Shown here piece after piece: positions 1-64,000 of a stretch of 64,000 bases of DNA. The position numbers and the translations under genes were made by a program. Below the pieces are notes generated by a model, which ran no database searches, was not told the DNA's origin, and worked only from the letters and a program-made list of their open reading frames with translations. The stretch comes from Ornithinimicrobium tianjinense (GTDB taxonomy: Bacteria; Actinomycetota; Actinomycetes; Actinomycetales; Dermatophilaceae): the NCBI RefSeq assembly GCF_014636495.1, contig NZ_BMEM01000002.1:1-64000 (forward strand), written 5' to 3'. Numbering within the stretch: position 1 is the stretch's first letter; every line of letters starts with the position of its first letter.

Positions 1-60
1 CAAAAACTTGGCATCAATAAACTGACACGCTGTTGAGTTCTCAAGGATCGGACGCACACC
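1..60 (-). promoter_or_regulatory. rRNA operon leader (5' part of pre-rRNA)
   Basis: Read on the minus strand, this stretch contains CCTTGAGAACTCAACAGCG followed by a T-rich segment ending in CCAAGTTTTTG. This is the conserved pre-16S leader of high-GC actinobacteria (antitermination and RNase III processing region). The 16S gene itself must lie just beyond the left edge. The assignment rests on recognising the leader and on the three promoters directly upstream. Confidence 0.8.
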
Positions 61-109
61 TCAGAGCCAGGAGCTTGTCGCTCTTTCGCTCTGCGGGGCT
101 ACCTCGTTC

Positions 110-139
110 AGGTTATCCTGTCCGACTTTTCGGAGTCAA
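110..139 (-). promoter_or_regulatory. rrn tandem promoter, proximal copy
   Basis: On the minus strand a TTGACT -35 (139-134) and a TAACCT -10 (115-110) are separated by 18 bp. It is the nearest of three near-identical promoters to the rRNA leader. The block between the boxes (CCGAAAAG-type sequence) is shared by all three copies. Confidence 0.8.
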
Positions 140-195
140 ATCCGTGTCTCGCCCTTTCGAGCGAAACTGTCGGTACTGTTCGGCAACCTTTTTCT

Positions 196-225
196 AGGTT
201 ATCCGCGCCAGCTTTTCGGAGTCAA
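196..225 (-). promoter_or_regulatory. rrn tandem promoter, middle copy
   Basis: TTGACT (225-220) and TAACCT (201-196) with an 18-bp spacer, on the minus strand. The sequence is nearly identical to the copies at 110-139 and 281-310, so the three probably arose by duplication and fire in tandem into the rRNA operon. Confidence 0.8.
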
Positions 226-280
226 ATCCGCGCCCCGCCTTTCGTGGCAGTGCTTTCAGCCGTTGCTTTAACCTTTTCCT

Positions 281-310
281 AGGCTATCCGCGCTGGCTTT
301 TCGGAGTCAA
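281..310 (-). promoter_or_regulatory. rrn tandem promoter, distal copy
   Basis: TTGACT (310-305) and TAGCCT (286-281) with an 18-bp spacer on the minus strand. This is the promoter furthest from the rRNA genes. The -10 differs by one base from the other two copies. Nothing else is recognisable between it and the end of tyrS at 453. Confidence 0.8.
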
Positions 311-452
311 ATCCGCGCCCGGCTCGTGCGAGCCGGACAGTCACAGGATGGTCCGCGCCCGGGACCGGCCACCTCTCGGTGTCCGTGCCTCCCTGTCGGA
401 GCGGCGAGGAGTAACTCTAGGACACGCACGTCGCCGGGCACAAATCCGCAGG

Positions 453-1724
453 TCAAGAGGCCTTCCGGGCCGCGGCGATGTGCTTGCGGCCCCGTCGGAC
501 GAGGGCGACCTGGTCGTGCAGGAAGGCCTGCTCGTCCAGGACGTCGTCCACGCCGTTGACCTTGACGTTGTTGACGCTCACCCCGCCCTCACCGATGAGC
601 CGCCGTGCCGCGCCCTTGCTCTCCGCCAGACCGACGGCCACCAAGGCGTCGACGACCGTGCTGCCGACCGGCACCTCTCCCCCTGCCAGCTCGGCGGTCG
701 CATCGCGGAGGGTCCCCGCGTCAAGAGCCGTGGGATCTCCCTTGCCGAAGAGGACCTGGCTGGCGTGCTCGACCTGGGCGGTGGCCTCGGCCCCGTGGAC
801 GAGCGTCGTCACGTCCGTGGCCAGAGCGCGCTGCGCCGACCGCAGGTGCGGGGTGTCGACGGTGGCCTTCTCGAGCTCGGCGATCTCCTCCGCCGTGCGG
901 TCGGTGAACACGCGCAGCAGCTTGCCGACCTCGGAGTCCGCGATGTTGATCCAGTACTGGTAGAAGGCGTAGGGGCTGGTCATGTCGGCCGAGAGCCAGA
1001 CGGCGTTGCCCTCCGACTTGCCGAACTTGTTGCCGTTCTCGTCGGTGAGCAGCGGGGTCGTGATCACGTGCGCACGCTCCCCCAGGACGCGGTGGATCAG
1101 GTCCACGCCGGCCGTGAGGTTGCCCCACTGGTCCTGGCCACCGGTCTGCACCGTGCAGCCGAAGGTGCGGAACAGGTGCAGGAAGTCCATGGCCTGCAGG
1201 ATCTGGTAGCTGAACTCGGTGTAGGAGATGCCGATCTCGCTGTTCAGCCGCGCCGCGACCGCCTCCTTGCGGATCATCTGGTTGACCCGGAAGTGCTGAC
1301 CCACGTCGCGGAGGAAGTCGAGCGCCGACAGCGGGGCGGTCCAGTCGAGGTTGTCGACCAGCGTCGCGGCGTTGTCGCCCTCGAAGTCCAGGAAGGGCTG
1401 CACCAGCTGCTTGATCCTGTCGACGTTGCCGGCCGTCTGCTCCTTGGTCTTCAGGACGCGCTCGGCCGTCGGCTTGGGGTCGCCGATGAGCCCGGTCGAT
1501 CCCCCCACGAGGCAGATGACCCGGTGGCCCGCGCGCTGCAGGCGACGCAGCAGCACGAGCTGGACGAGGTTGCCGAAGTGCAGGCTCGGGGCGGTGGGGT
1601 CGAACCCGCAGTAGACCGTCACCGGCCCCGCGGCGAAGTGCTCGCGCAGGGCGTCCTCGTCGGTGGTCTGCGCGAGCAGACCGCGCCACTCGAGCTCGTC
1701 GAGGATGGTCGGTGCCGTGGTCAC
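453..1724 (-). CDS. tyrS: Tyrosyl-tRNA synthetase
   Basis: 423 residues, normal length for bacterial TyrRS. It charges tRNA-Tyr in the cytoplasm. The class I HIGH-type signature is PSLHFGNL (residues 47-53) and the KMSKS-type loop is KFGKS (233-237). The tyrosine pocket segment GGQDQWGN (195-202) is intact, and the C-terminal 65 residues form the S4-like RNA-binding domain. It is the last gene of the pheS-to-tyrS minus-strand run and is followed by the rRNA promoters. The 46 bp before its start hold no recognised site. Confidence 0.97.
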   Translation of the reverse strand: MTTAPTILDELEWRGLLAQTTDEDALREHFAAGPVTVYCGFDPTAPSLHFGNLVQLVLLRRLQRAGHRVICLVGGSTGLIGDPKPTAERVLKTKEQTAGNVDRIKQLVQPFLDFEGDNAATLVDNLDWTAPLSALDFLRDVGQHFRVNQMIRKEAVAARLNSEIGISYTEFSYQILQAMDFLHLFRTFGCTVQTGGQDQWGNLTAGVDLIHRVLGERAHVITTPLLTDENGNKFGKSEGNAVWLSADMTSPYAFYQYWINIADSEVGKLLRVFTDRTAEEIAELEKATVDTPHLRSAQRALATDVTTLVHGAEATAQVEHASQVLFGKGDPTALDAGTLRDATAELAGGEVPVGSTVVDALVAVGLAESKGAARRLIGEGGVSVNNVKVNGVDDVLDEQAFLHDQVALVRRGRKHIAAARKAS

Positions 1725-1770
1725 GTCCAGCTGTCCTTCTTCTTGTCCGGGTATGGCGTTCTCGCCGGGT

Positions 1771-3862
<2,092 letters not shown>

Positions 3863-4384
3863 TCAGCCGAGGTCACGCTCGGCGTCGGAGTCGTCGGCGA
3901 GGGCCAGGAGCCGGTGCGCGGTGGCCGGGCCGCCGGCGGCGTCCGTGGTGATCACGAGGATCGTGTCGTCGCCGGCGATGGTGCCCAGGATGTCCGGGTT
4001 GTCGCTGCGGTCGATCGCCGACGCGAGGTACTGCGCCGCCCCCGGCGGGGTCCGCAGCACGACCTGGTTGCCGACGGCACGGGCGCTGACGAGCAGCTCC
4101 TGGCAGAGCCGGTGCAGCCGCGCCGAGACCTCGTGGTTGTCCTGGGCCGGCCGAGGGGTGGAGTCACCGCCCTGGCCGGGCACGGCATACACCAGCTGGC
4201 GTCCGCGGCGCACCTTGACGGCGCCGAGGTCGACGAGGTCGCGCGACAGGGTGGCCTGGGTCACCGAGATGCCGTCCGCCCCCAGGAGGTCCAGCAGCTC
4301 GCCCTGCGACACCACGGCGTGCCGTTCGAGCAGGTCGGCGATCCGCTGATGGCGGGCCCCACGCGTCATCGGGATGCTGGTCAC
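3863..4384 (-). CDS. argR: Arginine repressor
   Basis: 173 residues with a GTG start. Arginine-dependent hexameric repressor of arginine genes. The N-terminal winged helix contains [20 protein letters not shown] and then LSRDL, the ArgR recognition helix. The C-terminal oligomerisation and arginine-binding part contains the [12 protein letters not shown] segment. The start is supported by a TATAGT -10 seven nt upstream (leaderless). No argC, J, B, D or F precede it; its upstream neighbour is an unrelated phosphotransferase. An ATG at 4369 is an alternative start. Confidence 0.95.
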
Positions 4385-4416
4385 CAGTGTGACTATACAG
4401 ACCTCTGCATGTTTAT
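4385..4416 (-). promoter_or_regulatory. argR promoter with possible ARG box
   Basis: On the minus strand TATAGT (4397-4392) lies 7 nt before the GTG, the spacing of a leaderless start. Just upstream and partly overlapping is an imperfect palindrome, ATGCAGAGGTCTGTAT, which resembles an ARG box and would allow autoregulation. The -10 is seen directly; the ArgR site is inference. Confidence 0.5.
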
Positions 4417-4473
4417 CCGCACCGCGCGGCGTCCGCAGGGGTCGCGGTCCCCTGACCGGCGACGCGACAGCGC

Positions 4474-5403
4474 TCAGCCGTCCCAGAGCTCCTGCAGCAG
4501 CCGCACGCAGGCGTGCCCCTGCTCGCGCTGGAACGCACGCAGCGTAGGCAGTCCTGCTGCGGGCGGTCGGGTGCCGGCCTCCGTGAAGAAGCCACCCAGC
4601 CCCGCGACCAGACCGAGCACGTCCTCGTGACTCGCGCCGAGGTCGAGCACGGCACCCAGGTGTGGTCGGACGTCGAGGTCACCACCCCAACGCACGTTGA
4701 CCAGCAGCATCACCGCGTCGGCCCACGGGGCGCCACGGGAGGCCCAGGGCCAGTCCACCAGCCGGACGCTCCCGTCCGGGGTGACGAGAAGGTTGTCGGC
4801 GCGCACGTCGGTGTGGGCGATGGACCCGCCCGCGAGCCGCGGCAGGGTCCGGGCGGCCAGGGCCACGAGCCCGTCGAGCCGGTCGACGACCCACGGGTCG
4901 AGCGGGGTGGCCTCCTCGGCGGGACCGGCGTCCCGGATCCGCGCCCAGGCCCCGAACTCGCCGACCAGCTCCTCGTGGAGGGCTGGCCAGGCGGCCGGCG
5001 CAGTCCTGCCGGCCAGGTGGGTGAGGGCGGCGAGGCTCGAGCGCAGCTCCGCGTCCGTCCAGGGGACCAGCGGGTGACGCCCCTCCACGTCCTCGATGAC
5101 CAGCGCTACCCATTCCCCGTCGTCGTAGGCGTCGACCAGCTGCGGCACCTCCACGAGGTCGGTGAGGGTGCGCAGCACCTCGGCCTCGCGGCGGTGAAGG
5201 TCTGGGCTGCCGGAGTTCTGTGCCGGGCTGACGGCCTTGACGAAGGCACGACGTCCCGACGCGGTCACCACGCGGTCTGCGGTGCCGGGCGAGAAGCCGC
5301 CCGGCTGGGAGACGGCGGCCACGACCGGACCGCCCAGGACGCCCCCGACCCACGAGCGCAGGTCGTGGGGAAGGTCCTCCCAGGCGAGGCGGACGCCGTA
5401 CAC
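4474..5403 (-). CDS. Aminoglycoside phosphotransferase-family kinase
   Basis: 309 residues with a GTG start. APH/choline-kinase-like fold. The Brenner-type catalytic loop is [11 protein letters not shown] and the metal-binding Asp is in RLVDWPWA. The N-terminal nucleotide-binding part includes RAFVKAVS. The true substrate is unknown; most chromosomal members of this family do not confer drug resistance. It starts 4 nt after the SDR gene ends, so the two are probably cotranscribed. It occupies the place where argC-argF would normally lie. Confidence 0.85.
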
Positions 5404-5407
5404 CGGA

Positions 5408-6193
5408 TCAGCCCGCGACGGGGTCGCCGTCGCCCCAGGGGCGGAGCCTCAGCATCCTCACACCCTCACCGAGACCGGACCGCGAGCGCTCGCGCAGCTC
5501 GTCCAGGTCGTCGGTGCCGGCACGCACGAAGCGGCCGTTGAAGCCGTCGAGCTCGCCGTCGGCGATGGCCAGGGCGAGTGCCGTGACGTCCTCCGGGTCG
5601 GTCCACTCCGTGCGTCCGCGGTGCAGCTCCATGGAGCGCGTCATGTCGGACTCGACCACGCCAGGTGCCATGTCGAAGGCGAGCACGCCGTGCTCCGCGC
5701 CGGCCAGGGCGACTCCCCCGGTCAGTCTCGCCAGCGCCGACTTCGAGGCGTGGTATGCCGTGAGAACGTCGCTCTCGCGCGTGCCGGAGCCCGAGTTGAG
5801 GTTGATGATCCGTCCGCCCCCGGCGGCGATCATGTGCGGCACCACCGCCCGCGTCAGCAGGAACGGACCGCGCACGTTGGTGACCATCACCTGCCACCAC
5901 TCGTCGACGTCGGCCTCCCAGAGCGGCTGCTCGGTCTCGATAAGGCCGGCGTTGTTGACGAGCAGGTCGATCCGCCCGTGGCGGTCGACCACCTCGGCGA
6001 CGGCCCGCTCGACCGCGCCAGCGTCGGTGACGTCGCACGGCATACCCTCGGCGCCCTCCGCGACCCGGCCCGAACGGGACAGCCCGACGACGCGCCACCC
6101 GGCGTCCAGGAGCGCCCGGACCAGATGGTCGCCGATGCCGCGGGAGGCCCCGGTCACCAGGGCGACCGGGGCCGTCGACGCCGTGCCGCTCAC
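5408..6193 (-). CDS. SDR-family oxidoreductase
   Basis: 261 residues with a GTG start. Classical short-chain dehydrogenase/reductase: the cofactor motif VTGASRGIG is near the N-terminus, then NNAG, and the catalytic Y-x-x-x-K is YHASKSAL, preceded by a Ser in NLNSGSG. The substrate cannot be read from the sequence. The start overlaps the pheT stop as GTGA, so it is translationally coupled to pheT. Confidence 0.9.
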   Translation of the reverse strand: MSGTASTAPVALVTGASRGIGDHLVRALLDAGWRVVGLSRSGRVAEGAEGMPCDVTDAGAVERAVAEVVDRHGRIDLLVNNAGLIETEQPLWEADVDEWWQVMVTNVRGPFLLTRAVVPHMIAAGGGRIINLNSGSGTRESDVLTAYHASKSALARLTGGVALAGAEHGVLAFDMAPGVVESDMTRSMELHRGRTEWTDPEDVTALALAIADGELDGFNGRFVRAGTDDLDELRERSRSGLGEGVRMLRLRPWGDGDPVAG

Positions 6194-8730
6194 CGCTGGA
6201 CCGCTCCGTGGTCCTTGGCCGCCCGGGCGACGGCCGCGTCGCGGGCGGCGTTGACCTCCTCGGTCGTGAGGGTCCGGTCAGGAGCGCGGAAGTGCATCCG
6301 GAAGGCCAGCGACTGCTGGTCGGCCGCGAGCTGGTCGCCGACGTAGACGTCGAAGAGCTCCACGCTCTCCAGCAGCTCCCCGGCGCCGGCGCGCAGGGAC
6401 GCCTCGACGTCGCCGTAGCGGGTGCTCCGCGGGACGACCAGCGCCACGTCGGAGGAGGCCATCGGGTGCGTGGACAGCGGCCGCACCTGGGTGGGACGCT
6501 CGCTCGCGGCGACGAGGACGTCGAGGTCGAGCTCGGCGGCCGAGGTGCGGTCGGGCAGGCCGAGCCGCTGGACGACCTTGGGGTGCAGCTCGCCGACGAA
6601 GCCGACCGTGGTGCCGTCCTCGAGGGTCAGCTCGACGCAGCGACCGGGGTGGAAGGGCGCGCGCTCCGCCTGGACCCGCCGCAGCGGGACACCCAGGGTG
6701 TCCGCGACCGAGTGCGCCCAGGCCACCACGTCCGTGACGTCGACCGGACGACCCTTGCCCCACCAGCCGGAGCGGTCGGCCTGACCCGCCGCCACCACGG
6801 CGACGTGCCACGGCTGCCCCGGGACGGCGTCGCGGATCTGCTGCAGCACAGCGTCATCCGGGCGCGCGCCGACACCCGGGACCGGGGCCTGGGCGGCATG
6901 GTCCGGCAGGGTGACCGTGTCGATCTCGAAGAGCGCGACGTCACGGGATCCGCGGGAGATGTTGCGGCGCAGCGCCTCCGGGAGCGTCTGCAGCAGCTCC
7001 GTGCGCATCAGCGGCGCCTCGTCGGAGAGCGGGTTCGCGAGTCGGAGCGCCGTGCGGCGCACGTCGTCGGCGGCCAGCCCCAGCTCGTCGAAGCGCGACT
7101 CCCCCACGAACGGGTAGGTGAGCACCTCGTGCAGCCCTTGGCCGGCGAGGGCTCCGGCGACCCGGCGGCGGGCCCGCTGGCCGTGGGTCAGACCACGGCC
7201 GCCGATGGCGCGCGGCACGACGGAGGGGATCTTGTCGTAGCCGTCGACCCGCGCCACCTCCTCGACCAGGGTGGGGGCATCGGTGAGGTCAGGACGCCAG
7301 CCGGGCGGGGTGACCGAGATCGTGCCCTGGCCCAGCTCCCGGACCTCGCAGCCGATCATCGTCAGGATCTCCCGGACGCGCTCGGGGGTGTAGTCGACCC
7401 CGACGTAGCGGGTCGGCATCGTCACGTCGAGCTCGATCGGCCCCCGCGTGGCGACGCGCTGGTCGGCGTCGGTGATCGCCGGGTCGGCCGTGCCGCCGCC
7501 GTGCTCGACGAGCAGGTTGACCGCCAGCTGGGCGGCCGCGTCGGTGACGTCCGGGTCGACACCGCGCTCGAAGCGCTTGGCGGCCTCGGAGGACAGCCGG
7601 TGGCGCCGCGAGGAGCGGGCGACCGAGCGCGGGTCGAAGTGGGCCGACTCGATGAGGACGTCGGTGGTCTGCCCCGGCGTCACCTCGCCGTCCTCCCCAC
7701 CCATGACCCCGGCCAGGGCCAGGATCCGGGTCCCGGAGTCGGTGATGAGCAGGTCCTCGGGGTCGAGCACGCGGTCGACGTCGTCGAGGGTGCGGAGCCG
7801 CTCCCCCGCGACGGCCCGGCGGACGACGATCGGTCCCTGGAGCGTGGCGAGGTCGAAGGCGTGCAGCGGCTGGCCGAGCGCGAGCATGACGTAGTTGGTC
7901 ACGTCGACGGCCAGGCTGATCGGCCGCATCCCCGCCTCGAGCAGACGACGCTGCATCCACTCCGGCGTCTCGCGCGTCAGGTCGATGCCACGGACGATCC
8001 GCGCAACATACCGGTCGCAGCCGGGCACGCCGTCCAGCTCAGGGATGCCGGCGTCGGCCAGCTCCACGGCATACCCGTCCTGGGTCGCGGGGTCGACCGG
8101 GATCAGGGCCGGGTCCGTGTATGCCGCGCCCGTCGAGTGGGAGTACTCCCGCGCGACGCCGCGCAGGCTGAAGCAGTAGCCGCGGTCGGGCGTGACGTTG
8201 ACCTCGACGACCTCGCGGTCGAGCCCCAGGACGGGGATGAGGTCGTCGCCGGGCTGCAGGCCGAGCTCCTCGACGTGGTGCTCGCCGAGCAGGCGGGGCA
8301 GGACGATGATCCCGTCGTGGTCCTCGCCGATCCCGAGCTCACGGACCGAGCAGATCATCCCGGCGGAGACGTGCCCGTAGGTCTTGCGCGCTGAGATCTG
8401 GAAGTTGCCGGGCAGCACGCCGCCGGGCAGGATCACCGCGACGAGGTCGCCGACCTCGAAGTTGTGCGCCCCGCACACGATGCCCTGCGGCTCGCCGGTC
8501 CCGTTGGAGTCGCCGACGTCCACCTGGCACCAGTTGATCGTCTTGCCGTTCTTCTGCGGCTCGGGGTGCTTCTCGAGGACGCGCCCCACGACGAGGGGGC
8601 CGGCGACGTCGCCACCGTGCAGCCCCTCCTCCTCCAGCCCCACGGCGACGAGAGCAGCAGCGATCTGCTCGCCGGTCACCCCTGCCGGCAGCTCGACATA
8701 CTCGCCCAGCCAGTCGACCGGAACCCGCAT
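6190..8730 (-). CDS. pheT: Phenylalanyl-tRNA synthetase beta subunit
   Basis: About 846 residues. Beta chain of the alpha2-beta2 enzyme that charges tRNA-Phe. Domains in order: N-terminal MRVPVDWLGEYVELP, OB-fold tRNA-binding domain (about 40-160, including GIVCGAHNF), B3/B4 editing module (RYVARIVRGIDL, DVTNYVMLALGQPLHAFD), B5, class II-like core, and a C-terminal anticodon-binding FDX-ACB domain with HPMASSDVALVVP. The start ATG at 8730 overlaps the pheS stop by one base (TGATG). A longer reading frame continues upstream but lies over pheS in another frame. Confidence 0.96.
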   Translation of the reverse strand: MRVPVDWLGEYVELPAGVTGEQIAAALVAVGLEEEGLHGGDVAGPLVVGRVLEKHPEPQKNGKTINWCQVDVGDSNGTGEPQGIVCGAHNFEVGDLVAVILPGGVLPGNFQISARKTYGHVSAGMICSVRELGIGEDHDGIIVLPRLLGEHHVEELGLQPGDDLIPVLGLDREVVEVNVTPDRGYCFSLRGVAREYSHSTGAAYTDPALIPVDPATQDGYAVELADAGIPELDGVPGCDRYVARIVRGIDLTRETPEWMQRRLLEAGMRPISLAVDVTNYVMLALGQPLHAFDLATLQGPIVVRRAVAGERLRTLDDVDRVLDPEDLLITDSGTRILALAGVMGGEDGEVTPGQTTDVLIESAHFDPRSVARSSRRHRLSSEAAKRFERGVDPDVTDAAAQLAVNLLVEHGGGTADPAITDADQRVATRGPIELDVTMPTRYVGVDYTPERVREILTMIGCEVRELGQGTISVTPPGWRPDLTDAPTLVEEVARVDGYDKIPSVVPRAIGGRGLTHGQRARRRVAGALAGQGLHEVLTYPFVGESRFDELGLAADDVRRTALRLANPLSDEAPLMRTELLQTLPEALRRNISRGSRDVALFEIDTVTLPDHAAQAPVPGVGARPDDAVLQQIRDAVPGQPWHVAVVAAGQADRSGWWGKGRPVDVTDVVAWAHSVADTLGVPLRRVQAERAPFHPGRCVELTLEDGTTVGFVGELHPKVVQRLGLPDRTSAAELDLDVLVAASERPTQVRPLSTHPMASSDVALVVPRSTRYGDVEASLRAGAGELLESVELFDVYVGDQLAADQQSLAFRMHFRAPDRTLTTEEVNAARDAAVARAAKDHGAVQR

Positions 8731-9824
8731 CAGATCTCCATCCCGAACTGCGCGTTGAAGCGCACGTCTCCCTCGATCATCTCCCGCATGTCCTCGATCC
8801 CGTGGCGGAACATCGCGGTGCGCTCCACGCCCATGCCGAACGCGAAGCCCTGGTAGCGCTCCGGGTCGACCCCGGCGGCGCGGAGCACGTTGTGGTTGAC
8901 CATGCCGCAGCCGCCCCACTCGATCCAGCCGGTGCCACCGCACGTGCGGCACCCCGGGTCCTCGCCCCGGCAGACGAAGCAGCGGAAGTCCATCTCGGCG
9001 CTGGGCTCGGTGAACGGGAAGAACGCGGGGCGCAGCCGGCTGGTGATGCCGGGGCCGAACATGGCCTCGGCGAGCCGGTCGAGGGTGCCCTTGAGGTGCG
9101 CCATCGTCAGGCCCTCGTCGATCGCGATGCCCTCCAGCTGGTGGAAGACCGGCGTGTGGGTCGCGTCGAGCTCGTCGGTGCGGAAGGTCTTGCCGGGGAC
9201 CGCGACATACAGCGGGACACCGCGCTCGAGCAGGCTGCGCGCCTGCACCGGCGAGGTGTGGGTCCGCAGGACCAGGCCGGCGTCGGCGGGGTCGACGAAG
9301 AAGGTGTCCTGCATCTGACGCGCAGGGTGGTCCTTGTCGAAGTTGAGCGCGTCGAAGTTGAACCACTCGGCCTCGACGCCGGGACCCTCGGCGATCTCCC
9401 AGCCGAGGGCCACCATGGCGTCCGCCATCCGCTCCGCCGTCACCGTGAGGACGTGCCGCCGACCGACGGGGTGTCGGGCCGGGGCGACGGTCAGGTCGAG
9501 GGCCTCCTCGACGAGGATGCGCTCGTCGCGCTCGGCCTCGAGCTCGACCTGGCGGGCCGCGAGGGCCTGGTTGACCTGGCCGCGGGCCTGACCCACGCGC
9601 TTGCCGGCGTCCGCCTTGGCGCTCGGCGGCAGCGCTCCGATCTCGCGGTTGGCGAGGGCCAGCGGCGAGCGCTCACCCGCGTGGGCGAGCCGGGCGGCCT
9701 TGAGCTCCTCGAGCGAGGTCGCGGCCGCGATGGCGTCGAGCGCGTCGGCGACGTTGGCCTCCAGCGCCTCGGGCGCGAGCGCAGCGACCTCGACGGGGTC
9801 GTAGTTGGTGTTGGGTCCTGACAC
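8730..9824 (-). CDS. pheS: Phenylalanyl-tRNA synthetase alpha subunit
   Basis: 364 residues. Catalytic alpha chain of PheRS. Class II motifs are visible: motif 2 around LLRTHTSPVQAR and motif 3 in the Gly-rich C-terminus FAFGMGVERTAMFRHGI. The Cys-rich insertion CFVCRGEDPGCRTCGGTGW is typical of actinobacterial PheS. The N-terminal coiled coil precedes the core. I chose the GTG at 9824 (SGPNTNYDPVEVAAL) because a TAGACT -10 lies 7 nt upstream; 25 upstream in-frame residues run into repeat DNA. Confidence 0.95.
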   Translation of the reverse strand: MSGPNTNYDPVEVAALAPEALEANVADALDAIAAATSLEELKAARLAHAGERSPLALANREIGALPPSAKADAGKRVGQARGQVNQALAARQVELEAERDERILVEEALDLTVAPARHPVGRRHVLTVTAERMADAMVALGWEIAEGPGVEAEWFNFDALNFDKDHPARQMQDTFFVDPADAGLVLRTHTSPVQARSLLERGVPLYVAVPGKTFRTDELDATHTPVFHQLEGIAIDEGLTMAHLKGTLDRLAEAMFGPGITSRLRPAFFPFTEPSAEMDFRCFVCRGEDPGCRTCGGTGWIEWGGCGMVNHNVLRAAGVDPERYQGFAFGMGVERTAMFRHGIEDMREMIEGDVRFNAQFGMEI

Positions 9825-9831
9825 CTGCGCA

Positions 9832-9837
9832 AGTCTA
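9832..9837 (-). promoter_or_regulatory. pheS -10 box (leaderless transcript)
   Basis: TAGACT on the minus strand ends 7 nt before the pheS GTG, so transcription would begin at or next to the start codon. No good -35 is visible. The tandem 52-bp repeats begin about 35 bp further upstream. Confidence 0.55.
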
Positions 9838-9871
9838 GGGAACGCGGAGTCGTGGTCTCGACCCTGTTCAC

Positions 9872-10010
9872 GATCCACTCCGGTGAGTGGTCCAGGCACG
9901 GTCTCCCCCGGTATGGCGTGCAGGACCCACTCCGGTGAGTGGTCCAGGCACGCTCCTGCCCGGTATGGCGTGGACGAGCCACTCTCGTGAGTGGCCCGCG
10001 CACGCGGGCG
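9872..10010. repeat. 52-bp tandem repeat with embedded palindrome (2.7 copies)
   Basis: Copies begin at 9872, 9924 and 9976. The first two are almost identical; the third is shorter and diverged. Each carries the palindrome CCACTC-N4-GAGTGG, and the first two also share the spacer motif CCCGGTATGGCGTG. The repeats fill the gap between the divergent pheS and the gene at 10084. They could be operators or a local expansion. I do not recognise the family. Confidence 0.85.
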
Positions 10011-10083
10011 ATCGGCGGGCGCGCTCCCGGGGCGCCCGGCCTAGTCTGGGAGAAGCAGCCCACGAGCACCGGGGAGGTCGACG

Positions 10084-10704
10084 ATGAGCAGGAGCTACTA
10101 CCGTTTCCCGCTGCGCACCGACGAGCCGGCCACGGTGACCCTGCTGCACCTGACGCCCTCGGAGTCGGGCGTGCTCGTGGGGCTCCACCAGGGCGTGGAG
10201 ACCAACGCCTTCGCGGTGCGCTTCAACCGGGCGGTCCCGGAGGTGCACCCGGTCGAGCCGCCGCGCCGGGAGATGGCCGTGCCGGTCCGGTCCACCGGTC
10301 TCACACCGCCCGAGCAGGTGCTGGCGGACGTCGGGGCGCTGCTCGTCGAGATGGGCGACGACGTGGCGGGCATCCACCCCTGGCACTTTGCCGGCATCCT
10401 GCCCAACGAGACGTGGCTCTTCCACCTCGGGCAGCTCGCCACCCTCCACCAGCGGCTCACCCTGGTGCGCGAGAGCGGCGTCGCCGACGACGAGCGGGTC
10501 GTCGAACGCGTCGACCAGCTCGTGGAGGAGGCACAGCCGCACGCGGAGGCCCTCAGCGTCTGGATCGACCAGGCCACCCGGCGCCTGGGCGCAGTGCGGG
10601 AGTCCGTGCGGGAGAGCACCGTGCTGGAGCTCCTGCACGCGCTTGCTGGCGACGCGCGCGAGGACCGCAAGGCCCGCCCCAACCCTGCCCTCAGGAGGAT
10701 CTGA
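10084..10704 (+). CDS. Hypothetical protein, not recognised
   Basis: 206 residues, with a clear ribosome site (GGGGAGG) 7 nt before ATG and a TAGTCT -10 at 10041-10046. The N-terminal half looks like mixed beta sheet (RFPLRTDEPATVTLLHL). The centre contains GIHPWHFAGILPNETWLFHL, and the C-terminal half is helical and highly charged. There is no signal peptide or membrane segment. I cannot assign a function. It is convergent with the rRNA methyltransferase gene 30 bp downstream. Confidence 0.75.
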   Translation: MSRSYYRFPLRTDEPATVTLLHLTPSESGVLVGLHQGVETNAFAVRFNRAVPEVHPVEPPRREMAVPVRSTGLTPPEQVLADVGALLVEMGDDVAGIHPWHFAGILPNETWLFHLGQLATLHQRLTLVRESGVADDERVVERVDQLVEEAQPHAEALSVWIDQATRRLGAVRESVRESTVLELLHALAGDAREDRKARPNPALRRI

Positions 10705-10734
10705 GCAGGAAGTTCGAGCGCGGCTCGCCCGGCC

Positions 10735-11547
10735 TCAGTGCCGAGCCGCTGCAGAGCTGTGCAGGCACACGGTCGCAGCCATCGCCAGGTTGAGCGACTC
10801 GGCCCGCTGGATCGGGATCGCGACGGCGTCGTCGCAGAGGGCGAGCGTCTCCGGCTCCAACCCCCACGCCTCGTTGCCCATGACCCAGGCGTGCGCACCG
10901 TGCAGGTCGACGTCGGGAAGAGAGGTCGGGCCGGAGCCGTCGGCGGCGAGGAGCCGGATCCCCCGCGCACGGCAGGCCGAGAGCAGCTCGGGCACGGGCG
11001 TCCCCACGCTGACCGGCAGGTGGAAGAGCGACCCGACGGTCGAGCGCACCACCTTGGGGTTGTAGACGTCGACCGACGCCGCGCTCACCAGGACCGCCGC
11101 GGCGCCGAACGCGTCAGCGCCGCGCAGCACGGTGCCGGCGTTGCCGGGGTCGCGCACGTTGGTCAGGACCACGGCGAACCCGTCATCCCCCACCGCATCG
11201 AGCGCCGCCTCGAGGGGCACGTCCACGCGCCGCGCGACGGCCACCATGCCCTGGGGCGCCTCGCTGTCCGCCATCGCGGCGAGCACCTGCTCGGTGCACG
11301 CGTGTGCGCGCACGCCGGCCTCCTCGGCCAGCCCCATGATGTCGGTATGCCGTGCGGCTGCGGCCTCGGTGACGTACAGAGCGTCGGTGGCGGGCGCGGC
11401 ATACCGGAGCAGCTCCCGGACCGCCTGGGGCCCCTCGACGAGGAAGAGCCCCTGCTTGTCGCGGACAGCACGACGCCCCAGCGCGGCGACCTGCCGGACC
11501 CGGTCGCTGCGAGCGTTGCTCAGCAGGTTCGGGTCGACGGCGGTCAT
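10735..11547 (-). CDS. TrmH/SpoU-family RNA 2'-O-methyltransferase
   Basis: 270 residues. SPOUT-class enzyme that methylates ribose on tRNA or rRNA using SAM. Visible motifs are NVRDPGNAGTVLR (motif 1), VMGNEAWGLEPE (motif 2), and IPIQRAESLNLAMAATVCLH (motif 3, the knot). An N-terminal L30e-like substrate-binding domain precedes them. It lies 29 bp downstream of rplT in the infC-rpmI-rplT run, the usual actinobacterial order, so it may target ribosomal RNA. No clear ribosome site is seen before the ATG. Confidence 0.93.
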   Translation of the reverse strand: MTAVDPNLLSNARSDRVRQVAALGRRAVRDKQGLFLVEGPQAVRELLRYAAPATDALYVTEAAAARHTDIMGLAEEAGVRAHACTEQVLAAMADSEAPQGMVAVARRVDVPLEAALDAVGDDGFAVVLTNVRDPGNAGTVLRGADAFGAAAVLVSAASVDVYNPKVVRSTVGSLFHLPVSVGTPVPELLSACRARGIRLLAADGSGPTSLPDVDLHGAHAWVMGNEAWGLEPETLALCDDAVAIPIQRAESLNLAMAATVCLHSSAAARH

Positions 11548-11576
11548 GCGCTGGGGCGTCGGTGGTGAGCCGTGGC

Positions 11577-11957
11577 TCAGGCGGCGGAGGTGTCGCCCTC
11601 GGCCGGGACGTTGGCCTTGGCCAGCTCGACGAGCGTCGCGAAGGCGGCGGCGTCGTTGACGGCGAGCTCGGCCAGCATGCGGCGGTCCACCTCGACACCC
11701 GCGGCCTTGAGGCCCTGGATGAAGCGGTTGTAGGTCATGCCGTTGGCCCGGGCGCCGGCGTTGATGCGCTGGATCCAGAGGCGACGGAAGTCACCCTTGC
11801 GGGCGCGACGGTCGTTGTAGCTGTAGACCAGCGAGTGGGTGACCTGCTCCTTGGCCTTGCGGTAGAGCCGGCTGCGCTGACCGCGGTAACCGCTGGCGCG
11901 CTCCAGGACGACCCGGCGCTTCTTCTGGGCGTTGACCGCCCGCTTCACGCGTGCCAC
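11577..11957 (-). CDS. rplT: 50S ribosomal protein L20
   Basis: 126 residues, standard length. Early-assembly 23S rRNA-binding protein. [15 protein letters not shown] at the N-terminus and [20 protein letters not shown] are diagnostic. Third gene of the infC-rpmI-rplT operon, in the conserved order. In several bacteria L20 represses this operon; no L20-binding leader is obvious here. Confidence 0.98.
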
Positions 11958-12024
11958 GTGAGTACTCCTTGACTAGTTCTGCTTGACGAAAGGTGATGTA
12001 GGTGAGGTGCTCAGCCGCTCAGCC

Positions 12025-12219
12025 TCAGAGGCCGAGCATCTTCTTCACCTTGCGGACGTCGCTCGCGGCGACGACGGTGTCGTTGACCAGGCGGCGGGCC
12101 TGCGAGGCGCGACGCTCCTGGAACTTGTGCACGTGGCGGGCGCGCTGGTGCATCACCTTGCCGGTGCCGGTGACGCGGAAGCGCTTCTTGGCACCGCTGT
12201 GGGTCTTCATCTTCGGCAT
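12025..12219 (-). CDS. rpmI: 50S ribosomal protein L35
   Basis: 64 residues, typical length. MPKMKTHSGAKKRFRVTGTG at the N-terminus is the family signature. It lies between infC and rplT. An AAGGAGATC sequence just before the ATG gives a strong ribosome site. Confidence 0.98.
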   Translation of the reverse strand: MPKMKTHSGAKKRFRVTGTGKVMHQRARHVHKFQERRASQARRLVNDTVVAASDVRKVKKMLGL

Positions 12220-12307
12220 GGGCCGATCTCCTTCGTGATTCGCTCTCGGCCCGCGGTGGCGGGCGTCGGGTTCGGGTGGCGGGTGCCGGCCGCAGCCGGT
12301 CCGGTGC

Positions 12308-12991
12308 TCACTCCTGCTCGGTGGTCTCCTGGGTGGCGGCCGGCCCGGCGGACGCCACCGGCTCGGTCGTGGCCTGCTCGGTCGGGGCCGTCTCGGTCAC
12401 GGTCGCCTCGGCGGGCGTCTGGCCATGAGCCTCGGCGGCGGCGCGCTCGGCGTCGCGGCGCTTCTCCTGGCGGACCGCGGTCTTCTTCTTCGCCGGCCCG
12501 ATGACCATGACCATGTTGCGGCCGTCCTGGCGCGGGGCGCTCTCGACGAAACCCAGCTCCGCGACGTCCTCCGCGAGGCGCTGCAGCAGCCGGAAGCCCA
12601 GCTCGGGGCGGGACTGCTCGCGGCCGCGGAACATGATCGTCACCTTGACCTTGTCGCCCGCCTTGAGGAAGCGCTCGACGTGGCCCTTCTTGGTGCCGTA
12701 GTCGTGGGCGTCGATCTTGGGTCGGAGCTTGATCTCCTTGATGACCGTGTTGATCTGGTTCTTCCGGGCTTCACGGGCCTTCATGGCGGCTTCGTACTTG
12801 TACTTGCCGTAGTCCATGAGCTTGGCGACCGGCGGGCGCGCCATCGGGGCCACCTCGACGAGGTCGAGGTCGGCCTCGGCCGCCAGCCGCAGCGCGTCCT
12901 CGACGCGCACGATGCCGACCTGCTCCCCGTTGGGGCCCACCAACCGCACTTCCGGCACCCGGATGCGGTCATTGATGCGAGGCTCGCTGAT
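12308..12991 (-). CDS. infC: Translation initiation factor IF-3 (ATC start)
   Basis: 227 residues. Binds 30S, prevents premature 50S joining and rejects non-canonical start codons. The N-domain begins [17 protein letters not shown], then linker and C-domain ([19 protein letters not shown]). A low-complexity Ala/Thr/Glu-rich tail of about 45 residues follows, longer than in enteric IF-3. The chosen start is ATC at 12991-12989. A perfect AAGGAG (13003-12998) lies exactly 6 nt upstream and no ATG/GTG is correctly placed. A rare start on infC is the classic basis of IF-3 autoregulation. Confidence 0.93.
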
Positions 12992-13033
12992 TGCTTGCTC
13001 CTTCGAAGTCTGGCGTGGGACCCCGGGCACCAG

Positions 13034-13067
13034 AAAGGCCTCCTGGCACCGGGTGCGCAAGAGGCCT
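13034..13067 (-). terminator. Attenuator-like hairpin in the infC leader
   Basis: On the minus strand, AGGCCTC (13067-13061) pairs with GAGGCCT (13042-13036), enclosing an inner GCAC-CCG-GTGC hairpin, and is followed directly by a short T run (TTTCT). The structure ends about 43 nt before the infC start. It looks like an intrinsic terminator placed inside the leader, which suggests transcription attenuation of infC-rpmI-rplT. Structure seen; regulatory role inferred. Confidence 0.55.
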
Positions 13068-13308
13068 CGACCGACAGGCCCGCTCGACCGGGCGACGCCG
13101 GACGGGTATGCCGTGGGTTCGCCACGTCATACACTCACCTCGGCCTCGGCCGAGGTGGCGGACCTTCGGACCCGGCGACCTGCTGGTCGACGCGGGTGGA
13201 GGCCGGAGCCCCTCTTGCACGTCGGGCACCACTGCACCCGACTGGTCGTCCTCCATGGTAGCAGACACGCAGAGGTCTCCCGCCGACCGGCGGCGGGGCG
13301 GGCCATAA

Positions 13309-13338
13309 CTTGACTGACTCAAGAAAACGTGATCGGAT
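13309..13338 (+). promoter_or_regulatory. fur-katA promoter with palindromic operator
   Basis: TTGACT (13310-13315), a 17-bp spacer and TCGGAT (13333-13338) form a promoter whose -10 ends 6 nt before the ATG (leaderless). Overlapping the -35 is the palindrome CTTGA-N5-TCAAG (13309-13323). A palindrome in that place upstream of a Fur-family gene is a likely autoregulatory operator. Confidence 0.55.
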
Positions 13339-13344
13339 GAGGGC

Positions 13345-13761
13345 ATGCCGACCTCCACCGACCTGCTCCGGCATGCGGGGCTCCGGGTCACCCGCCCCCG
13401 CCTCACGGTGCTCGAGGCGCTGCGCACCCACCCGCACGTGGACGTGGCCGAGCTGCTCCGGCTCACCCGTGAGGACTCCGCGCCGGTGTCGGTCCAGGGC
13501 GTCTACGACGTCCTCACCGCCCTCTCCGAGGGGGGCGTGCTCCGCCGGATCCAGCCGGCGAGCTCGCCGGCCAGGTTCGAGCTGGAGCTCGGCGACAACC
13601 ACCACCACGCGGTATGCCGCAGCTGTCACCTCGTCGTGGACGTGCCGTGCAGCACCGGCCTCGCCCCGTGCCTGGAGACATCGGCGGTGACCGAGCAGGG
13701 GTTCACCGCCGAGGAGGCAGAGGTCATCTACTGGGGCCTCTGTCCCGACTGCCAGTCCTGA
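13345..13761 (+). CDS. Fur-family transcriptional regulator (catalase-linked)
   Basis: 138 residues. The winged-helix N-terminal half reads LRHAGLRVTRPRLTVLEAL, and then SVQGVYDVLTALSEGGVL is the recognition part. The C-terminal metal-binding dimer domain has DNHHHAVCRSCHLVVDVPC and a terminal CPDC, so two Cys pairs for a structural zinc. The catalase gene follows after 26 bp in the same direction. This is the FurA/CatR arrangement, where a peroxide- or metal-sensing repressor controls catalase. Whether it senses iron, manganese or peroxide cannot be read. Confidence 0.9.
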   Translation: MPTSTDLLRHAGLRVTRPRLTVLEALRTHPHVDVAELLRLTREDSAPVSVQGVYDVLTALSEGGVLRRIQPASSPARFELELGDNHHHAVCRSCHLVVDVPCSTGLAPCLETSAVTEQGFTAEEAEVIYWGLCPDCQS

Positions 13762-13787
13762 CCACCCGATGAAGTAGAGGAGATCGC

Positions 13788-15380
13788 ATGTCCGACATCT
13801 CGCCCGGATTCGTCAACGCCGAGCACCAGGGGGCCGCAGGGGTCGCCGCCACGGGGTCCACGCTGAGCAACGGAGCCCCCAACGACTCCGACCGCAACAG
13901 CCTGTCCGTCGGCCCCGACGGCCCGCTGCTGCTGCACGACGTCGCCCTGGTGGAGAACCTCGCGCACTTCGACCGCGAGAAGGTGCCGGAGCGGCTGCCG
14001 CACGCCAAGGGCTCGGGCGCCTTCGGCGTGTTCGAGACGACCGAGGACGTCTCCGCCTGGACCAAGGCCGCCGTCTTCCAGCGGGGCGCCTCCTCCGAGT
14101 CGATCGTCCGCTTCTCCACCGTCGCCGGCGAGCAGGGCTCCCCCGACACCTGGCGGGACGTCCGCGGCTTCGCGGTCCGGCTCTACACCGACGAGGGCAA
14201 CCTGGACATCGTCGGCAACAACACCCCGGTGTTCTTCGTGCGCGACCCCATGAAGTTCCCCAACTTCATCCGCTCGCAGCGCCGCACGCCCGACAGCGGG
14301 CTGCGCTCCCCGAACATGCAGTGGGACTTCTGGACCGCCAACCCCGAGACGGCCCACCAGGTCACCTACCTCATGGGCGACCGCGGCCTGCCCCGCAGCT
14401 GGCGCACGATGAACGGTTACTCCTCGCACACCTACATGTGGGTCAACGCCGCCGGTGAGCGCTTCTTCGTCAAGTACCACTGGCACAGCGACCAGGGCGT
14501 GGAGAACCTCACCAACGAGCAGGCCACCGAGCTGGCGGGCACCGACGCGGACTTCCACCGACGGGACCTCTTCGAGGCCATCGAGCGCGGCGACCACCCG
14601 AGCTGGACGCTCTCGGTGCAGGTCATGCCGTACGAGGAGGCCTCGACCTACCGTTACAACCCGTTCGACCTGACCAAGGTCTGGCCGCACGCGGACTACC
14701 CGCTCCACAAGGTCGGCACGCTGACCCTGAACCGCAACCCGGAGAACTGGTTCGCCCAGATCGAGCAGGTCGCCTACAGCCCGTCCAACCAGGTCCCGGG
14801 CACCGGCCTGTCGCCGGACAAGATGCTCCTCGCGCGCGTCTTCTCCTACCCCGACGCGCAGCGGCACCGTATCGGCGCCAACTTCACGCACCTGCCGGTG
14901 AACCAGCCCAAGGTGCAGGTCAACGCCTACCAGTTCGACGGCCCGATGGCCTACCTGCACTCGGGCAGCCAGCCGACCTACGCGACCAACGGCTACGGCC
15001 GTCCGTGGTCGGACCGCACCGGTCCGGTCGAGAACGGCTGGGAGGCGGACGGCGAGCTCGTGCGACAGGCCTACAACCTCCGCGCGGACGACGACGACTT
15101 CGGCCAGCCGGGCACCCTCGTGCGCGAGGTCTACACCGACGAGGTGCGCGAGCGCCTGGTCCAGACGGTGGCCGGGATGATGCCCGCCGTCGAGCCGCAG
15201 GTCCGCGAGCGGGTCTACGCGTACTGGCGCAACATCGACCAGGGCATCGGCGAGCGGATCGAGGCGGCGGCGTCCGCCCTCGTCGGCGACACCGTCCCCG
15301 GGGCGACCACGCCCGGCGACGCCGGGGACGTCGCGTCCCTGCTGGAGGATGACGGCGACCTGGTCGGCGGGCGCCGCTGA
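13788..15380 (+). CDS. katA: Monofunctional haem catalase
   Basis: 530 residues. Breaks hydrogen peroxide into water and oxygen. The distal His is in [15 protein letters not shown] (His72), the distal Asn in [14 protein letters not shown] (about 144), and the proximal haem Tyr in [14 protein letters not shown] (about 355). Length fits small-subunit (clade 3) catalases. An AGAGGAG ribosome site precedes the ATG. Probably cotranscribed with the upstream Fur-type regulator. The C-terminal 40 residues ([20 protein letters not shown]) are an acidic tail. It ends in a strong terminator. Confidence 0.96.
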
Positions 15381-15416
15381 CCTTTCGGTATGCCGCGCGC
15401 GCCCGGCGCGCGCAGG

Positions 15417-15451
15417 GACGGCCCCGCACCAGTGAACGGTGCGGGGCCGTC
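15417..15451. terminator. Bidirectional terminator katA / sseB
   Basis: A perfect 14-bp stem (GACGGCCCCGCACC and its complement) with a 7-nt loop lies between the convergent katA and sseB genes. Confidence 0.85.
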
Positions 15452-15485
15452 TCCGTCGGTTGGGTCAGACGGCCGCCACCGCGGC

Positions 15486-16247
15486 TCAGGCGCTGCGGAC
15501 CGCGAAGGCGAGGGCGTCGACGCGGGCGCGTGCCTCGCCGTCGGCGGCGATGCGCTCCCCCACGCTCACGAGCAGCTCGCGGACCTGCTCCTGGGTGAGC
15601 CCCGGGGCCAGCTCCAGCTCCACGCGCAGGGCTCCGCCCTCCGCGCCGGCCAGCGTGTGGGACACGACGTGCGACTCACCGGCCAGGGCCGCGGCGACCG
15701 CCGCCGCGACGTGCTCGTCCTCGTGGGCCGGCCGCCACGGGCGCGCCATCGCCAGCGCCCACACCATCGACGGACGCAGGGTCGCCGCCGGGCTGCCCGG
15801 CGGGGCCGGCAGGTCCAGCGGTATGACGTCGCAGCCCTCCTGCACGGCCGCGAGGGCGGCGCGCTGGGCGGTCACCGGCACCGGTCGGGCGTCGGGGTTC
15901 CACGCCGCCAGGGCGGCGGTGCTGGTGAACGCCGGCATCGCCCGCTGCCCGTCAGGAGCCACGAGGGTCACCGAGGCCATGTCGCTCCGGGCGTCCACCG
16001 GGATGCCGCTGCTGTCGTCGATCTCGCTCGGCACGGCGACGATCGGCACGATCAGCCGGGCCGCGCCGACCGCGGCCACGAGCGCGACCTCGTCGGGCGC
16101 TTCCTGGGCGAGCAGCGCGGCGAGCTCTGGATCGGCAGTCCCGGAGTCGCCGTCGAAACCGGTGCCGGTCAGGGTCCGGCCTGCCCAGGGCACGCCGCCC
16201 GTGTCGTGCCCGTGCGTCGGCTCGTGGGAGGAGAAGCGGTGCGTCAT
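15486..16247 (-). CDS. SseB-family protein
   Basis: 253 residues. Contains the SseB N-terminal-type domain: PAFTSTAALAAWNPDARPVPV and LDLPAP, with Ala-rich helices after it. Its biochemical role is unknown; the family is widespread and usually lies beside priA/hisA in actinobacteria, as here. I chose the ATG at 16247 because GGAGG lies 7 nt upstream and it overlaps the priA stop as ATGA. An ATG two codons earlier would sit directly on the ribosome site. Confidence 0.87.
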   Translation of the reverse strand: MTHRFSSHEPTHGHDTGGVPWAGRTLTGTGFDGDSGTADPELAALLAQEAPDEVALVAAVGAARLIVPIVAVPSEIDDSSGIPVDARSDMASVTLVAPDGQRAMPAFTSTAALAAWNPDARPVPVTAQRAALAAVQEGCDVIPLDLPAPPGSPAATLRPSMVWALAMARPWRPAHEDEHVAAAVAAALAGESHVVSHTLAGAEGGALRVELELAPGLTQEQVRELLVSVGERIAADGEARARVDALAFAVRSA

Positions 16248-16966
16248 CGGCATACCTCCAGCGCCTCGCCGAGGGTGAACGCGTGGTGGTAGAGGGCCGC
16301 GCCGAGGACCACCTCGGTGACGCCCGCAGGCACCAGGGCGCGCAGCGCCCGCAGGTCGTCGAGCGTCGCGACGCCCCCGGACGCCACGACCCGGGCGGGA
16401 GCGACGAGCCCGGCGACCGCGGTGAAGAGATCAAGGTCGGCGCCGGAGCGCGTCCCGTCGCGGGAGGCGTCAGCCACGAGCACGTGCGCCACCTCGCGCA
16501 GCACGGGCAGGCTGCCCACCACGTCGGTCAGCGGACCCAGTGACAGGGTCGTCCCTCTGCTGACCACCTGGCCGGCGCGCACGTCGACGGCGACGACCAC
16601 GCGGTCGCCGCCGTGCCGACTGACGACCCGCTCGAGCAGGTCGGCATCGGCGAGCACCGAGCTGGCGAGGACCAGGCGCCGGGCACCCGTCGACGCCGCC
16701 CAGTCGATCGCGGCCTCGTCGGCCAGGCCTCCCGACAGCTGCACCGGGACGGGGAGCCGCTCCACGAGCGTGCTGAGCAGGCGGGCGTTGTCGCCGCGGC
16801 CGAAGGCGCGGTCGAGGTCGACCAGGTGCAGGTGGTCGGCACCGTGCTCCACCCAGCGTGACGCGACCTCGTAGGGGTCGTCCGGACCGGCGTCGACCAC
16901 CTGGTCCGCACGCCCGCCCGCGATGTCCACGGCAGGCAGCAGCCGGAGGGCGGCGCCCGCGGTCAC
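16244..16966 (-). CDS. priA: Phosphoribosyl isomerase A (HisA/PriA)
   Basis: 240 residues, TIM barrel. In actinobacteria one enzyme does both the HisA step of histidine synthesis and the TrpF step of tryptophan synthesis. Catalytic Asp is in LLPAVDIAGGRA near the N-terminus and the second in LVADASRDGTRSG. GGLADEA and ASGGVATLDDL are phosphate-binding loops. The start overlaps the upstream hypothetical gene as GTGA, and sseB overlaps its end. Dual activity is known for the family, not shown here. Confidence 0.93.
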   Translation of the reverse strand: MTAGAALRLLPAVDIAGGRADQVVDAGPDDPYEVASRWVEHGADHLHLVDLDRAFGRGDNARLLSTLVERLPVPVQLSGGLADEAAIDWAASTGARRLVLASSVLADADLLERVVSRHGGDRVVVAVDVRAGQVVSRGTTLSLGPLTDVVGSLPVLREVAHVLVADASRDGTRSGADLDLFTAVAGLVAPARVVASGGVATLDDLRALRALVPAGVTEVVLGAALYHHAFTLGEALEVCR

Positions 16967-17652
16967 GGCAGCGCTCCCAGCTCGCGACGCAGCCGCACCG
17001 AGTCGGCCACGCTGTCCTCGAAGCGCAGCACCTCGCGCCCCTGCGGCTCGTGACGCACCGCGCCGTCCATGCCGGCAGCCAGCCGGGGGTCACCGAGGAG
17101 ACGCGCGCCAGGGAGGTCGAGGGTCGCGAGGACGGCCTGCAGCATCGTCACCGGCCGGCTCCTGGTCTCGTGGAGCAGGTCGACGAGCTCGTCGCGGACC
17201 GAACCCGCAGCTCCGGCGACCCGGACCAGCTCGGCCGGACCGGCGAGGTCGAGACCGGGGGGCCTCAGCAGCCCGACGTCCGGCTCCCAGACGACCCACG
17301 CGGGCGTGCGCCGGCGGGCTGCTCCCTGCACCGTGATGACGGCCCGCCCGTCGATCTCGAAGAAGCCGAGCGACGGACCGGCCTTGGGGGTGACCGGCCG
17401 CCCGGCCAACAGGAGCGCACCGTCGTCGTACGGCGGCGCCACGCTCGTCGGTCCCGACAGCACCGCGAGGCGCCAGCGGCCCGCGGGGACCACCACCAGG
17501 GGCACCACGGCGCGCGCGACCCACTCGTCGATCTCCTCGCGCGCACCCCGCAGCAGCACGAGGCCCCGCGGCAGCGGGTCCGGGTCCACCGGCCCCGACG
17601 GCGCACGCGACGACGCTGTCGGCCGGGGTGCCGGTTCGCTGGTCGGGGTCAC
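16963..17652 (-). CDS. Hypothetical actinobacterial protein upstream of priA
   Basis: 229 residues, GTG start, not recognised. A disordered Pro/Ser-rich N-terminus is followed by a compact region with repeated hydrophobic strands (WRLAVLSGPTSVAPPYDDGA, RAVITVQGAA, AWVVWEPDVGLLRPP). Then comes a helical C-terminus. There is no signal peptide or membrane segment. A TAGGAT -10 (17664-17659) lies 6 nt before the GTG, so it probably heads the hypothetical-priA-sseB operon as a leaderless message. Confidence 0.75.
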   Translation of the reverse strand: MTPTSEPAPRPTASSRAPSGPVDPDPLPRGLVLLRGAREEIDEWVARAVVPLVVVPAGRWRLAVLSGPTSVAPPYDDGALLLAGRPVTPKAGPSLGFFEIDGRAVITVQGAARRRTPAWVVWEPDVGLLRPPGLDLAGPAELVRVAGAAGSVRDELVDLLHETRSRPVTMLQAVLATLDLPGARLLGDPRLAAGMDGAVRHEPQGREVLRFEDSVADSVRLRRELGALP

Positions 17653-17740
17653 CGGGACATCCTACGGAGCGGACCGCCGGCCACCGGTGAGGGTGGACCG
17701 ACGGGTCGGACACCTCACGCGAGCCGTCGGCCGCCCGACG

Positions 17741-20700
17741 TCAGGTCCGGCCCTGCGGGGGTGTCCGCGGGAAACGGTCGGCGGAGCGGGGCGGTCCGGC
17801 CGGGTCGACACCCCGGAAGCCGGCGGCCCGGCCGGGTCGCGACCGACCCGGACCCCGCTGGGCCGGCTCGGCCCGGGCTCCGGGGCGGGGCGGCGCGTCG
17901 CCGTAGAGCAGACGCTCCACCACGCTGCGGGCGTGCCGGCCCGCCCGTCTCCAGTCGTCGGCGAGGGCAGCTCCCCGACCGGGGGGCCGGCCCATGATGC
18001 GCGACAGGCCCTCGGCGTCACGCAGGCCGCTGGGCACGGAGTCGACCGGGCGGCCACGCCATACCACCCCGGCGTCGCGGATCTGGGAAGCCAGGCGCCA
18101 GGCCGACCCGAGCACCTCGGCGTCGTCCGCGGCGAGCAGTCCGGCCGCGACGGCCGCGGCCAGACCCTGCGTCGTGCTCGTCGTGCGCAGGCCCGGGTGG
18201 GCGTCGGCGTGCTGGAGCTGGAGCAGCTGCAGCACCCACTCGACGTCCGAGAGCCCACCCAGCCCCAACTTGAGGTGGGTGCGGGGGTCCGCCCCGCGCG
18301 GGAGCCGCTCGGACTCCATGCGGGCCTTGAGGCGCCGGATCTCCCTGACCGTCTGGTCGGGGATGCCCCCGGCCGGCCAGCGCAGCGGCCGGATCGTCTC
18401 CAGGAACCGTTCGGCGAGACCATCGTCACCAGCCACCGGGCGAGCCCGCAGCAGCGCCTGCGACTCCCACCCGGCCGACCAGCGCGCGTAGTAGGTGCGG
18501 TAGCTGTCGAGGCTGCGCACGAGCGGGCCCGACCGACCTTCGGGCCGCAGGTCCGCGTCCAGCTCCAGGGTGGGGTCCGGACCGTTGCCCGACAGTCCTT
18601 TGCGCAGCTCGGCCACGATCTCCGCCGCCTGCGCCGCCGCACGCTCGGGGTCGGCCCCGGGCAGCGGGTCGTGGACGTACATGACGTCGGCGTCGCTGGC
18701 GTAGCCGAGCTCGCGGCCACCCAGGCGCCCCATGCCGACGACGAGCATCGCCGTCGCGGCCTCCTCGCCGCGCCGCTCCAGGACGGCGCTCCGGGCGATG
18801 TCGAGAGCGCTGGTCAGGCAGGCGTCGGTCACGTCCGTCAGCGCACCCCGCACCTGCTCCCCGTCCCAGTCCCCGACGAGGTCCCCGAGCACGGTGCGCA
18901 CCAGTTCGCGGGCTCGCACGGCGCGAACCGCCTGGAAGGCGTCCTCGACGGTGGTCTGCCGGGAGGCGGCCGCGGCCATCCGGCTCAGGAGGGCGTCACG
19001 TTCCGGGGGCACCAGGCCGGCCGGGTCCCCCAGCAGGGAGACGCTCTCCGGGGCGCGGAGGAGCAGGTCCACGGCATACCGGCTCGAGGAGAGGACGCGG
19101 GCGAGCCGCTGGGCGGCGCTGCCCTCGTCGCGCAGCATGCCGAGGTACCAGTGCGTCGAGCCCAGCGCGTCGCTGATCTGCCGGAAGGCGAGGAGGCCGG
19201 CGTCCGGGTCGGCGCCGTCGGCGAACCAGGCGAGCATCACCGGCAGCAGGTGACGCTGGATGGTGGCGCGACGGCTGACCCCCTCGGTGAGCGCGCCGAG
19301 GTGCCGCATCGCCCCGGCCGGATCGCGGAAGCCGAGGGCGGCCAGCCGCTCCCGCGCCGCCTCCGGGGTGAGGCGGGCCTCGTCGGTGGACAGGCGGGCG
19401 ACCGCCGTCAGGAGCGGGCGGTAGAACAGGCGCTCGTGCAGCCGCCGCACGTCGCGCTGGACCGCGCGCCACCGCTGGAGGACCGCACGGTCGGCCTCCC
19501 CGCGCTCGCCGAGGGAGCGCCCCAGCCGACGCAGCTCGGGGGTGGAGGTCGGCATCAGGTGGGTGCGGCGCAGCCGGTGCAGCTGGACGCGGTGCTCGAG
19601 ACAGCGCAGGAGACGGTAGGCCTCGTCGAGCACCTTGAGGTCGTCCCGGCCGACGTAGCCGCCGGCGGTCAGCGCGGCGAGCGCCTCCAGCGTGGTCCGC
19701 GACCGCAGGGACTCGTCGGCCCGCCCGTGGACGAGCTGGAGGAGCTGGACGCTGAACTCGATGTCGCGCAGACCGCCGGGCCCGAGCTTGAGCTGCCGGT
19801 CCACCTCCGCGGGCTTCACGTGCTGCTCGACGCGCCGCCGCATCGCCTGGACGTCGACCACGAAGTCCTCGCGTGCGGAGGCCGACCACACCATGGGCTG
19901 GACGATCTCGAGCCACTCCTGCGTCACGGCCGCGTCGCCGGCGACGTGGCGAGCCTTGAGCAACGCCTGGAACTCCCACGTCTGGGCCCAGCGCTCGTAG
20001 TACTCGCGATGGGCGCGCAGCGTGCGGACGAGAGGTCCGTGCCGACCCTCCGGGCGCAGCGCGGCGTCGACCTGCCACAGCGCCCCCTCCGCCGTCGGCT
20101 GGCTGCAGATCCGCATGACCGCGCTCGCCAGCCGGGTGGCCACCGCCATCGCCTCTGACTCGTCAGCTCCCTCACGGGGTGCGGCGAGAAAGATGACGTC
20201 GACGTCGCTGAGGTAGTTCAGCTCGCGGCCGCCGGTCTTGCCCATGCCGACGACGGCGAGCGCGCAGGTCTGCTCCCCCTCCGTCTCGGCGCGTGCCAGC
20301 AGCAGCGCGCCCTCCAGCGCCGCCCCGGCGAGGTCGGCCAGCCAGGAGCCCACCTGAGGCATGATCGCGAGCGGGTCGGCGTCGGTGAGGTCGGCCGTCG
20401 CGATCCGGGCCAGCTGGCCCCGGTAGGCCACCCGAAGGGTCTCGGCACCTTCCCTGCCGTGCAGGCCCCTGACGGCCTCGACCACCGCGTCCGGGTCCGG
20501 CGGGGCCCCGGCGGCCACGTCGGCGAGGTGCTCGGGGTGACGCAGGAGGTGCTCGCCGAGCGCCACCGAGCCGCCGAGCAGCGTGAGCAGGCGCCGTCGC
20601 GGTTCGCCGCCCGCGGCGACGACGGGCACGGTGGCGGCCGCGGTCGCCTCGCCCGACGCGCCGGAGCTGCGGGGGTCCAGCAGCCGGACCAGGGTAAGGA

Positions 20701-20911
20701 GGGCGGCGTCGGGGTCCGCCACCGTCGCCAGGTCGGCCACCAGCGCAGAGGCGTCCGTCGCGGCGGGCAGCCGGTCGAGGACCTCGGTGAGCAGGGCCGC
20801 GGCCCGCGCCGTGCTCGCGAAGCCGGCCCGGGCGAGCTCTCCGCCCGCCGGCGTCTCGCCGGGCTGGCCCCGGCCGTGCCGCGCCCGGGCGCCCGCGGGG
20901 TCCACGGTCAC
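17741..20911 (-). CDS. glnE: Glutamine-synthetase adenylyltransferase / deadenylylase
   Basis: 1056 residues. Adds and removes AMP on glutamine synthetase. It has two nucleotidyltransferase halves: the first with GGRELNYLSDVDVIFL, the second with GGRELGYASDADVMYVHDP. The G-G-R-E-L-x-Y-x-S-D-x-D motif is therefore kept in both. An Ala-rich N-terminus of about 35 residues and a Pro/Arg-rich C-terminal tail of about 50 residues extend beyond the usual core. It follows glnA after 13 bp; the glnA2-glnE pairing is conserved in mycobacteria and other actinobacteria. Confidence 0.95.
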   Translation of the reverse strand: MTVDPAGARARHGRGQPGETPAGGELARAGFASTARAAALLTEVLDRLPAATDASALVADLATVADPDAALLTLVRLLDPRSSGASGEATAAATVPVVAAGGEPRRRLLTLLGGSVALGEHLLRHPEHLADVAAGAPPDPDAVVEAVRGLHGREGAETLRVAYRGQLARIATADLTDADPLAIMPQVGSWLADLAGAALEGALLLARAETEGEQTCALAVVGMGKTGGRELNYLSDVDVIFLAAPREGADESEAMAVATRLASAVMRICSQPTAEGALWQVDAALRPEGRHGPLVRTLRAHREYYERWAQTWEFQALLKARHVAGDAAVTQEWLEIVQPMVWSASAREDFVVDVQAMRRRVEQHVKPAEVDRQLKLGPGGLRDIEFSVQLLQLVHGRADESLRSRTTLEALAALTAGGYVGRDDLKVLDEAYRLLRCLEHRVQLHRLRRTHLMPTSTPELRRLGRSLGERGEADRAVLQRWRAVQRDVRRLHERLFYRPLLTAVARLSTDEARLTPEAARERLAALGFRDPAGAMRHLGALTEGVSRRATIQRHLLPVMLAWFADGADPDAGLLAFRQISDALGSTHWYLGMLRDEGSAAQRLARVLSSSRYAVDLLLRAPESVSLLGDPAGLVPPERDALLSRMAAAASRQTTVEDAFQAVRAVRARELVRTVLGDLVGDWDGEQVRGALTDVTDACLTSALDIARSAVLERRGEEAATAMLVVGMGRLGGRELGYASDADVMYVHDPLPGADPERAAAQAAEIVAELRKGLSGNGPDPTLELDADLRPEGRSGPLVRSLDSYRTYYARWSAGWESQALLRARPVAGDDGLAERFLETIRPLRWPAGGIPDQTVREIRRLKARMESERLPRGADPRTHLKLGLGGLSDVEWVLQLLQLQHADAHPGLRTTSTTQGLAAAVAAGLLAADDAEVLGSAWRLASQIRDAGVVWRGRPVDSVPSGLRDAEGLSRIMGRPPGRGAALADDWRRAGRHARSVVERLLYGDAPPRPGARAEPAQRGPGRSRPGRAAGFRGVDPAGPPRSADRFPRTPPQGRT

Positions 20912-20924
20912 GGCCTGCCCCGCC

Positions 20925-22253
20925 TCACAGGTGCAGGAGGTAGCGGTCGAGCTCGAACTGGGTCACCTGCGAGCGGTACTCGCCCCACTCCTGCCACTTG
21001 TTGCGCAGGTAGAAGTCGAAGACCTGCTCGCCCAGGACCTCGGCGACGAGGTCGGACTCCTCCATCACCGCGACGGCCTCGCCGAGGCTCTGCGGCAGGG
21101 GGTCGATGCCGAGCGCGCGACGCTCGGCGTCGGTGAGCGCCCACACGTCGTCCTCCGCCTCGGGCGGCAGCTCGTAGCCCTCGCGGATGCCCCGCAGGCC
21201 GGAGGCGAGGAGCACGGCATACGTGAGGTAGGGGTTGCACGCCGAGTCGATCGAGCGGACCTCGATGCGCCGCGAGTGCCCCTTGCCGATGGAGTACATC
21301 GGCACGCGGGCGAGGGCGGAGCGGTTGTTGTGGCCCCAGCAGACGTAGGCGGGCGCCTCTCCCCCACCCCACATCCGCTTGTAAGAGTTGACCCACTGGT
21401 TGGTGACGGCGCAGATCTCGCGGCTGTGGGCGAGCACGCCGGCCATGAACCGGCGGCCGGTCTGGGACAGCTCGTAGGGCGCGCCGGGCTCGTAGAAGGC
21501 GTTGGAGTCGCCCTCGAAGAGCGACATGTGCGTGTGCATGGCCGAGCCCGGGTGCGCGGCCAGCGGCTTGGGCATGAAGGAGGCGAAGGCATTCTCCTGG
21601 AGGGCGACCTCACGCACCACGGTGCGGAAGGTCATGATGTTGTCCGCCATCGACAGGGCGTCGGCGTAGCGCAGGTCGATCTCCTGCTGCCCCGGTCCGC
21701 CCTCGTGGTGGCTGAACTCGACGCTGATCCCCATCTGCTCCAGCGTGTCGATCGCCGCGCGGCGGAAGTCGTGCCCGTCGCCGCGCGCCACGTGGTCGAA
21801 GTAGCCCGCCTGGTCGACCGGCTGCGGGCCCACGGTGCGGTCGTAGGGCTCCTTGAACAGGTAGAACTCGATCTCGGGGTGGGTGTAGAAGGTGAACCCC
21901 TCCTCGCTGGCCGCGTCCAGCGCCCGGCGCAGGATGTGGCGGGAGTCGGTCGGCGCAGGGGTGCCGTCGGGCATCCGGATGTCACAGAACATCCGGGCGG
22001 AGCGCTCGCGCCACGGCAGCACCTGGAAGGAGTCGGCGTCGGGTTGGACCACCATGTCCGCCTCGTAGACCCGCGTGAAGCCCTCGATGACACTGCCGTC
22101 GATGCCGATGCCCTCGGTGAAGGCCTGCTCCAGCTCGGCCGGGGCGACCGCGACCGACTTGAGGGTGCCGAGGATGTCGGTGAACCAGAGCCGGACGAAC
22201 CGGATGTCCCTCTCCTCGATCGTGCGGAGGACGTACTCCTGCTGGCGGTTCAT
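20925..22253 (-). CDS. glnA2: Type I glutamine synthetase (GlnA2-like)
   Basis: 442 residues. ATP-dependent ligation of ammonia to glutamate; some GlnA2-type enzymes in actinomycetes may use other amines. Metal and glutamate site motifs are [28 protein letters not shown], and [27 protein letters not shown] is the ATP site. A Tyr (about 360) in [12 protein letters not shown] lies where enteric enzymes are adenylylated; whether GlnE modifies it is open. It starts 4 nt after the preceding gene. Confidence 0.95.
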
Positions 22254-22257
22254 GCGC

Positions 22258-22617
22258 TCATCCTGCCGTATCGCTCCCGCCCAGCCCGTCCGTGGCGCAG
22301 GCGTAGTCTCGCGCCAGCTGCTCGAGGTCGACGCGGTATGCCGCGATGCGGCACCCCAGCCCGTTCGGCTTCACCTCGATGCCCTCCCGCTCCCAGTGGG
22401 GGCGAGCCCGGGCGAGCAGGTCGGCCGGGAAGTCCCCGGCGTGGTTGGTCACCCGCCACCAGGCCACGTTGGCGCCCCAGTGGCGCATGAGCGAGCCCAC
22501 CTGGCGTGGCCCGATGCCGACGAGCCCGGCCAGGTCGCCGTAGGAGACGACCCGCCCGGGGGGCACCTGCTCCACGGCACGCAGCACACGCTCGACGAGG
22601 ACGTCCTGGTCGACCAC
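22258..22617 (-). CDS. Alkyltransferase-like (ATL/MGMT-family) DNA repair protein
   Basis: 119 residues, GTG start. Has the MGMT DNA-binding core: [17 protein letters not shown] and [22 protein letters not shown]. The alkyl-accepting Cys of the PCHR motif is replaced by Trp (AWWRV). It therefore cannot repair O6-alkylguanine itself and should instead flag lesions for nucleotide excision repair, as known ATL proteins do. Lies between the SPOR-like gene and glnA2 in one minus-strand run. Confidence 0.88.
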
Positions 22618-22632
22618 GGGCGGTGCGGAAGG

Positions 22633-22866
22633 TCAGTCGTTGAGCGGGTTGTTGTCCCAGTTCGACGCCCCGGCGTCCCCGGTGGCCCACTCGTCCTCCG
22701 CGCGGTCCTCCTCGTCCCACGCGGCGGTGCGCTCGGCGGCGATCTCGTAGGCCCTCGCCGCGTCGGCCTCGGACTCGTAGGGGCCCATCAGGTCAGCGCT
22801 GCGCGCGCGCTCGGGGTCGTCCCCGGACTCGACCTGGCCGGTCTTGGTGTTGAACCAGAACTGCAT
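22633..22866 (-). CDS. Small SPOR-like acidic protein
   Basis: 77 residues. [15 protein letters not shown] and then [20 protein letters not shown] are the pattern of small actinobacterial proteins annotated as SPOR domain-containing; the rest is acidic ([16 protein letters not shown]). Function unknown. A GGAGG ribosome site lies 7 nt before the ATG. It is divergent from map with only 60 bp between them and begins the SPOR-ATL-glnA2-glnE series. Confidence 0.82.
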
Positions 22867-22913
22867 ACCCTCTCCTCCACCTCTGCTCGGGCAGGCCGTC
22901 GGGCGACGGCACG

Positions 22914-22919
22914 TAGAAT
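22914..22919 (+). promoter_or_regulatory. map -10 box (leaderless transcript)
   Basis: TAGAAT ends 7 nt before the map ATG, so the message should start at or next to the start codon. It decides the map start against a longer upstream in-frame reading. Confidence 0.65.
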
Positions 22920-22926
22920 TCAGCCT

Positions 22927-23787
22927 ATGCCCACCCTCGCGCCGATCGCCGCCGGAACCGTCAGCCCACGCCTGCCCGTGCCGGCCTCGATCGCGCGACC
23001 GGAGTACGTCGACCGTCCCGCCCCGCGCCCCTTCCAGGGATCGGAGATCAAGGACGCGGAGACGATCGAGAAGATGCGGGTCGCCGGCCGGATCGCGGCC
23101 CAGGCCCTGGAGCTGTGCGGCTCCATGGTGCGCCCGGGCGTCACGACCGACGCCATCGACAAGGCCGGGCACGAGTTCCTGCTCGACCACGGCGCCTACC
23201 CCTCGACGCTCGGCTACCGGGGCTTCCCCAAGTCGCTGTGCACCTCGGTCAACGAGGTCATCTGCCACGGCATCCCCGACGACCGCGAGCTTCGCGACGG
23301 GGACATCTGCAACATCGACATCACGGCCTACATCGGAGGTGTCCACGGCGACACCAACGCGACCTTCCTCTCCGGCGACGTGGCGGAGGAGACCCGGCTG
23401 CTCGTCGAGCGCACCCGCGAGGCGCTCGCCCGCGGCATCAAGGCGGCCCGCCCCGGCCGCCAGATCAACGTCATCGGCCGCGTGATCGAGAGCTACGCCG
23501 ACCGCTTCGGGTACGGCGTCGTCCGCGACTTCACGGGCCACGGGGTCGGCGAGGCCTTCCACTCCGGCCTCGTCATCCCCCACTACGACGCCGCGCCGTC
23601 CTACGACACCCTCATCGAGCCGGGGATGACCTTCACCATCGAGCCGATGCTCAACCTGGGCACGCACGAGTGGCAGGAGTGGGCGGACGGGTGGACCGTG
23701 ACGACCGCTGACCTGCGCCCCTCGGCCCAGTTCGAGCACACGATCCTCATCACCGAGGACGGTGCGGAGATCCTGACCCAGGCCTGA
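22927..23787 (+). CDS. map: Methionine aminopeptidase, type I
   Basis: 286 residues. Removes the N-terminal Met of nascent proteins. The metal ligands are visible in [23 protein letters not shown] (two Asp), [12 protein letters not shown] (His), [10 protein letters not shown] (Glu) and the final [10 protein letters not shown] (Glu). The roughly 40-residue Pro-rich N-terminal extension ([19 protein letters not shown]) is typical of the actinobacterial MapA/B type with a ribosome-contacting Pro-rich stretch. The start is fixed by the TAGAAT box. Confidence 0.95.
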
Positions 23788-23814
23788 GGCACGACACGTC
23801 ATACCCTGTCCCCC

Positions 23815-24573
23815 ATGGCTGACAACCTCGTCCTCGGCATCGACATCGGCGGCAGCGGCATCAAGGGGGCCCCGGTCGACCTGACCCGGGGCGCGCTCGC
23901 GGCCGAGCGCGTCCGGCTGGACACCCCCGAGGGCGCCCGGCCGGCGGACGTGCTGGAGACGGTCGCCCTCGTCGTCGAGCAGTTCTCCGACGTCGTGCCG
24001 GACGGCTCCGTCGTCGGCGTGACCGTCCCCGCCGTCGTCCAGCACGGGGTGGTGCGCAGCGCCGCCAACATCGACCCGAGCTGGATCGGCACGGACGCCG
24101 ACCAGCTGCTGACCGAGCGGCTGGGCCGTGAGGTCCACGTGGTCAACGACGCGGACGCCGCGGGCGTGGCCGAGGTGCACTACGGGGCCGGCAAGGACGT
24201 CAAGGGTGTCGTGCTGCTGACGACACTGGGGACCGGGATCGGGTCGGCCCTCTTCGTCGACGGCGTGCTGGTGCCCAACACCGAGCTCGGCCACCTCGAG
24301 ATCGACGGTCACGACGCCGAGACCCGCGCGGCGAGCAGCGTCAAGGAGCGCGAGGACCTGTCCTGGAAGGACTGGGCCAAGCGGCTGCAGCGCTACTACG
24401 AGACCGTCGAGATGCTCTTCTCCCCCGACCTGATCATCGTCGGCGGTGGCGTGTCGAAGAAGGCGGACAAGTTCCTGCCCCGCCTCGAGCTGCGCACGCC
24501 GATCGTGGCGGCCGAGCTCAAGAACGAGGCCGGCATCGTCGGTGCCGCCTGGTATGCCGCGAACGCCGGCTGA
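23815..24573 (+). CDS. ppgK: Polyphosphate glucokinase
   Basis: 252 residues, ROK family. Phosphorylates glucose with polyphosphate or [16 protein letters not shown] is the phosphate-binding motif and [17 protein letters not shown] the second; the catalytic Asp is in [18 protein letters not shown] is the glucose-binding signature. The segment [19 protein letters not shown] is characteristic of polyphosphate-using members. A TACCCT box (23802-23807) lies 7 nt before ATG (leaderless). It ends in a strong terminator. Confidence 0.94.
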
Positions 24574-24603
24574 GCCGTCACGCCGCTGCCCGGCCCCGCT
24601 GAC

Positions 24604-24640
24604 GACGAAGGCCGCGCCCGTTCAGGTCGCGGCCTTCGTC
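24604..24640. terminator. Terminator ppgK / guaB1
   Basis: A perfect 13-bp stem (GACGAAGGCCGCG and its complement) with an 11-nt loop between convergent ppgK and guaB1. Confidence 0.85.
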
Positions 24641-24708
24641 ATGGGCGCCGAGCCATCTCCGCGGACAGGACCGCGCTGCCGGGTCGTCCACGCCCCTCGT
24701 CGCAGGGG

Positions 24709-26184
<1,476 letters not shown>

Positions 26185-26241
26185 TCATCACCTCGTGGGC
26201 AGGCTCTCGCCCCGGACGGTCGGTCCGGGTGCGGGGCGGGG

Positions 26242-27582
26242 TCATGGTCGGAGGAGCCAGACGACGCCGCGGGTGGTGACTCTGGCGGTGCGGCCGTGCT
26301 CGTGGACCCAGGTGTGGTGGCGCGGGCAGAGCAGGGCGTAGTTGGACAGGTCCGAGCGTCCGCCGCGGGCCCAGGGGATGACGTGGTGGGCCTCGCACCA
26401 GGTCGCGGGCACGCTGCACCCGGGGATCGTGCACCCCTGGTCCCGGGCCGCCAGCCGGATCCGCTGCCCCGGGGTCACCAGTCGGCGCCGCCGGCCCTGG
26501 TCCAGGACCTCGCTCGGCCCGCCCAGCACCATCGGGATCACGTCCGCCTCGCACGCCAGCCGCCGCACGGTCGCCGCGCTGAGCGTGGCTCCCTCCAGGG
26601 TGTGCCCCGCCCCCGGCAGGCCACCACCGGAGGCAGCGCTGTCGCGGCGCAAGGTGTCCAGGGCCATCGTCACCACCAGGGTGGCCTTCGCCGTCGTCGG
26701 CTGCCCCCTGGTCCCGGCGACCCCGCGGCGCAGCACCGTCATCAACGCGTCGTAGCGGCGCTGCCCCGGAGTGCGGGTGTCGACCTCACCGGTGGCCTCC
26801 TGCGTCTCCTTGCTCGCCGGCGCCGCCAACGGCGACATCAGCACCGCCCGGACCGCCTCGTAGTCCCCCGCGTCCCCGAAGGTCACCACGATCCGCTTGA
26901 CCGTCCCGCCGGCCAGGTTCGACTCGTGCACGTCCCGCAGCTGCCGGCCCGCCCGGGCTCGTTCCTCGTGGCTCTTCTCCGGCAGGCACGCCCGCAGCAG
27001 CGCCGCGATGATCCGGGCGATGTCCCGCTCCCCGAACAACGGCTGCGCCCCGGCACCGACCAGGAGCGCCACCGCCCGGGTGAACTCCTCGTCGTCCACC
27101 GCCCGCCGGATCCGCACCAGCGCCCGGTGGAACGCCGCCGCGCGCCCGATCGAGAACACCCCGCGGACCGCCGCCTCCACCAGGGGCGCGTACACCCCCT
27201 CCCGCGACGCCGCCGCGACCCGGGCCAGGTCCCGCACCTGCGCCGCGTCCAGGTCCGGGCAGCGAGGGGCCAACCAGTCCCCCAGGGTGAACCCGCTGCC
27301 CAGGTGCAGGCCCCTCTGCGCGACCTCGCACGCCACCCGCAACCGGGCCCGCGACAACGACGCCGCCGTCTCCCCCAGCACCTCCAGGCCCCCCACCAGC
27401 TCGGCCTCCTGCAGCAGACCCGCACGGTGCGCCCCCACCTCGGCCCAGACCAGCTCATCGCGCGCCCGCGCCACCCCGGCACCCACCACCTGCCCCACCG
27501 TCACACCAGCCGACAGCCCCGGACGCCGCACCTGCTCCCAGCCTGTCCGCAGCACCGCCCCGCCCGCACCCATCACTCTCAT
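26242..27582 (-). CDS. DUF222 / HNH endonuclease signature protein
   Basis: 446 residues. An N-terminal helical DUF222 domain (about 40-330) is followed by a C-terminal HNH nuclease motif: CTIPGCSVPATWCEAHHVIPWARGG and then NYALLCPRHHTWVHE. This multicopy actinobacterial family (13E12-like) has no settled function and is often linked to mobile DNA. I chose the ATG at 27582 because TACGTT (27594-27589) lies 6 nt upstream. Possible nearby alternatives are the ATGs three codons into the protein or 22 codons upstream. Confidence 0.9.
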   Translation of the reverse strand: MRVMGAGGAVLRTGWEQVRRPGLSAGVTVGQVVGAGVARARDELVWAEVGAHRAGLLQEAELVGGLEVLGETAASLSRARLRVACEVAQRGLHLGSGFTLGDWLAPRCPDLDAAQVRDLARVAAASREGVYAPLVEAAVRGVFSIGRAAAFHRALVRIRRAVDDEEFTRAVALLVGAGAQPLFGERDIARIIAALLRACLPEKSHEERARAGRQLRDVHESNLAGGTVKRIVVTFGDAGDYEAVRAVLMSPLAAPASKETQEATGEVDTRTPGQRRYDALMTVLRRGVAGTRGQPTTAKATLVVTMALDTLRRDSAASGGGLPGAGHTLEGATLSAATVRRLACEADVIPMVLGGPSEVLDQGRRRRLVTPGQRIRLAARDQGCTIPGCSVPATWCEAHHVIPWARGGRSDLSNYALLCPRHHTWVHEHGRTARVTTRGVVWLLRP

Positions 27583-27659
27583 AGGACAAACGTACGAGAC
27601 ACCACCGACATACCCACCTGACCGCAGCGAAGGCGCGCCTGACGGCATACCGTCGCGGT

Positions 27660-28319
27660 ATGGAGATCACTCACCTCGGCCACGCCTGTCTCCTCGTCGA
27701 GAGCTCCGGCGCGCGCGTCCTGATCGACCCGGGCAACTTCTCCGACGTCTCAGCCCTGAGGGACCTCACGGCCGTGGTCGTCACGCACCAGCACCCCGAC
27801 CACTGCGACCCGGCGCAGGTGCCCGCCCTGATCCGGGACAACCCCGGCGCACGGCTCCTCGTCGAGCCGCAGACCGCCGAGGTGCTGACCTCGGCCGGGC
27901 TGGCGGACCGCACCGAACGACTCACCACTGACGAGACCGTCGACCTGAGCGGGATCTCGGTCCGGACCGTGGGCGCGCAGCACGCGGTCATCCACGAATT
28001 CATCGAGCGGATCGGCAACCGCGGCGTAGTGGTCAGCACGCACGACGGGCCGACGCTCTTCCACCCCGGCGACGCGCTCGACGCCGACCCCGGACCGGTC
28101 GACCTGCTGTGCGTGCCCGTCAACGCACCGTGGGCCAAGGTGTCCGAGACCGTCGAGTTCGTCCGACGCATCGGACCTGCGCGTGGCGTGATCCCGATCC
28201 ACGACGGGCTCGTGACCGAGCCCGGGCGTGACATCTACCTGCGGCACATCGTCGGCTTCGGCGCGGACGGAGGGGTCGAGCTGCACGACCTGCGCGGCTC
28301 CGGCCCGACTTCGGTATGA
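27660..28319 (+). CDS. MBL-fold metal-dependent hydrolase
   Basis: 219 residues. UlaG-like metallo-beta-lactamase fold: the metal motif is VVTHQHPDHCD, with HEFIE and the later DGPTLFHPGDAL supplying further ligands, and IPIHDGLV near the end. Substrate unknown. TACCGT (27648-27653) lies 6 nt before the ATG (leaderless). The stop overlaps the next gene as ATGA, so the two are coupled. Confidence 0.88.
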   Translation: MEITHLGHACLLVESSGARVLIDPGNFSDVSALRDLTAVVVTHQHPDHCDPAQVPALIRDNPGARLLVEPQTAEVLTSAGLADRTERLTTDETVDLSGISVRTVGAQHAVIHEFIERIGNRGVVVSTHDGPTLFHPGDALDADPGPVDLLCVPVNAPWAKVSETVEFVRRIGPARGVIPIHDGLVTEPGRDIYLRHIVGFGADGGVELHDLRGSGPTSV

Positions 28320-28810
28320 CGTCGGTGCTGGGCGGCGTGGCCGGCCGGGTCGCCTCTCGCTTCCTGCACGACCGCCGCCTGGCGAGGTCGCCGCTCCCGC
28401 TCTACCGGGCCGGCCTGGGCTGGCTGCTCGGGCCCAGGGTGCTGATGCTCGAGCACCGGGGGCGCCGTTCCGGCGTGCTCCGCCAGGTGTGTCTGGAGGT
28501 CGTCGACCGGCCCGCAGCGGGCACCTACCGCGTGGTGTCCGGCCTCGGCCCCTCGTCCCAGTGGTACCGCAACCTCCTCGAGGACCCGCGCTGCCGGGTG
28601 AGCACCGGGCGGGTGCGGGAGGCGACGGCCATGGCATACCCGGTGCCGCAGGAGGTCGCGGGCGCAGCCCTGACCCGCTACGCCGCCCAGCACCCTCGGT
28701 CGTGGGAGGTGCTGGAGCAGGTGATCCGGCCGCACCTGCCTGCGGGGGTCACGTACGGGGACTTCCTGCCGATGATGGACCTCGTCCTCGAGGACCGGGG
28801 GGACCCGTGA
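28316..28810 (+). CDS. Deazaflavin (F420)-dependent nitroreductase-family protein
   Basis: 164 residues. Split-barrel fold of the Ddn/F420H2-dependent reductase family: MLEHRGRRSGVLRQVCLEVV, GLGPSSQWYRNLLEDPRCRV and a C-terminal YGDFLPMMDLVLE. Such proteins use F420H2 to reduce quinones or nitro compounds. F420 use is inferred from the family. It is coupled to the MBL hydrolase upstream and its end abuts the rnpB promoter. Confidence 0.88.
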   Translation: MTSVLGGVAGRVASRFLHDRRLARSPLPLYRAGLGWLLGPRVLMLEHRGRRSGVLRQVCLEVVDRPAAGTYRVVSGLGPSSQWYRNLLEDPRCRVSTGRVREATAMAYPVPQEVAGAALTRYAAQHPRSWEVLEQVIRPHLPAGVTYGDFLPMMDLVLEDRGDP

Positions 28811-28818
28811 TGCGCGGG

Positions 28819-28824
28819 TAGAAT
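28819..28824 (+). promoter_or_regulatory. rnpB -10 box
   Basis: TAGAAT lies 8 nt before the predicted 5' end of RNase P RNA, right after the stop of the preceding gene. Confidence 0.65.
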
Positions 28825-28832
28825 AGACCCTC

Positions 28833-29225
28833 GTGGATGAGTCGGCCAGGCGGCCGCGTCGGAACCCCTCAGGGGATCTCCGCCGAGGAACGTCCGGGCT
28901 CCACAGGGCAAGGTGATGGCTAACGGCCACCCGGGGTGACCCGCGGGACAGTGCCACAGAAAACAGACCGCCCGCCGCCTCGGCGACGGGTCAGGGTGAA
29001 ACGGTGGTGTAAGAGACCACCAGCACGCCAGGTGACTGGCGTGGCTAGGTAAACCCCACCTGGAGCAAGGCCAGACAGTGCGCGTCCGAGGGCTGCCCGC
29101 CCGAGCGCACGGGTAGGCCGCTGGAGGCGACCGGCAACGGTCGTCCTAGATGGATGGTCGCCACCTCCGCAGTGCCGGCGACGGCGCGGAGGGACAGAAC
29201 CCGGCGTACCGGCCGGCTCATCCAC
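28833..29225 (+). ncRNA. rnpB: RNase P RNA, class A
   Basis: Catalytic RNA that trims tRNA 5' ends. Ends pair as helix P1: GTGGATGAG at the 5' side with CTCATCCAC at the 3' side. The universal core sequence GAGGAACGTCCGGGCTCCAC follows the first helices, and the matching 3' core is GGGACAGAACCCGGCGTACC. The internal P10-P12 region (AGGGTGAAACGGTG, GTAAGAGACCACCAGC) is also typical. Exact ends are uncertain by a few bases. Confidence 0.96.
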
Positions 29226-29254
29226 CACACCTCCCGGACGTGCGCGGCGCCTCC

Positions 29255-30628
29255 TCAGGGACGCGGCACGACCTCCCCGTCGGAGGCGGGCAGCCCGTCC
29301 GCGACGTCGGTGTCGACCGGGGTGCGGGGCAGGAAGAACAGGCTCGCCGCGGCCGCGAAGCACAGCAGCGCCGCGGTCACCCACGCCATCAGGTAGGACC
29401 CTGACGCGTCGCGTCCGGCACCGGCGACGAACGCGCCGACGCCCGCCCCGACCATGTGCGCCGCGAACACCCAGCCGAAGACGACAGCCGACCGCTCCAG
29501 GCCGAAGTGCTCGCGGCACAGCGCCACAGTGGGTGGGACTGTCGCGACCCAGTCGAGCCCGTAGAACACGATGAACAGCCACATCGGCGGGCTGACCTCG
29601 GGGCCGAGGAGCGAGTGCACGAAGAGCAGCGACAGCCCGCGGAAGGTGTAGTAGCCGACGAGCAGGATCCACGGTCGCACCCGGTCGGTGAGCCAGCCGG
29701 ACAGGATCACCCCGACGACGTCGAAGATGCCGATGAGCGCGAGCAGGCCCGACGCCGTCGTGACGGGCATCCCGTGGTCGTGGGCCGCCGGGATGAAGTG
29801 GGTCTGGATGAGCCCGTTGGTCGACCACCCGCAGACCCAGAAGGTGAAGAAGAGGATCCAGAACGCGCGGTGATGTCCGGCCTCCACAAGGACGGCGACC
29901 GTCTCGCGGGCGAGGCTCCGGCGGACCGAAGGCTCCGTGGCCGTGGCCGTGGCCGTGACTGTTGCCGTGGCCATGTCGGCGGGCCGCTCCCCCCACGCTC
30001 GCCAGCCCACGTCGGAGGGCCGCGACGCGAAGGGCCACAGCAGCAGCGGCACGATGAGCAGGGCGAAGCCCGCGACGCTGAGCGCGGCCGGCCGCCAACC
30101 GTGCCGCTCGGCCACCAGCACGACCAGCGGCAGGAACGCGAGCTGCCCGCACGCGTTGGCCGCCGAGAAGATCCCCATCACCAGACCGCGGTTGGTCGAG
30201 AACCACCGGTTGGCGACCACTGCCCCGAAGACCAGCGCCATCGCCCCGGTCCCGACGCCGACCAGCACACCCCACAGGAGCACCAGCTGCCACACCGCGC
30301 TCATCAGGACGGTCAGCCCCGCCCCGGCGGCGACCAGCGTCAGCGCTGCGACCGCGACCCAGCGCACCGGGAACCGGTCCATCAGCACGGCCGCGAACGG
30401 GGCGACGAGGCCGTAGACGACGAGATTGACGGTGACCGCCACCGACAGATCCGTGCGGCTCCAGCCGAACTCCTCCTCCAGCGGCGCGAAGAGCGCTCCG
30501 GTGGTCGACCGGAAGGCCGCAGCGGCGACCAGCGCGAGCAGCGTGACCGCCGCGACGAGCCAGGCGCGATGGAACGGCCAGCGCGGGTGCGCCACGTCGG
30601 CGGAGACGGCTCCTGTCGCGTTCAGCAT
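29255..30628 (-). CDS. MFS transporter (OFA/monocarboxylate-type)
   Basis: 457 residues with about 12 membrane segments. The N-terminal half has FAPLEEEFGWSRTDLSVAV and VLMDRFPVRWV, as in the oxalate:formate antiporter/monocarboxylate branch of the MFS. Substrate unknown. The cytoplasmic loop between the halves carries an Ala-Thr repeat (MATATVTATATATE) encoded by a 6-bp repeat around 29935-29975. ATG at 30628 lies 2 nt after the HAD gene ends; the longer reading upstream overlaps that gene. Confidence 0.88.
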   Translation of the reverse strand: MLNATGAVSADVAHPRWPFHRAWLVAAVTLLALVAAAAFRSTTGALFAPLEEEFGWSRTDLSVAVTVNLVVYGLVAPFAAVLMDRFPVRWVAVAALTLVAAGAGLTVLMSAVWQLVLLWGVLVGVGTGAMALVFGAVVANRWFSTNRGLVMGIFSAANACGQLAFLPLVVLVAERHGWRPAALSVAGFALLIVPLLLWPFASRPSDVGWRAWGERPADMATATVTATATATEPSVRRSLARETVAVLVEAGHHRAFWILFFTFWVCGWSTNGLIQTHFIPAAHDHGMPVTTASGLLALIGIFDVVGVILSGWLTDRVRPWILLVGYYTFRGLSLLFVHSLLGPEVSPPMWLFIVFYGLDWVATVPPTVALCREHFGLERSAVVFGWVFAAHMVGAGVGAFVAGAGRDASGSYLMAWVTAALLCFAAAASLFFLPRTPVDTDVADGLPASDGEVVPRP

Positions 30629-30630
30629 CC

Positions 30631-31440
30631 TCAGCCGTCCTCCAGGAGCCGGACGAGGGTGCGGGCGACGCCGTCCTCGTCGTTGCTGGCGACCACCTCG
30701 TCCGCGGCAGCCCGCACGTCCGCATGGGCGTTCGCGACGGCGAACGAGCGCCCCGCCCAGGTCAGCATCGGCAGGTCGTTGGGCATGTCCCCGAAGGCCC
30801 AGACGTCGGACGCCGTGATCTCCGGCTCCTGCTCGTCGCACCACTGCGCGAGCGCCACCGCCTTGGTCACTCCCCGGGGTCCGATCTCGGCCAGCCGGAC
30901 GGCGCCGGAGTGCGAGACCTCGGCCCGCTCCCCCACGATCGCGGCCACCATCGCGGTCAGCTCCTCCGTCTCCATCACCTCGTGGCGGACGAGCACCTTG
31001 CCCACCGAACGGCCCGCCAGCTCCTCGGCCTCGCAGACCATCCACTCCGGCCCGTGCACGCGGCTGCCGCGATAGGCGTGCTCGCGCGCCAGCCCCTCGA
31101 GCCCCTCCGTGGCCAGCCGGATGCCCGGTATGCCGTCACGCAGGTCCGCGATCAGCTCGCCCAGGACCTCGGCCTCCAGGAGCCGGTGGGAGACGATCCG
31201 ACGGCTCGAGAGATCGTAGGTGAAGGCTCCGTTGCCGCAGAGGGCGAGACCCTCGACGCCCAGGTCCGCGAGCTCGTCCATCCAGCGGGGTGGCCGGGCG
31301 GTGACCAGCACCACGCCGACTCCGGCCGCGCGCACGTCGTGCAGGACCCCGCGGGTGTAGTCGGTGACCGTCCCGTCGGTGCGCAGCAGGGTCCCGTCGC
31401 AGTCGGTGGCGACCACGCGCGGTCGCCGCCCTCCGCTCAT
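30631..31440 (-). CDS. HAD-superfamily (Cof-type) phosphatase
   Basis: 269 residues. The HAD motifs are: motif I VVATDCDGTLLRTDG, motif II VLVTARPP, the Lys in GVTKAVAL, and motif IV WAFGDMPNDLPML. A C2B cap lies between them. It dephosphorylates small phosphometabolites; the substrate cannot be told. ATG overlaps the RNB gene's stop as ATGA, so RNB, HAD and MFS form one operon. Confidence 0.9.
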   Translation of the reverse strand: MSGGRRPRVVATDCDGTLLRTDGTVTDYTRGVLHDVRAAGVGVVLVTARPPRWMDELADLGVEGLALCGNGAFTYDLSSRRIVSHRLLEAEVLGELIADLRDGIPGIRLATEGLEGLAREHAYRGSRVHGPEWMVCEAEELAGRSVGKVLVRHEVMETEELTAMVAAIVGERAEVSHSGAVRLAEIGPRGVTKAVALAQWCDEQEPEITASDVWAFGDMPNDLPMLTWAGRSFAVANAHADVRAAADEVVASNDEDGVARTLVRLLEDG

Positions 31441-32882
31441 GGACCGAGGACCAGGAGATCCACCTGGCCGCTGAGCACGTCCACGCGCTCCACCCGGACG
31501 CGCACCACGCTGCCGATCTCGGCCGTGCCGCGCGCCCGCTCGCTGACCGGGGGGTCGGTCAGCTGCACGACGACGCCCTTCTCGGTCCCGTCGACGACCA
31601 CGGCCTCGAACTCCTGGCCCACCCGGTCGGCCAGGACGGCCGCCTCGACGGCGCTCACGCAGGCGCGTTCCACGGCGCGCGCCCGGCGGTCAGCCTCCTC
31701 CATCACCTCCGGCAGGCCGGCCAGCGACTCCCGTGCCCAGCCCGGCACCTCGTCGCCGCTGCTCAGCGCCTCGCAGACGACGAGCCCGAAGCGGTCGACG
31801 AGCCGCCGCAACGGCGCGGTCACGTGGGCGTAGGGCGCGGCGATCGCCGCCTGCACCTGCTGCTCCGCGGGCGGCAGCTCGCCGTCGAAGGCGGTGTAGC
31901 CGGCTCCCCGGAACAAGGACGTGGCCGCCTGGACCACCGCGAGGTGGGCGGGGTCGGACTTGTCGAGCGTGCGCAGGAACTCGCCGTACGGCATACCCTC
32001 GGGCCACTCGGCCCCTAGGGCGCGCGCCTCGCGCCGGAAGCGCTGGACGGCGTCGTGGGGCGGGACGGGCATGGTGCGCAGGATCCCGACCCGGCCCTCG
32101 AGCATCAGCTGGGCGGCCACCATGCCGGTGAGGAGGGAGATCTGCGCGTTCCAGTCCTCGGCGGGCAGCAGCGGGCGAAGGCGCAGGACGTACTGGCCCT
32201 CGTCCGTCTGCTCGACCTCCTGCTCAGGCATGGGCAGGCTCGCGCCGCCGCGGGCCGCCTCCTGCTTGACGCGCAGCTCCCCGACCACCTTCAGCAGCTG
32301 CAGGACCTCCTCGCCCTCCCCGCCGTCGACGAGCGTCTGCACCTCGTCGTAGGTGTAGCGGCGCACGGAGCGGACCATGGCGCGGTAGAGCTCGACCTGT
32401 GAGTGCACGCCCTCGGCGTCGAGCCGGATGTCCCAGACAAAGGCGGGTCGCTGCTCCTCGGGCAGCAGGCTGGCGGCCCCCTCGCTCAGGGCCGGCGGGT
32501 GCAGCGGGACCCGCAGGTCCGGGCAGTAGACGGTCAGGCCGCGCCGCCGCGCCTCCGCGTCGACGGCTCCGCCCGGCCGCACGAACGCCGGGACGTCGGC
32601 GATGGCGTAACGGACGCGGTAGCCGTCCCCGTCACGCTCGATGTGCATCGCCTGGTCGAGGTCCATCGAGCCGGGCGGGTCGATCGTGATGAACGGCACG
32701 GAGGTCTCGTCCCGCTCCGGCAGGTCCGGCGTGGCGAGCGCCTGCTCGACCTCCTCCAGCACCTCGGCCGGGAAGTCCAGCGGGACCTCCTGCTCCTGGC
32801 GCGCCGCGGCGAAGGCCTGGGTGAGCAGCCGCCCGGTCTCGGTCGTCGGGGCGCCGGCAAGCTTGGTCGCACGCTGGATCAT
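31437..32882 (-). CDS. RNB-domain 3'-5' exoribonuclease
   Basis: 481 residues. RNase II/R catalytic domain: ITIDPPGSMDLDQAMHIERDG holds the metal-binding Asp cluster, followed by RYAIADVPAFVRPGGAVDAEA. A short C-terminal S1-like segment (VVVQLTDPPVSERARG, VRVRVERVDVLSGQVDLL) is present. It lacks the N-terminal cold-shock domains of E. coli RNase R, as is usual for this actinobacterial family. TAGGGT (32895-32890) lies 7 nt before ATG (leaderless), which fixes the start. Confidence 0.91.
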   Translation of the reverse strand: MIQRATKLAGAPTTETGRLLTQAFAAARQEQEVPLDFPAEVLEEVEQALATPDLPERDETSVPFITIDPPGSMDLDQAMHIERDGDGYRVRYAIADVPAFVRPGGAVDAEARRRGLTVYCPDLRVPLHPPALSEGAASLLPEEQRPAFVWDIRLDAEGVHSQVELYRAMVRSVRRYTYDEVQTLVDGGEGEEVLQLLKVVGELRVKQEAARGGASLPMPEQEVEQTDEGQYVLRLRPLLPAEDWNAQISLLTGMVAAQLMLEGRVGILRTMPVPPHDAVQRFRREARALGAEWPEGMPYGEFLRTLDKSDPAHLAVVQAATSLFRGAGYTAFDGELPPAEQQVQAAIAAPYAHVTAPLRRLVDRFGLVVCEALSSGDEVPGWARESLAGLPEVMEEADRRARAVERACVSAVEAAVLADRVGQEFEAVVVDGTEKGVVVQLTDPPVSERARGTAEIGSVVRVRVERVDVLSGQVDLLVLGP

Positions 32883-32889
32883 GAGCGCC

Positions 32890-32908
32890 ACCCTACGTGG
32901 CCTACCCT
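32890..32908. promoter_or_regulatory. Back-to-back leaderless promoters, RNB and yaaA
   Basis: The two divergent start codons (ATG at 32882 minus, GTG at 32916 plus) are only 33 bp apart. Each has a -10 box 7 nt away: TAGGGT (32895-32890, minus) and TACCCT (32903-32908, plus). Any -35 contacts must lie over the opposite promoter or inside the opposite gene, so the two promoters are likely mutually exclusive. Confidence 0.65.
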
Positions 32909-32915
32909 GCCTGAC

Positions 32916-33662
32916 GTGCTCATCCTCCTGCCGCCGTCCGAGTCCAAGGCCACCCGGGCGAGGGGTTCCGCGCTCCGCCCCGAGAGCCTCTCCTCCCCCT
33001 CCCTGACCGCGCCCCGGCTGGAGGTCGGCGAGGCTCTGGCGGCCGCGAGCCGACGGGAGGACGCCCCCTCCGTGCTCGGGGTCAGCGCCTCGCTGGGCGA
33101 GGAGATCGCGCGGAACACCCGCCTGCAGGATGCCCCCACCCTCGCGGCCCGGGACCTCTACACCGGGGTGCTCTACGACGCCCTCGACCTCGCCAGCCTC
33201 GACCCGGCGTCGACGCGCCGGGCCAACCGCCGCCTCGTCGTCGTCTCCGCTCTCTACGGCGCGCTGCGGATGAGCGACCGCGTGGCGCCCTACCGCCTGT
33301 CGATGGGCGTCAACCTGCCCGGGGTCGGCCCGCTCGCCAGCCACTGGCGCCCCCACCTGGAGGAGGTGCTGGTCGAGGCGGCCGGACGCGGACTGGTCGT
33401 CGACTGCCGTTCCAGCACGTATGCCGCGGCCTGGGTCCCGCAGGGCCCGCTGGCCGAGCGCTGGGTCACCGTGCGCGTGCCGGGCGCGACCCACATGGCC
33501 AAGCACACGCGAGGGCTCGTCGCCAGGGCGCTCTGCCAGGAGGCAGCCGACCCGCGCCACCCGAAGGCCTTGCCGGGACTGCTGACCCCGCGCTTCGAGG
33601 TGGAGCTGTCGCCCCCCGCACGCCCCGGGCGACCGTGGGTGCTCGACGTGCAGCCCGCCTGA
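32916..33662 (+). CDS. yaaA: Peroxide stress protein YaaA
   Basis: 248 residues, GTG start fixed by a TACCCT box 7 nt upstream. DUF328/YaaA family: the N-terminal LILLPPSESKA, then ALYGALRMSDRVAPYRLSMG and VDCRSSTYAAAW. In E. coli YaaA limits free iron during peroxide stress and binds DNA through a helix-hairpin-helix-like element. Its role here is inferred. It is convergent with the RNase H/phosphatase gene, with 12 bp between stops. Confidence 0.92.
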   Translation: MLILLPPSESKATRARGSALRPESLSSPSLTAPRLEVGEALAAASRREDAPSVLGVSASLGEEIARNTRLQDAPTLAARDLYTGVLYDALDLASLDPASTRRANRRLVVVSALYGALRMSDRVAPYRLSMGVNLPGVGPLASHWRPHLEEVLVEAAGRGLVVDCRSSTYAAAWVPQGPLAERWVTVRVPGATHMAKHTRGLVARALCQEAADPRHPKALPGLLTPRFEVELSPPARPGRPWVLDVQPA

Positions 33663-33674
33663 CCGGGCGTCGGC

Positions 33675-34892
33675 TCAGAGGTCGCGCAGGTGCCAGGTGT
33701 CGTTGACGAAGGCCACCTGCACGCCGCCGTCGGGCCACACCTCGACCGCGGTGAGAGACGCCGGCGCCGTGGCGATGGACCAGGCACGGTCGTGGTCGAT
33801 CCCCAGGAGTCGGCACAGGACCGACATGAGCGCCACGCGGTGGGTCGCCACGACGACCGTGCCGCCCCGTGCCAGCGCGCGCCCGAGAGCCGAGGCCACC
33901 CGCGCGTCGAGCTGGCGTCGCGTCTCCCCGCCCTGGGGCGCGAAGTCCGCGTCCGTGCGGAGTCGGAGAAGGTCCTCACCGGACTCGGCGACGAGGTCCG
34001 GCATCGCGCGACCGTCCCACTCGCCGAAGCCCTGCTCGTCCCAGTCGGCGTCCTGCTCACGCTCGACGCCGAGGAGGTCGGCGATCTCCTGCCCGGTCTG
34101 CCGGGCGCGGCGCAGCGAACTGGACACCACGGTGACGGGCCCGCGGGAGGAGCGGTCCACGAGGTCCTTGACCGCGCGGGCGGCGGCCCGGGCCTGGGAC
34201 AGCCCCGTCGCGTTGAGCGCGGGGTCGGCGCCGCCGCGACCGTCGAGACGGTGGGTCTGGGTGAAGTCGGTCACGCCGTGGCGCACCAGGATGAGCCGGG
34301 TCTGGCCCTCCAGCGTCGGGACCGTCTCCGGGGAGACGACGACGTCGCTGAGCGGGGCGCGCGGATCGCCGAAGGTGGGAGTGGCGAGGGCAGGCGCGCC
34401 CGTCGTCTCCTTCGGCCCTGGACCGGAGCTGTCGTCCGCCCCGTGGTCGCGGTGCACGGTGCGGCCGTCCATCCCCAGGTTCGACAGGGCGTCGGCCGCC
34501 TTGTTGTGGTCACGCGGGACCCAGCGGAACTCCACCGAGCCGCCAGCCTTGCGCACCTGGTCGACCAGGCGCCGAGCCTGGAGCGCCAGCCGCTGCATGT
34601 CGGCATGCTTGATCTTCCAGCGGCCGGACATCTGCTCGACGACGAGCTTGGAGTCCATCCGCACCTCGACCAGCGGCCCGTCCGTCAGGTAGCCGTCGAC
34701 CACCGCCTGCAGCCCGGCGATGAGTCCCTCGTACTCCGCGACGTTGTTCGACGCCCTCCCCAGCGGGGCGGCACGCTCGGCCAGGAGGGTGCCGGTGCGC
34801 GCGTCGCGCACGAGGGCACCGTAGCCCGCCACTCCCGGGTTGCCCCGGGAGCCGCCGTCGGCCTCGACGACCAGCGCGGTCGGCAGCGTCAC
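33675..34892 (-). CDS. Bifunctional RNase HI / histidine phosphatase
   Basis: 405 residues. N-terminal RNase H domain (1-135): VVEADGGSRGNPGVAGYGAL with the first acid, NNVAEYEGL, and VRMDSKLVVEQM, then WVPRDHNKAADALSN. A linker of about 55 residues follows. The C-terminal histidine phosphatase (CobC/alpha-ribazole type) has LILVRHGVTDFT and VVVATHRVALM. This fusion is known from mycobacteria (Rv2228c type). The GTG start overlaps the upstream stop as GTGA. Confidence 0.93.
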   Translation of the reverse strand: MTLPTALVVEADGGSRGNPGVAGYGALVRDARTGTLLAERAAPLGRASNNVAEYEGLIAGLQAVVDGYLTDGPLVEVRMDSKLVVEQMSGRWKIKHADMQRLALQARRLVDQVRKAGGSVEFRWVPRDHNKAADALSNLGMDGRTVHRDHGADDSSGPGPKETTGAPALATPTFGDPRAPLSDVVVSPETVPTLEGQTRLILVRHGVTDFTQTHRLDGRGGADPALNATGLSQARAAARAVKDLVDRSSRGPVTVVSSSLRRARQTGQEIADLLGVEREQDADWDEQGFGEWDGRAMPDLVAESGEDLLRLRTDADFAPQGGETRRQLDARVASALGRALARGGTVVVATHRVALMSVLCRLLGIDHDRAWSIATAPASLTAVEVWPDGGVQVAFVNDTWHLRDL

Positions 34893-35626
34893 AGACCCGA
34901 CTCCGGGGTCCGGACGAGGATCCGGCCGCACTCCTCGCAGCGCAGGACCTCGTCCTCCGCCGCAGTGCGGAACCGGCCCAGGTCGACGACGTTGAGCTCC
35001 AGGCGGCACCCGCCGCAGCGACGCTGCAGCAGTGGCGCGGCCCCGGTGCCGCTGTGCGCGCGGATGCGGTCGTAGAGCGCCAGCAGCTCGGCGGACACGT
35101 CGGCCGCGACGGCTGGGCGTCCCGAAGCCACGTCCTCGCGGTCGGCCGCAATGACGGCGAGCTTCTCGTCGCGGGCGGCGCGCAGCTCGGCGAGGCGGGT
35201 CGCGTGCTCGTCACGGGCGTCCACGGCGGCCTCGGCCACCCGCTGCGCCGCCTCCACCCGCTCCATGACCTCGAGCTCCTCGTCCTCCAGCACCGACTGG
35301 CGCCGGGCGAGCGACTCCAGCTCGTGCTGCAGCCCCTGGAGGTCCTTGGCCGTGCCCGTGCCGGCGGCGAGCCGGGCCTCGTCGCGAGCGGCCCGGTCGC
35401 GGACCTGCTGGACGGCCGCCTCGGCCTTGGCCACCTCGCGCTCCAGGTCGCTCAGCTGCGTCTCGGCGCGCACGACCTCGGCCCGCAGGTCCGCCTCGCT
35501 GGCCTCGAGCCGCGCGATGTCGATCAGCTCGGGCAGCGTCCTGGCCTGGTGGTCGAGCTGGCTGAGCCGGGTGTCGAGCTCCTGCAGGTCCAGCAGCCTG
35601 GCCTGCATCTGGGGGGTCGCCTTCAC
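34889..35626 (-). CDS. Coiled-coil zinc-ribbon protein (C4, DUF164-type)
   Basis: 245 residues. A long antiparallel coiled coil (residues 10-175, Glu/Arg/Ala heptads) is followed by a C-terminal zinc ribbon with CGGCRLEL and CEECGRIL. The family lies between the Nif3-like and RNase H genes in many actinobacteria and is thought to bind nucleic acid or act on RNA quality control, without firm proof. GTG overlaps the Nif3 stop as GTGA; AGGAG lies upstream. Confidence 0.9.
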   Translation of the reverse strand: MKATPQMQARLLDLQELDTRLSQLDHQARTLPELIDIARLEASEADLRAEVVRAETQLSDLEREVAKAEAAVQQVRDRAARDEARLAAGTGTAKDLQGLQHELESLARRQSVLEDEELEVMERVEAAQRVAEAAVDARDEHATRLAELRAARDEKLAVIAADREDVASGRPAVAADVSAELLALYDRIRAHSGTGAAPLLQRRCGGCRLELNVVDLGRFRTAAEDEVLRCEECGRILVRTPESGL

Positions 35627-36501
35627 GCGTCGTCTCCTGGTTCAGGGGGTGGGGTGGCACCGACCACGAAGTCCCACGGGTCGGTGCGCACGGTCGAGAT
35701 CTCGATGCTCACGCTATCCGGCAGGGCCGCCGCCAGCCGGTCCCGCAGTCCGGGGAGCCACAGCCACTCGCTGGCGAAGTGTCCCGCGTCGATGAGGTAT
35801 GGCGTCTCCGCCACCCCTGCCCCGGGGCCGCCCCGCAGCCGGGCGCGGGCGTGCGCCTCCTCCCGGGCCTCCAGTGCGGGGTGATGGCGCAGGTCGGCGG
35901 TGACGTACACGTCGGCACCGCTGCGGCGGACGGCGGCGAGCTCGGAGTCGCCCGCACCGCCGAGCACGGCCACCCGGCGGACGGGTGCGTCAGCGGGCCC
36001 GGCCACCCGGATCCCGCCGGCGGTCGGCGGCAGGGCCGCACCCAGCCGCTCGGCCAGGTCGCGCAGTGTCACGCTGTCCGGGAGCTCACCCACGCGGCCG
36101 AGCTCCTGGGCCTCCGAGACGGTCAGCGCCTCGGTCTGCTCGAGCCCGCAGGCGGACGCCAGGGCCTGGCCGACCCCCGGGTCCGCCACGTCGGCGTTGG
36201 TGTGGGCGCAGTAGAGCGCGACGTCGTTGACGACGAGGTCCGTCACCGCGGCGCCCTTCGCGGTCGTCGGGGCGACGGAGTGGATGCCGCGCAGCAGCAA
36301 GGGGTGGTGGGTGACGATCAGGTCCGCGCCCAGCCCGACCGCCTCGCCGATCACCGCCAGGGTCGGGTCCACCGCGAGCAGGATCGTGGAGACCGGCTGC
36401 TCAGGGTCGCCCGCCACGAGCCCGACCCGGTCCCAGGACTGGGCGGTGGCCGGCGGGTAGAACCCCTCCAGCACCTCGACCACCCGGGCGAGCGTCGGCA
36501 C
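35623..36501 (-). CDS. Nif3-like dinuclear metal-centre protein
   Basis: 292 residues. NIF3/GTP cyclohydrolase-like family: DRVGLVAGDPEQPV, DLIVTHHPLLLRG, LYCAHTNADVA and the C-terminal YVTADLRHHPALEA and IDAGHFASE hold the two-metal site. Function unsettled. I chose the GTG at 36501 (VPTLARVVEVLEGFYPP) because GGAG lies 5 nt upstream; an in-frame GTG at 36540 is possible but touches the tRNA. First gene of a tightly overlapped three-gene operon. Confidence 0.9.
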   Translation of the reverse strand: MPTLARVVEVLEGFYPPATAQSWDRVGLVAGDPEQPVSTILLAVDPTLAVIGEAVGLGADLIVTHHPLLLRGIHSVAPTTAKGAAVTDLVVNDVALYCAHTNADVADPGVGQALASACGLEQTEALTVSEAQELGRVGELPDSVTLRDLAERLGAALPPTAGGIRVAGPADAPVRRVAVLGGAGDSELAAVRRSGADVYVTADLRHHPALEAREEAHARARLRGGPGAGVAETPYLIDAGHFASEWLWLPGLRDRLAAALPDSVSIEISTVRTDPWDFVVGATPPPEPGDDA

Positions 36502-36541
36502 GCCCGCTCCGGCGGCCTGGTCCTCTCTGCTGTTCTGCACG

Positions 36542-36614
36542 TGGGCCCGGCCGGGCTCGAACCGACGACCTACGCGGTGTAAACGCGGCGCTCTACCAAC
36601 TGAGCTACAGGCCC
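36542..36614 (-). tRNA. tRNA-Val (anticodon TAC)
   Basis: 73 nt. Acceptor GGGCCTG pairs with CGGGCCC (one G-T), with discriminator A. D-arm is GTAGCTCAGTTGGTAGAGC and the T-arm contains GGTTCGAGCC. The 7-nt anticodon loop TTTACAC gives anticodon TAC, reading GUA. No CCA is encoded. It lies 40 bp before the Nif3-like gene on the same strand. Confidence 0.95.
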
Positions 36615-36707
36615 GTGCGGACACCCCAGCGCGGGGCTGCGAGGTGTCCGGCGTGCCATTGTGCCAGCCCGGGACCCCTGCCTGCGAACGACGGGCCCGG
36701 CCCCGGC

Positions 36708-37172
36708 TCAGATGCTGCGGACCGCCTCGTGCAGCAGGCCGATCGGGCGTTGCTCACCACGAGGGTTGACCAGGCTCCAGCGCACCGTCATGGTCGGGTC
36801 GACGAGGAAGGTGCCGCGGATCGCCATACCCGAGTCCTCGTCGAAGACGCCGTAGGCGCGGCTCGCCGCGCCGTGCGGCCAGAAGTCGGACAGGAGCGGG
36901 AAGCGGTAGCCCTCGCTGGCGGCCCAGGCGCGCAGCGCGTGCCGGGGGTCGCACGAGACGCCCACGACCTGGACGCGGTCGTTGACGAACTCGTCGATGT
37001 TGAGCTGGATCTCGAGCAGCTCCCCGGTGCAGATCGGGGAGAAGGCGAAGGGGAAGAAGACCAGGAGCGCGTGCCGGTCGGCCACCAGCTCCGAGAGTCG
37101 CACGGGGTCGTCGTGCTGGTCGGGCAGGACGAGCTCGGGAGCCCGGTCGCCCGGGCCGAGGCCTGGTGTCAC
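36708..37172 (-). CDS. Peroxiredoxin (AhpE-like)
   Basis: 154 residues, GTG start. Thioredoxin-fold peroxidase with the peroxidatic Cys in FFPFAFSPICTGEL, the spacing of AhpE/AhpC-TSA. VVGVSCDPRHALRAWA and FPLLSDFWPHGAASRAYGV follow. No second Cys is seen in the usual resolving position, so probably a 1-Cys type. The GTG overlaps the DUF3052 stop as GTGA. The aceE/DUF3052/peroxiredoxin neighbourhood is common in actinobacteria. Confidence 0.92.
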   Translation of the reverse strand: MTPGLGPGDRAPELVLPDQHDDPVRLSELVADRHALLVFFPFAFSPICTGELLEIQLNIDEFVNDRVQVVGVSCDPRHALRAWAASEGYRFPLLSDFWPHGAASRAYGVFDEDSGMAIRGTFLVDPTMTVRWSLVNPRGEQRPIGLLHEAVRSI

Positions 37173-37600
37173 TTGCGGCCGACCAGCCGCTGACCGACCC
37201 AGTCGCCCAGGGCCACGGCCCCGGAGGCGGTCAGCGAGCACGTGGTGCACGCCTCCTGGACGTCGTGGGCGGCCACCCGGTCGTCACGCCGGGCGCCCGG
37301 GGTGAGGAGGGCGATGAACCCCCCGTCCTCCATGGTCGTCAGCGCGTCCATGAGCTCGTCGGCGAGGTCACCGTCGCCCTCGCGCCACCACAGGAGGACG
37401 ACGTCGACGACGCCGTCGTAGTCCTCGTCCTCCAGCGGTCCCTCGGTGACGGCCTCGATCGCGTCACGGAGGTCCTCGGCGACGTCCTCGTCGTAGCCGT
37501 ACTCGATGACCACCTGCCCCGGGGCGAAGCCCATCTTGCGCACCGGGACGCCCAGCTGGCCGGGGTCAGCGGCCTCCACCTTGTCGTTGTCGCTTGCCAT
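37169..37600 (-). CDS. DUF3052 family protein
   Basis: 143 residues. GVPVRKMGFAPGQVVIEYGYDEDV and VVDVVLLWWREGDGDLADELMDAL are the DUF3052 signature. Function unknown. It is divergent from aceE, a conserved actinobacterial arrangement. ATG at 37600 is preferred because a TCTAGT box lies 7 nt upstream; a GTG three codons earlier (37609) is the alternative. It is coupled to the peroxiredoxin gene. Confidence 0.87.
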   Translation of the reverse strand: MASDNDKVEAADPGQLGVPVRKMGFAPGQVVIEYGYDEDVAEDLRDAIEAVTEGPLEDEDYDGVVDVVLLWWREGDGDLADELMDALTTMEDGGFIALLTPGARRDDRVAAHDVQEACTTCSLTASGAVALGDWVGQRLVGRK

Positions 37601-37683
37601 GGTGGCCACTAGAAAACTAGATCGCCCACCGGATGTAAAGACGCGACCGGGCGCGCCGCCCAGGACAGGCGGCCCGACGTCAC

Positions 37684-37698
37684 GTCACACGCCGTGAC
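37684..37698. promoter_or_regulatory. Inverted repeat in the aceE / DUF3052 intergenic region
   Basis: GTCAC-ACGCC-GTGAC, a 5-5-5 inverted repeat, lies 45 bp before the aceE start in the divergent intergenic region. It is a possible operator for a regulator of pyruvate dehydrogenase. No regulator is identified. Confidence 0.3.
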
Positions 37699-37743
37699 AG
37701 ACTGGGCCCGAGTGTGCCCCTACGTTCGAAAGGACATCTGAAG

Positions 37744-40500
37744 ATGCCTACGGAGCGCCCCGTCGGTCCGATCCTCAACGGTCTGCCCAGCCAGGTGCCG
37801 GACACCGACCCCGAGGAGACCCAGGAGTGGTTGGACTCGCTCGACGGCGCCATCGACGCCGGGGGCCGGCAGCGAGCCCGCTACCTGATGCTGCGGATGC
37901 TCGAGCGCGCCCGTGACTCGCAGGTCGGGATCCCGTCGCTGACGACCACCGACTACATCAACACCATCCCGCCGGAGCGTGAGCCCTGGTTCCCCGGCGA
38001 CGAGGACATGGAGCGTCGCTACCGCGCCTGGATCCGCTGGAACGCCGCGGTCATGGTGCACCGCGCCCAGCACCCCGACATCTCGGTCGGTGGCCACATC
38101 TCGACCTACGCCTCGATCTCCACCCTGTGGGAGGTCGGCTTCAACCACTTCTGGCGGGGCCGTGACCACGAGGGCGGCGGCGACCAGATCTTCTTCCAGG
38201 GTCACGCCTCCCCCGGCATCTACGCCCGTGCGTTCCTCGAGGGGCGTCTCGACGAGGCCGACCTGGACAGCTTCCGCCAGGAGAAGAGCAAGAAGCACGG
38301 CGACGCCGAGCCGCTCCCGTCCTACCCCCACCCGCGGAGCATGCCGCACTTCTGGCAGTTCCCCACGGTGTCGATGGGCCTGGGCCCGATGAACGCCATC
38401 TACCAGGCGGCCTTCAACAAGTACCTCCACAACCGCGGGATCAAGGACACCAGCCAGCAGCACGTCTGGGCCTTCCTCGGTGACGGCGAGATGGACGAGC
38501 CGGAGTCGCGTGGCCTGCTCCACGTGGCAGCCAACGACGAGCTCGACAACCTGACGTTCGTCGTCAACTGCAACCTGCAGCGCCTGGACGGCCCGGTCCG
38601 CGGCAACGGCAAGATCGTCCAGGAGCTGGAGAGCCAGTTCCGCGGTGCCGGCTGGAACGTCATCAAGGTCCTCTGGGGCCGCGGCTGGGACGAGCTCATC
38701 GCCCGCGACACCTCGGGCGCGCTCGTCAACCTCTTCAACTCCACCCCCGACGGGGACTACCAGACCTACCGCGCCAACGACGGCGCCTTCATCCGGGACC
38801 ACTTCTTCGGGCGCGACCCGCGCACCAAGGAGATGGTCAAGGACTGGAGCGACGACGACATCTGGTGGCGACTCAAGCGCGGCGGCCACGACTACCGGAA
38901 GGTGTTCGCGGCCTACCAGGCGGCGATGGCCCACACCGGTCAGCCCACGGTGATCCTGGCCCACACGATCAAGGGCTACTCCCTCGGCTCGCACTTCGCG
39001 GGCCGCAACGCCACGCACCAGATGAAGAAGATGACCCTTGACGACCTCAAGGGCTTCCGCGACAGCCTCAAGATCCCGATCACGGACGAGCAGCTCGAGG
39101 CCGACCCCTACCGCCCGCCGTACTACCACCCGGGCGAGGACGACCCGGCGATCCGGTACATGAAGGACCGGCGCACGAAGCTGGGCGGCTACCTCCCCAA
39201 GCGGGAGCCCGAGAGGGTCGCGGCTCTCGCGCTGCCCGAGGAGAAGGTCTACGACGTCGCCAAGAAGGGCTCCGGCAAGCAGCGGGTCGCGACCACCATG
39301 GCCCTGGTCCGCATCTTCAAGGAGTGGATGCGCGACAAGGAGTTCGGCAAGCACCTGGTGCCGATCATCCCGGACGAGGCGCGCACCTTCGGCATGGACA
39401 GCTTCTTCCCCACGGCGAAGATCTACAACGTCCACGGCCAGAACTACACCTCCGTCGACGCCGACCTGATGCTGGCCTACAAGGAGTCCACGAGCGGCCA
39501 GATCTGGCACGTGGGCATCAACGAGGGTGGCTCGGTCGCGGCCTACACCGCGGCGGGCAGCTCCTACGACACCCACGGTGTCCACATGGTGCCGTTCTAC
39601 ATCTTCTACTCGATGTTCGGCTTCCAGCGCACGGGCGACGGGATCTGGGCGGCGGCCGACCAGCTGACGCGCGGCTTCATGATCGGTGCGACAGCCGGCC
39701 GCACCACGCTGACGGGCGAAGGGTTGCAGCACGCCGACGGGCACTCCCTGCTGCTGGCCTCCACCAACCCGGCCTGCGTGGCCTACGACCCGGCCTACGC
39801 CTACGAGATGGCCCACATCCTGCCCGACGCCCTGCGGCGGATGTACGGCGAGAAGCCGGAGGACATCTTCTACTACCTCACGGTCTACAACGAGCCCATG
39901 CTGCAGCCGGCGGAGCCCGAGGACGTCGACGTCGAGGGCATCATCCGGGGCATGCACCGCATCAAGCGTGCGGAGCCGACCGGCGAGGGCCGCCACGTCC
40001 AGCTGCTCGCCTCCGGCGTCGGGGTGCCGTGGGCCCTCGAGGCCGAGGAGCTGCTGCGCGAGGACTGGGGCGTGAGCGCTGACGTCTGGTCCGTCACGTC
40101 CTGGTCCGAGCTCCGCCGCGAGGCGATGGAGTGCGACGAGGACGCCTTCCTGCACCCCGAGAAGGAGCGGCGTGTCCCCTACGTGACCCGTCGTCTGTCC
40201 GAGGGCACCGGCCCGGTCATCGCGACCAGCGACTGGATGCGCTCGGTGCAGGACCTGATCGCGCCCTGGGTGCCCGAGGACTACTACGCCCTCGGTGCGG
40301 ACGGCTTCGGCTTCGCCGACACCCGGGCCGCCGCTCGCCGGTTCTTCCACATCGACGGCCCGTCGATGGCGGTCAAGGCGCTCCAGATGCTGGCCGACCG
40401 CGGCGAGATCGATCCTGACGTCCCGCGTCAGGCCGCCGAGAAGTACCGTCTCCTCGACGTCTCGGCGGGCACGTCCGGCACCACCGGGGGCGACGCCTGA
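37744..40500 (+). CDS. aceE: Pyruvate dehydrogenase E1, homodimeric
   Basis: 918 residues. Thiamine-diphosphate decarboxylase of the pyruvate dehydrogenase complex, making acetyl-CoA for the fatty-acid genes that follow. The ThDP motif spans [14 protein letters not shown] to [15 protein letters not shown]. The C-terminal half has the transketolase pyrimidine-binding part ([22 protein letters not shown]) and AITASTS-type [20 protein letters not shown]. Start at 37744 follows AAAGGA; a reading 10 codons longer lacks a ribosome site. Confidence 0.97.
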
Positions 40501-40577
40501 GCGCACCTGTCGTCGGCCCGGGCGCCGAGGAGCTTCCTCGGCGCTCGGGCGCGCTGGCCACGCTCGCCACGCGCCGC

Positions 40578-41663
40578 ATGGAGGCGGAGCACGCCTGGTA
40601 CCGCGAGCTCTCCCCCGACGACCGGTCGTGGGTCCTGCTCATCAGCCAGGCCGCCATCAACGCCCTCCTGAGCTGGTATGCCGAGGGGTGCCCCCCGACG
40701 GCCGTGTCCGGCGAGATGTTCGCGAGCGCCCCGAAGTCGCTGGCCCAGACCATCTCGCTGCGGCAGGCGCTCGACCTCACCCGGACGGCGATCGCCACGG
40801 TGGAGGACGCCGTCCCCGACCTCGTGCCCGAGGGTGAGCAGGCGGCGCTGCGCGAGGCGGTGCTGCGCTACTCGCGTGACGTGGCGTTCGCCGCGGCGGC
40901 GGCCTACGCGGGCGCGGCGGAGCGCCGGGGCCGCTGGGACGCGCGGCTGGAGTCGCTCGTCGTGCACGCTGTCATCCGCGGGGAGGCTGACGACACGTTG
41001 GCCTCCCGCGCCGCCGAGCTGGGCTGGGAGGACGTCTCCGGGGTGGCCGTCGTCGTCGGCGCCCTGCCCGAGGGTGACTCAGCCGCATCCCTCGCGGCGG
41101 TGCGCGAGGCGGCGGTCGGCCTGGGTCGCGAGGCGCTGACCGCGGCCCAGGGCCCCCGGCTCGTGTGCATCCTCGGTGGGACCGACGACCCGCTGGAGGA
41201 CGCCGCCCACCTCTCCGCGCTCTTCGCACCCGGTCCGGTCGTCGTCGGCCCTCGTGTGCCTCACCTCTTCGCGGCGGGCCGCAGCGCCCGGGCAGCGATC
41301 TCCGGCGCGGACGCCGCCTACGCCTGGGCCAACGCCCCGAGACCGGTCGCCGCGGACGAGCTCCTCGCGGAGCGCGCCCTCATGGGTGAGCTCCCCGCCC
41401 GCCGGGCGCTGGTGGACCGCGTCTACGCACCGCTCAAGGCCCACCCCTCCACGCTCCTGGAGACGGTGCAGGCCTACCTCGACCACGGCACGGTGCTGGA
41501 GGCCACGGCCCGCGAGCTCTTCCTGCACCCCAACACCGTCCGCTACCGCCTGCGCCGCACCGCCGAGCTGGTCGGTCTCGACCCGCACTCCCCGCGCGAC
41601 GCGTGGGTGATCCAGGTGGCGATCGCCCTCGGGCGGATCGGGCAGCGGGGTCGGCGCCGCTGA
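40578..41663 (+). CDS. fasR: PucR-type helix-turn-helix activator of fatty-acid synthesis (FasR-like)
   Basis: 361 residues from the first ATG. An N-terminal sensory part (WYRELSPDDRSWVLLISQAA), a GGDEF-like middle, and a C-terminal PucR helix-turn-helix: TLLETVQAYLDHGTVLEATA then LFLHPNTVRYRLRRTAELVG. Immediately upstream of fabD, as FasR of Streptomyces. As I recall them, homologues have about 20 more residues before the EAEHAWYREL block. In-frame codons continue back to a CTG at 40497 that overlaps the aceE stop (CTGA). No ATG, GTG or TTG lies between, so the true start may be that CTG. Confidence 0.9.
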   Translation: MEAEHAWYRELSPDDRSWVLLISQAAINALLSWYAEGCPPTAVSGEMFASAPKSLAQTISLRQALDLTRTAIATVEDAVPDLVPEGEQAALREAVLRYSRDVAFAAAAAYAGAAERRGRWDARLESLVVHAVIRGEADDTLASRAAELGWEDVSGVAVVVGALPEGDSAASLAAVREAAVGLGREALTAAQGPRLVCILGGTDDPLEDAAHLSALFAPGPVVVGPRVPHLFAAGRSARAAISGADAAYAWANAPRPVAADELLAERALMGELPARRALVDRVYAPLKAHPSTLLETVQAYLDHGTVLEATARELFLHPNTVRYRLRRTAELVGLDPHSPRDAWVIQVAIALGRIGQRGRRR

Positions 41664-41678
41664 GCGAGGTTCGCCCGA

Positions 41679-41698
41679 TCTTGTAGGAACTGCACAAA
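41679..41698. promoter_or_regulatory. Inverted repeat upstream of fabD (candidate FasR site)
   Basis: CTTGT-N9-ACAAAG lies about 67 bp before fabD, directly after the regulator's stop. A TTGT/ACAA palindrome in this place fits the binding site of the PucR-type activator encoded upstream. Position and symmetry are seen; the assignment is inference. Confidence 0.45.
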
Positions 41699-41764
41699 GC
41701 CTGGTCCCAAACCTCGTCGGGAACCATGAGGGCGTCGGCGGGTTCCTCCAGGCACAGTGGTCTG

Positions 41765-42715
41765 GTGCTCGTCATCGTCGCGCCCGGACAGGGCTCCCAG
41801 ACCCCCGGTTTCCTCAGCCCCTGGCTCGAGCTCCCCGGCGCCCAGGACCACCTCGCGTCGCTGTCGGAGCTGAGCGGTCTGGACCTCGTGGCCCACGGGA
41901 CAACCTCGGACGCCGAGACCATCAAGGACACCGCGGTCGCCCAGCCGCTCATCGTGGGTGCCGGCCTGCTCACGCTCGCCGCGCTCGACCTGCCCGGCGG
42001 CCCGACCGGTGGCGCCGTCGGCGCGCTCGCCGGCCACTCAGTCGGGGAGATCACCGCGGCAGCGGCGGCCGGGGTCCTCACGGAGGAGCAGGCCCTGGTC
42101 TTCGTCCGCGAGCGCGGACGCGGCATGGCCGAGGCCTCCGCCCTCACGCCGACCGGGATGAGCGCCGTGGTGGGCGGCGACCCCGACGAGGTCAGCGCGG
42201 CGATCGAGTCGTGCGGTCTCACCCCCGCCAACATGAACTCCGCGGGCCAGGTCGTCGCGGCGGGCACGCTCGAGCAGCTCTCCTCGCTCGCCGCCGCGCC
42301 GCCGGCCCGGGCCCGCGTCATCCCCCTGCAGGTCGCCGGCGCCTTCCACACGCACCACATGAGCCCGGCGGTCGACCGCCTGCGCGCACTCGCCGAGGGG
42401 ATGGAGGTCAGCGACCCCGGGGTGACCCTGCTGTCCAACGCGGACGGCGCCGCGGTGACCAGCGGTCGCGAGGCGCTCGACCGGCTGGTCAGCCAGGTCT
42501 CCAACCCGGTGCGCTGGGACCTGACCATGGAGACCTTCGCCGCCCTGGGGGTCACCGGCATGATCGAGCTCTCCCCCGCCGGCACCCTCGTCGGCCTGGC
42601 CAAGCGCGCGCTCAAGGGCGTGGAGCTGCTCGCCCTCAAGACGCCCGACGACCTCGAGGCCGCCCGCCGGATGGTCACCGAGCACGCCACCACCACCCAG
42701 GAGGACACGCCGTGA
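41765..42715 (+). CDS. fabD: Malonyl-CoA:ACP acyltransferase
   Basis: 316 residues, GTG start. Loads malonate onto ACP. VIVAPGQGSQTPGF at the N-terminus, the nucleophilic Ser in LAGHSVGEITAAAAAG, the catalytic His in VAGAFHTHHMSPA, and the late ELSPAGTLVGLAKR. The GTG at 41765 was chosen because the family starts just before the APGQGSQ motif; an ATG 13 codons earlier (41726) has no ribosome site. The stop overlaps fabH as GTGA. Confidence 0.94.
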   Translation: MLVIVAPGQGSQTPGFLSPWLELPGAQDHLASLSELSGLDLVAHGTTSDAETIKDTAVAQPLIVGAGLLTLAALDLPGGPTGGAVGALAGHSVGEITAAAAAGVLTEEQALVFVRERGRGMAEASALTPTGMSAVVGGDPDEVSAAIESCGLTPANMNSAGQVVAAGTLEQLSSLAAAPPARARVIPLQVAGAFHTHHMSPAVDRLRALAEGMEVSDPGVTLLSNADGAAVTSGREALDRLVSQVSNPVRWDLTMETFAALGVTGMIELSPAGTLVGLAKRALKGVELLALKTPDDLEAARRMVTEHATTTQEDTP

Positions 42716-43770
42716 CCGACACCACCGCCGAGCCGAGCACCACCGGCCGCAAGACCATCACGGTCCCGGGCTCCATCCGGCACGCCCGCATCCACGGCCT
42801 GGGCGGCTACCGCCCCGAGCGGGTGGTGACCAACGAGGAGATCTGCGAGTTCATCGACTCCTCCGACGAGTGGATCCAGCAGCGGTCCGGCATCGTCACG
42901 CGCCGCTTCGCGCGGGAGGACGAGACCGTGGTGGACATGGCCGAGGCCGCCGCGCGCCAGGCCCTGGACCGCGCCGGCATCAGCGCCGACCAGATCGGCG
43001 TCGTGATCATGGCGACGGTGAGCCACCCCTACCAGACGCCGGCCGCCGCACCGATCCTCGCGCACCGTCTGCAGATCCCCAACCCGGCGGCCTTCGACAT
43101 CTCCGCCGCCTGCGCCGGCTACTGCCACGGCATCTCGCTGGCCAACGACATGGTGCGGGCAGGCACCGCCGACTACGTCCTCGTCGTCGGGGTCGAGAAG
43201 CTCTCCGACTTCACCGACAAGTACGACCGTGGCTCCGCCTTCATCTTCGGCGACGGGGCCGGCGCGGCCGTGGTCGGCGTCTCCGACGTCCCGGGCATCG
43301 GCCCGACCCTGTGGGGCAGCCTGGGCGACAAGGCCGACGTCATCACCCAGCGCGAGTCGTGGACCGACCTGCGTCCGGCGATGGTCGAGGAGCACCGCGA
43401 GGAGGCCATCGAGTGGCCCGCCTTCGTCATGCAGGGCCAGACCGTCTTCCGCTGGGCCGTCTTCTCGATGGCCGAGGTCGCCGTCGAGGCGGTCGAGGCC
43501 GCAGGTCTGACCCCCGGCGACCTGGACGCCTTCGTGCCGCACCAGGCCAACGTGCGGATCACCGACGCGATGATCAAGCGGCTCGGCCTGCCCGAGCACG
43601 TCCCGGTGGCCCGGGACATCGCCGAGACCGGCAACACCTCCGCAGCCTCCATCCCGCTGGCCATGGCGCGGATGCTCGACGAGGGCGAGGCCCCCAGCGG
43701 CGGCCTCGCGCTGCAGATCGGCTTCGGCGCCGGGCTGGTGTATGCCGCGCAGGTCGTCGTGATGCCCTGA
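42712..43770 (+). CDS. fabH: 3-oxoacyl-ACP synthase III
   Basis: 352 residues, GTG start overlapping the fabD stop. Starts fatty-acid chains from acyl-CoA and malonyl-ACP. The catalytic triad is seen: Cys in DISAACAGYCHG, His in VPHQANVRIT, Asn in ETGNTSAASIP. A 25-residue Thr/Ser-rich N-terminal extension (TDTTAEPSTTGRKTITVPG) precedes the core, longer than in E. coli. Confidence 0.96.
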   Translation: MTDTTAEPSTTGRKTITVPGSIRHARIHGLGGYRPERVVTNEEICEFIDSSDEWIQQRSGIVTRRFAREDETVVDMAEAAARQALDRAGISADQIGVVIMATVSHPYQTPAAAPILAHRLQIPNPAAFDISAACAGYCHGISLANDMVRAGTADYVLVVGVEKLSDFTDKYDRGSAFIFGDGAGAAVVGVSDVPGIGPTLWGSLGDKADVITQRESWTDLRPAMVEEHREEAIEWPAFVMQGQTVFRWAVFSMAEVAVEAVEAAGLTPGDLDAFVPHQANVRITDAMIKRLGLPEHVPVARDIAETGNTSAASIPLAMARMLDEGEAPSGGLALQIGFGAGLVYAAQVVVMP

Positions 43771-43850
43771 GGCCGCCCGCCTCCCTGAGCTCCCGAGGCC
43801 CGGCGGGTGCACGCACCGGGTCAGCCCAACCGCACACCGAAGGAGAAACA

Positions 43851-44099
43851 ATGGCACTGTCCGAGCAGGAGATCCTCGAGGGCCTGGCTGAGATCGTCAA
43901 CGAGGAGACCGGCCTGGAGCCCGAGGAGGTCCAGATGGACAAGTCCTTCACCGAGGACCTGGACATCGACTCGCTGTCGATGATGACGATCGTGGTCAAC
44001 GCCGAGGACAAGTTCGGCGTCCGCATCCCCGACGACGAGGTCAAGAACCTCACCCACGTCCGGGACGCCGTCACCTACATCGCCAACAACCAGGGCTGA
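43851..44099 (+). CDS. acpP: Acyl carrier protein
   Basis: 82 residues, acidic. The phosphopantetheine-bearing Ser is in EDLDIDSLSMMTIV. It carries growing acyl chains for FabD, FabH and FabF. A strong AAGGAG precedes the ATG. Lies between fabH and fabF in the standard actinobacterial FAS-II order. Confidence 0.97.
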   Translation: MALSEQEILEGLAEIVNEETGLEPEEVQMDKSFTEDLDIDSLSMMTIVVNAEDKFGVRIPDDEVKNLTHVRDAVTYIANNQG

Positions 44100-44212
44100 C
44101 CCCTGCCGGGCCGGGAGCGCCCCGGCGCGCGACGGCAGACCCCGTCCGACGCCGGGGCGCCCGGCCCGACCACCCCCGACCACTCGACCCGCCCCCACAG
44201 GAGCCGACGCCG

Positions 44213-45475
44213 ATGTCCCCCACCCCCACCACGTCCCCCCGCCGCGTCGTCGTGACCGGCATCGGCGCGACCACACCCGTCGGCGGGACAGCACCCGAGA
44301 CCTGGGAGGCGATCCTGGCCGGCCGGTCGGGTGTGCGTCCCCTCACCCAGGAGTGGGTGGCCGAGCACGAGCTCCCGGTGACCTTCGCCGGACAGCTGCA
44401 CACCTCCCCCGCCGACGTCCTCACGAAGGTCGAGGTGCGCCGCAACGACCCCGCCGGCCAGTACGCCCTCATCGCCGCCCGCGAGGCCTGGGCCGACGCC
44501 GGCCGCCCGGAGGTCGAGCCCGAGCGCCTGGGCGTGGCGATGGGCTCCGGCATCGGTGGCGTCTGGACGCTGCTCGACCAGTGGGAGGTCCTGCGCACGC
44601 GTGGCCCACGCCGCGTCTTCCCGCTCACCGTCCCGATGCTGATGCCCAACGGGCCCGCCGCGGCGGTCTCGCTCGACCTCGGCGCCCGGGCCGGCGCACA
44701 CTGCCCTGTCAGCGCCTGCGCCTCCGGCGCGGAGGGTATGGGGCTCGCCCTCCAGATGATCCGTTCCGGCCGCGCCGACGTCATGGTGGCCGGCGGCACC
44801 GAGGCGGCGATCCACCCGCTGCCGATCGCCGCGTTCGCCGCCATGACGGCGCTGTCCGGCCGCAACGACGCCCCCGAGCGCGCCTCGCGCCCCTACGACG
44901 TCGACCGCGACGGCTTTGTCCTTGGCGAGGGTGCCGGCGTCTTCGTGCTGGAGGCCGAGGAGCACGCGCTCGCCCGCGGGGCCACCATCTACGCCGAGCT
45001 GGCCGGGGTCGGCATGAGCTCGGACGCCTACCACATCACGGCCGGCGAGCCCGAGGGCGCGGGCGCGGCCCGGGCGATGGAGGAGGCCGTCTCCGACGCC
45101 GGGCTGGCGATGACCGACATCCTGCACGTCAACGCCCATGCGACCTCGACCCCCGTCGGCGACCTGGCCGAGACGCGGGCGATCCACCGCGCGTTCGGCG
45201 CCCACACGGCCAACCTCGCCGTGACCGCGACGAAGTCGATGACCGGCCACCTGCTCGGGGCGGCCGGTGCCCTGGAGGCGGTGCTGACCGCTCTCACGCT
45301 CCACGACCGGCGCATCCCGGCGACCATCAACCTGGACAACCGGGACCCAGAGATCGACCTCGACGTCGTCACCGGGGGTCCGCGCTCCCTGCCTGAGGGC
45401 GACGTCGCGGCGATCAACAACTCCTTCGGCTTCGGTGGGGTCAACGTCGCGCTCGCGCTCAAGACCTACCGCTGA
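44213..45475 (+). CDS. fabF: 3-oxoacyl-ACP synthase II
   Basis: 420 residues. Chain-elongating beta-ketoacyl synthase. The active-site Cys is in CPVSACASGAEGMGLA, the two His in NAHATSTPVGD and KSMTGHLLGAAG, and the C-terminal NNSFGFGGVNVAL is diagnostic. CACAGGAG precedes ATG at 44213. Last gene of the fasR-fabD-fabH-acpP-fabF series, followed by a terminator. Confidence 0.96.
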   Translation: MSPTPTTSPRRVVVTGIGATTPVGGTAPETWEAILAGRSGVRPLTQEWVAEHELPVTFAGQLHTSPADVLTKVEVRRNDPAGQYALIAAREAWADAGRPEVEPERLGVAMGSGIGGVWTLLDQWEVLRTRGPRRVFPLTVPMLMPNGPAAAVSLDLGARAGAHCPVSACASGAEGMGLALQMIRSGRADVMVAGGTEAAIHPLPIAAFAAMTALSGRNDAPERASRPYDVDRDGFVLGEGAGVFVLEAEEHALARGATIYAELAGVGMSSDAYHITAGEPEGAGAARAMEEAVSDAGLAMTDILHVNAHATSTPVGDLAETRAIHRAFGAHTANLAVTATKSMTGHLLGAAGALEAVLTALTLHDRRIPATINLDNRDPEIDLDVVTGGPRSLPEGDVAAINNSFGFGGVNVALALKTYR

Positions 45476-45497
45476 GCGCGCCCCGGCCTCCGCACGA

Positions 45498-45531
45498 GAC
45501 GTCCCCCGCTCACGGCAGAGCGGGGGGCGTC
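45498..45531 (+). terminator. Terminator after fabF
   Basis: A 14-bp stem (GACGTCCCCCGCTC against GAGCGGGGGGCGTC, one G-T pair) with a 6-nt loop, directly after fabF. Confidence 0.85.
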
Positions 45532-45565
45532 GTGCGTCGTGGGGGCGGGTAGGCTCACCGCCGTC

Positions 45566-46672
45566 ATGCACATCCTGCGCGTCGCCAACTTCGTCAGTCC
45601 CACATCCGGGGGCATCAAGACCGCCCTGCGCGCCTGGGGCGAGCACTACCAGGCCCGGGGGCACCGGGCCTCGCTGATCATCCCGGGCCCCGGCCAGGAG
45701 ATCACCGAGGAGAGCCAGGGCATGGTCTACCGCGTGCCGGCGACCCCGATCCCGGGCGCGGGCTACTCGCTGATGTTCAACCGCACCGGTCTGTCGCGCC
45801 TCATGGACGCCATCGGCCCCGATGCGCTCGAGGTCTCCGACCGGTCGACGACCCGCTGGATGGGCCGCTGGGCGCGCCGCCGCGGCATCGGCTCGATCAT
45901 GATCAGCCACGAGAACATGACCGGGATCCTGGTGCGCCGCACGCTGCTCCCGGACCTCGCCTCCCAGCTGTCCGCCAATCTCATCAACCACCGCAGCGCC
46001 GTGGACTACGACGCGATCGTGACCCCCAGCCGGTTCTCGGCCGAGGAGTTCGAGCGCATCGGCGTGCGCGCCCACGTCGTCCCCCTCGGTGTGGACCTGG
46101 AGACGTTCCGACCGAGCCGCGACCTCGACGCGGCACCGGACCCGAGCAGGCGGATCGAGCTGGTGCACTGCGGTCGCCTCTCCCCCGAGAAGCGGCCGGC
46201 GCTGTCCGTCGAGACCGTCCGGGAGCTGGTCCGCCGCGGCCACGACGTCCACATGACGGTGTTCGGGCACGGCCCCCTGCGGGCCGAGCTCATGGAGCGC
46301 GCCCAGAACCTCCCGATCGTCTTCCACGCCTACATCACCGACCGCAGCGAGCTGGCCGCCCGGATGGGCGCCGCCGACGTGGCGCTCGCGCCCGGCCCGC
46401 TGGAGACCTTCGGGCTCGCGGCCCTGGAGGTGCTGGCCTGCGGAGTGCCCACGGTCGCCACCGATGAGGGCGCCCTCCAGGAGGTCGTGGGGGACGGCGG
46501 GCACGTCGCCGCCTCGACCCCGGCCGCCTTCGCCGACGGCGTCGAGGCGCTCTTGCGCCGGCCCGGTGCTCGCAGACGCGCCCGTGACCAGGCCGAGCTG
46601 TTCAACTGGCAGACTTCTGCCGAGCGGATGCTCGCGATCCACGAGTCGGTGCGACACTCGCGTTCCACTTGA
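45566..46672 (+). CDS. Glycosyltransferase, GT4 family
   Basis: 368 residues. GT-B fold: N-terminal FVSPTSGGIKTALRAWGEHY, then the C-terminal donor site with RLSPEKRPALSVETVREL and the E-x7-E segment PLETFGLAALEVLACGVPTVAT. Related to GT4 enzymes acting on phosphatidylinositol or cell-envelope glycolipids, but the acceptor is unknown. No signal peptide. ATG at 45566 is supported by a TAGGCT box at 45550-45555; an in-frame start 9 codons earlier would overlap that box. Confidence 0.9.
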   Translation: MHILRVANFVSPTSGGIKTALRAWGEHYQARGHRASLIIPGPGQEITEESQGMVYRVPATPIPGAGYSLMFNRTGLSRLMDAIGPDALEVSDRSTTRWMGRWARRRGIGSIMISHENMTGILVRRTLLPDLASQLSANLINHRSAVDYDAIVTPSRFSAEEFERIGVRAHVVPLGVDLETFRPSRDLDAAPDPSRRIELVHCGRLSPEKRPALSVETVRELVRRGHDVHMTVFGHGPLRAELMERAQNLPIVFHAYITDRSELAARMGAADVALAPGPLETFGLAALEVLACGVPTVATDEGALQEVVGDGGHVAASTPAAFADGVEALLRRPGARRRARDQAELFNWQTSAERMLAIHESVRHSRST

Positions 46673-46789
46673 TACTGGAGTGAATTAAGAGCACACTGTG
46701 ACTCGACAACCGCACAGGGTGCATGAGGTGTTGGTCGGTGGTGGTCGAGGTCGTTGGGGAAGACGTCCCTCACCACACAGGAGGCCAGG

Positions 46790-47305
46790 ATGTCCGCCGT
46801 CATGCCCCGAGTCATGACCCGCGGGGTGGTGTTCATTCACTCCACCCCCACCGCGTTGTGCCCGCACATCGCCTGGGCCCTCGAGGGTGTCCTGGACACC
46901 CGGGTGAGCCTGGACTGGGTGCCTCAGCCTGCCGAGCCCGGCACGATGCGCACCGAGTTCTCCTGGACCGGCGAGGCCGGCACCGGTGCCTACATCGCCA
47001 GCGCCATGCGCGGCTGGGACGGCCTGCGTTACGAGGTCGTCGAGGAAGCCAGCCGCGGCAGCGACGGCATGAGGTGGACGCACACCCCGTCCCTGGGCAT
47101 CCACCAGTCGCGTCTCTCGGCCAACGGCGACGTCGTCGTCAACGAGGACCGTCTGCGGAGCATCGTGGAGCAGGCTGCGGGCGACGGGGTCCGGCTGTGC
47201 GCCGAGCTCGACCGCACCCTCGGCACCGACTGGGACGACGAGCTCGAGGTCTACCGCCACGCGGGCGAGGGCGCGCCTCCGACCTGGCTTCACAAGGTCG
47301 GCTGA
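46790..47305 (+). CDS. DUF3145 family protein
   Basis: 171 residues. The DUF3145 pattern is clear: MTRGVVFIHSTPTALCPHIAWALEG, then FSWTGEAGTGAYIASAMRGW and LRYEVVEEASRGSDGMRW. Function unknown; the family is often found next to FAS-II genes in actinobacteria. ATG at 46790 has AGGAGG 5 nt upstream; ATGs 4 and 8 codons later are possible. The 117 bp before it contain no other gene. Confidence 0.9.
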   Translation: MSAVMPRVMTRGVVFIHSTPTALCPHIAWALEGVLDTRVSLDWVPQPAEPGTMRTEFSWTGEAGTGAYIASAMRGWDGLRYEVVEEASRGSDGMRWTHTPSLGIHQSRLSANGDVVVNEDRLRSIVEQAAGDGVRLCAELDRTLGTDWDDELEVYRHAGEGAPPTWLHKVG

Positions 47306-47418
47306 GGCCGCCTCGCACCGGCCACGACGGGCCGGCGGCCACACCCCCGGCGGGTCCGCAGAGGCTCGCCGGGCCTCGTCGTGCGCCTGTCAGATGTGTC
47401 ACACGCCCGGGTGTCGGG

Positions 47419-47447
47419 TTGGCGTTTCCGTGATCTTTCCGTAATGT
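47419..47447 (+). promoter_or_regulatory. Promoter of the NlpC/P60 gene
   Basis: TTGGCG (47419-47424), a 17-bp spacer, TAATGT (47442-47447). It implies a leader of about 135 nt before the start codon, unusual in a window where many messages are leaderless. Confidence 0.65.
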
Positions 47448-47516
47448 TGTGACAGCGCCATCCCGTGTCCCCCATGTTCTTGGGCTGTGCGTTTCGAAAG
47501 GTCCTGGCACCTGTTG

Positions 47517-47578
47517 GGTCTCCCTGTGCCCACTGCTGCCCCGCTCGAGAGACCGGGCGGCGAGTCGTCTCGCTGCCC
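47517..47578 (+). promoter_or_regulatory. Structured 5' leader next to the ribosome site
   Basis: Two adjacent stems: GGTCTC (47517-47522) with GAGACC (47549-47554), then a 10-bp stem 47555-47564 / 47569-47578 closed by TCGT. The second stem ends 2 nt before the GGAGG ribosome site. GAGAC (47549-47553) can instead pair with GTCTC (47567-47571), which would break the second stem. This is switch-like. I see no match to the c-di-AMP (ydaO) riboswitch often found on such genes. Confidence 0.45.
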
Positions 47579-47588
47579 CGGAGGTTGT

Positions 47589-48449
47589 ATGAAGTCCACC
47601 GGCAAGCACCGCGCCACCGGCGCCGTCCCCCGTACCGGCGCCGCCGCCATCATGATCGGCGGTCTCGTGGCCGGTACGGTCGCGACGGCTGGGGCAGCGA
47701 CTCTCGGTCAGGAGCCCTCCGGCACGGACGCGACCGCGTCCGCCGTCGAAGGCACCTCCGCCGAGGCGAGCACGACAGACGTGCAGGAGCAGGCTGCCGC
47801 GCTGGCCAGCCTGCGCAGCAGCTCGCTCTCCGAGCTGCGCGACCAGGTCGCGGCCGACCGTTCCGAGGCGCGCAAGGCGCCCGAGGACGCAGCCTCCGTG
47901 GCGACCGTCCTCAGCAACTCTGCCTTCACCGGGCAGACGGTCGAGGTCGAGGAGACGGTCGAGGTCGAGGCAGAGGCCGCCCCCGCCGAGCAGTCCACCG
48001 CCGAGCAGACCACCGCCGAGGAGTCGGCGCCGGCCGAGCAGGCCGCCCGGACGACGCAGCAGGCGGCCCCGACGCAGCAGGCGGCCCCCGCGCCGGCCCC
48101 GGCTCCCGCCCCCGTGGGTGGCAATGCCGTCGGCATCGCGCTGCAGTACGTCGGATACCCCTACGTGCTCGGTGGCAACCCGCCCTCGACCTTCGACTGC
48201 TCGAGCTTCACCTGGTGGGTCTACCAGCAGATGGGCATCGACATCCCCCGCACGGTTTCTGGTCAGATGGCTGCCGTGACGCCGGTCTCCAACCCCCAGC
48301 CGGGCGACCTGGTCTTCACCTCGCAGTTCTACCACGTGGGCATCTACGCCGGGAACGGCATGGTCGTGGAGGCGCTGAACCCCGGTTCGGGCGTCACCTA
48401 CGGCGCGCCCGTCTACGGCGGCATCTGGTACGGCCGCATCAACGGCTGA
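47589..48449 (+). CDS. Secreted NlpC/P60 cell-wall endopeptidase
   Basis: 286 residues. Signal peptide about 1-38 (KHRATGAVPRTGAAAIMIGG, cleavage near AGAATL). A Glu/Ala-rich coiled region is followed by an Ala/Pro/Gln linker (about 125-180), then a C-terminal NlpC/P60 domain. The catalytic Cys is in FDCSSFTWWVYQQ and the His in FYHVGIYAGNG. It cleaves peptidoglycan stem peptides outside the cell. ATG at 47589 starts the signal peptide and has GGAGG upstream; an in-frame GTG at 47487 would put the leader hairpins into coding sequence. Confidence 0.92.
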   Translation: MKSTGKHRATGAVPRTGAAAIMIGGLVAGTVATAGAATLGQEPSGTDATASAVEGTSAEASTTDVQEQAAALASLRSSSLSELRDQVAADRSEARKAPEDAASVATVLSNSAFTGQTVEVEETVEVEAEAAPAEQSTAEQTTAEESAPAEQAARTTQQAAPTQQAAPAPAPAPAPVGGNAVGIALQYVGYPYVLGGNPPSTFDCSSFTWWVYQQMGIDIPRTVSGQMAAVTPVSNPQPGDLVFTSQFYHVGIYAGNGMVVEALNPGSGVTYGAPVYGGIWYGRING

Positions 48450-48464
48450 CCTCCGAACACCTCA

Positions 48465-48502
48465 CGAAGGGGCTCCCGTGCCGATGGCCGGGAGCCCCTT
48501 CG
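48465..48502 (+). terminator. Terminator after the NlpC/P60 gene
   Basis: A perfect 14-bp stem (CGAAGGGGCTCCCG and its complement) with a 10-nt loop. Confidence 0.88.
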
Positions 48503-48577
48503 GCGTGTCCTGACTCGCTGCAGACCACGGCACCCGGAGCCCCCACGCACTCCCCTCGCCGCGTGCTAGTTTGACGT

Positions 48578-48997
48578 ATGCGCGTCGCCGACCTCCTCAA
48601 GAAGAAGGGCAGCTCCGTGGTCACCCTCTCCGCGAGCGCGACCGTGGCTGATCTGCTGAACACCTTGGACGACAACAAGATCGGAGCCGTCGTCGTCGTC
48701 GACGACGACCAGGTCGTGGGGATCGTCTCCGAGCGTGACGTGGTTCATCATCTACGCGGCGGGGTGGACACGCACGCGGCCGTCGGTTCGATCATGACCG
48801 ACGAGGTCAACACGTGTGCTCCCGAGGACGAGCTCAACGACCTCGCGGCGCGGATGACCGAGGGCCGGCACCGTCACATGCCGGTCCTGCGCGACGGCTC
48901 GCTGCAGGGGATCGTCTCGATCGGCGACGTGGTCAAGGCCCGGCTGGACTCGCTCGAGGCCGAGCGCGACGTGCTCGAGGACTACCTGCGTCGGTAG
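48578..48997 (+). CDS. CBS-domain pair protein
   Basis: 139 residues: essentially two CBS motifs (residues 8-60 and 72-125), with GAVVVVDDDQVVGIVSERDVV and HMPVLRDGSLQGIVSIGDVV. Such proteins bind adenine nucleotides and act as energy sensors; the partner is unknown. TAGTTT (48567-48572) lies 5 nt before the ATG, so it is probably leaderless. Last chromosomal gene before the integrated element. Confidence 0.9.
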   Translation: MRVADLLKKKGSSVVTLSASATVADLLNTLDDNKIGAVVVVDDDQVVGIVSERDVVHHLRGGVDTHAAVGSIMTDEVNTCAPEDELNDLAARMTEGRHRHMPVLRDGSLQGIVSIGDVVKARLDSLEAERDVLEDYLRR

Positions 48998-49028
48998 ACC
49001 CGGCCGGCCCCGTTAGGATGGCGGGTCG

Positions 49029-49102
49029 GGGCCAGTAGCTCAGCCGGTCAGAGCAGCGGACTCATAATCCGTCGGTCCAGGGTTCAAGCCCCTGCTGGCC
49101 CA
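49029..49102 (+). tRNA. tRNA with CAT anticodon (Ile2 or Met)
   Basis: 74 nt. GGGCCAG pairs with CTGGCCC, discriminator A, D-arm GTAGCTCAGCCGGTCAGAGC, anticodon loop CTCATAA. Anticodon CAT is used by elongator Met and by lysidine-modified Ile2; the loop resembles E. coli ileX but this does not decide it. The 3' part from 49058 is the integration site of the 12.4-kb element and is supplied by the element after integration, keeping the gene whole. Confidence 0.92.
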
Positions 49103-49104
49103 CC
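49058..49104 (+). repeat. attL: 47-bp attachment repeat within the tRNA 3' end
   Basis: These 47 bases, from the anticodon stem to just past the acceptor, recur exactly at 61418-61464. The bases on both sides differ between the copies (C/T before, CGGG/AGAT after), so the match is an exact boundary. Standard tRNA-targeted tyrosine-integrase site. Confidence 0.96.
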
Positions 49105-49107
49105 CGG

Positions 49108-49136
49108 GTCCCCGCAGGTCAACGGCCTGCGGGGAC
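49108..49136. terminator. Terminator between tRNA and integrase
   Basis: A perfect 11-bp stem (GTCCCCGCAGG and its complement) with a 7-nt loop, just inside the element. It can end the tRNA transcript from the left and the integrase transcript from the right. Confidence 0.8.
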
Positions 49137-49166
49137 TTCCTCTGTCCTCGCACAACCGTGCGGCGT

Positions 49167-49185
49167 GCTAACGATCCGCTAACGA
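49167..49185. repeat. Direct repeat GCTAACGA near attL (candidate integrase arm sites)
   Basis: GCTAACGA occurs at 49167-49174 and 49178-49185, an 11-bp period, between attL and the integrase stop. Short direct repeats in this position are typical arm-type sites bound by the integrase N-terminus. Confidence 0.5.
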
Positions 49186-49191
49186 GCGCGC

Positions 49192-50349
49192 TCATGCGCC
49201 CCACACCGCCCTGCTGAACACGTCCAGGACGCGGGTGTGGTCCTCCGGGATGTGGTGGGCGTAGACGTTCAGCGTCACGCTCGCATCCTTGTGACCGAGG
49301 CGAGCCGAGACGACGTGCACCGGCACGCCCTCGCGCAGCAGGATGCTGGCATGCGTGTGGCGCACCTCGTGCAGCGTGAGCCTCGGCAGTTCCGCGCCGG
49401 CCTGGGCGCGGACAAACTGCTTGGAGGCGTAGTCGCCGAGCACCGGGGAGCCGTTCTCCCAGGTGAAGACCAGGCCCTCGGCGTCGAGGTATGCAGGGCC
49501 CCACTCCAGCCGCTCAGCGGCCTGCGACTTGCGCCAGGCACGCAGCGCGGCCAAGGTCTGTCCGTCGATCGCCACGGAGCGGCGCTCGTGGTTCTTCGGG
49601 GTGCCGTAGTGCAGCTCCTTGCCGACCTGCGTCACGGACCGCTCGACGTGCACCACCCCACCTTCGAGGTCGACCTGATCCCAGCGCAGCGCGAGGAGTT
49701 CACCTCGACGCATGCCTGTGCCGGCGGCGAGGATCCATAGCGCGGCGAACCTGTCACCCTGGTCCTCGACGTGACGGACGAAGGCCCGTAGTTGCTCGCC
49801 ATCCCAGACGGTGTGCTTCGGCTTATCGACCTTGGGTCGCTTTGTGCCCACCACGGGGTTCACTTCGAGAACGCGTTCGGTCACGGCGTCGTCGAGAGCC
49901 TTTCGTAGCACCGCCCTGGCGAACTCGACCGTCCTGGCGGACAGCGGCCTTCCGCCCTTGCCTCCGCGCTCGTAGAGCTCCCGGAAGACGGTTGACAGCC
50001 GGGACGGCGACAGTGACTGCAGGCGCTCGTGCCGCAGGTGTGGCTGCAGATAGCGCTCGATGTTGGCCCGATAGGACGCCGCCGTGGACGGCTTCAGCGA
50101 GACGGCATGTGCCTCCATCCAGGTATCAAGCCACTCCCCTACGGTCAGGGCTGCAGGAGGCACGTACGTTCCACGGTTTACGGCGTGCCGGGCGGCATCG
50201 CGAGCCTTCTTGGCGGCGGTGCGGGTTGGAAACCCCCCTACCCAGCGCGGCTTTGTCTTGCCCGTCTGGGGGTCTCGCTCGCGCACGACATACGACCAGG
50301 TCTTGCCTCGCTGGATGATGCCGTCGCGCATCTTGGCCTCGGCGCTCAC
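49192..50349 (-). CDS. int: Tyrosine site-specific integrase
   Basis: 385 residues, GTG start. N-terminal arm-binding domain (WSYVVRERDPQTGKTKPRWVGGF), SAM-like core-binding domain (about 68-160), catalytic domain with Arg214 (AAGTGMRRGELL), His327-x-x-Arg330 (LTLHEVRHTHAS), His353 (LGHKDASV) and the nucleophile Tyr363 (NVYAHH). All catalytic residues are present, so it should be active. It overlaps the upstream XRE gene as GTGA, so integration is coupled to expression of that regulator. Confidence 0.96.
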   Translation of the reverse strand: MSAEAKMRDGIIQRGKTWSYVVRERDPQTGKTKPRWVGGFPTRTAAKKARDAARHAVNRGTYVPPAALTVGEWLDTWMEAHAVSLKPSTAASYRANIERYLQPHLRHERLQSLSPSRLSTVFRELYERGGKGGRPLSARTVEFARAVLRKALDDAVTERVLEVNPVVGTKRPKVDKPKHTVWDGEQLRAFVRHVEDQGDRFAALWILAAGTGMRRGELLALRWDQVDLEGGVVHVERSVTQVGKELHYGTPKNHERRSVAIDGQTLAALRAWRKSQAAERLEWGPAYLDAEGLVFTWENGSPVLGDYASKQFVRAQAGAELPRLTLHEVRHTHASILLREGVPVHVVSARLGHKDASVTLNVYAHHIPEDHTRVLDVFSRAVWGA

Positions 50350-51002
50350 GACAGGATCCCCCTGTCGCGCAGACTCTTCTCCACCTGAGCGGACAGTTCA
50401 CGCGTCACATGGCCTCGGTAGGCCCGGGGATCAGCGTCGGAGCCCTTCAGCTCAAGCAGCGACTCGGCGCGGGCATCTCGTTCTTGATGAAGCGAGTTGC
50501 CACTGAACAGCCTCATCGCAGTCTGGATGACCTCTTGGGGAGGGACGCCCAAGCGGACAGCAAGCTCAACGTCCGCTTGCACGGGAGTTCCGAGCTTGAC
50601 GAGCGAGGCGTCGCCTTCCTCGGGTCCGAACACCAGGACTTCGGCCCCGGTGGGTGGACTCCCTCCGAACAGGCTCGCCAGGGCCTCTGCGGTCACTTGA
50701 CTTGAAGCCGGGGACAAGGCGATCTCTCGATCGCCTGGGCCGTCGTAACGCACCAACTCCGTCAGAGGCTCCTGGAAGGCGATCGCCATGAGGACGAGCT
50801 CCCCCAAGGAGACGGCGTCTCGACGACCCGACTCCAGAGCCGACAGCTTCGGGCGTGGCCATGCCAAGCCCACCTGCACCCACCTCTCCCGCAGCTCGAT
50901 CTGCGTCCACCTTCGCTCCGCTCGCAGCCGTGCCACGTTGCGCCCTACGAGGGCGCCGATGGGCAGGCCGCCTTCCGGTTCCACGTCCGTTGCCTCAGTC
51001 AC
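50346..51002 (-). CDS. XRE-type regulator coupled to the integrase
   Basis: 218 residues from the GTG at 51002. Helix-turn-helix near the N-terminus: VARLRAERRWTQIELRERW, with a recognition helix around PRPKLSALESGRRDAVSL. The C-terminal 130 residues are not recognised (LGVPPQEVIQTAMRLF suggests a helical oligomerisation part). TACCTT (51015-51010) lies 7 nt before the GTG with TTGTCA 17 bp further upstream. A longer in-frame reading to 51044 runs into the promoter. Likely the element's maintenance regulator. Confidence 0.85.
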   Translation of the reverse strand: MTEATDVEPEGGLPIGALVGRNVARLRAERRWTQIELRERWVQVGLAWPRPKLSALESGRRDAVSLGELVLMAIAFQEPLTELVRYDGPGDREIALSPASSQVTAEALASLFGGSPPTGAEVLVFGPEEGDASLVKLGTPVQADVELAVRLGVPPQEVIQTAMRLFSGNSLHQERDARAESLLELKGSDADPRAYRGHVTRELSAQVEKSLRDRGILS

Positions 51003-51009
51003 GTCCAAC

Positions 51010-51061
51010 AAGGTACATCTCATCTGTCCGGTTGACAAGACCAATCAACGTGGTCTACAAC
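51010..51061. promoter_or_regulatory. Overlapping divergent promoters of the element control region
   Basis: Minus strand: TTGTCA (51038-51033), 17-bp spacer, TACCTT (51015-51010). Plus strand: TTGACA (51032-51037), 18-bp spacer, TACAAC (51056-51061). The two -35 boxes overlap almost fully, so the promoters compete for polymerase. An inverted repeat GTTGA-N9-TCAAC (51031-51049) covers them and is a likely operator. The plan matches a phage-type decision switch. Confidence 0.65.
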
Positions 51062-51069
51062 AGTGTCAT

Positions 51070-51089
51070 CCGTTCGGAACACCGAACGG
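51070..51089. promoter_or_regulatory. Perfect palindrome in the leader of the Cro-like gene
   Basis: CCGTTCGG-AACA-CCGAACGG, an 8-bp perfect inverted repeat 33 bp before the Cro-like gene. Candidate operator for one of the two XRE proteins, or an RNA hairpin. Confidence 0.55.
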
Positions 51090-51122
51090 GTCACCTGCAG
51101 TAATCGAAACCGATGAGGAACC

Positions 51123-51344
51123 ATGACTACCAGCAAGAACCGTCCGCTGCGTGACTGGCGCGAGCGGAACCGCCTGACGCTCGATGAGGTCGCCGACTTG
51201 ACCGGGCTCTCCAAGGGCTACGTGTGCCGTTTGGAGCACGGACAGCGCACCCCGGCGCCCCTGACGAGGGTGCGCATCGCCCGCCGCCTCGGCGTGGCCG
51301 TCAGGGACATCTTTCCCGCCGCTCCCCTCCCGGAGGCGGTGTGA
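51123..51344 (+). CDS. Small Cro/XRE helix-turn-helix protein
   Basis: 73 residues, essentially one XRE domain: DWRERNRLTLDEVADLTGLS and KGYVCRLEHGQRTPAP. Divergent from the larger XRE regulator across the double promoter, so probably the opposing member of a two-repressor switch. GATGAGGAACC before ATG gives a weak ribosome site. It overlaps the excisionase as GTGA. Confidence 0.88.
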   Translation: MTTSKNRPLRDWRERNRLTLDEVADLTGLSKGYVCRLEHGQRTPAPLTRVRIARRLGVAVRDIFPAAPLPEAV

Positions 51345-51556
51345 GCGCCCACGCACAGGCCGCAACGCTGCACGGGCGGGCGACCTGTTCCATTCCTGAG
51401 GCGGGCGCCTTCCTCGGCATCGGACGTGACGCCGCTTACCGCGCCGCTGCGTCCGGAAACCTCCCGACCCTCCGCCTGGGCGGTCGGCGCCTCCTCGTCC
51501 CGGTGCCCAAGTTGCTGGCCCTGGTCGGCATCGAAGCGACAGCCACGGACCCGTAG
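51341..51556 (+). CDS. xis: Excisionase-type DNA-binding protein
   Basis: 71 residues, GTG start with GGAGG upstream. MerR/Xis-like winged helix: SIPEAGAFLGIGRDAAYRAAA then GNLPTLRLGGRRLLVPVPKL, the excisionase-family pattern. Position next to the integrase module supports a role in directing excision. Coupled to the Cro-like gene. Confidence 0.85.
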   Translation: MSAHAQAATLHGRATCSIPEAGAFLGIGRDAAYRAAASGNLPTLRLGGRRLLVPVPKLLALVGIEATATDP

Positions 51557-51614
51557 CCCGACCTCCCCACCATCCCTGCAACCGCTCAACCAGCCATACC
51601 TCTAGGAGAAACCC

Positions 51615-51920
51615 ATGACTGACACTGTTCTTCCCTTCAACGCCCACCCCGACCCGTGGTGGCGGGACTGTGCCGAGCGCGCCCTCGTTGACCTGGCGGT
51701 CTCGGGTGCCACGTTCACCATCGATGCGCTCCGCCAGCCGCCGTATTGCGTGTGGGAGCCCCAGCACCCGAGCTCGTGGGGTGCGCTCACGCAGGCCATG
51801 TTGAAGGCGAAGTACATCGAGCCCGTCGGCTTCACCACGTCCTCCAGGGCTAGTCGGCACGGGTCCGTGGTTCGCCTGTGGCGGGGCACAGTCCATGTCC
51901 GGCTGCAGGAAGTCGCCTGA
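51615..51920 (+). CDS. Hypothetical small protein of the element
   Basis: 101 residues, not recognised. TAGGAGAAACCC precedes the ATG. Two Trp-rich stretches (HPDPWWRDCAERALVDLAVSG, YCVWEPQHPSSWGALTQAML) and a basic C-terminus suggest a compact winged-helix-like fold. Followed by a strong terminator-like hairpin. Confidence 0.7.
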   Translation: MTDTVLPFNAHPDPWWRDCAERALVDLAVSGATFTIDALRQPPYCVWEPQHPSSWGALTQAMLKAKYIEPVGFTTSSRASRHGSVVRLWRGTVHVRLQEVA

Positions 51921-51930
51921 TCGCCCCCGT

Positions 51931-51963
51931 AGCGCCCCACCCCTGACGAAGGGGTGGGGCGCT
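51931..51963 (+). terminator. Hairpin terminator between element genes
   Basis: A perfect 14-bp stem (AGCGCCCCACCCCT and its complement) with loop GACGA, followed by a short CCTATTAA stretch. It separates the early control operon from the replication/restriction part. Confidence 0.78.
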
Positions 51964-51980
51964 CCTATTAAGGAACCCCC

Positions 51981-52670
51981 ATGTCGAAGTTCAACAAGTT
52001 CATCTGGCAGAAGTACCTTCGCGGAGCATCGGCCCTGACTCACGCCCAGTACCGCGTCCTCATGTCCATCTCTACCTACGCTGACGAGACCGGAGGCAAT
52101 GCTTACCCTGGCAACGAGCGCCTGGCCGCGGACGCCTGCGTTGACGAACGCACGGCACGCAGGAGTGTCAAGGTCCTCGAAGAGCAGGGTTGGTTGAAGG
52201 TCACTTACCGCGGCGGCAACTCCGTGGCCTACCGGCAGGCCAACACCTACCAGCTCACCATCCCGGAACACCTCACCGCGACTGCGGTTGATGAGGCACA
52301 GGAGGGCGCACGTGCAGCAAGGGGGGCGGCAATGCGGCCGAAGGGGGGTCGTGGTGCACGGGAAGGGGGGCCTGAGACCCCCCCACCAGATCAGTCAACA
52401 GGTCACACTGACCAGATCATCGATCATTCCGCCAACAGCAGGCGGCCACGGGCCGTCGTGGACCCGGCGTCACAGGCAGCCGCGACGGACGATGTGCCAG
52501 CTGCGGACTGGCTCGCGCTCCGCGACAACGAGGAGGCGCTCTTGGAGTGGCTAGAGGAGGGACTGGGAACGCTGTCCACTCCGGAAGAGGCGCTGGCAGA
52601 GTCCATGTGGGAGCGTGCACATCCCAAAGCCATCTTCCACAAGATCGCGAAAGATCGGAACGTCGTCTGA
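51981..52670 (+). CDS. Helix-turn-helix replication-initiator-type protein
   Basis: 229 residues. The N-terminal winged helix (FIWQKYLRGASALTHAQYRV, DACVDERTARRSVKVLEEQGWL) is of the kind found in small actinobacterial plasmid and phage replication proteins. The Gly/Arg/Pro-rich middle (about 105-150) is disordered. The C-terminal helical part may bind a partner. Replication role is inferred from family and position. AAGGAACCCCC precedes ATG. Confidence 0.7.
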   Translation: MSKFNKFIWQKYLRGASALTHAQYRVLMSISTYADETGGNAYPGNERLAADACVDERTARRSVKVLEEQGWLKVTYRGGNSVAYRQANTYQLTIPEHLTATAVDEAQEGARAARGAAMRPKGGRGAREGGPETPPPDQSTGHTDQIIDHSANSRRPRAVVDPASQAAATDDVPAADWLALRDNEEALLEWLEEGLGTLSTPEEALAESMWERAHPKAIFHKIAKDRNVV

Positions 52671-52753
52671 CAATGAGTCCTGCCGGCGGTCGTCGCACTG
52701 CCCTCGTTGGACCCCGCCGCTGGCGCCAGGAGCCCGTGGGGCAGGATTCACCC

Positions 52754-55700
52754 ATGTCGACGACGATCTACGAGGTCCTCGAGGAGCTGAGGGGCGCAGC
52801 TACGTCTGAGGCCGACAAGGGGAGCAAGCTCGAACGGCTAATGCTCTCCTACCTGCGCACCGACCCTGTGTTCGCCGACCAGTTCAGTGACGTGTGGTTG
52901 TGGCAGGACTGGCCCGGCCGAGACGGAAAGCATGACACCGGCATCGACTTGGTCGCCGTGGACCGATTGACGGGTGGCAACGTCGCGATCCAGTGCAAGT
53001 TCTACGCACCGACCTCCACGATCGGGAAGCACGACATCGACTCCTTCCTCTCCGCCTCGGGGAAGCAAGGCTTCAACCAGCGAATCATCGTCTCCACCAC
53101 AGAGAAGTGGAACGCACACGCAGAGGACGCGCTGCAAGGGCAGCAGATCCCCGTGCGGCGCATCGGGTTGGCCGACCTGGAGGCATCGGGCGTGGACTGG
53201 GGCCAGTTCACCTGGTCCGCGCCGGAGGAGTTGACGGTCAGCGATCGCAAGCGCCTGCGCCCGCACCAGCGCGAGGCGGTCGAAGCGGTCAGCGCAGGCC
53301 TGACCACAGGTGACCGGGGCAAACTGATCATGGCCTGCGGGACGGGCAAGACGTTCACCTCGCTGCGCTTGTCCGAGAGGTTGGTGGGTGCTGGCGGCTC
53401 GGTGCTGTTCCTGGTGCCCTCAATCAGTCTGCTGTCTCAGACGCTTCGGGAGTGGGCCACCGAGGCCGAACTGCCGTTGACCCCAATCGCGGTGTGCTCG
53501 GACCGCAAAGCCACCGCCCGTTCCAAGGCCACGGATGAGGACATCTCGGCCGTGGACCTGGCGCTGCCGTCTACAACCAACGTCGCGGTGCTCGAAGCCC
53601 GGCTCAACCAGGCGCTAGGGGACGACTCATCGATGACGGTGGTGTTCTCCACGTATCAATCGATCGACGTGATCGCCCAGGCCCAGTCGCAGGGTGAACT
53701 GGCTTCGTTCGACCTAATCGTCTGCGATGAAGCGCACCGAACCACTGGTGTCACCCTTGCAGGGGAAGACGAGTCAGCCTTCGTCCGTGTCCATGACGAC
53801 TCCTACTTGAAGGGTCGCAAGCGGCTCTACATGACGGCGACCCCGCGCCTCTACGACGACAGCAGCAAGGCCAAGGCGGGCCAGGCCAGCGCAGTCCTCG
53901 CGTCGATGGACGACGAGTCCATCTACGGGCCCGAGTTGCACCGGCTCTCCTTCGGAGAGGCGGTGTCCAAGGACTTGTTAACCGACTACAAGGTTCTCGT
54001 GCTGGCGGTCGACGAGGCCAGCGTGTCGCGTACCTTCCAACTGCAGCTAGCAGACGACGGCAACGAGTTGCGCTTGGACGACGCTGCGAAGATTGTCGGC
54101 TGTTGGAACGGGCTGGCCAAGCGTGGCTCAGCCGAACACTCATTCGCGTCGGATCCGGCCCCCATGCAGCGAGCCGTCGCGTTCGCCGGAACGATCAAGG
54201 ACTCCAAGCAGATTGAGTCCCTCTTCGCCCAGACGGTTGAACAGTATGCTGCGGCGCACTACCTCGAGGATGGAGAGACCGGGGAGCCGGTGTTGGCGTG
54301 CGAGATCAGGCACGTAGACGGCTCGTTCAATGCGCTGGAACGCAACACCCGCCTGGACTGGCTGCGGGCGCCCGTCCCCGACGGTACCTGCCGAATTCTG
54401 ACAAACGCCCGATGTCTGTCAGAAGGAGTGGACGTACCGGCACTGGACGCGGTGATGTTCCTGTCTCCGCGCAAGTCCGTGGTCGACATCGTCCAGTCGG
54501 TGGGCCGGGTGATGCGCAAGGCACCCGGCAAAGAATTCGGGTACATAATCCTGCCGATCGGCATCCCCGCGGGGATGACCGCCGAGGAGGCCCTGCGCGA
54601 TAACAAGAAGTACGCGGTTGTCTGGGAAGTCCTGCAGGCGCTGCGCGCCCACGACGAGCGATTCAACGCGATGGTAAACCGCATCGAACTGGTCAAGGCC
54701 CGTGACGAAAAGGTCAACGTCATCGGCGTCCCCGGTGCTGAGGACCGTGACCGCGAGAGTAGCGGTGGGCAGGGAGTGCTCCCCTTGGCGTTTCTGGACG
54801 AGTGGCGTGACGCAATCTACGCCAAAATCGTCGCCAAGGTCGGCTCCCGCCGCTACTGGCACGAGTGGGCGAAGGACATCGCCGACATCGCCTCCCGGCA
54901 CACCACCCGCATCACCGCCCTCCTCGACGGTGGCGACTACAAGGTCACCAAAGAGTTCGACACGTTTTTGCATGGCCTGCGCGGGATCCTGAACGAGGGC
55001 ATCACCCGCGACGACGCCGTCGACATGCTTGCTCAGCACCTCATCACCCGGCCCGTGTTCGAGGCCCTCTTCGCGGGCTACGCGTTCACCGAGCACAACC
55101 CCGTCGCCCAGACGATGGAGTCGATGCTGGCCGCTTTAGATGAGCACAACATTGACGACGAGAACCACTCCCTTGAAAAGTTCTACGACTCCGTTCGCAT
55201 GCGGGTCCAGGGAGTGGACAGCGCAGAGGGCCGGCAGAAGCTCATCGTCCAGCTCTACGACACCTTCTTCGCCACCGCGTTCGCCAAGACTGTCGACCGG
55301 CTCGGCATCGTCTACACGCCGGTCGAAATCGTCGACTTCATCCTTCGGTCGGCCGACGACGCACTCCGTGAGCACTTCGACCAAGGGCTGAGTGACGAGG
55401 GCGTGCACATCCTCGATGGGTTCACGGGGACCGGGACGTTCATGGTTCGTCTCCTCCAGCTCGGGCTGATCCATCCGCACGACCTGGCGCGCAAGTATTC
55501 GACCGAGCTTCATGCCAACGAGATTCTTCTACTGGCCTACTACATCGCCGCCGTCAACATCGAGACCACCTACCAAGACATCGTCCGCGGGCACCTCGAC
55601 AACAAGGCCGCCTACCAGCCCTTCCCCGGCCTAGTACTGACCGACACTTTCCAGTCTTACGAGGATAATGACACCGATGCCCTGACCGTTTTCCCCGCCA

Positions 55701-57691
55701 CCAGCAAGCGCATTGCCCGGCAGCGAGCACTACCGATCACCGTGATCGTTGGCAACCCGCCTTACTCGGCCGGACAGGACTCCGCGAATGACAACAACCC
55801 GAATGTAAGGTACCCGGGCCTCGATGCGGCAATCGCGGACGCTTATTCATCCAAACGAGGCCGAGGGGGAAACAACTCGCTGTATGACGCCTACATCCGT
55901 GCCATCCGGTGGGCAACTCTTCGACTCGGGGAGCGCGGCGTGATTGCCTACGTCACGAACGGAGGCTGGCTTGATTCGAACGTGGGCAGCCAAATGCGAC
56001 AGAGCCTGGCTACTGAGTTTAGCGACATCCACATCTACAATCTCCGCGGAAACGGACGCGTTGCTGGCGAGGCAGGTCGCGCAGAGGGCAGGCCAGTCTT
56101 CGAGTTCGCTGGCTGGGGCCCGTCTGGCCAAGAGATGAAGAGCAGCAAGGGCGGCTCACGGGCAACGATCGCCATTACTGTCTTCGTAAAGGACCCGGCT
56201 AGGTCCGGGCCGGCGCAGATCCACTATTCCCAAGTCGGGGACGGCCTGTCGGCGGGCCAGAAGATTCGCGCCGTCTCTGAAGCGCGCTCGGTAAAGAGCC
56301 TTACGGACGTGCAGCTCATCACTCCCAACGAGCACGGCGACTGGCTAAACCAACGCAGTAGCCAGTTCGAGTCATTCCTGCCCCTCGGCGTCAAGCACGA
56401 TCTCGATACCGACGGTCCAGCAATATTCGGTCTTTACGGCCGTGGCCTCGAGTCCGGCCGCGATGCGTGGGTCTACCAATCGGACCGTGAGCGCCTCGCT
56501 GACAACATCGATCGGACGATCGACGCATTCAATCGACAGGTGAAAGGTTTCGAACAGCACGTTCAAGGCAATGCTAAAAGACCGAAGGAACTGGTCGCCG
56601 GTTTCATCGACACGGATCCGCGCCATATCTCGTGGACGCTCAGCCTGAAGAATCGACTCGCCGCGCTTCGCCCCCTGAACCATGAAGGCTTTGTGGCCAC
56701 GGCCATGTACCGCCCCTTCTTTCGTCAGCATGTTAATTTCAACCGCGGCCTGATCCACATCTCCGGTCAAGTTCCGCGCTTCTTTCCGACGGCCCGGCAC
56801 TCCAATATTGGTTTTTACGCGGTCAACCCCGGTTCCTCGAAACCTTTCTCTGTCCTAGCGACTGACTCGATTCCGGATCTAGCCCTCTACGGCTCGAACG
56901 CCGGACAGTTCTTTGCCCGCTGGCGGTACGAGGCCGTCGAGGACGGCGGCCTCCTTAGTCTCGATAGCGATGACGGGGAGATCATCGACGGATATCGCAG
57001 GATCGACAACATCACGGACGACGCGCTCACTCTGTTCAGAGGCACTTACGGTGACACGATCAGCAAGGACGACATTTTCTTCTACTGCTACGGGATCCTG
57101 CACTCTCCCGACTATCGGGAGAACTACCAAGCAGACTTGAAAAAATCCTTGCCGCGCATCCCGCTTGTGACCGACCCCTCGCCATACGTCGACGCCGGCC
57201 GGCGACTGTTCGAGCTGCACCTCGGATACGAGAGCATCGCACCCCACCGGCTGGAAGGGCTCGACATTCCCGCGCCGGACGGCGAGGCTGCATACGACTT
57301 CTTTCGTGTGGAGAAAATGCGCTTCGACAAGCGGCACGATCCAGCGACCAAGAAGCACGTAGCCGACCGGTCCTCGATCATCTATAACTCGAGAATCACA
57401 CTGAGCGGAATTCCAGAGGGCGCCTATAGATACCTTCTCGGATCCCGCTCGGCGATCGAGTGGATCATCGATCGCTACCAGGTTAGTACCGACAAGGACT
57501 CCGGTATCGTGAACGACCCCAACGACTGGGCACGTGAGGTCGGCGACCCCCGATACATCCTGAATTTGTTGGCTCGGATTGTTGCCGTGAGCTTGGAGAC
57601 GATGGCCGTCGTAGATGGACTCCCTCGTCTGCGGGTGAGAGACACTCAACGGATGAACAACGTTGGTTCGGAGGATCGCAGCGTGCCGTAA
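52754..57691 (+). CDS. Single-chain type ISP restriction-modification enzyme
   Basis: 1645 residues. One polypeptide that methylates and, on unmodified DNA, translocates and cuts. An N-terminal Mrr-like nuclease carries Asp65 and Gln80-Cys-Lys82 (GIDLVAVDRLTGGNVAIQCK). The SF2 translocase has Walker A ACGTGKT (194-200), DEAH (325-328) and MTATPR. The N6-adenine methyltransferase has LDGFTGTGTF (about 887) and NPPY (1001-1004). A C-terminal target-recognition part follows (about 1100-1640). Organisation matches LlaGI/LlaBIII. The start is at MSTTIYEVLEEL; an in-frame ATG at 52673 is possible. TTA codons occur, and the C-terminal third is less GC-rich than the N-terminal part. Confidence 0.94.
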   Translation: MSTTIYEVLEELRGAATSEADKGSKLERLMLSYLRTDPVFADQFSDVWLWQDWPGRDGKHDTGIDLVAVDRLTGGNVAIQCKFYAPTSTIGKHDIDSFLSASGKQGFNQRIIVSTTEKWNAHAEDALQGQQIPVRRIGLADLEASGVDWGQFTWSAPEELTVSDRKRLRPHQREAVEAVSAGLTTGDRGKLIMACGTGKTFTSLRLSERLVGAGGSVLFLVPSISLLSQTLREWATEAELPLTPIAVCSDRKATARSKATDEDISAVDLALPSTTNVAVLEARLNQALGDDSSMTVVFSTYQSIDVIAQAQSQGELASFDLIVCDEAHRTTGVTLAGEDESAFVRVHDDSYLKGRKRLYMTATPRLYDDSSKAKAGQASAVLASMDDESIYGPELHRLSFGEAVSKDLLTDYKVLVLAVDEASVSRTFQLQLADDGNELRLDDAAKIVGCWNGLAKRGSAEHSFASDPAPMQRAVAFAGTIKDSKQIESLFAQTVEQYAAAHYLEDGETGEPVLACEIRHVDGSFNALERNTRLDWLRAPVPDGTCRILTNARCLSEGVDVPALDAVMFLSPRKSVVDIVQSVGRVMRKAPGKEFGYIILPIGIPAGMTAEEALRDNKKYAVVWEVLQALRAHDERFNAMVNRIELVKARDEKVNVIGVPGAEDRDRESSGGQGVLPLAFLDEWRDAIYAKIVAKVGSRRYWHEWAKDIADIASRHTTRITALLDGGDYKVTKEFDTFLHGLRGILNEGITRDDAVDMLAQHLITRPVFEALFAGYAFTEHNPVAQTMESMLAALDEHNIDDENHSLEKFYDSVRMRVQGVDSAEGRQKLIVQLYDTFFATAFAKTVDRLGIVYTPVEIVDFILRSADDALREHFDQGLSDEGVHILDGFTGTGTFMVRLLQLGLIHPHDLARKYSTELHANEILLLAYYIAAVNIETTYQDIVRGHLDNKAAYQPFPGLVLTDTFQSYEDNDTDALTVFPATSKRIARQRALPITVIVGNPPYSAGQDSANDNNPNVRYPGLDAAIADAYSSKRGRGGNNSLYDAYIRAIRWATLRLGERGVIAYVTNGGWLDSNVGSQMRQSLATEFSDIHIYNLRGNGRVAGEAGRAEGRPVFEFAGWGPSGQEMKSSKGGSRATIAITVFVKDPARSGPAQIHYSQVGDGLSAGQKIRAVSEARSVKSLTDVQLITPNEHGDWLNQRSSQFESFLPLGVKHDLDTDGPAIFGLYGRGLESGRDAWVYQSDRERLADNIDRTIDAFNRQVKGFEQHVQGNAKRPKELVAGFIDTDPRHISWTLSLKNRLAALRPLNHEGFVATAMYRPFFRQHVNFNRGLIHISGQVPRFFPTARHSNIGFYAVNPGSSKPFSVLATDSIPDLALYGSNAGQFFARWRYEAVEDGGLLSLDSDDGEIIDGYRRIDNITDDALTLFRGTYGDTISKDDIFFYCYGILHSPDYRENYQADLKKSLPRIPLVTDPSPYVDAGRRLFELHLGYESIAPHRLEGLDIPAPDGEAAYDFFRVEKMRFDKRHDPATKKHVADRSSIIYNSRITLSGIPEGAYRYLLGSRSAIEWIIDRYQVSTDKDSGIVNDPNDWAREVGDPRYILNLLARIVAVSLETMAVVDGLPRLRVRDTQRMNNVGSEDRSVP

Positions 57692-57949
57692 CACGCCACG
57701 AGTCGGCGACAGCTGCTGGTAGCGCAGTGTTAGCACTACCCCTTTGACCTGCGTAAATGAGTCATGGAACGGATAGGTAATCCGAGTGTCCTAGCCCGAA
57801 TTCCCCGCTTGGTGCAGGCCCTCCTCCCATGCCTGCGCGGAGAAGCCCCTTGGCCACCCTTCAGGACGGGCGTGAACCTGGCAGCATGCAAGACCAGCGT
57901 CCATTCTGGCTGCACATGAAGCCACGGCATCGCTTGCCCGTCTTGAGGG
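57692..57949. other. Intergenic, no gene seen
   Basis: 258 bp between convergent genes. A weak hairpin GGTAG...CTACC at about 57718-57742 followed by CCTTTG may end the restriction gene transcript. No convincing open frame in either direction. Confidence 0.4.
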
Positions 57950-58387
57950 TCAGCCCAAGATTCCCGCAGTAGCCATGGACGCTGCGAGACCGGCGAGCGC
58001 GTCGCGGGAGAGAACGCCAAACTGCGTGGCCGTCTTTCGAAGTGCTGAGGCATCGTCCTCGTTGTCGGCCCGCTCGGCGAGGCCTTCCAGGATGCTCACT
58101 AAGCGCTCCCTGAAGTCATCGCCGCTGGGGTGCAGCCCAGTCACGAGATAGGCAGATCCAGATAGGTCCTTGAACCTCAGGACGGCGCGACCGGCGGTGC
58201 CAAGGGTGCCCACGTAGCCGCGCCTCTCGAGCGCCTTCGCTGCGAGTTGGACCACGTCAACTTCCATGCTCAACGACTCTGCAACCGATGTCACGGTGGG
58301 CGTGGGCTCGCCGCCGTCGATACGGCGCGCCACTTCTCGTAGGACCGGCAGATCGCGGTCGAACCACACGTCATCTAGCTGCTTCAT
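57950..58387 (-). CDS. Hypothetical winged-helix-like cargo protein
   Basis: 145 residues. Not recognised. The N-terminal part (FDRDLPVLREVARRIDGGEP, TVTSVAESLSMEVDVVQLAA, KALERRGYVGTL) has the helix-turn-helix-wing order. The C-terminal part (RERLVSILEGLAERADNEDD, ALRKTATQFGVLSRDALAGL) is helical. TAGAGT (58400-58395) lies 7 nt before the ATG (leaderless). Lone minus-strand gene in the cargo, tail to tail with the restriction gene. Confidence 0.72.
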   Translation of the reverse strand: MKQLDDVWFDRDLPVLREVARRIDGGEPTPTVTSVAESLSMEVDVVQLAAKALERRGYVGTLGTAGRAVLRFKDLSGSAYLVTGLHPSGDDFRERLVSILEGLAERADNEDDASALRKTATQFGVLSRDALAGLAASMATAGILG

Positions 58388-58532
58388 GCCTGTGACTCTA
58401 CGCAACGCCAGGCCCCGGCATCCGACCCCCTTCTGACCCCTTTACTCGTCCCCAGCGGCGTCACTCTACTGAGGTAAGAAGGTCATCGGGTACCGGGAGT
58501 GGCGTGGCCCCCAGGCGTGTAGGGTCCGCCCT

Positions 58533-58697
58533 ATGGAGGGGGATGCTGCCTTGACGCGGGTTGGTTCACATCCTGGAGCCCGGCACACCGTCGCGGAGAT
58601 CTACCAAGCGTGTCTTGCCTCCGTCGGGGAACGAGCGACGCCGGGCTTCTCTAACTGGGTGATCGGTGGATCGTGGCTAGAGGAGGTGACCCGGTGA
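58533..58697 (+). CDS. Leaderless 54-residue small protein
   Basis: 54 residues, beginning MEGDAALTRVGSHPGARHTV and ending NWVIGGSWLEEVTR. TAGGGT (58520-58525) sits exactly 7 nt before the ATG, the pattern seen at many starts here. Its TGA overlaps the GTG start of the DUF2510 gene (GTGA), so the two are coupled. No membrane segment. Not recognised; could be a real small protein or a coupling leader peptide. Confidence 0.6.
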   Translation: MEGDAALTRVGSHPGARHTVAEIYQACLASVGERATPGFSNWVIGGSWLEEVTR

Positions 58698-59494
58698 CTC
58701 CGCAATTCCCGCACGCAGGGTGGTACGACGACCCGCTGGACACCGGCAGCATGCGGTTCTGGGATGGTCGGCAGTGGACTCAGCACACCAGTCCGAAGCA
58801 CTCTACGACCGTTAACACGGCTGGGCGCGCTGCGGTCCCGGGCCCTGACGTGTCTCAGGGGCAGCGCCACGACCGGCAGGACACGGAGTCGGCCCGCCGG
58901 CACGGCCAGGAGCAACAGCACACTCCGAGAATGAATAGCGCCGAGCAGCATCGCCACTTAAGCGACCCCTTGAGTGCCGACTCGCCCGATGATCGGCCGC
59001 CGAACAGGGTGGTGAAGCTCCTAGCCGTCTTAACCGGGATAATGCTCCTCGCTGCGGTCCTGCCTTTGAACTCCGATTACTACCTCGGGTTACGTTGGAT
59101 GGTCATGGTCGTCAGCCTGCTTGTGGTTTGGGATGGGTGGCAGGCGAGCCAGGCGGACGGCGAGGGTCGACGATCCTGGCTCTTGATGGCCTCCCCCGTG
59201 TTACTGCTCCTGGCAATCCTTTTCAATCCGATCTACCCAGTGTGGATGGAAAGGGCGCAATGGCGGCCGGTCAACATCCTCGGTGGACTCATCCTGTTGC
59301 AGTACCCACTCATCTCATTCGCGCAGGTAGGTCAGACCGATGGAAGCAAGGTGTGGGTAGGGATTCGTGGGTACGGGGTGATGTGCCTCGTGGCCGCGGC
59401 TATGTCCTTCGGGGTCATAGTGTCTAGTCCAGATCCCCTGATGGAGGATGTCGACATAGCCTGCGATTCGCCGCTTCCCGGTGAGTGCCCCTGA
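58694..59494 (+). CDS. DUF2510 membrane protein
   Basis: 266 residues. The N-terminal DUF2510 motif is AGWYDDPLDTGSMRFWDGRQ followed by WTQHT. A polar His/Gln/Arg-rich linker (about 40-100) leads to about five hydrophobic segments (LLAVLTGIMLLAAVLPL, WMVMVVSLLVVW, WLLMASPVLLLLAIL, NILGGLILLQYPL, YGVMCLVAAAMSFGVIV). GTG at 58694 has GGAGGT 6 nt upstream. Function unknown; the soluble motif probably faces the cytoplasm. Codons are less GC-rich than in the flanks. Confidence 0.82.
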   Translation: MTPQFPHAGWYDDPLDTGSMRFWDGRQWTQHTSPKHSTTVNTAGRAAVPGPDVSQGQRHDRQDTESARRHGQEQQHTPRMNSAEQHRHLSDPLSADSPDDRPPNRVVKLLAVLTGIMLLAAVLPLNSDYYLGLRWMVMVVSLLVVWDGWQASQADGEGRRSWLLMASPVLLLLAILFNPIYPVWMERAQWRPVNILGGLILLQYPLISFAQVGQTDGSKVWVGIRGYGVMCLVAAAMSFGVIVSSPDPLMEDVDIACDSPLPGECP

Positions 59495-60007
59495 TAGACA
59501 GGGGAGCCTCAGACTCGTAAGCCGACGACTCAAGTCAGACCTGCGTTTCTTGCGGTCCCCAATCGCGTGCGCCCGCGAGAACATAGGGGGACGCAGATGA
59601 TGGGTGCGAGATGTCAGTCGCCGTTGCAGGTCTGTGGCATGGCGGTGCGACCCGGCGGACGGACGCCGCAGTAACTGCAGAGACCTGCGGAAAGCACCGC
59701 GCTGAGTGTCACAAAGTTGCGGATCACCAGAGGCGTCGGCCCTGGCGCATTAGCTCAGCGTTGCATGTGTCGTCCAGGCTTTGACAACATGTTGACTGTG
59801 CTGACGTACCGGCTGAGCCATGGGATCGGGCCGTTGGAGAGAGTCTGAGCGGCCTGCAGGGTGGAGTGATGCCAGGTGTGAGCGGTTCCCGAACATAGGA
59901 CAGCCAACGTGGTGGTGCAGGGCTCGTCGAGCACTCTCGCTGACTCGGCGGTCGCTTGGACCCCCCACGCCCCTGCACCCGATCAGACATCCCGTTACGG
60001 TGTCCAC
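59495..60007. other. 513-bp intergenic stretch of the element
   Basis: No credible gene on either strand. A perfect 8-bp inverted repeat GCAGGTCT...AGACCTGC flanks about 40 bp near 59628-59684. TTGACA occurs around 59781 without a good -10. A TACGGT box at 59996-60001 belongs to the next gene. Otherwise nothing is seen. Confidence 0.5.
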
Positions 60008-60406
60008 ATGACGCTCGCCGACGACGCCCTCGTCGTGAGGGGTGGCATCGCTCGTGATGCCTCGTCGGTGGCAGACCGGGTCGAGGACGCAATAGAGTCG
60101 GATGGTGTCGCGGTGTTGTCGGTGTATGCGGGCCAGGCCAGCCCCACGGAGGACCAGAGCGACCTGTTGCTCCGAATCTGCCGGACGGCTGACCTGCGGC
60201 ATGGGCAGGTCCAGACCGCACGGGCGGGCGACCTCCGTGCGGCTGGTTTCGAGATCCGCCACGAGGTGGCTGACGGCGAGCAGCCCAATCACTACCATGT
60301 GTATTTTCAGGTTCCGATGACAGAGTTACAGGCGCAGGTCTTCATCGACTGCTTCGATGGGCCGAAGCCTAACCCCAGGCCAGCCGAGGAGAGGAAGGCA
60401 CGATGA
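60008..60406 (+). CDS. Hypothetical cargo protein, first of a coupled trio
   Basis: 132 residues, not recognised. Mixed alpha/beta: ASSVADRVEDAIESDGVAVL and LLLRICRTADLRHGQVQTAR are helical; NHYHVYFQVPMTELQAQVFI is a strand-helix near the end; the last 20 residues are basic and Pro-rich. TACGGT lies 6 nt before the ATG (leaderless). The stop overlaps the next gene as ATGA. Confidence 0.72.
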   Translation: MTLADDALVVRGGIARDASSVADRVEDAIESDGVAVLSVYAGQASPTEDQSDLLLRICRTADLRHGQVQTARAGDLRAAGFEIRHEVADGEQPNHYHVYFQVPMTELQAQVFIDCFDGPKPNPRPAEERKAR

Positions 60407-60741
60407 TCCGCATCCCAGTGGACTTCAATGCTCGAGCCCACGACGGGCTGGTGGTTGCCAGCATGCGCAGGATCCAAGGTGAGGTGCAGGTCGGCGACGA
60501 GGTCCTCGCCGACGCCCGTGAAGACGAGATGGTCTACATGGCACGCGTCGTGGAGATCGACGGACGCAAGGTGTACCTCGACGTGGACTGGACTCGCAAC
60601 CTCGCTCAGGAGCCCCTCACAGTGCTGCTGATGAGCGCAGCCCCCTCCCTCTCCCGAGGGACCACGACCACCACATTGACGCCCGTACCCATGAGGTACA
60701 CGCCCGTGCATCACACCGTTCGACTGCACGTGCCAGCGTGA
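60403..60741 (+). CDS. Hypothetical cargo protein, second of a coupled trio
   Basis: 112 residues, not recognised. A beta-rich small domain (GLVVASMRRIQGEVQVGDEV, ARVVEIDGRKVYLDVDW) is followed by a Ser/Thr-rich tail (SAAPSLSRGTTTTTLTPVP). The alternating pattern resembles a small barrel. It overlaps both neighbours (ATGA at its start, GTGA at its end), so the three products are made together. Confidence 0.7.
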   Translation: MIRIPVDFNARAHDGLVVASMRRIQGEVQVGDEVLADAREDEMVYMARVVEIDGRKVYLDVDWTRNLAQEPLTVLLMSAAPSLSRGTTTTTLTPVPMRYTPVHHTVRLHVPA

Positions 60742-61172
60742 AACTGACCTTACTTCTGGCCGACTCGGCGCAAGAGGCACAGGGCAAGGTGCACGCCCTT
60801 GGTCTCGGATGGACTGCCATCGGCACGCCGACCTCTCCGATGGCGCTCGTCGTGTTGCTCGACGTTGACTGGGATGAAACGAACCGGGACATCGCGCTAC
60901 ACATCGAACTTGTCGATGCGGACGGACACCTCGTCACAGTGCCCGGGCCGTTCGGTGATCAGCCCCTGACGCTGGACGCCACTGCACAGGCTGGACGACC
61001 TCCGGGGATGCCACGAGGTGCCGCGGTTCGGCTGCCCCTGACGCTGAACGTCAGCGGGGGGCTACCGCTGGTCGCTGGCCAAAGGTACGAATGGAGAGCA
61101 ACGCTGAACGGCCAAGCCGACGCAGCCTGGGCACAGTCGTTCCACGTCTTGGCAAGCCCGCCGCATGAGTGA
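60738..61172 (+). CDS. DUF6941-like protein, third of a coupled trio
   Basis: 144 residues, GTG start. KLTLLLADSAQEAQGKVHAL and GWTAIGTPTSPMALVVLLDV match the pattern I associate with DUF6941, a small beta-sandwich family of unknown role. VSGGLPLVAGQRYEWRATLN is the late conserved strand pair. Last gene of the element before attR; 245 bp follow without a gene. Confidence 0.75.
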   Translation: MKLTLLLADSAQEAQGKVHALGLGWTAIGTPTSPMALVVLLDVDWDETNRDIALHIELVDADGHLVTVPGPFGDQPLTLDATAQAGRPPGMPRGAAVRLPLTLNVSGGLPLVAGQRYEWRATLNGQADAAWAQSFHVLASPPHE

Positions 61173-61417
61173 ATACGGTAGGCGCGGGGCCGTCACTTCC
61201 TAAGCCTGTGCTTCACGCATCAAGTGGGTCTTCTAGCGGGCCGCGCACCCGGGCGTGCACGCCAGCCTGGAGACATCACATGTCAAGACGGGCCTGCTAT
61301 CGCTTTGCTACGCCACTGCCGAGAACCAACCCGGATTCGATCGCAGGGCGGAGTTCCTGATGCCGCTTGAAGCCGACGGGCTAGGCTCCTGACCGACAGG
61401 ACAGGATCAGCCGTGTT
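61173..61417. other. Intergenic before attR, no gene seen
   Basis: 245 bp between the last cargo gene and attR. Open frames here are short and lack ribosome sites. I see no second integrase or tRNA remnant beyond the att repeat. Confidence 0.5.
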
Positions 61418-61464
61418 GGACTCATAATCCGTCGGTCCAGGGTTCAAGCCCCTGCTGGCCCACC
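61418..61464 (+). repeat. attR: 47-bp copy of the tRNA 3' end
   Basis: Exact copy of 49058-49104, from the anticodon-stem GGACTCATAATCC to the acceptor end. It lacks the 5' half of a tRNA, so it is not a gene; it marks the right end of the element and the original chromosomal tRNA 3' end. Confidence 0.96.
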
Positions 61465-61541
61465 AGATCTTTGGTCACGATGCGGTGACAACACGCGCAA
61501 AGCTTGCACGTCCGCGCCCCTATACGTTTAAGGTTCGAGGC

Positions 61542-62315
61542 ATGACGGACACCAACGACGGTCCCCGCCGTACCCCGGACCGCCCGCTCGTCGTTCTCGA
61601 GAACGTCAACAAGCACTTCGGCGACCTGCACGTGCTCAAGGACATCAACCTCACCGTGCACGAGGGTGAGGTGGTCGTGGTGATCGGGCCGTCGGGCTCG
61701 GGCAAGTCGACGCTCTGCCGGACGATCAACCGGCTCGAGACCTTCGAGTCCGGACGGATCACCATCGCGGGCAAGGAGCTGCCGCAGGAGGGCAAGGACC
61801 TGGCCAGGCTGCGCGCCGACGTCGGCATGGTCTTCCAGTCCTTCAACCTGTTCGCGCACAAGACGATCCTCGAGAACGTCACCCTGGGCCCGACGAAGGT
61901 CCGGGGCCTGAAGACGGCCGCGGCCAAGGACAGGGCGATGGAGCTGCTGAAGAGGGTCGGCGTGGAGCACCAGGCCGCGAAGTACCCCGCGCAGCTCTCC
62001 GGCGGACAGCAGCAGCGCGTGGCGATCGCCCGCTCGTTGGCCATGGAGCCGACCGTGATGCTCTTCGACGAGCCCACCTCTGCGCTCGACCCGGAGATGA
62101 TCAACGAGGTCCTGGACGTCATGACCCAGCTGGCCCACAGCGGGATGACGATGATCGTCGTCACCCACGAGATGGGCTTCGCCCGCAAGGCCGCGGACCG
62201 GGTCGTCTTCATGGCTGACGGCGCCATCGTGGAGGAGAACACCCCCGAGGAGTTCTTCACCCACCCCCGCTCGGCCCGGGCCAAGGACTTCCTGGGCAAG
62301 ATCCTCACCCACTGA
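61542..62315 (+). CDS. gluA: Glutamate-type amino-acid ABC transporter, ATPase
   Basis: 257 residues. Walker [11 protein letters not shown]-loop [13 protein letters not shown], signature [16 protein letters not shown], Walker [14 protein letters not shown], switch His in [12 protein letters not shown]. Polar-amino-acid (PAAT) ATPase; with gluB-C-D it imports glutamate or a related amino acid. The start at 61542 has TAAGGT 7 nt upstream (leaderless); a longer in-frame start at 61485 lies nearer attR and has no promoter support. Confidence 0.94.
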
Positions 62316-62341
62316 AACACCTCACCAAGGAGATCCAGCAG

Positions 62342-63166
62342 ATGAGCACTTCCTTCCGCATCGCCGCCGTGGCGGCCGCCGCGGCCCTGGCCCTGTCCGC
62401 CTGCGGCAGCGACGGCGACGGCGCCGGCGCCGACGGCGACGGCCTGAAGATCGGCATCAAGTTCGACCAGCCCGGCCTGGGCCTCAAGGACGGCGAGAAC
62501 TACACCGGCATGGACGTCGAGGTGGCCAAGAAGGTCGCCGAGGGTCTGGGCGTGGCCGAGGACAAGATCACCTGGGTCCAGGCCCCCTCCCCGCAGCGCG
62601 AGCAGCTGCTCAAGACCGGTCAGGTCGACATGATCTTCGCGACCTACTCCATCACCGACAAGCGCAAGGCCGAGGTCTCCTTCGCCGGCCCGTACTTCGT
62701 CGCAGGCCAGAGCCTGCTCGTGGGCGCCGACTCGGACATCACCGGTCTGGACGACTCGCTCGACGGCAAGCTCCTCTGCTCGGTCACGGGGTCCACCTCC
62801 GCGGAGAAGATCAAGGAGGAGATCCCCGGGGTCGAGCTCCAGGAGTACGGCACCTACTCCGAGTGCGCCGCCCAGGTGGCCAACGGCACCCTGGACGCGC
62901 TGACCACCGACGACGCGATCCTCGCCGGCTACGCCGCCCAGGACACCTACAAGGGCAAGCTCAAGCTGGTCGGCGGCACCTTCTCCACGGAGAACTACGG
63001 CGTGGGCCTGCCCAAGGACTCCGAGCAGTGCGAGGAGATCAACGAGATCCTCAACGGCCTCTGGGAGGACGGCACGATGGAGCAGATCATCTCCGACAAC
63101 CTCGGCGAGGCCGGCTACGAGTACAACAAGGAGCTGAACCCGCCGGAGGCCGGCGGCAACTGCTGA
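62342..63166 (+). CDS. gluB: Glutamate-type ABC transporter, substrate-binding lipoprotein
   Basis: 274 residues. Lipoprotein signal (1-20) with lipobox LSAC, then a Gly/Asp-rich linker and a class II solute-binding fold: KIGIKFDQPGLG, VEVAKKVAEGLG, DMIFATYSITDKRKAEVSFA, TTDDAILAGYA. Anchored outside the membrane, it delivers the amino acid to GluCD. AAGGAGATCCAGCAG precedes the ATG. The gene is followed by a very stable hairpin. Confidence 0.94.
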   Translation: MSTSFRIAAVAAAAALALSACGSDGDGAGADGDGLKIGIKFDQPGLGLKDGENYTGMDVEVAKKVAEGLGVAEDKITWVQAPSPQREQLLKTGQVDMIFATYSITDKRKAEVSFAGPYFVAGQSLLVGADSDITGLDDSLDGKLLCSVTGSTSAEKIKEEIPGVELQEYGTYSECAAQVANGTLDALTTDDAILAGYAAQDTYKGKLKLVGGTFSTENYGVGLPKDSEQCEEINEILNGLWEDGTMEQIISDNLGEAGYEYNKELNPPEAGGNC

Positions 63167-63204
63167 GGCGCGGCTTCACGCCATACCTCGTCCGCCCGAC
63201 GACA

Positions 63205-63241
63205 CCGGAGGGTATGCCGCGCCGCGCGGCATACCCTCCGG
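63205..63241. terminator. 17-bp perfect hairpin between gluB and gluC
   Basis: CCGGAGGGTATGCCGCG (63205-63221) and its exact complement (63225-63241) enclose a 3-nt loop. No T run follows, so it is more likely a processing/stability element or partial terminator that favours gluAB message over gluCD. Each arm contains the window's over-represented GGTATGCC motif. Confidence 0.7.
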
Positions 63242-63261
63242 GTCAGGACCCACGGAGACCC

Positions 63262-63945
63262 ATGCAGACCATTTTCGAGCAGTTCGGGCTACTCGCCGCG
63301 TTCTGGATGACGATCAAGCTGACCCTGTGGTCGGCGCTCTTCGCCACCGTCATCGGGACGCTCGTGGCGATCATGCGCCTGTCCCCGGTGGGCATCCTGC
63401 GCCAGCTCGGCGCGACCTACGTGACGCTCGTGCGCAATACGCCGCTGACGCTCATCATGATCTTCAGCAGCATCGCCCTGTCGGGGGTGCTGGGCCTCGT
63501 GCTCGCCTCGCGTGACGCGCCCGGGGGCTACATCGCCACCCAGAACTTCCGGCTCGCGGTCCTCGCGCTCTCGGTCTACCACGCGGCGTTCGTCTGCGAG
63601 GCCATCCGGTCCGGCGTCAACACCATCCCTCTCGGCCAGGCCGAGGCGGCGCGTTCCATCGGGCTGACGTTCAGCCAGAGCCTGCGCGAGATCATCCTGC
63701 CCCAGGCGTTCCGCGGGGCGGTGACACCCCTGGGCAACACGCTGATCGCGCTGACCAAGAACACCACGATCGCGGCAGCCATCGGCGTCGCCGAGACGGC
63801 ACTGGTCATGCGCAACGTCGCGGAGTTCGACCCAGGACTGCTCTGGACGGCGTTCGGCCTCATCGCGCTCGGCTTCGTCATCCTCACGGTGCCGATGGGT
63901 CTGGCCACGTCCTTCCTCGCGCACCGCCTGGCGGTGAAGCGATGA
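63262..63945 (+). CDS. gluC: Glutamate-type ABC transporter, permease 1
   Basis: 227 residues, about five membrane segments. The PAAT permease signature is LVRNTPLTLIMIFSSIAL, and the EAA loop is AEAARSIGLTFSQSLREIIL followed by PQAFR. GGAG lies 4 nt before the ATG. The stop overlaps the next gene as ATGA, so GluC and GluD are coupled. Confidence 0.93.
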   Translation: MQTIFEQFGLLAAFWMTIKLTLWSALFATVIGTLVAIMRLSPVGILRQLGATYVTLVRNTPLTLIMIFSSIALSGVLGLVLASRDAPGGYIATQNFRLAVLALSVYHAAFVCEAIRSGVNTIPLGQAEAARSIGLTFSQSLREIILPQAFRGAVTPLGNTLIALTKNTTIAAAIGVAETALVMRNVAEFDPGLLWTAFGLIALGFVILTVPMGLATSFLAHRLAVKR

Positions 63946-64000
63946 CCGCCGCCAACGTCCTCTTCGACGCCCCCGGCCCCCGGGCCCGGGCCAGGCACCG
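63942..64000 (+). CDS. gluD: Glutamate-type ABC transporter, permease 2 (partial)
   Basis: Only the first 19 codons are in the window (MTAANVLFDAPGPRARARH). The FDAPGPRAR motif at the N-terminus is characteristic of actinobacterial GluD. The gene runs off the right edge. ATG overlaps the gluC stop. Confidence 0.85.
   Translation, partial: MTAANVLFDAPGPRARARH

Follow-up and report, generated by a model that had tools for sequence, protein, structure and literature searches.

Among described mobile elements, PICIs resemble the locus reported here in being about 12-15 kb long and in carrying an integrase, regulators, excision functions, their own replication module and defence-type accessory genes, with no virion or lysis genes recognised (PMC6092414). 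The published PICI screen uses four criteria, the fourth being an att site never used by prophages; the element in our 64-kb window (the whole stretch of DNA analysed) displays the other three, namely an integrase, replication module and master regulator in conserved order (the repressor call being weak), no recognised phage structural or lytic genes, and a size of about 12-15 kb, with 12,360 bases between its att copies (PMC6092414). It differs from PICIs in being actinobacterial, in having no known helper, and in that neither a capsid-redirecting gene nor a TerS is recognised, TerS being missing in some PICIs too (PMC6092414). Small actinobacterial elements are found among the candidate PICIs of Mycobacterium, including phiRv1 and phiRv2, and the ones depicted with tyrosine integrases are located at tRNA genes, as is the window element (PMC10654092). 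These candidates were sought by an integrase plus a major capsid gene (and with SatelliteFinder), so that elements without a recognised capsid gene, such as the present one, fall outside that survey (PMC10654092). PICMIs of Vibrionaceae share with it a minimal set of integrase, excision factor (AlpA-type in PICMIs) and replication gene, accessory defence genes including restriction-modification, and no capsid remodelling genes; they differ in their Vibrionaceae hosts, in integrating beside fis, and in a core primase (DUF3987/DUF5906 models) where the window element has an O-like initiator (PMC10803314). The window element adds another member to a known kind of element and introduces no new principle.

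We favour, with a probability of roughly 0.6, a complete integrative element that derives from a phage, is a satellite of PICI-like type and bears defence cargo. Judged from its sequence, the locus holds 12.36 kb of inserted DNA flanked by exact duplicates of the 3' portion of a tRNA-Met(CAT) gene; the tRNA itself is whole, and relatives show the empty site (Table 1). The exact 47-nt direct repeat is far beyond chance, and ARAGORN, Rfam and the repeat search agree with the first-pass annotation, which had described a complete 12.4-kb element in a CAT tRNA gene; its interpretation as a whole is supported, every checkable part having been borne out. Searched against its own genome at E <= 0.001, the tRNA sequence matched three places: its own position, the 47-bp repeat copy and, on a different contig, a second tRNA-Met(CAT) that matches at 75%. 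The element has a GC content of 63.6%; on its left side the window has 72.6% and on its right side 67.5%. Comparison with relatives for an uninterrupted tRNA locus brought no refutation: in 19 of 29 same-genus loci, the set used here in place of same-species strains, the tRNA is followed directly by a transporter gene after a gap of 73-187 bp. Here this transporter gene lies beyond the right repeat, and removing the element from the window yields a tRNA-transporter junction of 78 bp. Seven other same-genus loci lack an integrase like that of the element within about 20 kb.

Table 1. Features of the integrative element, in window coordinates. Genes were called with a simple script of our own rather than a standard gene finder, and starts may be wrong.
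Feature	Position	Strand	Evidence or remark
tRNA-Met (CAT)	49029..49104	+	target gene, whole at attL; ARAGORN, Rfam in agreement
attL core, 47 bp	49058..49104	+	exact-repeat search
Arm-type tandem repeat TGCTAACG-N3-CGCTAACG, attL side	49166..49185	+	putative role
Tyrosine integrase, 385 aa	49192..50349	-	Pfam PF00589 1.6e-24; PHROG 1
Repressor-like protein, up to 232 aa (212 aa from script's start)	50346..51044	-	end overlaps integrase start
Cro-like XRE HTH protein, 73 aa	51123..51344	+	HTH_3 6.8e-09; divergent from repressor
Excisionase-like HTH_17 protein, 71 aa	51341..51556	+	profile scans and relatives
Early protein, 101 aa	51615..51920	+	PHROG 38279 3e-08
Phage O-like replication initiator, 229 aa (HTH_36)	51981..52670	+	Pfam HTH_36 1.3e-11; PHROG 391 5.2e-14
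Type ISP restriction-modification enzyme, 1645 aa	52754..57691	+	Pfam Type_ISP_C 1.7e-94, ISP_coupler, Mrr_cat_2, ResIII
Third, internal arm-type repeat	57716..57735	-	adjoins GCAGGTCA motif at 57745-57752
Winged-helix-like protein, 145 aa	57950..58387	-	relatives in two sister elements, E 3.2e-14 to 4.5e-13
DUF2510 + DUF6804 protein, 266 aa	58694..59494	+	Pfam
134-aa protein	60002..60406	+	script's longer frame begins at 59909
112-aa protein	60403..60741	+	
DUF6941 protein, 144 aa	60738..61172	+	
Arm-type tandem repeat TGCTATCG-N3-TGCTACGC, attR side	61295..61314	+	putative role
attR core, 47 bp	61418..61464	+	exact-repeat search

The element encodes an integrase, a repressor, a Cro-like protein, an excisionase, a phage O-like initiator, a type ISP enzyme, a winged-helix-like protein and five proteins without functional assignment. 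The integrase is intact, and R, K, HxxR, H and Y, the residues usually taken as catalytic in tyrosine integrases, are invariant among the four closest integrases, as expected from the initial claim that all catalytic residues are present. It is 70-76% identical to integrases at the same tRNA in three other species, and a viral contig scan returned a single match, 26% identical. The divergent switch anticipated from the sequence is formed by the repressor and Cro-like genes; the repressor call is weak (HTH_3/HTH_31 below the Pfam cut-off, PHROG 3 repressor at 0.0024). The predicted excisionase is likewise found as an excisionase-like gene which, scanned as a longer frame, falls below the cut-offs of Pfam HTH_17 and NCBIfam 'excise', and which has a relative at E <= 1.2e-08 in six of the eight related loci compared. 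A simple promoter and terminator scan gave counts about as in shuffled sequences, or fewer. Further right, the model of the winged-helix-like protein (mean pLDDT 73) drew weak MarR-like Foldseek matches (best E 1.3e-03, TM-scores about 0.3-0.4), which suggest at most a DNA-binding-like fold, and the protein found no relative among viral contigs. Relatives of the DUF6941 protein occur in three other genomes of the family, without the neighbouring genes within the stretches read.

The tandem arm-type repeat YGCTA-N6-YGCTA occurs three times in the 64-kb window (0.04 expected), always within the element, and is found neither in the remaining 51.6 kb nor in partly overlapping control loci totalling 320.6 kb. 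Of its outer copies, one is 61 bp inward of attL and the other 103 bp inward of attR, and sister elements occupying the same tRNA in other species show similar spacing. In all six tRNA-Met elements 58-62 bp separate the attL-side copy from the core, and in the four with both ends in view the copy on the attR side is at a distance of 101-113 bp, the window element being counted in both sets. The TGCTA repeats at both ends are candidate integrase arm sites. The GCAGGTCA motif alone is not rare (8 in the window against 3.07 expected) and was therefore not used as evidence, and a 20-nt repeat at 60962/61034 was dropped as an arm site because both copies lie inside one coding gene. The suggestion that the element may still excise is strengthened by the arm-type repeats at both ends, common to sister elements; excision itself is predicted from sequence.

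No virion or conjugation match was recognised among the 12 called proteins in Pfam (12/12), PHROGs (12/12) or NCBIfam (10/12 scanned), in line with the first reading, and the same three scans recognised no lysis gene. The capsid, terminase, portal, tail and lysis genes that define an intact temperate prophage are thus not recognised, and no small terminase or pac/cos site was recognised in the element either. Were the element instead an integrated plasmid, or AICE-like or mobilisable and moved in conjugation by the transfer machinery of another element, the tRNA target, Int, Xis and replication initiator would fit, being AICE features too (PMC3218068); two actinobacterial plasmids also carry partial relatives of the initiator (28.6% and 29% identical). 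This origin is nevertheless improbable: Pfam scans found no relaxase and no FtsK/SpoIIIE-type Tra, the latter an AICE criterion (PMC3218068), and the replication protein is phage O-like. This protein matched no phage record at E 1e-5. Of the AICE replication types RepSA, RepAM and Prim-Pol, the Pfam check covered RepAM and Prim-Pol, neither of which matched, RepSA being a profile of the AICE study itself (PMC3218068). As to the earlier proposal of a satellite mobilised by a phage or plasmid, phage mobilisation is favoured, given the phage-like early genes here and the presence of a few virion-assembly genes in sister elements; the proposal is weakened in that no helper is known and the own genome holds no match to Phage_capsid (PF05065) or Phage_portal (PF04860), the two families sought.

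The sister elements bear on a further reading, a temperate phage remnant that lost its late genes, kept its integration and early region and gained defence cargo, so that it may excise and no longer transfers. Early genes matching phage early regions would fit such a history, the 101-aa early protein having relatives in Arthrobacter and Rhodococcus phages (31 phage records), as would the scattered late genes of the sister loci: tail chaperone and tape measure in Knoellia, its only clear virion genes, and terminase and tail fibre in Jatrophihabitans. Among the six tRNA-Met elements compared, two of them cut by contig ends, no full prophage was seen; two carry terminase genes, one of which appears interrupted, leaving room for prophage decay. 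We nonetheless consider a remnant unlikely, since the called genes are complete, with no broken phage gene and no late-gene family match among them, sister elements from other species are compact as well, with 14.3, 9.7 and 6.9 kb separating their att copies, and arm sites at both ends are common to these elements.

The defence cargo noted at first pass is a type ISP restriction-modification gene, the largest of the element, intact and with every domain and main motif present. Its product aligns with the LlaBIII structure 4xqk over residues 19-1629 and unites Mrr nuclease, SF2 ATPase, coupler, methyltransferase and ISP recognition domain in one chain, in the same order as LlaBIII and LlaGI (4xqk, 5ffj); the methylase Pfam match is below cut-off, the methyltransferase being covered by an NPPY motif and the PDB alignment. 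Whereas the Lla enzymes are of plasmid origin, this enzyme is carried by an integrative element. One apparent parallel, an 11-kb 'Listeria phage' record whose ISP enzyme is 41% identical, is probably a plasmid contig and was discounted, because its ORFs, read by eye, presumably encode a resolvase, a plasmid-type replication protein and two transposase copies. An intact ISP enzyme as largest gene would also suit a stable genomic island whose mobility is over and in which selection acts on the restriction-modification cargo only. No close integrase copy was found in 186 genomes of the family (best 76%), nor a close element copy in a second genome as a sign of recent movement; near-identical whole-element copies were absent from phage records, and plasmid records gave only short ISP-gene matches (four records). 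Order-wide (396 genomes) and class-wide (394) integrase searches at E <= 1e-110 matched the own genome alone and add little because the sampled genomes missed the known carriers too. That the att copies are identical and the recombination genes intact points to mobility that is recent or has been maintained, and we regard a stable island as very improbable.

For the PICI-like element that we favour, the integrase would have joined the 47-bp attP core to the tRNA by binding the paired TGCTA repeats on both arms, and the repressor would keep the element silent. Relief of the repressor, probably by a helper phage, would let the Cro/Xis/O-like operon drive excision and replication, and the circle may then be packaged by the helper, a step proposed because capsid, terminase and tail genes are not recognised in the element. 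In the integrated state, the type ISP enzyme would methylate host DNA and cut unmodified invading phage DNA, cleavage by enzymes of this type being ATP-dependent and following converging translocation.

In Vibrio cholerae, tmp and tac are reported for every PLE satellite, and one of these, PLE11, has recently been found to assemble chimeric tails in which the tape measure is its own (PMC12987554). The Knoellia sister likewise holds a tail chaperone and tape measure without a full tail gene set; the likeness, one of gene content, holds through this sister only, for the window element has neither gene and PLE11 additionally encodes a baseplate hub (PMC12987554). A more far-reaching possibility, which we hold tentatively and think doubtful, is an undescribed actinobacterial satellite lineage characterised by the tRNA-Met integrase, paired TGCTA arm sites at fixed spacing, the winged-helix gene (three of six members) and swapped helper-directed or defence modules. 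In Knoellia the module would be tape measure plus tail chaperone, giving chimeric tails; in Jatrophihabitans it would be a terminase with a tail fibre, and here the type ISP enzyme. Points of module exchange would be marked by the internal arm-type site, which is found where modules meet.

The Knoellia sister suggests that tail takeover by tape-measure replacement may extend beyond the satellites where it has been seen. The arm-site signature with its fixed spacing offers a means to find and delimit such elements, and the window element is a plausible carrier spreading a type ISP restriction system between strains.

The 12.36-kb insertion lies in a tRNA-Met(CAT) gene, a call with which the Rfam tRNA model agrees. 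The first-pass annotation had described an exact duplication of the tRNA 3' end, and the 47 terminal bases do recur identically at the far end of the element. A whole-genome search with the tRNA sequence (E <= 0.001) returned the gene itself, the 47-bp copy and one 75% match, which is a second tRNA-Met(CAT). The G+C content of the element is 63.6%, versus 72.6% on its left side and 67.5% on its right side in the window. There is practically no doubt that this is an integrative element.

The annotation had also proposed looking for the uninterrupted tRNA locus in related genomes. Among 31 genomes of the genus, including the source genome, 29 of the 30 relatives displayed a tRNA-Met locus with 92-100% identity, the last giving only a weak match. 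After all loci were placed in the same orientation, the uninterrupted arrangement was found in 19 of the 29, with a glutamate-type ABC transporter gene 73-187 bp past the tRNA and, in 17 of these 19, a CBS-domain gene ahead of it. Removing the element in silico leaves 78 bp between tRNA and transporter in the window; this distance is 77 and 73 bp in the two relatives with identical tRNA (G011 and G018). The ten remaining loci comprise eight with the transporter on the opposite side, one with neither neighbor gene in view (G022) and one carrier, Ornithinicoccus halotolerans (G009), whose integrase is 76% identical to that of the window. One of the ten (G024) ends at its contig end, and seven had no match to a window-type integrase in about 20 kb past the tRNA. 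At G025, where the transporter is on the opposite side, 45 bp of the tRNA end recur (96%) at a distance of 3.6 kb, and a fragment of a different integrase is present.

Location of the features discussed (positions in the window unless a compared locus, L0xx, is named)
Feature	Location	Remark
tRNA-Met(CAT) gene	49029-49104	
attL	49058-49104	47 bp
attR	61418-61464	47 bp
Internal TGCTA pair	57716-57735 (-)	
Composite GCAGGTCA/TGCTA-pair copies	57716-57752; L074:6599-6640; L059:883-924; L082:3473-3514	
21-nt inverted repeat	48890-48910 / 54161-54181	95%
Knoellia koreensis sister element	L074:702-15016	14.27 kb, exact 48-bp repeats, in tRNA-Met
Its tail assembly chaperone and tape measure	L074:9713-12835	
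Second K. koreensis element	L060:7255-15427	about 8.1 kb, 68-bp repeats (93%)
Large-terminase piece	L084:1733-2531	beside 28-nt direct repeat
O. halotolerans double tRNA copies	L057:6025-17345	two partial copies past whole tRNA

Gene prediction with our own script yielded 12 proteins, which were scanned against Pfam and PHROGs (12/12), NCBIfam (10/12) and PADLOC (7/12). From the left, they are the integrase; a repressor-like protein, whose gene overlaps that of the integrase; a divergent Cro-like HTH protein; an excisionase-like protein; a 101-aa protein; an O-like replication initiator; a type ISP restriction-modification enzyme of 1645 aa; a winged-helix-like protein of 145 aa on the opposite strand; a DUF2510/DUF6804 protein; and three small genes, one of them DUF6941. 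Residues 19-1629 of the ISP enzyme align with LlaBIII (4xqk), and its nuclease, Walker A, DEAH, GTG and NPPY motifs are all in place. The inverted repeat joining the CBS gene before the tRNA to the ISP gene is possibly due to chance. An ISP enzyme also occurs in a record labelled as a Listeria phage (OR846882.1, locus L108), in which a transposase-like gene of 226 aa is present twice; judged from its ORFs, read by eye, this record is probably a plasmid contig and was set aside.

We favor a helper-dependent satellite as the best reading, with a probability of about 0.6; the main rival is the remnant of a prophage. Bearing on both is the 101-aa protein, which has relatives in phages (31 records, 29 of them from Arthrobacter); in phage TripleJ the relative sits in a region where integrase, HTH and repressor genes are followed by a divergent HTH gene and then by early genes. 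Bearing on both, too, are negative scans, which agree with the earlier statement that virion and conjugation genes are absent: neither Pfam and PHROGs, run on all 12 proteins, nor NCBIfam, run on ten, recognized any gene of virion, lysis, relaxase or FtsK-like type.

In tRNA-Met of O. halotolerans (same genus in the genome grouping used), Knoellia koreensis and Intrasporangium chromatireducens lie elements whose integrases are 70-76% identical to that of the window; for two metagenome-assembled genomes the identities at this tRNA are 67% and 53%. Two 64% identical integrases lie at tRNA-Arg, and the more distant ones with a nearby tRNA are at other tRNAs. The Jatrophihabitans element encodes a large terminase, a tail fibre and two winged-helix proteins, its contig lacking a second att copy; an Actinomycetales MAG element (9.66 kb between 94% identical repeats) holds a terminase piece and a primase/polymerase; the Intrasporangium element, cut by its contig end, has a primase/polymerase; and the 6.87-kb Ornithinicoccus element gave no virion match among five called genes besides integrase and excisionase. 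The two partial tRNA copies at the Ornithinicoccus locus suggest two adjoining insertions; genes for a TIR-domain ATPase protein and for a NOV_C protein lie in the second stretch. At L084, the direct repeat copies lie 61 bases apart and the large-terminase gene appears interrupted.

Comparing the inner ends of the window element and three sister elements revealed a tandem repeat, TGCTA(A/T/C)(C/G)G-N3-(T/C)GCTA. Its relaxed form, YGCTA-N6-YGCTA, occurs three times in the 64-kb window, always within the element, versus 0.04 expected (0/100 shuffles reached three copies), and is absent from the remaining 51.6 kb of the window and from 320.6 kb of partly overlapping control loci. Six copies (both ends of the window and Knoellia elements, attL of the Ornithinicoccus and Intrasporangium ones) are not independent of the pattern, because it was drawn from them; independent copies are the Ornithinicoccus attR, the Jatrophihabitans attL and both of the MAG element. 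Counting the window's, tRNA-Met elements have the attL-side copy in 6/6 cases and the attR-side copy in all four with both ends visible, 58-62 and 101-113 bases from the core, respectively; among more distant integrase loci (40-49% identity), 3/11 have the pattern. Place and spacing point to putative integrase arm sites. A composite of two near-attL motifs, GCAGGTCA and the TGCTA pair, is also intergenic inside the element at four loci.

The Knoellia sister element and the window element have in common the genes for the integrase, the excisionase, the 101-aa protein and the winged-helix protein. PHROGs was searched with 22 of the 25 genes called in the Knoellia element, all but the first three of these, and two gave a clear virion match: one encodes a tail assembly chaperone (PHROG 3860, 8.5e-16), the other a tape measure of 911 aa (PHROG 7025, 2.5e-18). 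The tape measures ranked highest among phage records share 27% identity with the latter. Two small HTH proteins best match excisionase families, small-terminase families being weaker (1.6e-4 and 4.2e-4). The second, smaller K. koreensis element encodes an integrase, an excisionase-like protein, an O-like initiator, a major head protein and an HNH endonuclease; in a search of 184 family genomes, its initiator (E 3.4e-11) was the only one found in addition to that of the window.

The window element belongs to an already known kind of element. In the part of PMC6092414 available, PICI screening relies on ordered integrase, replication module and master regulator, on att sites where prophages are never found, on absent structural/lytic genes and on a size of 12-15 kb; the window element agrees on three of these four points and may agree on the other, att-site use. 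AICEs possess a Tra protein in the accessible text of PMC3218068, whereas none was recognized in the window element. One definition under which candidate PICIs were searched for in Mycobacterium required an integrase and a capsid gene, and SatelliteFinder was used as well (PMC10654092, in part); the former definition would miss capsid-less elements of the present type. Excerpts describe PICMIs as satellites of very small size that lack capsid remodelling genes, some with R-M systems (PMC10803314), and many small actinobacterial elements as possible satellites (PMC10023795). In the sections available, the PLE paper (PMC12987554) states that a tape measure had not been reported from any other satellite, shows that the tails of PLE11 incorporate the tape measure encoded by the PLE itself and, in a figure legend, lists putative tmp genes for PLE-like elements and cf-PICIs. 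PLE satellites share the tail chaperone and tape measure pair with the Knoellia sister element, which is a further candidate and may build chimeric tails. The literature matches listed on actinobacterial satellites or satellite tape measures, with subscription journals mostly outside coverage, held no description of this tRNA-Met lineage. What goes beyond the routine is the arm-site architecture common to these elements, along with the presence of tape measure and chaperone genes in one of the sisters.
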